This document shows positions 1 through 33,088 of a DNA stretch of 33,088 bases, piece by piece (position 1 is the stretch's first letter; each line of letters begins with the position of its first letter). This DNA is from Burkholderiales bacterium. Its GTDB lineage: Bacteria > Pseudomonadota > Gammaproteobacteria > Burkholderiales > Burkholderiaceae_C. The stretch is taken from NCBI GenBank assembly GCA_028868895.1, contig JAGWTP010000040.1:1-33088 (forward strand). Reading direction: 5' to 3'. A program made the position numbers and the translations under genes. A model generated the notes under the pieces. It did not search any database. It had not been told where the DNA came from and saw only the letters and a program-made list of their open reading frames with translations.

Positions 1-144
1 TCGCCCGGCGCGCCGGGCATCAACCGGGTCGAGCGCGCTGACGGCAGCCGGCTGGCGCTGGACCACATCGGCTCGGTCGAGATGGCGCCCGGCGACGTGT
101 TCGTGATCGAGACGCCGGGCGGCGGCGGCTACGGGGCGCCGTGA
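1..144 (+). CDS. Hydantoinase B / 5-oxoprolinase family protein, C-terminal fragment
   Basis: Reading frame 1 is open from the window edge to a TGA at 142-144 and gives 47 residues; the start is outside the window. The tail contains GDVFVIETPGGGGYGAP, and a glycine-rich (E/R)TPGGGGYG end is the hallmark of the HyuB/5-oxoprolinase B family, which with HyuA performs ATP-dependent opening of hydantoin or 5-oxoproline rings in the cytoplasm. The preceding GxNxVxRADGS-type stretch also fits that family. The fragment is too short to choose between N-methylhydantoinase, acetone carboxylase-like and 5-oxoprolinase members. The gene converges on tolA with only 17 bases between the two stops. Confidence 0.75.
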   Translation, partial: SPGAPGINRVERADGSRLALDHIGSVEMAPGDVFVIETPGGGGYGAP

Positions 145-161
145 GGCGCCCCGCGGGCGGG

Positions 162-1079
162 TCAGTCGTGCAGCCTGAAGTCGATCTGGAACGGCGGCGG
201 CACGCGGCCATCGATGTCGCGCGGCAGGATCTCGGTGCGGTCGATTGCGCGCAGCACCGCGTCGTCCCATGACTTGACGCCACTGCTCTTGACCAGGCGC
301 CGCGCGATGATCGTGCCGTCGGGCGCGAGCGTCACCTCGACGGTGGCCAGCGGGTTGCCGTCGACGGTGTCGCTGAACACGATGTTGGGCTTGATGCGCG
401 CCATGATGCGCCCGGCGTAGCTGGCCGACGGGCCGCTGGCGCGCGCGGCGCTGCCGGTGTCGGTCGGCCCGCCGGTGGCGCCGGCCTGGCCGAGCATGCG
501 CTTGAGGTAGGCGGCGCGTGCCGCGGCGGCGGCGTCGGCGGCACGCTTGGCGGCCAGCGCCTTCTCCTGCTCGGCCTTGACCTTCTCCGCCTGGGCCTGC
601 TGGCGCGCGAGTTCTTCCTGCGCGCGCTGCTTTTCCAGCGCGGCCTTCGCCCGCGCGGCCTTGTCCTGCTCGGCCTTCTCGCGCTTGAGCTTCTGCTGCT
701 CCTGCTCGGCCAACGCGCGCTGGGCGGCTTCGCGCTTGGCCTGCTCGATCGCGATCTGCGGATCGGGCAGCGCCGGCGGGGGCGGCTTGGGCGGCGCCAC
801 CGGCTCGGCCTGCTTGACGACCGGCTCGGGCTTGCGGACCTCGGGTGGCGTGGGGGTGGGTGCGGGTGGCGGCTCGACCGCACGCGGCGCGGCCGCCTGC
901 GGCACCGCCGACCACAGCTCGGCGGCCACCGTGTTCGGTTCGAAGGTGTGCCAGTGCACGCCGAACGCGAGTGCGGCGATCAGCAGCACATGGGCGAGCA
1001 GCGCGAGCGCCAGCGCCGGCCCGCGGCCCTTCGGCGGGCGTGGCATGAACGGGTCGCGGCTGAGGGTGGCGGCGTCCAT
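162..1079 (-). CDS. tolA: TolA, cell envelope integrity protein with TonB-like C-terminus
   Basis: 305 residues. TolA is the inner-membrane-anchored rod of the Tol-Pal system; it transmits proton-motive-force energy from TolQR to the outer membrane during cell constriction. A short cytoplasmic N-terminus is followed by one membrane segment at about residues 21-43 (ALALALLAHVLLIAALAFGV). Then come a Pro-rich stretch (about 64-105), a long Ala/Lys/Glu/Gln coiled-coil domain II (about 108-195) and a C-terminal TonB/TolA-type domain (about 220-303, ending in FQIDFRLHD). The ATG at 1079 is 9 bases from the tolR stop, so the gene is co-transcribed with tolQR. It is the last gene of the run: the usual next gene, tolB, is replaced by a convergent unrelated gene. 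Confidence 0.93.
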   Translation of the reverse strand: MDAATLSRDPFMPRPPKGRGPALALALLAHVLLIAALAFGVHWHTFEPNTVAAELWSAVPQAAAPRAVEPPPAPTPTPPEVRKPEPVVKQAEPVAPPKPPPPALPDPQIAIEQAKREAAQRALAEQEQQKLKREKAEQDKAARAKAALEKQRAQEELARQQAQAEKVKAEQEKALAAKRAADAAAAARAAYLKRMLGQAGATGGPTDTGSAARASGPSASYAGRIMARIKPNIVFSDTVDGNPLATVEVTLAPDGTIIARRLVKSSGVKSWDDAVLRAIDRTEILPRDIDGRVPPPFQIDFRLHD

Positions 1080-1088
1080 CGGGGTGTG

Positions 1089-1520
<432 letters not shown>

Positions 1521-1521
1521 C

Positions 1522-2205
1522 TCAGGGAGCCGCCGGCGCGCCGGCGTTGCGCTGCAGGATGTTCGAGAACTCTTCGATGAAGGTCTCGAGCTGGATCGCG
1601 GTGCGGTCGATGTCGCGCGCGAAGCGGTTGTAGGCGATCACCGCCGGGATCGCCGCGAACAGCCCGATCGCGGTGGCCACCAGGGCCTCGGCGATGCCCG
1701 GCGCCACGGTGGCCAGCGTGACCTGCGTCATGTTGGCCAGGCCGACGAAGGCGTGCATGATGCCCCACACGGTGCCGAACAGGCCGACGTACGGCGACAC
1801 CGAACCGACCGTGGCCAGGAACGACAGGTTGGCCTCGATCGCGTCGAGCTCGCGCTGGAAGCTCGCCCGCATCGCGCGGCGCGCGCCGTCGAGCAGCGCG
1901 CCGGGTTCGAGCACGCGGCGCTCGCGCAGCTTCATGAACTCGCGCATGCCCGACGCGAAGATGCGCTGCATCGGCGAGCCGTCGGTGCGCTTGATGGCGT
2001 CGGCGTACAGGTCGTTGATGTTCTTGCCGGCCCAGAAGTCGCGCTCGAAGTCTTCGTTGGCGGTGCGCACCCGCTTGAGCCCGAACAGCTTGCCGAAGAT
2101 CACGGTCCAGCTTGCCAGCGAGGCGATCATCAGCCCGGCCATGACGAGCTGCACGACGAAGCTCGCCTGCGTGACGAGGGTGAAGATCGAGAAGTCCTGA
2201 TTCAT
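1522..2205 (-). CDS. tolQ: TolQ, MotA/TolQ/ExbB proton-channel family protein
   Basis: 227 residues, the usual family length. TolQ is the three-helix inner-membrane subunit of the TolQR motor. The first membrane segment is at about residues 16-36 (VVQLVMAGLMIASLASWTVI). A cytoplasmic loop follows, then the typical ATVGSVSPYVGLFGTVWGI region and a second helical pair with IAEALVATAIGLFAAIPAVI near residues 168-188, including the conserved Thr and Ala positions of the channel. The ATG overlaps the ybgC stop in an ATGA arrangement (2202-2205), so translation is coupled to the upstream thioesterase. Confidence 0.95.
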   Translation of the reverse strand: MNQDFSIFTLVTQASFVVQLVMAGLMIASLASWTVIFGKLFGLKRVRTANEDFERDFWAGKNINDLYADAIKRTDGSPMQRIFASGMREFMKLRERRVLEPGALLDGARRAMRASFQRELDAIEANLSFLATVGSVSPYVGLFGTVWGIMHAFVGLANMTQVTLATVAPGIAEALVATAIGLFAAIPAVIAYNRFARDIDRTAIQLETFIEEFSNILQRNAGAPAAP

Positions 2206-2657
2206 CCGGTGCGGCTCATGGTGGTGGGTGCGGGAGGTGCGAGGGAGTCGACGATCGAAATCGGAATGCGTTGCGGCTTGAAAGTTCCGGCTTCGACGCA
2301 GCCGATGCGGATCGTGCCGTCGGCCACCAGTTCTTCGCCTGAAGTCGCATGGCGCCAGGCCTGCTGCGCGATCGTCATCTGCGCGCGCCCGGCGTGCACG
2401 ACGCGCACCGTCACGGCCAGTTCATCGTCCAGGCGGGCCGGGCGCACATAGCGCACCGCGGTGTCGGTGACGACGAAGACCACCCCGGTGTCAGTCCGCA
2501 AGCGCTCCTGCGAGTGGCCCAGCGAGCGCAGCCATTCGGTGCGGGCGCGCTCGAAGAACTTCAAGTAGTTGGCGTAGAACACCACGCCGCCGGCGTCGGT
2601 GTCTTCCCAGTAGACGCGCAGTCGAAAACGGTAGGGCGGGGCGAGGGGGGCGGGCAT
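2202..2657 (-). CDS. ybgC: YbgC-family acyl-CoA thioesterase, Tol-Pal associated
   Basis: 151 residues from the ATG at 2657; a TTG three codons upstream (2666) is the alternative start. It is a hotdog-fold thioesterase with the family signature YWEDTDAGGVVFYANYLKFF at about residues 15-34, where the Asp of DTDAGG is the expected catalytic residue. Later family segments are AVRYVRPARLDDELAVTVRV and QQAW. YbgC hydrolyses short acyl-CoA or acyl-ACP thioesters and is classically the first gene of the tol-pal operon. Its actual role in envelope function is unsettled. The 4-base overlap with tolQ and the shared strand support an ybgC-tolQRA transcription unit. Confidence 0.92.
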   Translation of the reverse strand: MPAPLAPPYRFRLRVYWEDTDAGGVVFYANYLKFFERARTEWLRSLGHSQERLRTDTGVVFVVTDTAVRYVRPARLDDELAVTVRVVHAGRAQMTIAQQAWRHATSGEELVADGTIRIGCVEAGTFKPQRIPISIVDSLAPPAPTTMSRTG

Positions 2658-2721
2658 CGTTGGCAAGTCCGTCCACGTGGACCCGCGCGGGACGCGCGGG
2701 CTCCGGGAAACCGAGCGGCGA

Positions 2722-3108
2722 TTATTGCCGCACGCGCCGGTACACCGGTCCCCACAGCGGGTGGCCGGCCTCCGACTTGGTCAGCGCGAAGGCCGGGTCG
2801 GCGGCGCGCGCGGCGCGGAACTCGGCCTCGCAGGCCGGGATGCGATCGCTGGTGCAGTCGATGAACGCGAGCAGCTTGTGCGCCATCGCGCGGTCGCGCG
2901 GCGAGGCCAGGCCGAGCTTGAGTGCCTGCATCAGGTGCTGCTCGGCGCCCGGGTATTGCGCGTCGTCGTAGGCGCGCATGCCGGCGAGCAGCGCCTTCTC
3001 GGCCGGGCGCTCGGCGACGTCGAGCAGGCCTTGCGGTGCGGGCGGTGCCACCGCACAGCCACCGAGCAGGGAGGCCAACACAAGGGTCCAGGCAAGCGGT
3101 GCTTTCAT
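2722..3108 (-). CDS. Small lipoprotein resembling TssQ-family T6SS-associated lipoproteins
   Basis: 128 residues. The N-terminus MKAPLAWTLVLASLLGGC is a type II signal peptide with lipobox LGGC (Cys18), so the mature protein should be lipidated. The rest is helical and tetratricopeptide-like: residues 36-85 (EKALLAGMRAYDDAQYPGAE, then HLMQALKLGL) read like one or two TPR hairpins. There are two Cys at 85 and 93 and a conserved-looking C-terminus with GHPLWGPVYRRVR. From memory this layout matches lipoproteins annotated as TssQ, found next to Ser/Thr kinases in beta- and gammaproteobacterial T6SS loci; I could not run a search. The ATG at 3108 is two bases from the kinase stop, so the pair is almost certainly co-translated. 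No other T6SS gene is visible. Confidence 0.7.
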   Translation of the reverse strand: MKAPLAWTLVLASLLGGCAVAPPAPQGLLDVAERPAEKALLAGMRAYDDAQYPGAEQHLMQALKLGLASPRDRAMAHKLLAFIDCTSDRIPACEAEFRAARAADPAFALTKSEAGHPLWGPVYRRVRQ

Positions 3109-3110
3109 GG

Positions 3111-4766
3111 TCAGAACCTGAACTTGAGGCTGACGGGTTGGTCGGCGGTCACGTTCACCACCGCGCGCTGCGGCGGCAGGTCGGTGTTGCGGATGACGAT
3201 CTGGTGCTTGCCTTGTGGCAGGCTCAGCTCGGTCAGCGGCGGTGCGGTGCCTGCGGGCTTGCCGTCGACCTCGACCTCGCCCCACGGGCTGATCGCGATG
3301 CGCACCAGGCCATTCGGGACCGGTGCCGGCGCCGCTGCCGGGGGGGCTGCCTTCGCGGCGCGTTCGCGGGCCTCGCGCGCACGCTTTTCCTTGGCGGTTT
3401 CGTTCGACGCTCGGGCGGCGACTCCGACGGCCTTGGCGGGCGCAGCTCCCGGTGCGGCTGCGGCGTGGGTGTCCGGCGATGAAGCCGGCGGCGGCGTCAT
3501 CGTGGCCGCGCCGACCGCGCCGATCGGGCCGCTGGCCGCCGACGCGGTGGCGCCCACCGCGACCGAGGACGCGTTGGCCGCGGCCGGCGCCGCTGCCGCC
3601 GCCGCGGGCACGGCCGGCGCAGCGCCGTGGTTCGAGGCCCGCGTGGCCCAGAGCAGCGCGCCGATCACGAGTGCACCCAGCGCCGCCGCGGCGATCCACG
3701 GGAGCCGCTGCTTCGGGCTGGAGCCGGTCGGCGAATCGCCGTCGGAATTGACGGTGTTCTCGTCGAGCCACTGCCGCAGTTCGCGCGAGAACGCGCGTGC
3801 CGAACGGTGCCGGTGCTCAGGCTCTTTGGCGATCGCCTTCGCGGCGATCGCCGCCAGCGCTTCGGGCACCGCCGGGTCGACCACGTTCGCCGGCGACGGC
3901 TCGTGCGTCAGCACGGCGGTGGTGATCTCTTCGAGGGTGGCACCGCGGAACGGCTTCAGGTCGGTGAGCAGCTCGTACAGCACCACGCCGAGCGAGAACA
4001 CGTCGGCGCGGCGGTCGGCCGGCTGCTGGCGCACCTGCTCGGGTGCCATGTAGTAGGGCGAGCCGGCGGCGATGTCGCCGCCCGGTGCCTGGGCGTCGTG
4101 ACGGTGGGCGACGCGGGCGATGCCGAAGTCGAGCACCTTGGGCTGGGTGCGCCCGATCATGAAGATGTTGGCCGGCTTGATGTCGCGGTGGACCACGCCC
4201 TTGCTGTGGGCGTAGCCGAGCGCGTCGGCCACGCGCCGCACGATCAGCGCCGCCTGCGCCGGCGTGGCGCGCCAGCCCTCCTGGCGCAACTGGCGCAGGT
4301 CGCGGCCCTTGAGCAGCTCCATCGCGATGTAGGCGCGGTTGTCGCTGATGCCGGCGTCGAACACCGTCACGATGTGCGGGTGGCTCAGCCCGGCCGCGGC
4401 GCGCGCCTCGTTCAGGAACAGCGCGTTGAACGCCTCGCGCTCGGCGTCGTCGATCTCGACGTGCAGCGTCTTCACGGCGATCAGGCGCGACAGCAGCGGG
4501 TCGTGGGCGGCGTATACGGTGCCCAGGCCGCCTTCGCCCAGGCGGTGCTTCAACGCGTAGCGGCCGATGTGACCGATGGTCGGGATCGGCTCGTCGGCCA
4601 AGCCGCGCGGCGGGTCGGAGAACGCCGCCGCCGGGCCGCGCATCACGTGCATGTCGGCGTCGTCCCACAGCGCCATGTCGGCGGGCAGGCTCGGCGGCAG
4701 GCTCGGGGCCGAGCCGGGTTCCGAGTCGTTCGACACGGGTTCGGGAGGCGGGCTGGACAAACTCAC
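3111..4766 (-). CDS. Transmembrane Ser/Thr protein kinase (Hanks type) with C-terminal PEGA-like domain
   Basis: 551 residues from a GTG at 4766, which has an in-frame TAA four codons upstream; ATG at 4676 is an alternative, and neither start has a clear ribosome-binding site. Residues 71-335 are a complete eukaryotic-like kinase domain: glycine loop GEGGLGTVY (77-85), catalytic Lys in IAVK (99), Glu120, HRDIKPAN (193-200), DFG (213-215) and GSPYYMAPE (235-243). All catalytic residues are present, so activity is expected. One membrane helix lies at about 355-374, followed by an Ala/Pro-rich linker and a periplasmic PEGA-like beta domain (about 465-551; IAISPWGEVEVDGKPAGTAP). The adjacent TssQ-like lipoprotein suggests the kinase senses an envelope or T6SS-linked signal, but its target is unknown. 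Confidence 0.9.
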   Translation of the reverse strand: MSLSSPPPEPVSNDSEPGSAPSLPPSLPADMALWDDADMHVMRGPAAAFSDPPRGLADEPIPTIGHIGRYALKHRLGEGGLGTVYAAHDPLLSRLIAVKTLHVEIDDAEREAFNALFLNEARAAAGLSHPHIVTVFDAGISDNRAYIAMELLKGRDLRQLRQEGWRATPAQAALIVRRVADALGYAHSKGVVHRDIKPANIFMIGRTQPKVLDFGIARVAHRHDAQAPGGDIAAGSPYYMAPEQVRQQPADRRADVFSLGVVLYELLTDLKPFRGATLEEITTAVLTHEPSPANVVDPAVPEALAAIAAKAIAKEPEHRHRSARAFSRELRQWLDENTVNSDGDSPTGSSPKQRLPWIAAAALGALVIGALLWATRASNHGAAPAVPAAAAAAPAAANASSVAVGATASAASGPIGAVGAATMTPPPASSPDTHAAAAPGAAPAKAVGVAARASNETAKEKRAREARERAAKAAPPAAAPAPVPNGLVRIAISPWGEVEVDGKPAGTAPPLTELSLPQGKHQIVIRNTDLPPQRAVVNVTADQPVSLKFRF

Positions 4767-4912
4767 GGCGGCAGCTTAGCCGAGCGCGTGCGGCACGAAG
4801 ACGCGAAAAGCACCGACATCCACGCGTTCGTCACACACGCTCACGATTCAGCCGCGGTGAAGGCGGCTCTTTCAATCTCGGCGCCACACCGCGAGCGCGA
4901 ACAAGATGCCAC

Positions 4913-4961
4913 GCAACGCCTTGCGCGGCGTTTGGGGCAAATGCGGTTTCGCCAATTTGCA
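4913..4961. repeat. Two tandem inverted repeats in the kinase/aminotransferase intergenic region
   Basis: The 239-base gap between the kinase start and the aminotransferase stop holds two adjacent hairpins. The first pairs AACGCC (4916-4921) with GGCGTT (4928-4933). The second pairs GCAAAT (4938-4943) with ATTTGC (4956-4961), extended inside by GCG/CGC. Neither is followed by a T-run on either strand, so a classical intrinsic terminator is not evident. They could mark the end of the aminotransferase message or lie in the kinase leader. No convincing sigma70 promoter was seen for the kinase. Confidence 0.35.
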
Positions 4962-5005
4962 CATTCCCCTCGGGGCGGAACTGCTGAAGAACCCTCCGGA
5001 GGCGC

Positions 5006-6196
5006 TCACAAGACGCGCCGCAGCCGCTCGACCGCGTCCTGCAGGTGCGCCATCGAGCTGGCGTACGACAGGCGCACGAAGCGCTCGCTGCCGTGGCGAC
5101 CGAAGTCGCGACCCGGCGTGATCGCCACGTGCGCGCTGCGCATCAGCTCGAAGACGAAGTCCCAGCTGCTCGCGCTGTGCGCCGAGCAGTCGACCCAGGC
5201 GTAGAACGCGCCGTCGGGCAGCACCGGCACCGGCAGGCCGAGCGCGTTCAGCGCCGGCACCAGAAAGTCGCGCCGGGCGCGGAACTCGTCGCGGCGACGC
5301 TCGTACTCGGCGATCGACTCGGGCTCGAAGCACGCCAGCGCGGCGTGCTGGGCAATCGTCGACGGGCAGATGTACAGGTTCTGCGCGAGCTTCTCGATCG
5401 GCGCGACCAGCGCGTCGGGCACGACCAGCCAGCCCAGCCGCCAGCCGGTCATCGAGAAATACTTGGAGAAGCTGTTGATCGAGATCACGTCGTCGCCGTG
5501 CCCCTCGCCGTGGGCCAGCGCACTGTGGCCGTAGCGTTCGTCGAAGCTCAGGCCGAGGTAGATCTCGTCGACCAGCGTGTAGCCGCCACGCGCGCGCACC
5601 GCGGCGGCGATGCGGCCCATCTCGGCCGGGTCGATCGAGGTGCCGGTCGGGTTCGACGGCGAGGCCAGCAGCACGCCGCGGGTGCGCGCCGACCAGGCGG
5701 CCTGCACGCTGGCCGCATCGAGCTGGAAGCGCGCCGCGCTCGACGCCGGCAGCAGCACCGGCACGCCTTCGGCCGCGGCGACGAAGTGGCGGTTGCACGG
5801 GTAGCTCGGGTCGGGCAGCAGCACCTCGTCGTCGCGATCGACCAGCGCCAGGCAGGCCAGCTGCAGCGCCGCCGACGCGCCGGCGGTGACGACGATGCGG
5901 CGCGGCGCGATCGTCAAGCCGAAGCGCGTCGCGTACCAGCCGGCGATGCATTCGCGCAGCGCCGGCAGGCCGGTGGCGTCGGTGTATTGCGTGCGCCCGG
6001 CGCGCATCGCGCGCTCGGCTGCCTCTTGCACCAGCGGCGGGGCGGTGAAATCGGGCTCGCCGATGTTCAGGAAGATCATCGGCTCGCCGCCGGTGCGCGG
6101 GTCGCACTCGGGGCTGCGCGCCAGTTCGGCCGCGGCCTTGGCGCACTCCATCACGTAGAACGGGTCGATCGAATCGAGGCGGGTGGCCAGTTTCAA
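5006..6196 (-). CDS. PLP-dependent class I/II aminotransferase
   Basis: 396 residues from a TTG at 6196 giving MKLATRLDSIDPFYVMECAK; this start fits the usual N-terminus of Burkholderiales homologues, but no strong ribosome-binding site is present. It is a fold-type I aminotransferase that transfers amino groups between an amino acid and a 2-oxo acid using pyridoxal phosphate. Visible motifs are LNIGEPDF (43-50), TAGASAALQL (104-113), SNPTGT (181-186), LVDEIY with the PLP-contacting Asp (about 210), and SFSKYFSMTGWRLGW with the Schiff-base Lys245 and a conserved Arg. The substrate cannot be assigned from sequence. The gene has its own spacing on both sides (239 and 77 bases), so it may be monocistronic. 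Confidence 0.87.
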   Translation of the reverse strand: MKLATRLDSIDPFYVMECAKAAAELARSPECDPRTGGEPMIFLNIGEPDFTAPPLVQEAAERAMRAGRTQYTDATGLPALRECIAGWYATRFGLTIAPRRIVVTAGASAALQLACLALVDRDDEVLLPDPSYPCNRHFVAAAEGVPVLLPASSAARFQLDAASVQAAWSARTRGVLLASPSNPTGTSIDPAEMGRIAAAVRARGGYTLVDEIYLGLSFDERYGHSALAHGEGHGDDVISINSFSKYFSMTGWRLGWLVVPDALVAPIEKLAQNLYICPSTIAQHAALACFEPESIAEYERRRDEFRARRDFLVPALNALGLPVPVLPDGAFYAWVDCSAHSASSWDFVFELMRSAHVAITPGRDFGRHGSERFVRLSYASSMAHLQDAVERLRRVL

Positions 6197-6273
6197 GGCG
6201 GTGCAATCTGGGGCGTCAATGGACAGCCGGTATTGTCTCCCGCGATCGCGGCGCGGTTCGCCCGCGCAGCCAC

Positions 6274-6561
6274 CTACTTCTTCATCGACTCGCCGGACAT
6301 GCCGTCCTTCTTCATCATCGCGTCGTGCGACTTCGCCATCGCGGCGCACTCGGCGTCCTTCTTCATCATGGCGTCGTCCTTCTTCATGCCGTCGTGCCTG
6401 GCCATCGCCATGTGATCCTTGCACTGCTGCTCGGTCATGGCTTTCTTCATCATGCCGTCATGGGCCATCGCGTCGCCGGACTTCATCGCGTCCTGCGCGT
6501 AGGCGCCGGCGGCGGCGAGGGCCATGCCGGCACACATCAACATCGTTGCGAGCGTCTTCAT
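6274..6561 (-). CDS. Secreted pentapeptide MXKDX-repeat protein
   Basis: 95 residues. An ATG at 6561 sits six bases after an AGGAGA ribosome-binding site. A signal peptide MKTLATMLMCAGMALAAAGAYA is followed by a 73-residue mature region made of degenerate repeats such as MKKDD, MMKKD, AMMKKDG, with His and Asp interspersed. I count 15 Met in the mature part. This is the composition of the pentapeptide MXKDX repeat family, a small periplasmic protein family of unknown function. The Met/His/Asp richness would allow metal binding, particularly copper, but that is inference only. The gene stands alone between nusB and the aminotransferase. Confidence 0.88.
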   Translation of the reverse strand: MKTLATMLMCAGMALAAAGAYAQDAMKSGDAMAHDGMMKKAMTEQQCKDHMAMARHDGMKKDDAMMKKDAECAAMAKSHDAMMKKDGMSGESMKK

Positions 6562-6674
6562 CGGGGATCTCCTGGGTGTGGGGTGGATTGCGTGGCCGGC
6601 GTCCGTTCGTCGCAGCGCAGCGTGGCTTGCTGCTGTGCAGGGCCGGAACCCGCCACGCGATGTGGTCGCCACCC

Positions 6675-6698
6675 GGCGCCGCAACTTACAGCGGCGCC
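6675..6698. repeat. Perfect 8-bp inverted repeat with 8-base spacer
   Basis: GGCGCCGC (6675-6682) and GCGGCGCC (6691-6698) are perfect inverted copies around AACTTACA. The element lies 67 bases beyond the nusB stop and about 110 bases before the MXKDX gene start, both on the minus strand. There is no U-tract after it. It could be a protein-binding operator, or a stem closing the rib-nusB transcript. The loop reads TGTAAGTT on the minus strand. Confidence 0.5.
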
Positions 6699-6765
6699 GC
6701 GATCCTCGATGCGAGACGGCGGCAGAAGACGCGGCCGCGATCGGCGCGCGCCGCCGAAGGGACGT

Positions 6766-7329
6766 TCAGCGCCGCGCGGAGCGCATCGCTTCGACCTCGA
6801 CCGGCCGCAGCGCGGCGGCGGCCTTGTCGAGCACGCCGTTGACGTACTTGTGGCCGTCGGTGCCGCCGAAACTCTTCGCCAGTTCGACCGCCTCGTTGAT
6901 CGCCACCTTGTACGGGATCTCGATGCAGTGCGTCAGCTCGTACACGCCGATCATCAGCACGCCGTGCTCGACCGGCGAGAGCTGGCTGGTCTTGCGGTCG
7001 ACGTGGCGCGCGAGCACCGCGTCGATCTGCGCCGCTTCACCGATGCAGCCGTGCAGCAGCGCGTCGAAGTGCACTGCGTCGCATTTGTCGAAGCCTTCCT
7101 GCTCGCGCATGTGGGCGTCGACGACCGCGGCGTCGGCCTTCGAGACCAGCCATTCGTACAGTCCCTGCAGCGCCACCTCGCGCGAGCGGCGGCGGGCCGA
7201 CTTGGGCTTGGCGTGCTTCGCGGTCGGCTTGCCGGCGGGCTTCTTCTTCGGCGCCGCGGGGGCGGCCGAGATCGCGTCGGGCGCGGCGGAGTCGGGCAGG
7301 AGGGGATCGGTCACCACGGCATCGGTCAC
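6766..7329 (-). CDS. nusB: NusB transcription antitermination factor
   Basis: 187 residues from the GTG at 7329, which overlaps the ribH stop in a GTGA arrangement (7326-7329). NusB binds boxA RNA together with ribosomal protein S10 (NusE) and suppresses termination in rRNA operons. The family core starts near residue 45 with [20 protein letters not shown] and ends with [28 protein letters not shown], which are strongly conserved NusB segments. Residues 1-44 are a low-complexity Pro/Ala/Lys extension not present in E. coli NusB. The ribH-nusB neighbourhood is the classical arrangement. Confidence 0.95.
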
Positions 7330-7808
7330 GAGAGGTCTTCCATCAGGTGGGCCATCTCGACGGCCACGCGGGCGGCGTCGCGCCCTTTTTCGGCGGCGCG
7401 GGCCCAGGCCTGGGCTTCGTTCTCGACGGTGAGGATCGCGTTGGCGATCGGGATGCCGTGGTCGAGCGAGACCCGAGTGACGCCGGCGCCGCTTTCGTTG
7501 GCCACCAGCTCGAAGTGGTAGGTCTCGCCGCGCACGATGCAGCCCAGCGCGATCAGCGCGTCGCATTCCTCGAGGTCGGCCAGCGCGTTGAGTGCCAGCG
7601 CGATCTCGAGCGCGCCGGGCACCGTCATGTGTCGGATGTGCTGAGGCGCTACACCCAATGCGTGCAGTTCGGCCACGCAATCCTGCGCGAGCCGGTCGGT
7701 GATGGCGGTGTTGAAGCGGGCCTGCACGATGCCGATGCGCAGGTCGCGGCCGTCGAGCGCCGCCTGGTTGCCGCCGCCGGTGGTTTGGCTCTGGTCAGCG
7801 TTGCGCAT
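7326..7808 (-). CDS. ribH: 6,7-dimethyl-8-ribityllumazine synthase
   Basis: 160 residues; the ATG at 7808 follows a GGGGGA ribosome-binding site. RibH condenses 5-amino-6-ribitylaminouracil with 3,4-dihydroxybutanone 4-phosphate to give lumazine, the penultimate riboflavin step. Family segments are IGIVQARFN (25-33), [14 protein letters not shown] (63-76) and the catalytic region [19 protein letters not shown] with the conserved His (about 99), then [13 protein letters not shown]. An N-terminal Gln/Gly-rich tail of about 20 residues precedes the fold. The gene starts 11 bases after the ribBA stop and overlaps nusB by 4 bases. Confidence 0.96.
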
Positions 7809-7819
7809 CGGTCCCCCGT

Positions 7820-8920
7820 TCACGCGTCGGCGGCGATGAAGCCGGTGACTTCGAGGCCGTAGCCGGTCATGCTGGGCATGCGGCGCGGGCTGCCCAGCAG
7901 CTTCATCTTCACGATGCCGAGTTCGCGCAGGATCTGCGCGCCGATGCCGTAGGTGCGCAGGTCCATCTGCCCGGCCTGGCGCTCGCTGGCGCCGGTCGCG
8001 GGCAGCAGCTGCGACGTGAGCGCGGCGACGTCTTCGCCGCAGTTGAGCAACACTGCTGCGCCGCGCGGGCTGGCGTGCAGCACGGTGAGCGCCTTGGGCA
8101 GCGGCCAGGAGTGGTGGCACGGGGCGCCGACATCGAGCAGGTCCATCACCGACAGCGGTTCATGCACGCGCACCAGCACCTCGTCGTCAGGGGTCCAGGC
8201 GCCATGGGTCAATGCCAGGTGCAGCCCGCCGGTGCGGTCGCGAAAGGCGGTGCAGTCGAATTCGCCCTGTGCGGTGGCGAGCCGGCGCCGGCCGACACGC
8301 TCGATCAGCGTTTCGTTGCGGCTGCGGTGTTCGATCAGGTCGGCGATGGTGCCGATCTTCAGGCCGTGCTCGCGCGCGAAGGCGATCAGGTCGGGCAGGC
8401 GCGCCATCGTGCCGTCGTCCTTCATGACCTCGCAGATCACCGCGGCCGGCGTCAGGCCCGCCATGCCGGCCAGGTCGCAACCGGCCTCGGTGTGCCCGGC
8501 GCGCATCAGCACGCCGCCTTCCTGGGCTCGCAGCGGGAAGACGTGGCCGGGCTGCACCAGGTCGCTCGCCTTGGCGTCGCGCGCCACCGCGGCCTGTACG
8601 GTGCGAGCCCGGTCGGCGGCCGAGATGCCGGTGTCCACGCCGGTGGCGGCCTCGATCGAGACCGTGAACGCGGTGCCGTGGCGGGTGCCGTTGCGGTTCG
8701 TCATCGACTGCAGGTGCAGCCGGTCGCAGCGCTCGGGCGTGAGCGTGAGGCAGATCAGGCCGCGGCCGTAGCGCGCCATGAAGTTGATCGCCGCGGGGGT
8801 GACATGCTCGGCGGCGATCACCAGATCGCCTTCGTTCTCGCGGTCTTCTTCGTCGACGAGGATGATCATGCGGCCGGCGGCCAGCTCGGCCACGAGCTCG
8901 GGGATGGGGGACACAGACAT
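7820..8920 (-). CDS. ribBA: 3,4-dihydroxy-2-butanone 4-phosphate synthase with degenerate GTP cyclohydrolase II-like domain (RibBX type)
   Basis: 366 residues. Residues 1-200 are a complete RibB domain: [11 protein letters not shown] (23-33), [13 protein letters not shown] (79-91), [13 protein letters not shown], and [20 protein letters not shown] (125-144). It forms 3,4-dihydroxybutanone 4-phosphate from ribulose 5-phosphate. Residues 208-366 align in outline with GTP cyclohydrolase II and retain [17 protein letters not shown], but the zinc-binding segment normally read as HSECLTGD followed by a CDC motif is here [18 protein letters not shown]. The RQEGRGIGL-type motif is replaced by [14 protein letters not shown] cyclohydrolase II activity is therefore not expected, so a separate RibA should exist elsewhere. 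This architecture is the known RibBX variant of proteobacteria. Confidence 0.93.
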
Positions 8921-8987
8921 GCCTGAATTGTAGGTGCCGGCTTCGGGTTTGCCCGAGCGGCGCGGCGATGCGCGGCCTCGATCGACG

Positions 8988-9623
8988 CTAGGCGGTCTTC
9001 GGCGCGGTCAGCATGCGCTCGACGTAGCGCGCGATCAGGTCGATCTCGAGGTTGACGCGCGCACCGGCCGTCAAGTGGCCGAGCGTCGTGTGCGTGAGCG
9101 TGTGCGGGATCAGGTTGATGCTGAGCTCGCAGCCGTCGGCCGCACCGGCCATGTCGGCGACGCGGTTGACCGTCAGGCTCACGCCGTTGACGGTGATCGA
9201 GCCCTTGTAGGCGATGAAGCGCGCCAGCGCGGCGGGCGTTGCGATGCGCAACTCCCACGACTCGCCGACCGGTGCGAAGTGCGTGACGGTGCCGATACCG
9301 TCCACGTGCCCGCTGACGAGGTGGCCGCCGAGCCGGTCGTTCGCGCGCAGCGCCTTCTCGAGGTTCAGCGGGCCGGGTTCGGCCAGGCCGGCGGTCTTGG
9401 CCAGGCTCTCGGCGGAGACGTCGATCGTGAAGCGCCGCGCCGGCAAATCCAGCGTCGTGACCGTCATGCACGCGCCGTTCAGCGCGATGCTGTCGCCCGG
9501 TTGCACGTCGTCGAGGAAACCGGCCGGCGCCTCGATCGTGAGCTGCTTGCCGTGCGCGGTACCGGCGCCGAGCGCGTGTGCCTGGGTGATGCGGCCGAGG
9601 CCGCTGACGATGCCGGTGAACAT
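8988..9623 (-). CDS. ribE: Riboflavin synthase, alpha subunit
   Basis: 211 residues, the usual length for the two-lumazine-domain enzyme. It dismutates two ribityllumazine molecules to riboflavin plus a pyrimidine that re-enters the pathway. The N-terminus MFTGIVSGLGRI is diagnostic (MFTGIV). The first barrel contains GDSIALNGACMTVT (about 54-67). The second contains a repeat of the same fold with YKGSITVNGVSLTVNRV (about 132-148). The ATG overlaps the ribD stop by one base (TGATG at 9621-9625), so it is translationally coupled. A 67-base gap without an FMN riboswitch-like sequence separates it from ribBA. Confidence 0.95.
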   Translation of the reverse strand: MFTGIVSGLGRITQAHALGAGTAHGKQLTIEAPAGFLDDVQPGDSIALNGACMTVTTLDLPARRFTIDVSAESLAKTAGLAEPGPLNLEKALRANDRLGGHLVSGHVDGIGTVTHFAPVGESWELRIATPAALARFIAYKGSITVNGVSLTVNRVADMAGAADGCELSINLIPHTLTHTTLGHLTAGARVNLEIDLIARYVERMLTAPKTA

Positions 9624-10756
9624 CAGGCGATTGTCTCAGGCCCGGCCGCGGTCTTGAACGCCGGGCGGGCGAGCAGGCGCAGGTCGTCGCCGACCGGCGT
9701 GACGCTGACGAAGCGCAGCGCCAGGCTGTCCTGCAGCCGCTCGAGCGGCCCGAACGCCGCGAGTTCGCGGCCGATGCCGAGCAGGCGCGGTGCCATGTAG
9801 ATCAGGAACTCGTCGACCCGGCCCTCGCGCACGAACGAGCCGTTGAGCTTGTGGCCGGCCTCGACATGCAACTCGTTGACGCCACGCGCGGCCAGGTCGG
9901 CCAGCATCACCGCAAGATCGACCTTGCCGTTCGCGCCGGGCACCAGCGCGATCTGCGCGCCGCGGGCCTCCAGCGCGGCGCGTCGCTCGGGCTCGGGCGC
10001 GGCGGCGTAGATCAGCACCTGGCCCGGAGCGTCGAGGATGCGCGCTGCCGGTGGCGTGTCCAGGCGCGAATCGACTATCACGCGCAGTGGCTGCAGGGCG
10101 GTCTCGACCAGCCGCACGTCCAGGCGCGGGTCGTCGTCGAGCACGGTGCCCACGCCGGTCAGCAGCGCGCCGGCGCGCTTGCGCCAGGCGTGGCCGTCGG
10201 TGCGCGCGGCCATGCCGGTGATCCACTGGCTGGCGCCGTTGTTCAGCGCGGTGCGCCCGTCGAGCGACACCGCGGCCTTCAGTCGCAACCACGGCGTGCC
10301 GCGCTCCATGCGCGAGAAGAAGCCGATGTTGAGTTCGCGCGCGGCCTCGGCGAGCGCGCCGATCTCGACCTCGATGCCGGCCGCGCGCAGGCGCGCCGCG
10401 CCCTGGCCGGCGACGAGCTGGTTCGGGTCCTGCACTGCCATCGCCACGCGCGCGATGCCGGCGGCGATCAGGGCTTCGCAGCAGGGTGGCGTGCGGCCGA
10501 AGTGCGAGCAGGGCTCGAGCGTGACATGCGCGGTGGCGCCGCGCGCGCTCGCGCCGCGCTGCTGCAGGTCGCGCAGCGCCATCACCTCGGCGTGCGCGCC
10601 GCCGGCCTGCTGGGTGTGGCCGCGGCCGAGCACGCGGCCGTCGGCGGCAGTGATCACGCAGCCCACGCGCGGGTTCGGCTCGCACAGGCCGATCGCGGCG
10701 TGGGCGAGCGCGAGCGCTTCGTGCATCGGCGTGGCGAAGGGGGGTGTCGGGTTCAT
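9623..10756 (-). CDS. ribD: Bifunctional riboflavin deaminase/reductase
   Basis: 377 residues from the ATG at 10756; a second in-frame ATG at 10726 (MHEALALAH) is possible because neither has a strong ribosome-binding site. Residues 1-145 are the zinc deaminase domain with the ligand motifs HAEVMAL and PCSHFGRTPPC. Residues 150-370 are the NADPH reductase domain (RLKAAVSLDGRTAL, and SQWITGMAARTDGHAWR). It deaminates and reduces the pyrimidine released from GTP ring opening. It is the first gene of the rib run and begins only 11 bases after the pilV-like stop, so its promoter must lie inside or upstream of the pilin genes unless one is hidden in the coding sequence. Confidence 0.95.
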   Translation of the reverse strand: MNPTPPFATPMHEALALAHAAIGLCEPNPRVGCVITAADGRVLGRGHTQQAGGAHAEVMALRDLQQRGASARGATAHVTLEPCSHFGRTPPCCEALIAAGIARVAMAVQDPNQLVAGQGAARLRAAGIEVEIGALAEAARELNIGFFSRMERGTPWLRLKAAVSLDGRTALNNGASQWITGMAARTDGHAWRKRAGALLTGVGTVLDDDPRLDVRLVETALQPLRVIVDSRLDTPPAARILDAPGQVLIYAAAPEPERRAALEARGAQIALVPGANGKVDLAVMLADLAARGVNELHVEAGHKLNGSFVREGRVDEFLIYMAPRLLGIGRELAAFGPLERLQDSLALRFVSVTPVGDDLRLLARPAFKTAAGPETIA

Positions 10757-10767
10757 GGCCGGGAGTG

Positions 10768-12057
10768 TCAGGGTTGGTGCTGCACGGTGCCCAGGTCGAC
10801 GTCGATGTCGGCGCCACGGCCCGCGACCTGAACCGCGTGACCGCCCGGGCAGATCTCGGTGCCCAGGATCACGAGAAAGTTCTGGTTCGCAAGCGCGGTT
10901 TCGACGGCGGCGTAACGCGCCGGGTGCTCGATGTTCGCATCGATTGCGCCGCTGCCGTCGAGGTCGGCGCTGTAGCGGCACACGCGCCGCTCGGCCACGC
11001 TGCTGCCGATGCTCCAGCCGACGGGTTGCAGCGTCGTGCGGCCCGACCACTGGCCGCTGGCCAGCGGGTACACCACGCAGCGATACGCGAGGTAGCGCTC
11101 GCCGGTTTCGGCCCAGCCCAGAAGGCCCATCGACGCCGGCGTGGCGTCGATCGGCACGGCGTTGAATTGCAGGCGGCCGGCGACGCCGTACGACACGGTC
11201 TTCATCGCCTCGGTGGCGCAGTCCGGCGCGCTCGTGTAGCTGCCGCCGGACAGGGCCAGCGCGACCGTTGCCGCCATCGGCAGGTCGTTGGCCGCGGCCG
11301 CGTCGGGCGGCGACGCCGACGAGTAGCGTACGACGCCGCTGAGCACGCGGCCGACGGTCGCGTCGCAACGGGCCAGGTCGGCGAGCGTCAGGTCGCGGGT
11401 CGAGGTGACCGCGTTGACGCCGGTGCAGCGGCCGGTGACTGCGCCACTGTGGTTGTCGAACACCCAGGCGATCGACCCATTCGCCACCGGCTTGAACGCG
11501 CTGCGGCCGTCGCCGAGGTCCTTGGCCGCAATCGGGATCGCCGACGAGCGCCCGAACGGCCGCTGCACCGAGGCATCGCCGCGCGCCAGCGCCAACGCGC
11601 CGCTGAAGGCCGGGTCGGCGCCGGCAATGACCGAACTCAACGCCACCTGTTGCGCGCCGCCGCTGCGGTCGGTCCAGCTCACGGTCACCGAGGCCGCTTT
11701 CGCGCTCGGCGTGCCGCCGGCATCGACCGCGCGGGCGACGAGGTAGCTCGTGTCGGTGGCGTAGCCGGAGTCGGAATCGACCGTGCGCGAGCGGCTCGCG
11801 ATGTCGTTGTACGAGCGTGCGCCGCTCGCAGCGGCAAGCACCGCATAGGCGCGCAGCGACTCGAGGTCTTCCTGCGCCAGCCGCACCGCCTCGGAGCGCT
11901 GGCGCGCCATGTCGGCATTCAGGCGCAGGTGCGTTTGCACACGCGCCACCGTCAGCATGCCCAGCGTGAGCACCAGGAACGCGATCAGCGCCTCGAGCAG
12001 CGTGGTGCCGCGTTGGCCACGTCGGGCGTGGGTCGCAAGAGGAGCAAGTGGGCGCAT
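10768..12057 (-). CDS. PilV-like minor pilin / type IV pilus modification protein, unusually long
   Basis: 429 residues; the ATG at 12057 follows GGAGG by 7 bases. The N-terminus has a prepilin leader ending RRGQRG, then TTLLEALIAFLVLTLGMLTV with Glu at position +5, the class III signal and hydrophobic helix of type IV pilin-like proteins. The context (last gene after pilW and pilX) and the LVLTLGML helix point to PilV. Typical PilV proteins are under about 200 residues, so the roughly 350-residue globular part is unusual; it contains several Cys (for example ARCDA, DCATEA, YRCVVYP, RVCRYSADLDGSG, EICPGG). DLDGSGAIDAN looks like a calcium-binding loop of the EF-hand or dockerin kind. I cannot assign a function to the large domain. 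Confidence 0.72.
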   Translation of the reverse strand: MRPLAPLATHARRGQRGTTLLEALIAFLVLTLGMLTVARVQTHLRLNADMARQRSEAVRLAQEDLESLRAYAVLAAASGARSYNDIASRSRTVDSDSGYATDTSYLVARAVDAGGTPSAKAASVTVSWTDRSGGAQQVALSSVIAGADPAFSGALALARGDASVQRPFGRSSAIPIAAKDLGDGRSAFKPVANGSIAWVFDNHSGAVTGRCTGVNAVTSTRDLTLADLARCDATVGRVLSGVVRYSSASPPDAAAANDLPMAATVALALSGGSYTSAPDCATEAMKTVSYGVAGRLQFNAVPIDATPASMGLLGWAETGERYLAYRCVVYPLASGQWSGRTTLQPVGWSIGSSVAERRVCRYSADLDGSGAIDANIEHPARYAAVETALANQNFLVILGTEICPGGHAVQVAGRGADIDVDLGTVQHQP

Positions 12058-12129
12058 CAGGGAGCCTCCGTGTTTTGCACTGCAGTGCATTCGCCGGTCG
12101 GGCGGCCGGGCAGGCGCCTGGCGGGCCGT

Positions 12130-13413
12130 TCAGAAGTCTCGCCAGCTGCCGTTGACGCGGGCGAAGCTGCCGGCGTTGCCCGCAAGCACGGCGAGCACCG
12201 CGGTGTCGTAGAAGAACTCCGGCGCGCCGGTGCCCTGGTAGCCGCCTTCGGACAGTGCCGCGCCGCGCACGAAGGCGCCGCCGGCGGTGTCGTCCCAGCG
12301 CAGCGCGGCGCCGTAGAGCACACCGTACAGGGCCACCGCGCCTTCGAGCCGCACCGCGCCGCTGGTGGCAATCGCGACCGGGCGCTGCGGCGAGCCCAGC
12401 GTCAGCGGGCCGCTGAGCGCGAGGTCGCCGTCGACCCAGATCAGCGCGCTGTCGGCGGTCGCGTCGATCGCCGCGGCGAGCGCGCCGCTGCAGTCGCCGC
12501 GGCAAACGATGCGGGTCACGGCCGGCTGGTTCTTCCAACCTGCCTTGTCGATGCCGAAGGCCGCGGCGAAGTAGCGATCGGTGCCCAGGGCCGCGAGGGC
12601 ACCGTCGCCGCCGACCAGCGCGCCGGACGTCGGTGCACCGGCCGGTGTGGTCAAGCGAGCCCGGCTCGCGGCGATGCTGGTGCCGGCGTGGATCGCGATG
12701 CCGGTGGTGGGGTCGGGGTTGTGCACGCCCACCGTTGCGGTGTCGGCGTCGAAAGCGCCGCGGGTGGTGATCGCAGCGGCTGGCGGCGTGTGCAGCCCGG
12801 CGAGCAGGCCGAAGGCGACCTCGATCTTCGCGGTGGCGTCGGCGCCGGCCGCGGCATCCGGCCGGCAGGCTCCGGCCAGGCTCGTGCAGCCGGTGGCCGA
12901 GATGCGCACGATGCCGGGCTTGTCGCCGGGCAGGAACTGCAGCGTGAACGCGGCAGCGGGGGTGGTGCCCTCCGGCGGGTCGAGCGTCGGCAGGCCCGTC
13001 GATGGGCAGCTGCAGGCCCAGCCGCTGCCCGAGCGCACGCAGGTCGGGTGCAATGCGGTGGCCACGCCGGAGTCGCTCCAGGTGGCGGGCACGAACATGG
13101 CGCTGGCATGCACGTAGTTCAGGTAGCGGCTGCGAAACGAGCTCGCCACCGGGTCGACCGTGGGCCGGCAGTCGGGGCCGAGGCGCTGCGGCTGGTTGAG
13201 TTGCGCGAGCGCCCAATCGAGGCCGGCCTGCGCCGCCTCGAAGGCCTGCGTCGACCGGTACTGGTTGGCGGCGCTGCGCTGCTCGAAGACCAAGTTGCGG
13301 TTGACGAACAGCGCCACCAGCATCATCGCGAAGAACAGCAGCATCGTAACCACCAGCGCGGCCGCGCCGCGTTGGCCGCGGGTACTTTTGGGATGCATGA
13401 ACGAGGCTCTCAT
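12130..13413 (-). CDS. pilX: PilX-like minor pilin component, unusually long
   Basis: 427 residues from the ATG at 13413, one base beyond the pilW stop. A GTG at 13425 and an ATG at 13398 are alternative starts. The N-terminal sequence TRGQRGAAALVVTMLLFFAM continues into a single hydrophobic helix without the +5 Glu, typical of the PilX N-terminal domain. The helix continues into LVFEQRSAANQYRSTQAFEAAQAGLDWALAQLN, a standard PilX helix. The remaining 330 or so residues are Ala/Gly/Thr-rich with paired Cys (PTCVRSGSGWACSCP, CTSLAGACRP, CRGDCSG). The protein should be a low-abundance pseudopilin that helps initiate pilus assembly. It is about twice the usual PilX size. Confidence 0.8.
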   Translation of the reverse strand: MRASFMHPKSTRGQRGAAALVVTMLLFFAMMLVALFVNRNLVFEQRSAANQYRSTQAFEAAQAGLDWALAQLNQPQRLGPDCRPTVDPVASSFRSRYLNYVHASAMFVPATWSDSGVATALHPTCVRSGSGWACSCPSTGLPTLDPPEGTTPAAAFTLQFLPGDKPGIVRISATGCTSLAGACRPDAAAGADATAKIEVAFGLLAGLHTPPAAAITTRGAFDADTATVGVHNPDPTTGIAIHAGTSIAASRARLTTPAGAPTSGALVGGDGALAALGTDRYFAAAFGIDKAGWKNQPAVTRIVCRGDCSGALAAAIDATADSALIWVDGDLALSGPLTLGSPQRPVAIATSGAVRLEGAVALYGVLYGAALRWDDTAGGAFVRGAALSEGGYQGTGAPEFFYDTAVLAVLAGNAGSFARVNGSWRDF

Positions 13414-13414
13414 T

Positions 13415-14113
13415 TCACGTTGCACAGGCGCCGATGACAGGGTCGTTGCGCAGCCGCACCTGGCTGCGCACGCTGCGCGACACGCCGGCGTCGCCGACCA
13501 GGCGGCCGGTGATCGCCACCGCGAGGCTGCGCACCTGCTGGTGCGGCGGGCAGGTGGCGCTGCCGGCCGGGCAGGCGCTGGCGCAGTAGCCCTGAAGATC
13601 GATGTCCTGCACTGTCGGCGTGACGTCGAACGCGGTGACGCGCAAGGTGCCCGTATCGGTGAGCGCCTGCCAGTTGGCGGCGCCGAGCTGCATTTCGATC
13701 GCGCCGTTGCGCAGCCGGAATCCGAACTGCTCGTTGCCGTCGACCGCGTTGTTCTCGTTCACGTCGCGCGAGTAGCGAAAGCTCACCGCGTCGGAAGCGG
13801 CGGCGCCCGGCGATACGGCCGTGTAGGGATTGGTGGCGGCGCTCGCCGCGCCCGCGGTCCAGACGCCGCTGGTCGCCGCGTCCCAGTAGCCGGCGCGGCG
13901 CAAGTCGCGTGTGATCACGTCGGCGGCGCTGCGCAGGTCCTGCATCAGGCGCGCCTCGAGCAGCAGCGCGCGGTTCTCGCGCAGGTTGCCGGCCAGCATC
14001 GTCGCGCCCGTCGCGGCGATGAACAGCGCGATCGCGGTGCCCACCAGCAGCTCGACCATCGACAGGCCACGCTCGGCCCGGCGCGCGAACGGACGGCGTG
14101 ATGCCGGCGCCAT
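13415..14113 (-). CDS. pilW: PilW-like minor pilin
   Basis: 232 residues. Prepilin leader MAPASRRPFARRAERG is followed by LSMVELLVGTAIALFIAATG with Glu at +5 (residue 21), the peptidase cleavage and assembly signature. The helix continues into LRENRALLLEARLMQDLRSAADVITRDLRRAGYW, the characteristic PilW segment. The globular part has SDAVSFRYSRD and a Cys cluster GYCASACPAGSATCPP near residues 170-186. The ATG overlaps the preceding pilE-like stop by one base (TGATG, 14111-14115). It acts in the cytoplasmic membrane and periplasm as part of the pilus tip or initiation complex. Confidence 0.88.
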   Translation of the reverse strand: MAPASRRPFARRAERGLSMVELLVGTAIALFIAATGATMLAGNLRENRALLLEARLMQDLRSAADVITRDLRRAGYWDAATSGVWTAGAASAATNPYTAVSPGAAASDAVSFRYSRDVNENNAVDGNEQFGFRLRNGAIEMQLGAANWQALTDTGTLRVTAFDVTPTVQDIDLQGYCASACPAGSATCPPHQQVRSLAVAITGRLVGDAGVSRSVRSQVRLRNDPVIGACAT

Positions 14114-14631
14114 CACAGGTTCCAGCACTTGCGGTTGATCGGCGCCGGGTTGGTCGCCGAGCTGTCCGCGCCCGAGGCGTAGACCAGGTTCAGGCCGACG
14201 GCGCTGAGCTTCATGTGGCGGCAGGCGGTGTCGCGTGCCTGCGCACCGGTGGCGGTGGCGTGCACGTCGTAGCCGTCGGCACCCGAGGCGCTCACCCGCA
14301 GCAGGTAGTGCCCGGCCGACGAGGTGGCGGTCACGCCGATCTCGGCGAGGCTGCCGTAGGTGTTTGCGTTGCCGCGAAAGCGCTCCTGCGCGGCCTGAAT
14401 CAGCATCATCGACACCAGCACGTCGGTGCGCCGCGCCCGCTGCAGCGGTCCTTCGAACGACGGCAACGCCAGGCTCGAGAGCACGCCGACGATCGCGACG
14501 CCGATCATCAGCTCGATCAGCGTGAAACCGCCGCATGCCCGCGTGCCCCGGCGCGGGCGGGTGGCGGCGGGACGTTCGTTCGCGGCAGCGTGTGGCAGAT
14601 CGAGGCGCGGCGCGTGAGTGGAAGTGATCAT
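14113..14631 (-). CDS. pilE: PilE-like type IV pilin
   Basis: 172 residues. A long leader of 35 residues ends RACGG, before FTLIELMIGVAIVGVLSSLA, the classic type IV prepilin cleavage site with Phe +1 and Glu +5. The helix is followed by EGPLQRARRTDVLVSMMLIQ and AAQERFRGNANTYGSL, typical of PilE-type minor pilins of beta- and gammaproteobacteria. Cys residues late in the protein (DTACRHMKL and INRKCWNL) would close the D-region disulfide loop. The leader is longer than the usual 6-20 residues, so an internal start is possible, but no other ATG lies between residue 1 and the cleavage site. Start 14631 is 15 bases after the fimT stop. Confidence 0.85.
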   Translation of the reverse strand: MITSTHAPRLDLPHAAANERPAATRPRRGTRACGGFTLIELMIGVAIVGVLSSLALPSFEGPLQRARRTDVLVSMMLIQAAQERFRGNANTYGSLAEIGVTATSSAGHYLLRVSASGADGYDVHATATGAQARDTACRHMKLSAVGLNLVYASGADSSATNPAPINRKCWNL

Positions 14632-14646
14632 GGTGCCGGTGCCCTT

Positions 14647-15204
14647 TCAGCAGGCGCGGTAACCGCGTGCCAGCGCTTGCGGCGAACAGGAGCGCACGCG
14701 CCCCATCACATTGACCACGTGGTGCACCGCGCGGCCCTGCGTGCCGAGCAGGCGCAAGGTTCCGGTCGGCGAGGCGGTGCCATGCAGCGGGTCGAACAGC
14801 ATCGAGCCGACGTTGCCTTGCAGGGCGACGCGGTCGATGCCGGCCACGGTCACGGTCTTGATCTCGCGTGCGTCGCCACGGCATTGCGCCGCGCCGGCCA
14901 CGTCGCAGTGGCACTGGTCGGCCGCGCCGCTGTGGATCACGTAGCAGCTGCCGCCCGGGCTGGCGTGCAGGCTCAGGCGCAGCGGCAGGTTGCGCGCCAC
15001 CGCTTCGGTGCGGATGAACTGGAGGTCGGTGGCGAGCTGCGTGGCCGCGCCTTCGAGCCGGCGCGTGTCGATCAGGTCCTGCAGGCCGGGCGCGGCGGTG
15101 GTGGCGGCGATGACCGTCACCGCGAGCACGACACAGGCCTCGATCAGCGTGACGCCGCGATGCCGGCGGCGGGCGTTGCGGGCCGATGCGGTTGGGGTGT
15201 TCAT
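14647..15204 (-). CDS. fimT: FimT/GspH-like pseudopilin
   Basis: 185 residues from the ATG at 15204, preceded by CGGAG five bases upstream. A longer frame to 15231 exists but lacks this ribosome-binding site. Leader MNTPTASARNARRRHRG is cleaved before VTLIEACVVLAVTVIAATTA (Glu +5). The helix and following APGLQDLIDTRRLEGAATQL and ATDLQFIRTEAVARN are diagnostic for the GspH/FimT family. A Cys-rich segment lies at about residues 85-109 (SCYVIHSG, QCHCDVAGAAQC) and another Cys pair near the C-terminus. It is the first gene of the pilin run; the 120 bases upstream separate it from nrdR. Confidence 0.87.
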   Translation of the reverse strand: MNTPTASARNARRRHRGVTLIEACVVLAVTVIAATTAAPGLQDLIDTRRLEGAATQLATDLQFIRTEAVARNLPLRLSLHASPGGSCYVIHSGAADQCHCDVAGAAQCRGDAREIKTVTVAGIDRVALQGNVGSMLFDPLHGTASPTGTLRLLGTQGRAVHHVVNVMGRVRSCSPQALARGYRAC

Positions 15205-15299
15205 CTGTGCTCCGGATGTGAACGAATGCACAGACTGTAGAAAGCCAGGCCGCGCGGCGCGACCCCATGAGGTGGGAGGCCGGTGCCCCTCCGGCGGGC

Positions 15300-15315
15300 G
15301 CCCCCGTTCGGGGGC
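15300..15315 (-). terminator. Weak hairpin after nrdR
   Basis: Six C residues and six G residues, GCCCCC (15300-15305) and GGGGGC (15310-15315), form a perfect stem around GTTC, beginning 9 bases after the nrdR stop. On the minus strand it is not followed by a U-run, so Rho-dependent or partial termination is more likely than intrinsic termination. Confidence 0.35.
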
Positions 15316-15324
15316 CGGCCCGGC

Positions 15325-15768
15325 TCAGATGTCGCGGATCAGCTGCCGGAACTCGTCGACGTCTTCAAAGCTGCGGTAGACCGACGCGAAACGCACGTAG
15401 GCGACCTTGTCGATGCGCTTGAGTTCGCGCATCACGAGTTCGCCCAGCCGCGTGGACGGCACCTCCCTGGCGCCGCTGTTGAGCAGCTTGTCCTGGATGC
15501 GCTCCATGGCGGCGTCGATCTGCTCGACGCTGACCGGCCGCTTGCGCAGCGCCAGGCTCATCGACGCGCGGATCTTTGCGGCGTCGAACTCGGCGCGCGT
15601 GCCGTCCTTCTTGACGACCGAGGGCAGCGCGATCTCGGCACGCTCGTAGGTCGTGAAACGCTTGTCGCAGCTGTGGCATCGGCGCCGGCGGCGCACCACG
15701 TCACCTTCGTCCGACTCGCGCGTCTCGACGACCTGGGTTTCCTCGTGGCTGCAAAAGGGGCAACGCAT
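15325..15768 (-). CDS. nrdR: NrdR, transcriptional repressor of ribonucleotide reductase genes
   Basis: 147 residues, the family length. An N-terminal zinc ribbon [17 protein letters not shown] has Cys3 and Cys6, with [14 protein letters not shown] supplying Cys31 and Cys34. An ATP-cone domain at about residues 49-140 ([20 protein letters not shown]) binds ATP/dATP. NrdR represses nrd operons by binding NrdR boxes when dATP is high. The start lies 28 bases after the glyA stop on the same strand, the frequent glyA-nrdR arrangement in betaproteobacteria, so both are probably read from the promoter and riboswitch leader upstream of glyA. Confidence 0.96.
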
Positions 15769-15796
15769 GGCGGGTGGCGCCCCGGTTCGGCGCGGC

Positions 15797-17047
15797 TCAG
15801 CGGTAGACCGGGAAGTCGCGGGTCAGTGCCGCCACCTTGGCCTTGACCGCGGCCGTGGTCGCCGCGTCGTTCGGCCGGTCGAGCACGTCGGCGATCAGGT
15901 GCGCGGTCTGGCGCGCCTGGTCTTCCTTGAAGCCGCGCGTCGTCATCGCCGGCGTGCCCAGGCGGATGCCGCTCGTGACCATCGGCTTTTGCGGGTCGTT
16001 CGGGATGCCGTTCTTGTTGCAGGTCATGTGCGCCGCGCCGAGCAGGTTCTCGGCTTCCTTGCCGGTCAGGCCTTTCGGGCGCAGGTCGACCAGCATCACG
16101 TGCGACTCGGTGCGGCCGCTGACGATGCGCAGGCCGCGCTCGATCAGCGTGTCGGCGAGCTGAACCGCGTTCTTCGCGACCTGCTGCTGATACACCTTGA
16201 ACTCGGGCTGGAGTGCTTCCTTGAAGGCCACCGCCTTGGCGGCGATCACGTGCATCAGCGGGCCGCCCTGGATGCCGGGAAAGATCGCGCTGTTGATCTT
16301 CTTGGCGATGGCTTCATCGTTCATCAGCACGATGCCGCCGCGCGGGCCGCGCAGGCTCTTGTGGGTGGTCGAGGTGACGACGTCGGCGTGCGGCACCGGG
16401 TTCGGGTAGACGCCGGCGGCGATGAGGCCGGCATAGTGCGCCATGTCGACCATGAAGTACGCGCCCACGTCCTTTGCGACCTTCGCGAAGCGCGCGAAGT
16501 CGATGCGCAGGCTGTAGGCCGAGGCGCCGGCGATGATGAGCTTGGGGCGGTGCTCGTGGGCCAGCCGCTCCATCGCGTCGTAGTCGATCGCTTCGGCGGC
16601 GGTCAGGCCGTAGCTGACGACCTTGAACCACTTGCCGCTCATGTTGAGCGGCATGCCGTGGGTCAGGTGGCCGCCTTCGGCCAGGCTCATGCCCATGATC
16701 GTGTCGCCGGGGTTGAGCAGGCCGAAGAACACCGCCTGGTTGGCTTGCGAGCCGGAGTTGGCCTGCACATTGGCGTATCCGGCGCCGAACAGCGCCTTGA
16801 GCCGGTCGATCGCGAGTTGCTCGACGATGTCGACGTACTCGCAGCCGCCGTAGTAGCGCTTGCCGGGGTAGCCCTCGGCATACTTGTTGGTCAGCTGCGT
16901 GCCCTGCGCGGCCATCACGGCCGGCGAGGCGTAGTTCTCGGAGGCGATCAGCTCGATGTGCTCTTCCTGGCGCTGGTTCTCGCGCTGGATGACGGACCAG
17001 AGATCGGGGTCGACGTTGGCGATCGTGGACAGGGCGCGGTCAAACAT
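15797..17047 (-). CDS. glyA: Serine hydroxymethyltransferase
   Basis: 416 residues, the normal length. It interconverts serine plus tetrahydrofolate with glycine plus 5,10-methylenetetrahydrofolate using PLP. Family motifs are [20 protein letters not shown] (24-43), [20 protein letters not shown] (54-73), [16 protein letters not shown], the PLP-Lys region [17 protein letters not shown], and [20 protein letters not shown]. The ATG at 17047 is preceded by an AAGAGGA ribosome-binding site about 9 bases upstream. A structured leader at 17116-17246 matches the ZTP riboswitch, which is a natural regulator of one-carbon genes including glyA. Confidence 0.97.
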
Positions 17048-17115
17048 GGTTGGCAGTCCTCTTCAAGCGAAGTCCTCGGGGGGTTCGAGCGCATGCGCGC
17101 GGCACACGACCCCGA

Positions 17116-17246
17116 AGCTGCCCAGGCGAACGGCTGAACGGCGACCCCCGCAGGCAAGCGCCGACCGCGCTTCCCGGTGGTGACCCACCTCAGGCCCCGG
17201 GCTCCGCGTTGGAAGAGGGGCCGCATCGCCAGTTGCGCGGCCCGGT
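17116..17246 (-). promoter_or_regulatory. ZTP (pfl) riboswitch in the glyA leader
   Basis: Read on the minus strand, the leader begins with the stem GGGCCGC/GCGGCCC (17237-17243 with 17218-17224) enclosing GCAACTGGCGAT, which corresponds to the conserved GNGACUGGCG segment of the pfl RNA. It continues through GGTGGGTCACCACCGGGAAG (about 17170-17189), matching the conserved CCACCGGGGAGCG block. It ends with CGCCTGGGCA (17119-17128), the conserved CGCCUGGGCR block that binds the ligand and forms the pseudoknot. All three conserved blocks occur in the right order and strand, about 70 bases before glyA. ZTP riboswitches sense ZMP/ZTP accumulating on folate shortage and switch on purine and one-carbon genes. 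No U-tract terminator follows, so control of translation or Rho access is possible. Confidence 0.82.
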
Positions 17247-17247
17247 C

Positions 17248-17276
17248 AGTGTAACGGAGCCGCCGGGGCGGAAACG
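17248..17276 (-). promoter_or_regulatory. glyA: Possible glyA promoter
   Basis: On the minus strand TACACT (17248-17253) is a fair -10 hexamer placed so that transcription would begin at the first stem of the ZTP riboswitch. The -35 side is weak (CGTTTC at 17271-17276, 17-base spacer). The call rests mainly on position. Confidence 0.3.
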
Positions 17277-17303
17277 TCCTGCGCCCGGGCCGGCGCGTAT
17301 CGC

Positions 17304-18224
17304 TCAGCGCAGCATCGCGACGCGTTCGCCGGTGTCTGCCGCGTCGATGCTGGCGGCGGCTTCGGGCACGGCCTCCGGCTTGGCCACTGGCCGTGCGCTG
17401 GCGGCAATGGCGCGCGGCGGCACGTTCTTGCCGCTGGCCACGAGGCGCAGCGCGCTTTGCTCGCTCAGCACCTTGCCGGCGTAGCCGCCGTCATCGGGCA
17501 GATTGGCCGCGCCGACGTAGTAGCGCAGGCCGGCCTCGACACTGCCCGCGCGAGCGATGCATTCCTTCAGCACCTGCACCCCCACCCGCAGGTTGGTCAC
17601 CGGGTCGAACGCGGCGTGGTTGCCGCCGAAGGCTTCGTACTTGTCGTTGTGGACCTTGGTCATGACCTGCATCAGGCCTTGGGCGCCCACCGCGCTCTGC
17701 GCAAACGGGTTGAAGCTCGATTCGATCGCCATGATCGCCAGGATCAGCGTTGGATCGAGCCCGGCCTTGTGGCCGACGTTCCAGGCTTCCTGGACGAGCC
17801 GGCTGACCGGCTCCGGCGCCACCCGGTAGCGCCGCGCCAGCCACTGCGCGACGGCGGCCTGCTGGCGGCTCAGGTCCTTGGGGTCGATCGCGGTGGCGCG
17901 GGCGCTGGCGTCGGGCTCGCTCAGTTCGGTGGCGAGCACGTCGGCAGGGTCGGCGCGGGCTTCCTCGCGCGCCTGCAGCCAGCCGAGCGCCCAGGTCTCG
18001 GCGTCGTGGCGGACATCGGCGCGGCCCGCCGCGAACAGCACCAGCGCGGCCAGCGCCAGGCCCAGCAGCGCCAGCGTGTTGTGGCTCACTTCGAGCAGGC
18101 CCTGACCCACGTCGCGCAGGAAGACCACGGTGGATTGCGCCGCAGCCCGGCGCACGGTGCGCACCAGCGTCATCGACTGCGCGACCGAGTTGCTCACCAC
18201 CTGAATCATTCGAGTCGAGGCCAT
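17304..18224 (-). CDS. Membrane-anchored lytic murein transglycosylase (SLT domain)
   Basis: 306 residues; the ATG at 18224 follows AGGAGA by 7 bases. A cytoplasmic N-terminus (1-50) is followed by one membrane helix (about 51-66, LALLGLALAALVLFAA), with the rest periplasmic. The SLT domain at about 135-270 contains ILAIMAIESSFNPFAQSAVG with the catalytic Glu168, GLMQVMT, and NLRVGVQVLKECIARAGSVE, then LRYYVGAAN. It cleaves the MurNAc-GlcNAc bond to form 1,6-anhydro-MurNAc, probably for wall remodelling or passage of envelope structures. A terminal Ala/Pro-rich tail is not conserved. It lies alone, divergent from ubiD and downstream of no obvious operon partner. Confidence 0.88.
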   Translation of the reverse strand: MASTRMIQVVSNSVAQSMTLVRTVRRAAAQSTVVFLRDVGQGLLEVSHNTLALLGLALAALVLFAAGRADVRHDAETWALGWLQAREEARADPADVLATELSEPDASARATAIDPKDLSRQQAAVAQWLARRYRVAPEPVSRLVQEAWNVGHKAGLDPTLILAIMAIESSFNPFAQSAVGAQGLMQVMTKVHNDKYEAFGGNHAAFDPVTNLRVGVQVLKECIARAGSVEAGLRYYVGAANLPDDGGYAGKVLSEQSALRLVASGKNVPPRAIAASARPVAKPEAVPEAAASIDAADTGERVAMLR

Positions 18225-18491
18225 CGTAATTCTCCTTGGTTCGCTTTGTGGCCCCGTGGCGACCCCGGCTCGATGACCTGGGACGCTGAAAGGCGGCAGC
18301 GATAATTGTTGGCCGGTGCAACCGGAGCCCAGAAAGTGCGGCGAGGCCTGGGTCAGACCGGCAATCCGCACCATCTCCGGCCTTCATTTCGAAGCGCGGG
18401 TTAACCCTAGTGCGTCAGTCAGAGCCGAAATCTAGCAAGTGGCCTCATAACTGGTCAAGACTATCAAATTTGTTTGTCACTACAAATTCGT
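18225..18491. promoter_or_regulatory. Divergent promoter region between the lytic transglycosylase and ubiD
   Basis: This 267-base region separates two divergent genes and must carry promoters for both. The ubiD-proximal part (about 18430-18491) is clearly richer in A and T than the rest of the window (ACTATCAAATTTGTTTGTCA and nearby), as expected for promoter DNA. I could not place a convincing -35/-10 pair on either strand. No gene is seen in it. Confidence 0.4.
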
Positions 18492-20069
18492 ATGAAATAC
18501 CGCGACTTGCGTGACTTTATGGCTGGCCTGGAACGCGCCGGTGAGCTCCGACGCGTCGCAGAGCCAGTGTCGGTGCGGCTTGAGATGACAGCGGTCAGCG
18601 ACTTCGTTTTGCGCGCCGGCGGCCCGGCGCTGTGGTTTCAACAGCCCGCCGGTTACAAAATTTCAGCCTTGACAAACCTGTTCGGTACCCCGCGGCGGGT
18701 CGCGCTGGGCATGGGCGCGGCCGATGTGGGCGAGCTGCGCGACGTGGGTCGACTGCTCGCGAGCCTGAAGGAGCCCGAGCCGCCGAAGGGCGTGAAGGAC
18801 ACCGGCAAGCTGTTACAAATGGCCAAGGCGCTGTGGGACATGAAGCCCGCCGGCGTGCGCCGCCCGGCCTGCCAGGAGGTCGTCCTTGAAGGTCCGGATG
18901 TCGACCTGGGCCTGCTCCCGGTGCAGACCTGCTGGCCCGAAGACGCCGGCCCGCTGATCACCTGGGGCCTGGTCGTCACGCGCGGGCCTCAGGGCGTGCC
19001 GAGCGCGCGGGCGCGGCAGAACCTGGGCATCTACCGCCAGCAGGTGATCGGCCCGCGCCGGGTGATCATGCGCTGGCTCGCCCACCGCGGCGGCGCGCTC
19101 GACTTCCGCGACTTCGGGCTGGCCAAGCCTGGCCAGCCGTTCCCGATCGCGGTGGCGCTCGGCGCCGACCCGGCGACGATCCTCGGCGCGGTGACGCCAG
19201 TGCCCGACACGTTGTCGGAATACCAGTTCGCCGGCCTGCTGCGCGGCAGTCGCACCGAGGTGGCCGACTCGGGCGTCGGCGACGCCGGCGTGATGCTGCA
19301 GGTGCCGGCCAGCGCCGAGATCGTGCTCGAGGGGCACGTTCCGGTGGCGGCCCAGGGCTATGCCGGCGTCAGCGAGCACGGCGTGAAGCTCAAGGAAATC
19401 GGCGGCTACCTGCACGCGCTCGAAGGCCCGTTCGGCGACCACACCGGCTATTACAACGAGCAGGACTGGTTCCCGGTGTTCGAGATCGGGCGCCTGACCC
19501 ACCGGCGCGACCCCATCTATCACTCCACGTACACCGGCAAGCCGCCCGACGAGCCGGCGATCCTGGGCGTGGCGCTCAACGAAGTGTTCGTGCCGATCCT
19601 GCAGAAGCAGTTTCCCGAGATCGCCGACTTCTACCTGCCGCCCGAGGGCTGCAGTTACCGGATGGCGATCGTCAGCATCCGCAAGAGCTACCCCGGCCAC
19701 GCCAAGCGGCTGATGTTCGGGATCTGGAGCTTCCTGCGCCAGTTCATGTACACCAAGTTCATCGTCGTCACCGACGACGACGTCGACATCCGCGACTGGA
19801 AAGAAGTGATCTGGGCCATCACCACCCGGGTCGACCCCGTGCGCGACACCCTGCTGGCCGAGAACACGCCGATCGACTACCTCGACTTCGCCTCGCCGGT
19901 GAGCGGCCTGGGCGGCAAGATGGGGCTGGACGCGACGAACAAGTGGCCCGGTGAAACCCGTCGCGAGTGGGGCCGCGCGATCCGCATGGACCCGGCGGTC
20001 GAGCAGCGCGCGCAAGGCCTGTTGAACATGATCATGAAACCGGCGCCACGACAAGAGGGCACACGATAG
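18492..20069 (+). CDS. ubiD: UbiD, prenylated-FMN-dependent 4-hydroxy-3-polyprenylbenzoate decarboxylase
   Basis: 525 residues from the ATG at 18492 ([20 protein letters not shown], the conserved N-terminus); a TTG at 18474 would add six residues. UbiD decarboxylates the ubiquinone precursor using prenylated FMN supplied by UbiX. Conserved regions include [13 protein letters not shown] (about 155-167), the [20 protein letters not shown] segment, [33 protein letters not shown] and the late [11 protein letters not shown]. The length and motifs match functional UbiD rather than the broader aromatic decarboxylases. ubiX is not in the window. The stop is followed by a candidate small RNA and a strong terminator. 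Confidence 0.94.
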
Positions 20070-20079
20070 TGCGCGGCGC

Positions 20080-20108
20080 TTGAAGATCGCGCCGAGCTGA
20101 CCTACTTT
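20080..20108 (+). promoter_or_regulatory. Possible promoter of the small RNA after ubiD
   Basis: TTGAAG (20080-20085) and TACTTT (20103-20108) are separated by 17 bases, with TTTAAT overlapping at 20106-20111. This would start transcription near 20115, just before the structured region. The -10 match is only moderate. Confidence 0.4.
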
Positions 20109-20111
20109 AAT

Positions 20112-20247
20112 AGAGCCTGCATGCAGGTACTTCAACCGGCGCAGTCCCTGCGCTATAGGAGCCCCGGACCTCATTCCTCTGGAGCCCCAAACGGTGGCGA
20201 GAGCCACCCGCCCCTCTGTCCGCAAGGCCAGAGGGGTTTGTCATTTT
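20112..20247 (+). ncRNA. Candidate structured small RNA between ubiD and the RND pump gene
   Basis: About 135 bases between converging genes contain a row of compact folds. They are the palindrome CCTGCATGCAGG (20116-20127); a GCGCAG/CTGCGC hairpin with a 3-base loop (20139-20153); a GGTGGC/GCCACC hairpin with a GAGA tetraloop (20193-20208); and a strong terminator (20211-20247). Between hairpins two and three lies an apparently single-stranded segment with the octamer GGAGCCCC twice (20158-20165, 20181-20188) and a CU-rich stretch ACCTCATTCCTCT that could pair with ribosome-binding sites. A promoter-like pair precedes it. No known RNA family was recognised; it could instead be only the structured 3' end of the ubiD message. 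Confidence 0.45.
20211..20247 (+). terminator. Rho-independent terminator downstream of ubiD / small RNA
   Basis: CCCCTCTG (20211-20218) pairs perfectly with CAGAGGGG (20229-20236) around a 10-base loop, and TTTGTCATTTT follows on the plus strand. The minus-strand side has no T-run, so it serves plus-strand transcription. Confidence 0.8.
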
Positions 20248-20320
20248 GGCCGCCCCTTTCGCACGAGCGGGCCGCGCCCGGACCGACCGGCGCCTTACCG
20301 CGCGCCGAACGGACCTGGAC

Positions 20321-23300
20321 TCACGCTGAAAGCGTGGGGCCGCCGCCCGGCGCGGCACCCGCCGCCACCGGCAGGTCCGTGCCGGCAGCGCGCTTGCGGT
20401 GGTCGCTGCCGATGAACATGTACATCGCCGGCACCACGAACAGTGTGAACAAGGTGCCGATCGCCATGCCGGTGAAGATGACGATGCCCATCGCCTGACG
20501 GCCGCCCGCGCCGGCGCCCGACGCGATGACCAGCGGCACCACGCCGAAGACCATCGCCGCGGTCGTCATCAGGATCGGCCGCAGCCGCAACCCGGCGGCA
20601 GCCTCGATCGCCTCGCGCTTGGACTTGCCGGCGCGCTGGAGTCGATTGGCCACTTCGACGATCAGGATGCCGTGCTTGCTGATCAGCCCCATCAGCGTGA
20701 CCAGGCCGACCTCGGTGTAGATGTTGATCGAGGCGAAACCCAGGAAGATGAAGATCAGTGCGCCGAACAGGGCCAGCGGCACCGAGACCAGGATCACCAC
20801 CGGGTCGCGGAAGCTCTCGAACTGCGCTGCCAGGGCGAGGAAGACGATGATCACCGCGAAGGCGAAGGTCAGCGCGAAGCCGCCCGACTCCTGCATGAAC
20901 TGACGCGACTGGCCCGAATAGTCGACCGTGTAGCCGGTCGGTGCGACCTCGGAGACGGCCTTGCGCAAGAACGCGAGCACGTCGCCCTGCGCCTGCCCGG
21001 AGACGCCCGAGATCGTGACCGAGTTGAGCTGCTGGAAGTGGTTGATCGACTCCGGCACCACGTTCACTTTCAGGCTCGCCACGGTGCTGGCGGGGATCAT
21101 GCTGCCGCCGGGCGCCTTGAGGTAGTAGTCGAGTACGTCCGAGGGGTTGAGCCGGTCGACCTGCAGCACCTGCGGGATCACCTTGTAGGAGCGCCCGGCG
21201 ATGGAGAAATAGTTGACGTAGCCGCCGCCGAGCGCCGCGCCGAGCGCGTTGCCGACGTCCTGCTGCTTCAGGCCCAGCGTGGCGATCATGTCGCGGTCGA
21301 CGACCACGGTGGCCTGCGGCTTGTCGAGCTTGAGGTCGGCGTCGGCGAAGTAGAACAGGTTGGCCGCCTGTGCCTTGGCCATCACCTGCTCGGCCACCGT
21401 GTTGAGGTTCTGGAACGGTTCGGTCGACGTGATCACGAACTGCACCGGCAGCCCCGACGCGCCAGGCAATGGCGGAAACTGGAAGGCCGCGACCCGCGCC
21501 CCCGCAATGTGGTTCCAGCGCGCCTGCAATACCTGCTGCAACTCCTGCGCGCTGCGGGTGCGCTGATCCCAGGGTTTGAACAACACGCCGCCGATGCCCT
21601 GGTTCACGGTGGGCACCCCGGTGATCTGGAACATCTGCTCGTACTCGGGGATGGCGTGCGCGATCTTGAACGCCTGTTCGGCGTAGGTCTGCATTTGCTG
21701 CGCGGTGGCGGTGGGCGGGCCGGTGACGAAAGCGGCCACGATGCCCTGGTCTTCCTCGGGTGCGAGCTCCGACTTCGACATCTTGAACATCAACCCGGCA
21801 CAGCCCATCAGGATCGCGCCCATCACGATCAGCACCGGCCAGGTTTCGAGCAGCCCGTGCAAGGCGCGGTGGTAGCCGCGCTGGACTCTGGCGAACACAC
21901 GGTCGATGGCCTGCACGAAGCGGCCCTCGTCCTGCTCGGGCTTGAAGATGCGCGAGGACATCATCGGCGACAGCGTCAGCGCCACCACGCCCGACACCGC
22001 CACCGCGCCGGCCAGCGTGAACGCGAACTCGGTGAACAGCGCGCCCGTGAGGCCGCCCTGGAAGCCGATCGGCACGTAAACCGCGATCAGCACCACGGTC
22101 ATCGCCAGGATCGGGCTGCCGAGTTCGCGTGCCGCCGTCAGCGCCGCCTGCATCGGCGGCATGCCTTCCTTCATGTGGTGGTCCACGTTCTCGACCACGA
22201 TGATCGCGTCGTCGACCACCAGTCCGATCGCCAGCACCAGCGCCAGCAGCGTGAGCAGATTGATCGAGTAGCCCAGCGCGAGCATCATGAAGAACGTGCC
22301 CACCAGCGACAGCGGCATCGCGATCACCGGCACCGCCACGGCCCGCAGGCTGCCCAGGAACAGGTAGATGACCACCGTCACGATCAGCAGCGCCTCGACG
22401 AGCGTCTTGACCACCTCGTTGATCGACGTGTTGATGAACGCGGTGGCGTCGTAGACGATCTGCCCGGTCAGGCCGGTGGGGAGTTGCTGCTGGATCGCGG
22501 GGAAGGCCTCGCGCACGCGCTTGGCCACGTCGAGGATGTTGGCCTCGGGGGCCACCTTGATGCCGATGAAGACCGAGCGTTTGCCGCTGAAGGCGACGTT
22601 GAAGTCGTAGTTTTCGGAGCCCAGGCTGACGGTGGCCACGTCTTGCAGCCGCACCACGGTGTCACCGCTGGTCTTGACCGCCAGGTGCTTGAACTCCTCG
22701 ACCGTGTGCAGGTCGGTGCCGGCCGTCAGCGGCACGCTCACCATCTGGCCCTTGGTCGCACCGACGGCGGCGAGGTAGTTGTTGGCGGCCAGCGCCGTGC
22801 TCACGTCGGTGGCGGTAACGCCGAAGGCGGCGAGCTTGGCGGTGTCGAGCCAGGCGCGCAGTGCGAACTGGCGCGCCCCCAGCAACTCGGCGGTCTGCAC
22901 GCCGTCGATCGAATCGAGCTTGGGCTTGACCACCCGCACGAGGTAGTCGGTCACGTTGTTGGTGGGCAGCGTGTCGCTGTAAAAGCCCATGTACATCGAG
23001 TCGATGGTCGAGCCGGTCTGAACCGTGAGCACCGGCTGCTGCGCCTGCGCCGGCAACTGGTTCCTGACCGAGCTGATCTGCGTGCTGATCTCGGTCAGCG
23101 CACGATTCGCGTCGTAGTTCAGGCGCAGCGTGGCGGTGATGGTCGACACCCCCAGGCTGCTGGACGACGACAGGTAGTCGATGCCCTGGGCCTGGGCGAT
23201 CGCCGACTCGAGCGGCTGGGTGATGAACCCGGCCACCGTCTGCGCATCGGCGCCGTAGTAGGCCGTCGAGACCGTGACGACCGCGTTCTGGGTGCGCGGA

Positions 23301-23410
23301 AACTGGTTGACGGGCAAGCTGAACAACGAGCGCAGGCCCAGCACCAGGATCAGCATGCTGATCACCATCGCCAGCACCGGCCGGCGGATGAAGATGTCGG
23401 TGAAGTTCAT
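20321..23410 (-). CDS. RND efflux pump inner-membrane transporter, HAE1 family
   Basis: 1029 residues, the normal AcrB/MexB length. It is a proton-driven trimeric pump that exports hydrophobic or amphiphilic compounds through an adaptor and outer-membrane channel. The N-terminus MNFTDIFIRRPVLAMVISML is typical of the family. The proton relay is present: D400 and D401 in IGLVVDDAIIVVEN of the fourth helix, and the Lys of LMGLISKHGILIVEVANRLQ in the tenth. Two large periplasmic loops (about 35-330 and 555-860) separate the helix bundles. Substrate cannot be assigned from sequence. Start is 10 bases after the adaptor stop, forming an operon. The end faces ubiD across about 250 bases. Confidence 0.94.
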   Translation of the reverse strand: MNFTDIFIRRPVLAMVISMLILVLGLRSLFSLPVNQFPRTQNAVVTVSTAYYGADAQTVAGFITQPLESAIAQAQGIDYLSSSSSLGVSTITATLRLNYDANRALTEISTQISSVRNQLPAQAQQPVLTVQTGSTIDSMYMGFYSDTLPTNNVTDYLVRVVKPKLDSIDGVQTAELLGARQFALRAWLDTAKLAAFGVTATDVSTALAANNYLAAVGATKGQMVSVPLTAGTDLHTVEEFKHLAVKTSGDTVVRLQDVATVSLGSENYDFNVAFSGKRSVFIGIKVAPEANILDVAKRVREAFPAIQQQLPTGLTGQIVYDATAFINTSINEVVKTLVEALLIVTVVIYLFLGSLRAVAVPVIAMPLSLVGTFFMMLALGYSINLLTLLALVLAIGLVVDDAIIVVENVDHHMKEGMPPMQAALTAARELGSPILAMTVVLIAVYVPIGFQGGLTGALFTEFAFTLAGAVAVSGVVALTLSPMMSSRIFKPEQDEGRFVQAIDRVFARVQRGYHRALHGLLETWPVLIVMGAILMGCAGLMFKMSKSELAPEEDQGIVAAFVTGPPTATAQQMQTYAEQAFKIAHAIPEYEQMFQITGVPTVNQGIGGVLFKPWDQRTRSAQELQQVLQARWNHIAGARVAAFQFPPLPGASGLPVQFVITSTEPFQNLNTVAEQVMAKAQAANLFYFADADLKLDKPQATVVVDRDMIATLGLKQQDVGNALGAALGGGYVNYFSIAGRSYKVIPQVLQVDRLNPSDVLDYYLKAPGGSMIPASTVASLKVNVVPESINHFQQLNSVTISGVSGQAQGDVLAFLRKAVSEVAPTGYTVDYSGQSRQFMQESGGFALTFAFAVIIVFLALAAQFESFRDPVVILVSVPLALFGALIFIFLGFASINIYTEVGLVTLMGLISKHGILIVEVANRLQRAGKSKREAIEAAAGLRLRPILMTTAAMVFGVVPLVIASGAGAGGRQAMGIVIFTGMAIGTLFTLFVVPAMYMFIGSDHRKRAAGTDLPVAAGAAPGGGPTLSA

Positions 23411-23420
23411 GGCCGGCGCC

Positions 23421-24536
23421 TCACTTTTCCTGCGGGGTCGGTTTCGGGTTGTCGGCGGGCTGCACGCTGTTGTCGATCACCACCTCGGTGCCGTTCTTCA
23501 GCTTGAGCTGGCCGCTGGTGACGATCTGCTGGCCCTCGGTGATGCCGCTGAGCACGGCGACCTGGTCGCCACGCGTCGGGCCGGTGGTGACGAAGATCTG
23601 CTTGACCTTGAGCGCCGCGCCCGGCTCGACCACGAACACCGTCGAGCCGTAGGGGTTGTAGGTGATCGCCGTCTGGGGCAGCGTCAGGTAGCGCTGCGGG
23701 GCCCCGGTATCGACCGCCACGCGCGCGAACATGCCGGGCAGCAGTTGGCGCTGTGGGTTGGCCACGGTGGCCTCGACCTGCACGTTGCGGGTGGTCGGGT
23801 CGACCTTGGGGCTGATGGCGGTGACCTTGCCCTCGAACGACTGGCCGGCGAACGCGTCGTCGGACAGGGTCACGCGCTGGCCGAGCCGCAGCCCGGTGAT
23901 CTGGCGCTGCGGCAGGTTGAAGTCGACGTGCACCGGGTCGAGCGTTTGCAGCGTGACGATCTTGTCACCCGCATTCAGGTACTGGCCCGGGCTGACGGCG
24001 GTGATGCCCACGCGGCCGCTGAACGGCGCGCGTATCGTCTTCTTGGCCACGACCGCCGACTGCTGCGCCAGGCTGGCCTGCTTGGCGTGCAGGTCGGCCT
24101 GGTCGGCGTCGACCTGGGCCTGGCTCACCGCCTTGGCCGAAAGCTGCTCGCGGTCACGCGCCAGCACCTTGGTCGCCAGGTCGACCGCCACCTGCAGCGA
24201 GCGCTGTTGCGCCACTTCGACATCGGCGTTGAGCTGAATGAGTACCGCGCCGGCGCGGACATCCTGGCCCGACTCGAAGTTGACCTGGCGCACCAGCCCG
24301 GCGATCTCGCTGGCCAGCTCGACGCCACGCACCGCCACCAGCGAACCCACCGCATTGAACTGCGGTTGCCAATCCTGCATTTGCGCCTTCAGCGCCGTCA
24401 CCACCTGCGCTTGCGGCTTCGGAATGCTGGCGATCAGCTTCCTGATCTGCAGAAACTTGCCCAGCGCCAGCAGCGCGATGAGCACAGCAACGATGCCGAG
24501 CATGATGAACATGCGTTTGGTCGTGCGACTGGCCAT
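23421..24536 (-). CDS. RND efflux periplasmic adaptor (membrane fusion protein)
   Basis: 371 residues from the ATG at 24536, which follows GGAAGGGA; an upstream in-frame start at 24563 is less likely. One N-terminal membrane helix (about 9-26, MFIMLGIVAVLIALLALG) anchors it, in place of the lipobox seen in AcrA. Lipoyl-type half-motifs lie in VRQVNFESGQDVRAGAVLIQ and KKTIRAPFSGRVGITAVSPG, flanking a helical hairpin (about 115-165). Beta-barrel and membrane-proximal domains follow (VDFNLPQRQITGLRLGQRVT; VDPTTRNVQVEATVANPQRQ). It bridges the inner-membrane pump and outer-membrane channel. The C-terminus is a Pro/Asn-rich tail. Confidence 0.93.
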   Translation of the reverse strand: MASRTTKRMFIMLGIVAVLIALLALGKFLQIRKLIASIPKPQAQVVTALKAQMQDWQPQFNAVGSLVAVRGVELASEIAGLVRQVNFESGQDVRAGAVLIQLNADVEVAQQRSLQVAVDLATKVLARDREQLSAKAVSQAQVDADQADLHAKQASLAQQSAVVAKKTIRAPFSGRVGITAVSPGQYLNAGDKIVTLQTLDPVHVDFNLPQRQITGLRLGQRVTLSDDAFAGQSFEGKVTAISPKVDPTTRNVQVEATVANPQRQLLPGMFARVAVDTGAPQRYLTLPQTAITYNPYGSTVFVVEPGAALKVKQIFVTTGPTRGDQVAVLSGITEGQQIVTSGQLKLKNGTEVVIDNSVQPADNPKPTPQEK

Positions 24537-24611
24537 GAAGGTCCCTTCCTGCGGTTGCGCCATTGCGGCTCGGCACCGGCGGCGGTGAGCGCACCGGTGC
24601 CGGCAGAGTTG

Positions 24612-26156
24612 TCAATTCGGTGCGGCCGAAGCCGCTGGCTCGAAGGCCGGCGGCGTCTGCGCCGTGGCCAGCTCGCCGCGGCTCCACCAGCCTCCGCCAA
24701 GGGCCTGGAACAGCGCCGCGGTATCGGCATATCGCAAGGCCTGGGCCTGAACGAGGCCGATGCGGGTCTGCTGCAGGCTGCGCTGCGCATCGAGCAGCAA
24801 AAGGTAGCTCACCGCACCGGCGGTGTACTGGCGCGTCACCAGTTCGAGTGACTGCTGCGCCAGGGATTCGGCGTCGGCCTGCGCGCGCATCGCCTGGGCG
24901 TCGAGGTCGAGTGCGCGCAGCGTGTTGGCGACGTTCAGGAATGCGTTCAACACGGTTTGCTGGTACTGCGCCTGCGCCTGATCGAAGGCCGCCTGCGCCG
25001 CTTCGCGCCTGGACCGCAAGGCGCCGCCGTTGAAGATCGGCGCCAGCACGCCGGCCCCCAGGCTCCAGGCCGAACTGCTGGCGGCGAACAGCTGGTCGAG
25101 CTTGAAGCTTTGCGCGCCCACGCTCCCCGACAGCGTGATCTGCGGATATTGGTTGGCCACCGCCACGCCGACTTGCGCACTGGCCGCGTGCAGCAGGGCC
25201 TCGCTCGCGCGGATGTCCGGGCGCTGGCGCACCAGCGCCGACGGCAGGCTCACCGGCAGCGCTCGCGGCAGTTGCAGCTGGCCCAGATCGAAGGCCGGCA
25301 GGCCGTCGTCGCCGGGCAGGCGACCCGCGTAGACGGCCAGTTGCTGATGCGTCAGCGCCAGCGACTTCTCCAGCGGCGCCAGCGTGGCGCGGGTCTGCGC
25401 CAATTGGGTGCGCTGGGCGAGCACGGCCTGCTGCGCCACCGCGCCCAGCGCGGCCTGCCTCTCGACCAGCGCCAGCGCGCTTTGCTGGGCCGCGATCACC
25501 TCGTGCGTGGCCTGCAACTGGGCGCGAAGCGATGCTTCCTGCATCGCACTGGTGACCAGGTTGGCGGTCAGGCTCAGGTACGCGGCCTCGACCTGGTAGC
25601 GCTGGTAGTCCACCTGGGCTTGCAGGCCCTCGAGTTCGCGCCTCGTGCCGCCGAAGGCGTCGAGCGCGTACGTCACGTTGACCGACGCGTTGTACAGGCT
25701 GTAGACGATGCCACCGGGCACATTGCTGGAGGTCTGCGAGGCGCGCTCGCGCGTCGCGCCCAACTGGCCGGTGACGCCGGGCCACTGCTTGCTGCCGGCA
25801 TCGGCCGCATACAGCGCCTGCGCCTGGCGCAGCGCCGCCTGGGCCGAGGCCAGCGTGGGGCTGTGCTCGATGGCCGAGCGGATCAGTTGGTCCAGCGCCG
25901 GCGACCGATACACCTGCCACCACAGCGCCGGCACGTCCTGTCCCGGTTCGAAGTGCTGCGCCGCACCGCCGACGCCTGCGGCACTGGCGGTCGAGTCGGG
26001 CAACGGCGCCGCGGTATAGGGGTGGCCCGCAGTGGTCGCGGGTACCGGCGGCGGCTTGAAGTCGGGGCCGACCGCGCAGCCGGCCAGGACCAGGCCGATG
26101 GCGGCCACCAGGCCAGCGCGGCGCCGGTGCGGCCGGTGGCTGGACCGGCTCACCAC
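24612..26156 (-). CDS. NodT/OprM-family outer-membrane efflux lipoprotein
   Basis: 514 residues from a GTG at 26156 (GTG at 26153 is an equal alternative); the frame stays open to 26369, but the extra sequence precedes the signal peptide and does not look coding. The signal peptide ends LVLAGC, a lipobox with Cys27. The mature protein begins AVGPDFKPPPVP, typical of the family. The two repeated TolC-type domains are seen in WWQVYRSPALDQLIRSAIEH, SPTLASAQAALRQAQ, RPDIRASEALLHAASAQVGV and ANQYPQITLSGSVG. It forms the exit duct for the RND pump. It precedes the adaptor gene by 75 bases, so the order on the transcript is channel, adaptor, pump. Confidence 0.92.
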   Translation of the reverse strand: MVSRSSHRPHRRRAGLVAAIGLVLAGCAVGPDFKPPPVPATTAGHPYTAAPLPDSTASAAGVGGAAQHFEPGQDVPALWWQVYRSPALDQLIRSAIEHSPTLASAQAALRQAQALYAADAGSKQWPGVTGQLGATRERASQTSSNVPGGIVYSLYNASVNVTYALDAFGGTRRELEGLQAQVDYQRYQVEAAYLSLTANLVTSAMQEASLRAQLQATHEVIAAQQSALALVERQAALGAVAQQAVLAQRTQLAQTRATLAPLEKSLALTHQQLAVYAGRLPGDDGLPAFDLGQLQLPRALPVSLPSALVRQRPDIRASEALLHAASAQVGVAVANQYPQITLSGSVGAQSFKLDQLFAASSSAWSLGAGVLAPIFNGGALRSRREAAQAAFDQAQAQYQQTVLNAFLNVANTLRALDLDAQAMRAQADAESLAQQSLELVTRQYTAGAVSYLLLLDAQRSLQQTRIGLVQAQALRYADTAALFQALGGGWWSRGELATAQTPPAFEPAASAAPN

Positions 26157-26242
26157 GAACGCCCCGAAGGTTCGGCGGCGCTGCGCGGCGAAGGCATCGG
26201 ACGCGCGAGCACCGCCGGTTTCGTCAGGGCGGGGCCGCTGCT

Positions 26243-26259
26243 GGTTGCAGTGCACAACC
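26243..26259. repeat. Imperfect palindrome upstream of the efflux operon
   Basis: GGTTG (26243-26247) and CAACC (26255-26259) flank CAGTGCA in the 250-base gap upstream of the efflux operon and downstream of the FadR-type gene. It has operator-like dimensions. No TetR or MarR-type regulator gene is adjacent, and nothing else was recognised in this gap. Confidence 0.25.
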
Positions 26260-26406
26260 TCTGGTGGCCGTCGCGAGGGCGTGCGGGTCCGAACGTTGAT
26301 TTCATCGGGCCGAAGTCTAGGCCACGATGGATTTTCTTGCCGTGGCGCCGGAGCTGCACCGCCGGCCAATCGGATCGGCGTTGGCGCCCCTTGGCTTACG
26401 CGCGCC

Positions 26407-27183
26407 TCATGCGGCGCCGACCTTGCGGACCCGCGCCTTCAGTCGTGGCGCCGGCACACCCAGCGACGGCAGCTTGCGGCGCGTCTTGAGCACCTCCTCG
26501 ATGTCGTCGTTGGCGCCATCGATCAGCACGATGATCGCGCGCTCGGCCTTCTGCGGCGAGCGGGCGATCACCGCGTCGAGCACGGCGCGGTGCAGTGGCA
26601 GCGACTGTGCCGGGCCGTCGGGGCGCGCGGTCGAGATCTCGAAGCTGGTGCGCAGCAGCGCGCCCAGCGCCTTGCTCATCTGCGCGACCATGCGGTTGTG
26701 GCAGGCGCGCAGCAGGCCCTGGTGAAAGCGCAGGTCGCTGCTGACGTAGTCGCCGCCTTCGTCGATCGACAGCTTCATGCCGGCGTAGGCGGTCTCGATT
26801 TCGGCGATGTCCTGCGCGGTGGCGCGCTCGGCGGCCAGGCGCACCGCGGCTGGCTCGACCAGGCGGCGCAGTTCCTGCAGATCGCGCAGGAACTCGCGTG
26901 ACAGGCCCGCGCGCGACTGCCACGCGACCACGTCGGGGTCGAACCAGTTCCACTGGTCTTCGTTGAGCACCCGGGTGCCGACCTTCGGGCCGGTGACCAG
27001 CAGGCCCTTGGCGATCAGCGACTTGACGGCCTCGCGGATCACCGTGCGGCTGACGCCGAGCTCTTCGCACAGCAGTGGCTCGGGCGGCAGCGAGCTGCCC
27101 ACCGGATAGCGGCCGGTGACGATCGCTTCACCGAGCAGATCGACGGTGCCACCATGGACGTTCTTGATCATCGGCGGTGCCAT
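26407..27183 (-). CDS. FadR-subfamily GntR transcriptional regulator
   Basis: 258 residues; the ATG at 27183 overlaps the cupin stop (TGATG). The N-terminal winged helix (about 8-75) includes LGEAIVTGRYPVGSSLPPEP and LCEELGVSRTVIREAVKSLI, then KGLLVTGPKVGTRV, the GntR signature. The C-terminal all-helical FCD domain (about 95-235) contains DLRFHQGLLRACHN and LPLHRAVLDAVIARSPQKAE with the metal-binding Asp/His positions. Regulators of this group respond to sugar acids or other carboxylates and repress the adjacent catabolic genes. Its place as the last gene of the sugar operon suggests it controls that operon and therefore itself. Confidence 0.92.
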   Translation of the reverse strand: MAPPMIKNVHGGTVDLLGEAIVTGRYPVGSSLPPEPLLCEELGVSRTVIREAVKSLIAKGLLVTGPKVGTRVLNEDQWNWFDPDVVAWQSRAGLSREFLRDLQELRRLVEPAAVRLAAERATAQDIAEIETAYAGMKLSIDEGGDYVSSDLRFHQGLLRACHNRMVAQMSKALGALLRTSFEISTARPDGPAQSLPLHRAVLDAVIARSPQKAERAIIVLIDGANDDIEEVLKTRRKLPSLGVPAPRLKARVRKVGAA

Positions 27184-27575
27184 CAACCGCGCACGAACAG
27201 CGTGACCAGCGGCTGGTCGCCGAGCTGTCGGCTCCAGTGGCCGTGCACCGCGGCATCGAACACCGCGCCCGCGGGCACGGTGTCGGCCGAATAGAAATGC
27301 TGGCCGGGCCCGAACACCCGCGAGCTGCCGTCGCGTAGGCCGATCTCCATGCGCCCGCTCAGGATGAACACCCATTGCGGCGTGGTCGTGCAATGGAACG
27401 TGCTGCGAAACCCAACCGGGCTGTGGCGCAACTGAAAGCCGCCGCTGGCCATCAGCGGCGACAGCAGCGCGGCCGGCGTGCCCTCGCTCAGCATGAGTTC
27501 GTGCTCGCGAAAGCGCGCGCGGCCGTCGGTGTCGGTGTACAGCGTGACCTGGGTGAACGTGGCGGGGGTGCTCAA
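27183..27575 (-). CDS. Cupin-domain protein of the sugar-acid operon
   Basis: 130 residues with a single beta-barrel cupin. The core is FHCTTTPQWVFILSGRMEIG followed by VFGPGQHFYSADT. The usual first-motif metal ligands HxH...E are reduced to a lone His followed by Thr and Gln, so a standard metal centre is doubtful. Small cupins occur in sugar-acid operons as isomerases or ligand-binding proteins; this one cannot be assigned. It starts 10 bases after the SDR stop and overlaps the regulator gene, which ties it to the same transcript. Confidence 0.8.
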   Translation of the reverse strand: MSTPATFTQVTLYTDTDGRARFREHELMLSEGTPAALLSPLMASGGFQLRHSPVGFRSTFHCTTTPQWVFILSGRMEIGLRDGSSRVFGPGQHFYSADTVPAGAVFDAAVHGHWSRQLGDQPLVTLFVRG

Positions 27576-27585
27576 GCGGGTGCTT

Positions 27586-28356
27586 TCAGAGTGAGGCGGT
27601 CAGGCCACCATCGACATAAAGGATATGGCCGTTGACGAAGCGCGACGCGTCGCTGGCGAGGAACACGGCGGCGCCGGCGAGATCGTCCAGGTCACCCCAG
27701 CGCCGGTTCGGCGTGCGGTTGACGAGCCAGGCATCGAATTGCGGATCGGCGGCGAGCTTCTCGGTCAGCTCGGTCTTGAAGTAGCCCGGGCCGATGCCGT
27801 TGACGTTGATGCCGTGCGGCCCGAGGTCGATCGCCATGCCCTGGGTCAGCATCTTGGCCGCACCCTTGCTCGTGGCATAGGCGGCGGTGCCCGGCCGGCC
27901 GAATGCGCTCATCACCGAGCAGATGTTGATGATGCGGCCGCGCCGGCGCGGCACCATGCGCTGCGCCACGGCCTGGCCGGTGATGAACAGGCCGTCGACG
28001 TTGGTGCTCATCACCGCGCGCCAGTCGTCCAGCGACACCTCGTGGAATGCGCCGCGGCGGGTGCCGCCGGCGTTGTTGACGAGGATGTCGATCGGCCCGA
28101 TCTCGGCTTCGATCGACGCGACGGCCGCCTGCACCGCCGCGCTGTCGGTGACGTCGAAGGCGCGCGCGTGCACCGTCAGCCCCTGCCCCGCCAACGCGGC
28201 CTGCGCCTGCGCCAGCCGCTCGCGGTTGCGGGCGTTGAGCACGACCACGGCGCCGGACTGCGCGAGCGCGCGCGCGAGCGCGAACCCGATGCCGGTGGAC
28301 GAGCCGGTGAGCAGGGCGATGCGGCCGTCGAGGCGGAAGGTCTGGGCGTTGATCAT
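27586..28356 (-). CDS. SDR oxidoreductase, gluconate 5-dehydrogenase-like
   Basis: 256 residues. It is a classical short-chain dehydrogenase: cofactor loop TGSSTGIG (17-24), NNAG (94-97), catalytic Ser147, Tyr160 and Lys164 in AAYATSKGAAK, and the C-terminal NGHILYVDGG. Overall sequence (FRLDGRIALLTGSSTGIGFA) resembles IdnO/Gno-type gluconate 5-dehydrogenases, which reversibly reduce 5-ketogluconate to gluconate. The direct coupling to gluconokinase (ATGA overlap at 28353-28356) supports the assignment; related sugar or polyol substrates remain possible. Confidence 0.86.
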   Translation of the reverse strand: MINAQTFRLDGRIALLTGSSTGIGFALARALAQSGAVVVLNARNRERLAQAQAALAGQGLTVHARAFDVTDSAAVQAAVASIEAEIGPIDILVNNAGGTRRGAFHEVSLDDWRAVMSTNVDGLFITGQAVAQRMVPRRRGRIINICSVMSAFGRPGTAAYATSKGAAKMLTQGMAIDLGPHGINVNGIGPGYFKTELTEKLAADPQFDAWLVNRTPNRRWGDLDDLAGAAVFLASDASRFVNGHILYVDGGLTASL

Positions 28357-28889
28357 GGCGGTGATGGGGGTGGATGCGGCTGAGCGAGCCAGGTCGCGGC
28401 CAGTGCGACGATCTGGTCGGGCGTGAGCACGGCCTCGAAGGTCGCGGCCCGCTCGTCGGCGCCGGGGGGCTCGAGCGTCTGCAACTGGCTGGCGAGCAGC
28501 GAAGCGGGCATGAAGTGATCGGTGCGCGCTTGCAGGCGCTGCGTCAGCAACGCCTCGTCGGCGTGCAGGTGCACGAACGCCAGCTCGCTCGACGCCGCCC
28601 GCAGCAGGTTGCGGTAGCTGCGCTTGAGGGCCGAGCACGAAACGACCAGGGCGTGCCGCGACGCGCTCGCGTCGGCGAGTTGCACGGTGATTTCGCGCAA
28701 CCAGTCGAGCCGGTCGTTGTCGGTCAACGCGATGCCCGCGGCCATGCGCTCGACATTGCGCGGCGGGTGCAGGTCATCGCCTTCGAGGAATTCCGCGCCG
28801 AGCCGCCGCGCGAGCAGCCGGCCGACGGTGCTCTTGCCGCAACCGCTGACACCCATGACGACCACGAGTTGCGTGCGGGCGGCGGGCAT
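28353..28889 (-). CDS. gntK: Gluconokinase
   Basis: 178 residues, the size of GntK/IdnK. The P-loop is GVSGCGKS (13-20), followed by FLEGDDLHPPRNVERMAAGI and ALTDNDRLDWL, where the Asp/His pair contacts substrate. CSALKRSYRNLLR and the lid DHFMPASLLASQLQTLEP are diagnostic of gluconate kinases. It phosphorylates gluconate to 6-phosphogluconate, feeding the Entner-Doudoroff and pentose phosphate routes. One base separates its start from the ABC ATPase stop. The C-terminal Pro-rich extension (QPHPPPSPP) is not part of the fold. Confidence 0.95.
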   Translation of the reverse strand: MPAARTQLVVVMGVSGCGKSTVGRLLARRLGAEFLEGDDLHPPRNVERMAAGIALTDNDRLDWLREITVQLADASASRHALVVSCSALKRSYRNLLRAASSELAFVHLHADEALLTQRLQARTDHFMPASLLASQLQTLEPPGADERAATFEAVLTPDQIVALAATWLAQPHPPPSPP

Positions 28890-28890
28890 G

Positions 28891-29976
<1,086 letters not shown>

Positions 29977-30013
29977 GGGTTGTCCCGTTGTCTGTCGTGA
30001 ACGCCGGTGCGGT

Positions 30014-30868
30014 TCAGCTCTTCACCGCGCCGGCGGTCAGGCCGCCGACCATGTAGCGCTTGAAGGCGTAGTAGATCGCCGCCGGCGGCAGCGCGTAGAT
30101 GAAGCCGGTGGCCATCAGCAGCTCCCACGGCGAGTCGTCGGCCGACAGGAAGTTGCCCAGCGCCACCGCCAGCGTGATGCTGCGGTCGTTCGACAGCAGC
30201 AGGAACGCGTACAGGTACTCGTTCCAGGCCAGCAGCAGCGCATAGGTGCCCACCGCCACCAGTGACGGCACCATCAGCGGCAGGTACACCAGGCGCAGCA
30301 GCTGCAGCGGCGAGGCGCCGTCGATGCGCGCGGCTTCGTCCAGCTCGTAGGGCAACTTGTCGGAGGCCTGCTTGAGCACCCAGATGCAGTACGGCGAAGC
30401 GATCGTGACCATCGCCAGGATCAGCGACCACTGGTTGTTCAGCAGCCCGTAGTTGCTCATGGTCTTGTACATCGGCACCGCGAGGAACGCCGCCGGGATG
30501 AAGTAGGTGAACAGCGCCAGGTTCATCACCGTGCGCCCGCCGCGCAGCTTGAGCCGGCTGATCGCGAACGCCGCGGTGGTGGCCACGAACAGCGTGATCG
30601 CCGCGACCGCGACCGCGATCAGCACCGAGTTGCCGAGCTGCAACCAGAAGTGGTTGAGGTAGAAATGCTTTTCCTCGAACACGATCGCGAAGTTCTGCAG
30701 CGTCGGGTGCGTCGGCCACAGCCGCCCCGAGGTGGCCGAGTCGCGCGGCGAGATCGCGAACAGGAACAGGTGGTAGACCGGGATGATGGTCCACAGGAAC
30801 AGCGGGATGCCGATCAGCAGCAGCTTGGCTTCGGTCGTCACCGACTTCCAGGTGATGCGCTTGCTCAT
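30014..30868 (-). CDS. Carbohydrate ABC transporter permease, MalG-like
   Basis: 284 residues with six predicted membrane helices, the first at about 16-36 ([20 protein letters not shown]). The EAA loop that contacts the ATPase is [20 protein letters not shown] followed by YLPLMVPSL (about 185-215). The C-terminus [19 protein letters not shown] is typical of MalG/UgpE proteins of the CUT1 class. The ATG overlaps the previous permease stop (ATGA at 30865-30868), consistent with equal synthesis of the two permeases. Confidence 0.94.
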
Positions 30869-31734
30869 TTCGACAACCGCTTCATCATGAAGTACACCAG
30901 CGGCAGCACGAAGGGCAGCGCGACCACGATCGCGGCCATCGACAGGTCGACCTCGTCGAGCCGCAGGTAGCGGATGCCCAGCGTGGCCAGCACGTGCGTC
31001 AGGTCGGCCGGCCCGCCGCCGGTGAGCAGGTACACGCTGTTGAAGTCGCCGAGCGTCCAGATCATCGACAGGATCAGCGAGGTGACGTACAACGTGCGCA
31101 TCGACGGCCAGGTGATGTAGCGGAACTTCTGCCAGTTCGAGGCGCCATCGACTGCCGCGGCCTCGTACTGTTCGGCCGGGATCGCCAGGCGCCCGGCGAT
31201 CAGGATCAGGGTCCAGAACGGCAGCGACTTCCACACGTGCATCAGCATCGCCAGCCCGAGCGCGAGCGTCGGGTCGTTGAGCCAGTTGGGCCCGTCGGCG
31301 CCCGTCAGCTTGAAGATCAGCGTGTTGACCACGCCCCACTCGGGGTTGAGCATGAAGCGCACCGACAGGATCGTCGGGATCGACGGCAGCGCCCAGGGCA
31401 GGATGAACACCAGCGACAGCGCCTTGATCCACCAGCGCTGCTGCACGAAAAATCCCGACAGCACCAGCGCGATCACCATCTTCACGTTGATGCCCACGAT
31501 CACGAACACGAGCGTGTTGATGACGGTGCGAAAGAAGATCGGGTCGGCGAACAGCCGCACGTAGCTCTGCGGGTGCCGTGCCAGCCACAGGCCGTAGCCC
31601 ACCGGGTAGAGCACGAAGATCAGGAACACCAGCACATAGGGCAGCACCAGCACGCGGCCCCAGAACTGCCAGCGGTCGGGGGCGCGGCGGGCGGCGGGCA
31701 GGGCGGCGGCGCTCGCGGTGGCGGCGGTGCTCAT
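30865..31734 (-). CDS. Carbohydrate ABC transporter permease, MalF-like
   Basis: 289 residues with six helices, the first at about 27-50 (VLVLPYVLVFLIFVLYPVGY). The EAA loop is EQYEAAAVDGASNWQKFRYI followed by TWPSMR (about 192-218). It pairs with the MalG-like protein to form the membrane channel. The ribosome-binding site GAGGGGGTGAT lies just upstream and coincides with the outer arm of the palindromic cluster at 31744-31874, so access to it may depend on that structure. Confidence 0.94.
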   Translation of the reverse strand: MSTAATASAAALPAARRAPDRWQFWGRVLVLPYVLVFLIFVLYPVGYGLWLARHPQSYVRLFADPIFFRTVINTLVFVIVGINVKMVIALVLSGFFVQQRWWIKALSLVFILPWALPSIPTILSVRFMLNPEWGVVNTLIFKLTGADGPNWLNDPTLALGLAMLMHVWKSLPFWTLILIAGRLAIPAEQYEAAAVDGASNWQKFRYITWPSMRTLYVTSLILSMIWTLGDFNSVYLLTGGGPADLTHVLATLGIRYLRLDEVDLSMAAIVVALPFVLPLVYFMMKRLSK

Positions 31735-31743
31735 TGGATCACC

Positions 31744-31874
31744 CCCTCACCCCGGCCCTCTCCCCCGGGTACGGGGGAGAGGGCGTCTGCCTTCCGGCGC
31801 CGGTGCGTCGGGCACCGGCGCGGTGGACTTGTGTTGCCCCCTCTCCCGCCTGCGGGAGAGGGTTGGGGTGAGGG
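31744..31874. repeat. REP/BIME-like palindromic cluster between binding-protein and permease genes
   Basis: Outer arms CCCTCACCCC (31744-31753) and GGGGTGAGGG (31865-31874) enclose three hairpins. Hairpin one has a 12-bp stem: GCCCTCTCCCCC (31755-31766) with GGGGGAGAGGGC (31773-31784). Hairpin two has a 10-bp stem: GCGCCGGTGC (31797-31806) with GCACCGGCGC (31812-31821). Hairpin three has a 10-bp stem: CCCTCTCCCG (31839-31848) with CGGGAGAGGG (31853-31862). The CCCTCTCCC/GGGAGAGGG units plus the CCCTCACCCC arms are a common intergenic palindrome type in GC-rich proteobacteria. The cluster fills almost the whole 155-base gap. Confidence 0.85.
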
Positions 31875-31889
31875 CAACCGCACGTTCAC

Positions 31890-33088
31890 TCAGCCCGCAA
31901 CCGCCTTGATGCGCGCGATCATCTCGTCGACCGCCTTGTCCACCGGCACCTTCTCGTTGATCACCCGGTTCATCGCCTTGGCCCAGACGTTCTCGTTGTT
32001 CAGGATCGTGAACTTGTAGTTCTTCGTGAATTCGAATGTCACGGTGCCGTTCATGTACTGGTTGTAGACCGACCTGCGATGGCGGTCGGCCTGCCAGAAC
32101 GGGCTCTGCTGCGCCACCTTGGTGACCGGGAACCAGCGGCCCAGCGCGCCTTCGACGTACGGCGTGAGGTTGTCTTCTTCGAGCAGGAACGAGACGAACT
32201 GCTTGGCGGCGGCCTTGTTCTTCGCGTCCTTGAAGATCACGCCGGTCTTGACCGCGGTGCGGTAGACCATCTTGCTGCCGTCGGGCTTGTTGGGGAATCC
32301 CGCCGTGCGGATCAGCTCGTAGTAGTTCTTCTTGGCGACGGCGCGCTGCTCGTCGGTCAGGGTCGTGTTGTTCAGGTCGTCGAGCCACTTGGCGGCGATC
32401 GAGATCGTCGCGTTGTGGGTCATGATGGTGGTGCGGTTGTGGAACGCGACGTTGTTGTCCGGGTCCTTCCAGCTCGTGCTCGACGGCGGCGAGCAGCCCT
32501 TCAGGTAGATCGAGGTGTAGTCGGTCAGCGCGTGAATCAAGCCCTCGCGCACCGCGGGGCTGTCGACCAGCAGCTTGCCGTTGTCGTCGACGAGCTTGAC
32601 GTTGTAGGCGTCGGCGAAGGTCAGGAACGAATAGAACGAATCGCTCGAATCCACCCCCAGCGGCTGGCCGATGCCATACACGCGCGTGCCGGTCTTCTGG
32701 CGGTAGGCCGGCTGGACCTTGTCGCACCAGAAGCTCCAGTAGTCCTTCCAGTTCGTCGGAATGTCCGATTCCTTGTAGCCCGCCTCGTTGAGCATGTCGA
32801 TCCAGTACTGGATGTGCATGGTCTGCTGCTTGAGCGGGAACGCGTAGTAGGCGCGTGTCTTGGTCTTGTCGTTGTAGAGGTAGGTGGTCTCGACCGTGTT
32901 CGGCGCGAAGCGGGCGCGGATCGGCTCGATCACGCTGCTGATGTCTTCGAGCTTGCCGTCGTAGGCCCACTTGCCGGTGACCTGGAAGTCGTAGACGTCG
33001 GCGTAGGCCACGTCGGGCGGGTTGCCCGAATCGAGCGCGGCCACGGTCTTGGGGATCATGTCCTGGATCGGGTACTGCGACAGCTCGA
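31890..33088 (-). CDS. ABC transporter substrate-binding protein, sugar type (N-terminus outside window)
   Basis: The frame is open to the right edge; about 399 codons are visible and the start and signal peptide lie outside. The sequence is a cluster B periplasmic binding protein (MalE-like, family 1). Diagnostic stretches are MIPKTVAALDSGNPPDVAYA, QTMHIQYWIDMLNEAGYKES, PTNWKDYWSF, DAKNKAAAKQFVSFLLEEDN and WFPVTKVAQQSPFW. It captures the substrate in the periplasm for the MalFG-like permeases. It is the first visible gene of the uptake operon and is separated from the permeases by a palindromic cluster. The ligand is not deducible; the downstream gluconate enzymes point to a sugar acid or a sugar oxidised to one. 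Confidence 0.93.
   Translation of the reverse strand, partial: ELSQYPIQDMIPKTVAALDSGNPPDVAYADVYDFQVTGKWAYDGKLEDISSVIEPIRARFAPNTVETTYLYNDKTKTRAYYAFPLKQQTMHIQYWIDMLNEAGYKESDIPTNWKDYWSFWCDKVQPAYRQKTGTRVYGIGQPLGVDSSDSFYSFLTFADAYNVKLVDDNGKLLVDSPAVREGLIHALTDYTSIYLKGCSPPSSTSWKDPDNNVAFHNRTTIMTHNATISIAAKWLDDLNNTTLTDEQRAVAKKNYYELIRTAGFPNKPDGSKMVYRTAVKTGVIFKDAKNKAAAKQFVSFLLEEDNLTPYVEGALGRWFPVTKVAQQSPFWQADRHRRSVYNQYMNGTVTFEFTKNYKFTILNNENVWAKAMNRVINEKVPVDKAVDEMIARIKAVAG

Follow-up and report, generated by a model that had tools for sequence, protein, structure and literature searches.

Comparative analysis of the gap downstream of ubiD in a window of 33,088 nucleotides (the whole stretch of DNA analyzed, from a Burkholderiales bacterium) points most likely to a lineage-specific, highly structured, trans-acting small RNA (sRNA). 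We regard it as very probable that the element is a real, independently transcribed RNA gene; the explanation taken as a whole, namely a stand-alone sRNA gene with its own promoter that acts in trans as a regulatory RNA, we hold to be likely, with less assurance. In this explanation a sigma70-type promoter situated just 3' of ubiD (20080-20108) would direct transcription from near 20115, and the resulting transcript of about 133 nt is predicted to fold into four hairpins and an intrinsic terminator, ending near 20247. The RNA would then exert its regulatory action in trans, most likely through pairing with mRNAs once an RNA chaperone has opened it. A sequence-only reading of this DNA had proposed an independent small RNA gene at this place, a claim that promoter, fold, strand and distribution strongly support. 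Comparison of the related copies shows the fixed place of the putative promoter, the fold, the strand, the clustering of the RNA in one lineage and its separability from ubiD.

On the + strand, positions 20080-20247 of the window read as a promoter followed by four hairpins (one at the 5' end, a second that is tight, a third that is long and imperfect, a fourth with a tetraloop) and a terminator (Table 1). The individual parts that had been described from the letters are all present: the promoter-like pair, the palindrome CCTGCATGCAGG (20116-20127), the tight hairpin GCGCAG-UCC-CUGCGC, the GNRA-capped hairpin (GAGA cap in the window), the terminator, with its stem at 20210-20237 followed by a U-rich tail, and two occurrences of GGAGCCCC (20158-20165 and 20181-20188). 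As a single sequence, the stretch 20110-20250 folds better than its shuffles (z -3.48, with 1 in 200 as good). A mechanical consensus scan calls no promoter and no terminator at the element because the -10 box matches the consensus poorly and the tail has no dense T run; it is conservation that raises the element above chance. Just 5' of the -35 box, a block around the ubiD stop (GACAAGAGGGCACACGATAG, window 20050-20069) recurs with small changes in most same-genus copies; family-wide, none of its columns exceeds 0.4 bits, and it could be a genus-level regulator site.

Table 1. Coordinates of the predicted sRNA, its parts and its neighbors in the window
Feature	Positions	Strand	Evidence
ubiD, UbiD decarboxylase family, upstream neighbor	18474-20069	+	Pfam UbiD, UbiD_C, UbiD_N; ORF
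-35 element TTGAAG	20080-20085	+	T 98%, T 88%, G 93% (121 copies)
-10 element TACTTT, 17-nt spacer	20103-20108	+	T 97%, A 98%, last T 98% (121 copies)
sRNA, about 133 nt; predicted start near 20115	20115-20247	+	covariance model, covariation
Hairpin H1 (palindrome of the sequence-only reading)	20115-20128	+	5/5 pairs two-sided, 99.4% of cells paired
Hairpin H2, GCGCAG-UCN-CUGCGC	20138-20154	+	6/7 pairs two-sided, 90.0% of cells paired
Hairpin H3, two GGAGCCCC copies paired together	20158-20188	+	8/10 counted pairs two-sided, 89.4% of cells paired
H3 apical loop, CCUCAUUCC, CU-rich here, variable elsewhere	20169-20177	+	loop census
Hairpin H4, GGUGGC-GAGA-GCCACC	20193-20208	+	6/6 pairs two-sided
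Intrinsic terminator stem and U-rich tail	20210-20247	+	9/9 pairs two-sided
RND pump gene, convergent	20321-23410	-	Pfam ACR_tran

With the gap as the query, blastn gave matches in 12 of 100 genomes, the window's own included, and a covariance model (A1) built from those 12 copies found matches in 122 of the 399 genomes of the family, belonging to 47 of 141 genera, some of the searched genomes having themselves supplied training rows. Each genome holds one match, except for a weak second match in one of them (G022). This second match (L136, 26 bits) and the weak hit of another genome (L135 in G153, 33 bits) have neither the promoter nor ubiD and do not enter the promoter counts, leaving, with G153 out, 121 credible copies from at least 46 genera. 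The occurrence of a single credible match in each of 121 genomes of so many genera suggests function. An order-level search with a model made from 100 copies matched 6 of 399 genomes, namely two members of the family and four weak hits (27.8-31.2 bits) without ubiD in their loci, which we judged to be chance, and the one match among 369 genomes at class level was the window's own. There was no convincing match outside the family in these samples (399 genomes of the order and 369 of the class, an uncounted share of them from the family), and a search of plasmids gave no match. A DNA pattern scan of named genomes yielded 42 loci, of which 26 are Sphaerotilaceae by NCBI name: Rhizobacter (9), Rubrivivax (7), Piscinibacter (5), and one each in Methylibium, Azohydromonas, Roseateles, Aquabacterium and Pseudaquabacterium. 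The other 16 comprise one from Rivibacter, one from a "Rhodoferax" MAG, two from Burkholderiaceae MAGs, and 12 with no family or genus name.

Of 30 genomes of the family taken from outside the blastn and model matches, ten have a ubiD match, which is full-length in nine. All nine full-length loci were rescanned (positions 2701-3600) and show no promoter pattern near the ubiD end, and the best model score on them, 15.5 bits, lies inside ubiD itself, so that none has a credible copy. On a ubiD tree of 52 rows, including these nine, the presence and absence of the RNA requires 2 changes, as against 8.5 when shuffled (0 of 500 as low). On this quick, unrooted tree, in which the branch making the loss is moderately supported, one gain and one loss of the RNA would be the simplest story. 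The RNA clusters in one lineage, the large Sphaerotilaceae branch of soil and freshwater bacteria.

The region upstream of the RNA is conserved in a manner suggestive of a promoter. Counted relative to the start of the covariance model (window 20110), the T-T-G of positions -30 to -28 and the T-A...T of positions -7 to -2 reach 88-98% identity in the 121 credible copies. Elsewhere upstream only the C preceding TTG, the A-A that follows it and some columns around the -10 box exceed 0.4 bits. The pattern TTGNNN-(16-18)-TANNNT lies upstream of 114 of the 121 copies, whereas it occurs in 1 of 1997 equally long control stretches taken further upstream, mostly in ubiD, and in 1.1% of shuffled upstream regions. 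The spacer is exactly 17 nt in 107 of the 121 (0 of 1997 controls; 0.3% of shuffles). Seven of the 121 copies do not have the pattern; among the 42 loci of named genomes it is present in 37 and absent from five. By its conservation, then, the sRNA appears to have its own promoter, from which a start about 7 nt past the -10 box, near 20115, is predicted; blastn matches begin close to this predicted start, at 20111-20115, in 6 of 11 relatives. At one related locus (L021) a perfect inverted repeat, CACGATCAAAGATCGTG, ends 1 nt before the TTG of the -35 box, and a looser form is found at another (L022); the repeat in L021 is a possible operator.

The five-helix structure was scored on an alignment (A3) of 100 of the 121 credible copies, picked by the author to fit a size limit, from which a spurious minus-strand row (L075) present in the preceding version (A2) was excluded. 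Conservation of the stems in related genomes had been named beforehand as something on which the proposal would depend, and 34 of 37 tested base pairs indeed show two-sided compensatory change. Two-sided cells number 360; shuffled alignments average 94.8, none of 500 reaching 360, and sliding the structure gives 27-54. On A3 94.1% of cells are paired, as against 83.8% when shuffled; A3 was fitted to a model and so leans towards structure, but 12 of 38 pairs already show two-sided changes in the unfitted first alignment of 12 rows. When the A.C and C.A positions of H3 are set aside, the helices hold 184 G-U cells as against 21 A.C cells, 51 of the 184 being supplied by the outermost terminator pair, an excess that fits an RNA transcribed from the + strand.

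The individual helices differ in what has been retained. The exact palindrome of H1 is kept in just 11 of 100 copies, and the two-sided changes of this hairpin therefore indicate that an RNA hairpin rather than a DNA palindrome is being kept. For the same reason we disfavor the candidate reading of the palindrome as a DNA operator. The outermost pair of H2 is broken in 55 of 100 copies, and the H2 loop is a 3-nt UCN in 91 of 100. The H4 loop is of the GNRA type in 15 of 100. The U-rich tail averages 64% U and, together with the covarying stem before it, appears to be an intrinsic terminator of the sRNA; it may also end the ubiD message. The structured ends that had been proposed for the RNA are supported.

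The sequence-only reading had taken the two GGAGCCCC copies to be open and exposed, and had seen in the region between the structured ends a CU-rich core resembling an anti-ribosome-binding-site. Neither is supported by comparison. The two copies form opposite strands of a single covarying helix, H3, pairing as G-C, G-C, A.C, G-C, C-G, C.A, C-G, C-G. The bases at the mismatches (A20160, C20163, A20183, C20186) have an unpaired probability of 0.75-1.0, and the remaining twelve of the 16 GGAGCCCC bases one of 0.26 or less. The strands vary in compensation, with GGAGC/GCUCC, GGAAC/GUUCC and GGCA/UGCC as examples, the last two from some relatives. At the first mismatch A.C occurs in 55 of 100 copies, A-U in 19, G-C in 15 and G-U in 7; the pair fails in 57 and is standard in 43. 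The other mismatch, C.A, persists in 88 of 100 copies, and its position was excluded from the pair count. The exposed part of the window's RNA is the 9-nt apical loop CCUCAUUCC (unpaired probability 0.92-1.0), to which the CU-rich part is confined, and CCUC, CUCC or UCCU is found in the H3 loop in 10 of 100 copies only. Together with the low retention of the GNRA cap and of the exact palindrome, this means that the anti-ribosome-binding-site argument rests on parts that are not kept.

The tie of the RNA to ubiD is close and can nevertheless be broken. In 116 of the 123 model hits ubiD lies upstream on the same strand, with a median computed distance of 57.5 nt from its stop to the model start (four values are negative, the stop running past the start), and in 35 of the 42 named loci ubiD ends within 400 nt upstream. 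The other seven named loci comprise three at the edge of their stretch, three in which the RNA is separated from ubiD, and L137, whose ubiD match stops early. The seven model hits without an upstream ubiD are the two weak ones, three near contig ends (L047, L051, L070), and two more (L039, L123). Two of the three genomes with contig-end hits have no ubiD match, and the third has ubiD on another contig. L039 is the same place as L163, where an opposite-strand ORF of 704 aa, with a nitroreductase domain in its middle, separates the RNA from ubiD and at its far end overlaps the last part of the ubiD ORF; the promoter here reads TTGTAA-17-TATTCT. At L123, in genome G102, about 8.2 kb lie between the RNA and ubiD; here the RNA has a divergent protein-kinase ORF for a neighbor and is followed by a DNA polymerase III alpha-type gene. 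Both L163 and G102 have retained promoter and fold alike. At two further loci (L159, L160) genes for PEP-CTERM proteins have come to lie between ubiD and the RNA. An intervening opposite-strand gene in one case and a gap of 8.2 kb in the other, with promoter and fold kept in both, indicate that the element is not merely a ubiD terminator and that the RNA is separable from ubiD.

With respect to its mode of action, we give base pairing in trans about an even chance and each of the other modes a clearly lower one, with a small remainder for modes other than those discussed below. Hfq and a protein with a ProQ domain are both encoded in this genome. The RNA appears to be non-coding: a small protein was considered and rejected, as the longest ORF has no common start (the commonest offset occurs in 19 of 121 copies) and an ATG at the position found in the window occurs in 15 of 123. 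The positions that are both at least 85% conserved and mostly unpaired are few: U36 and C37 of the H2 loop, A48, the C.A mismatch, C68, and four positions of the U-rich tail. Nowhere are three such positions adjacent; the longest runs, of two, are formed by U36 with C37 and by neighbors within the U-rich tail. With so few conserved unpaired positions, no ordinary antisense seed shared across the lineage is visible. The choice is then between targets and seeds that vary from genus to genus, a helix that a chaperone opens, and an RNA that is read by a protein. A crude duplex test against five gene starts of the window gave none that was convincing, the best, acrA, being equaled by 14 of 294 controls by cofold and by 55 of 294 by duplex.

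The foremost alternative is a structured RNA that acts mainly by binding a protein, through sequestration or as a scaffold, or as a structural RNA, rather than by means of an antisense seed; recognition would proceed via the kept identity of the helices, the C.A mismatch of H3 and the UCN loop of H2. What is kept in the family is mostly helical, with this mismatch and the 3-nt loop among the kept features, and loop and linker positions are mostly variable. Against this stands the best-known case of a protein-sequestering RNA, the CsrA sponge, which is disfavored here: no CsrA match was found in this genome (a control search was positive in 3 of 14 genomes), and in both GGAGCCCC copies the GGA is part of helix H3, with its A unpaired. 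On balance we think action through protein binding possible, if unlikely. A more specific and somewhat more speculative form would be an RNA that acts by its shape, arose once in the Sphaerotilaceae branch, and recruits or sequesters a protein via the C.A mismatch helix and the UCN loop; if this were true, it would represent a new kind of regulatory RNA and not one more antisense sRNA.

The persistent linkage to ubiD invites the further suggestion of a 3' UTR sRNA with its own promoter that works mainly in cis or by feedback on ubiD and the supply of ubiquinone. The duplex with the ubiD start is, however, unremarkable (137 of 294 controls match it by cofold, and all 294 by duplex), and the linkage is breakable, as L163 and G102 attest; we hold such an action to be doubtful. 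Still less probable, and rejected here, is that the element is only the 3' UTR and terminator of ubiD, its stems protecting or ending that message with no separate transcript. The same linkage speaks for this, as does the fact that, by eye, the element holds the terminator nearest ubiD in the window, but the promoter is conserved at a fixed place, copies persist at L163, at G102 and behind PEP-CTERM genes, and nine genomes of the family have a full-length ubiD with no credible copy beside it. A riboswitch-like cis leader of the downstream gene, to which a compact conserved fold ending in a terminator would be suited, is scarcely credible since in the few loci checked (six read by Pfam, one of them without a hit, plus the window and G102) that gene varies in family and strand: a convergent RND pump in the window, and elsewhere msrA-type, carboxylesterase, TPR/glycosyltransferase, DUF748/AsmA, MerR and DNA polymerase III alpha-type genes. 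As a separate observation, the DNA polymerase III alpha-type gene of G102 (L123 2-1825, -) follows the sRNA on the same strand, and at L097 the ORF after the sRNA (2073-2939, +) is ImuA-like by eye, with no Pfam hit; these downstream genes possibly represent a mutagenesis-cassette neighborhood.

The preferred reading, a trans-acting sRNA with its own promoter, can be set against the RNAs already described. No known family had been recognized in the letters, and the Rfam scan suggested at that time agrees, giving no match: with Rfam 15 no family reaches its gathering threshold at the element, a local search to E 10 gave three matches, all sub-threshold (the best 17.8 bits against 45), and a search of the loci of 19 relatives to E 1 gave one sub-threshold hit, outside the element. 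The only family found elsewhere in the window is the ZMP/ZTP riboswitch (RF01750, 46.3 bits, 17113-17246, -), directly 5' of an ORF (15797-17047, -) which, from its sequence, we take to be glyA. We rate the RNA as an uncatalogued new family of a known kind. Among the closest systems already described is type I of the 3' UTR-embedded sRNAs, those with their own promoter, such as DapZ and MicL. The defining arrangement, an RNA just after a protein gene whose terminator it could share, appears to be present in the window and in 116 of the 123 hits, but not at L163 or G102. Like DapZ and MicL, the RNA has its putative promoter within or next to the end of a protein gene, and those sRNAs share the terminator of their host gene's message; unlike in their case, the tie to the host gene is breakable here, and the RNA shows no long single-stranded seed that is conserved.

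The open-licence literature holds no description of this RNA among the matches listed, nor, again among the matches listed, of any sRNA from the group of Rubrivivax, Roseateles, Methylibium, Rhizobacter, Piscinibacter and Aquabacterium; the accessible part of PMC3110155 makes no mention of ubiD. The present analysis adds a well-supported RNA family to these genera, and an Rfam entry could be started from its alignment and model. As far as the available parts of the sources go, the nearest described betaproteobacterial cases that we have seen, judged by description, are the biofilm sRNAs ncS01-ncS63 of Burkholderia cenocepacia and S17 of Bordetella pertussis. The former, in the portion of the report at hand, are short, with stable folds and mostly with intrinsic terminators, and seven of 15 candidates have unpaired CU-rich stretches (PMC5688073). 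The RNA described here resembles them in its short predicted transcript, stable fold and intrinsic terminator, and differs in that its CU-rich loop is confined to a few members; RF02278 and RF02423, the Rfam families of their table, have no match here. S17, according to the available part of its report, is a conserved betaproteobacterial sRNA with a sigma70-type promoter by the ubiquinone gene coq7, whose pairing sites lie in an invariant stretch of 27 nt that begins near a C/U-rich loop (PMC11722255). On that description, the RNA downstream of ubiD lies at another locus and shows no such invariant stretch, and it has in common with S17 a sigma70-type promoter, here a putative one, and an adjoining ubiquinone gene.
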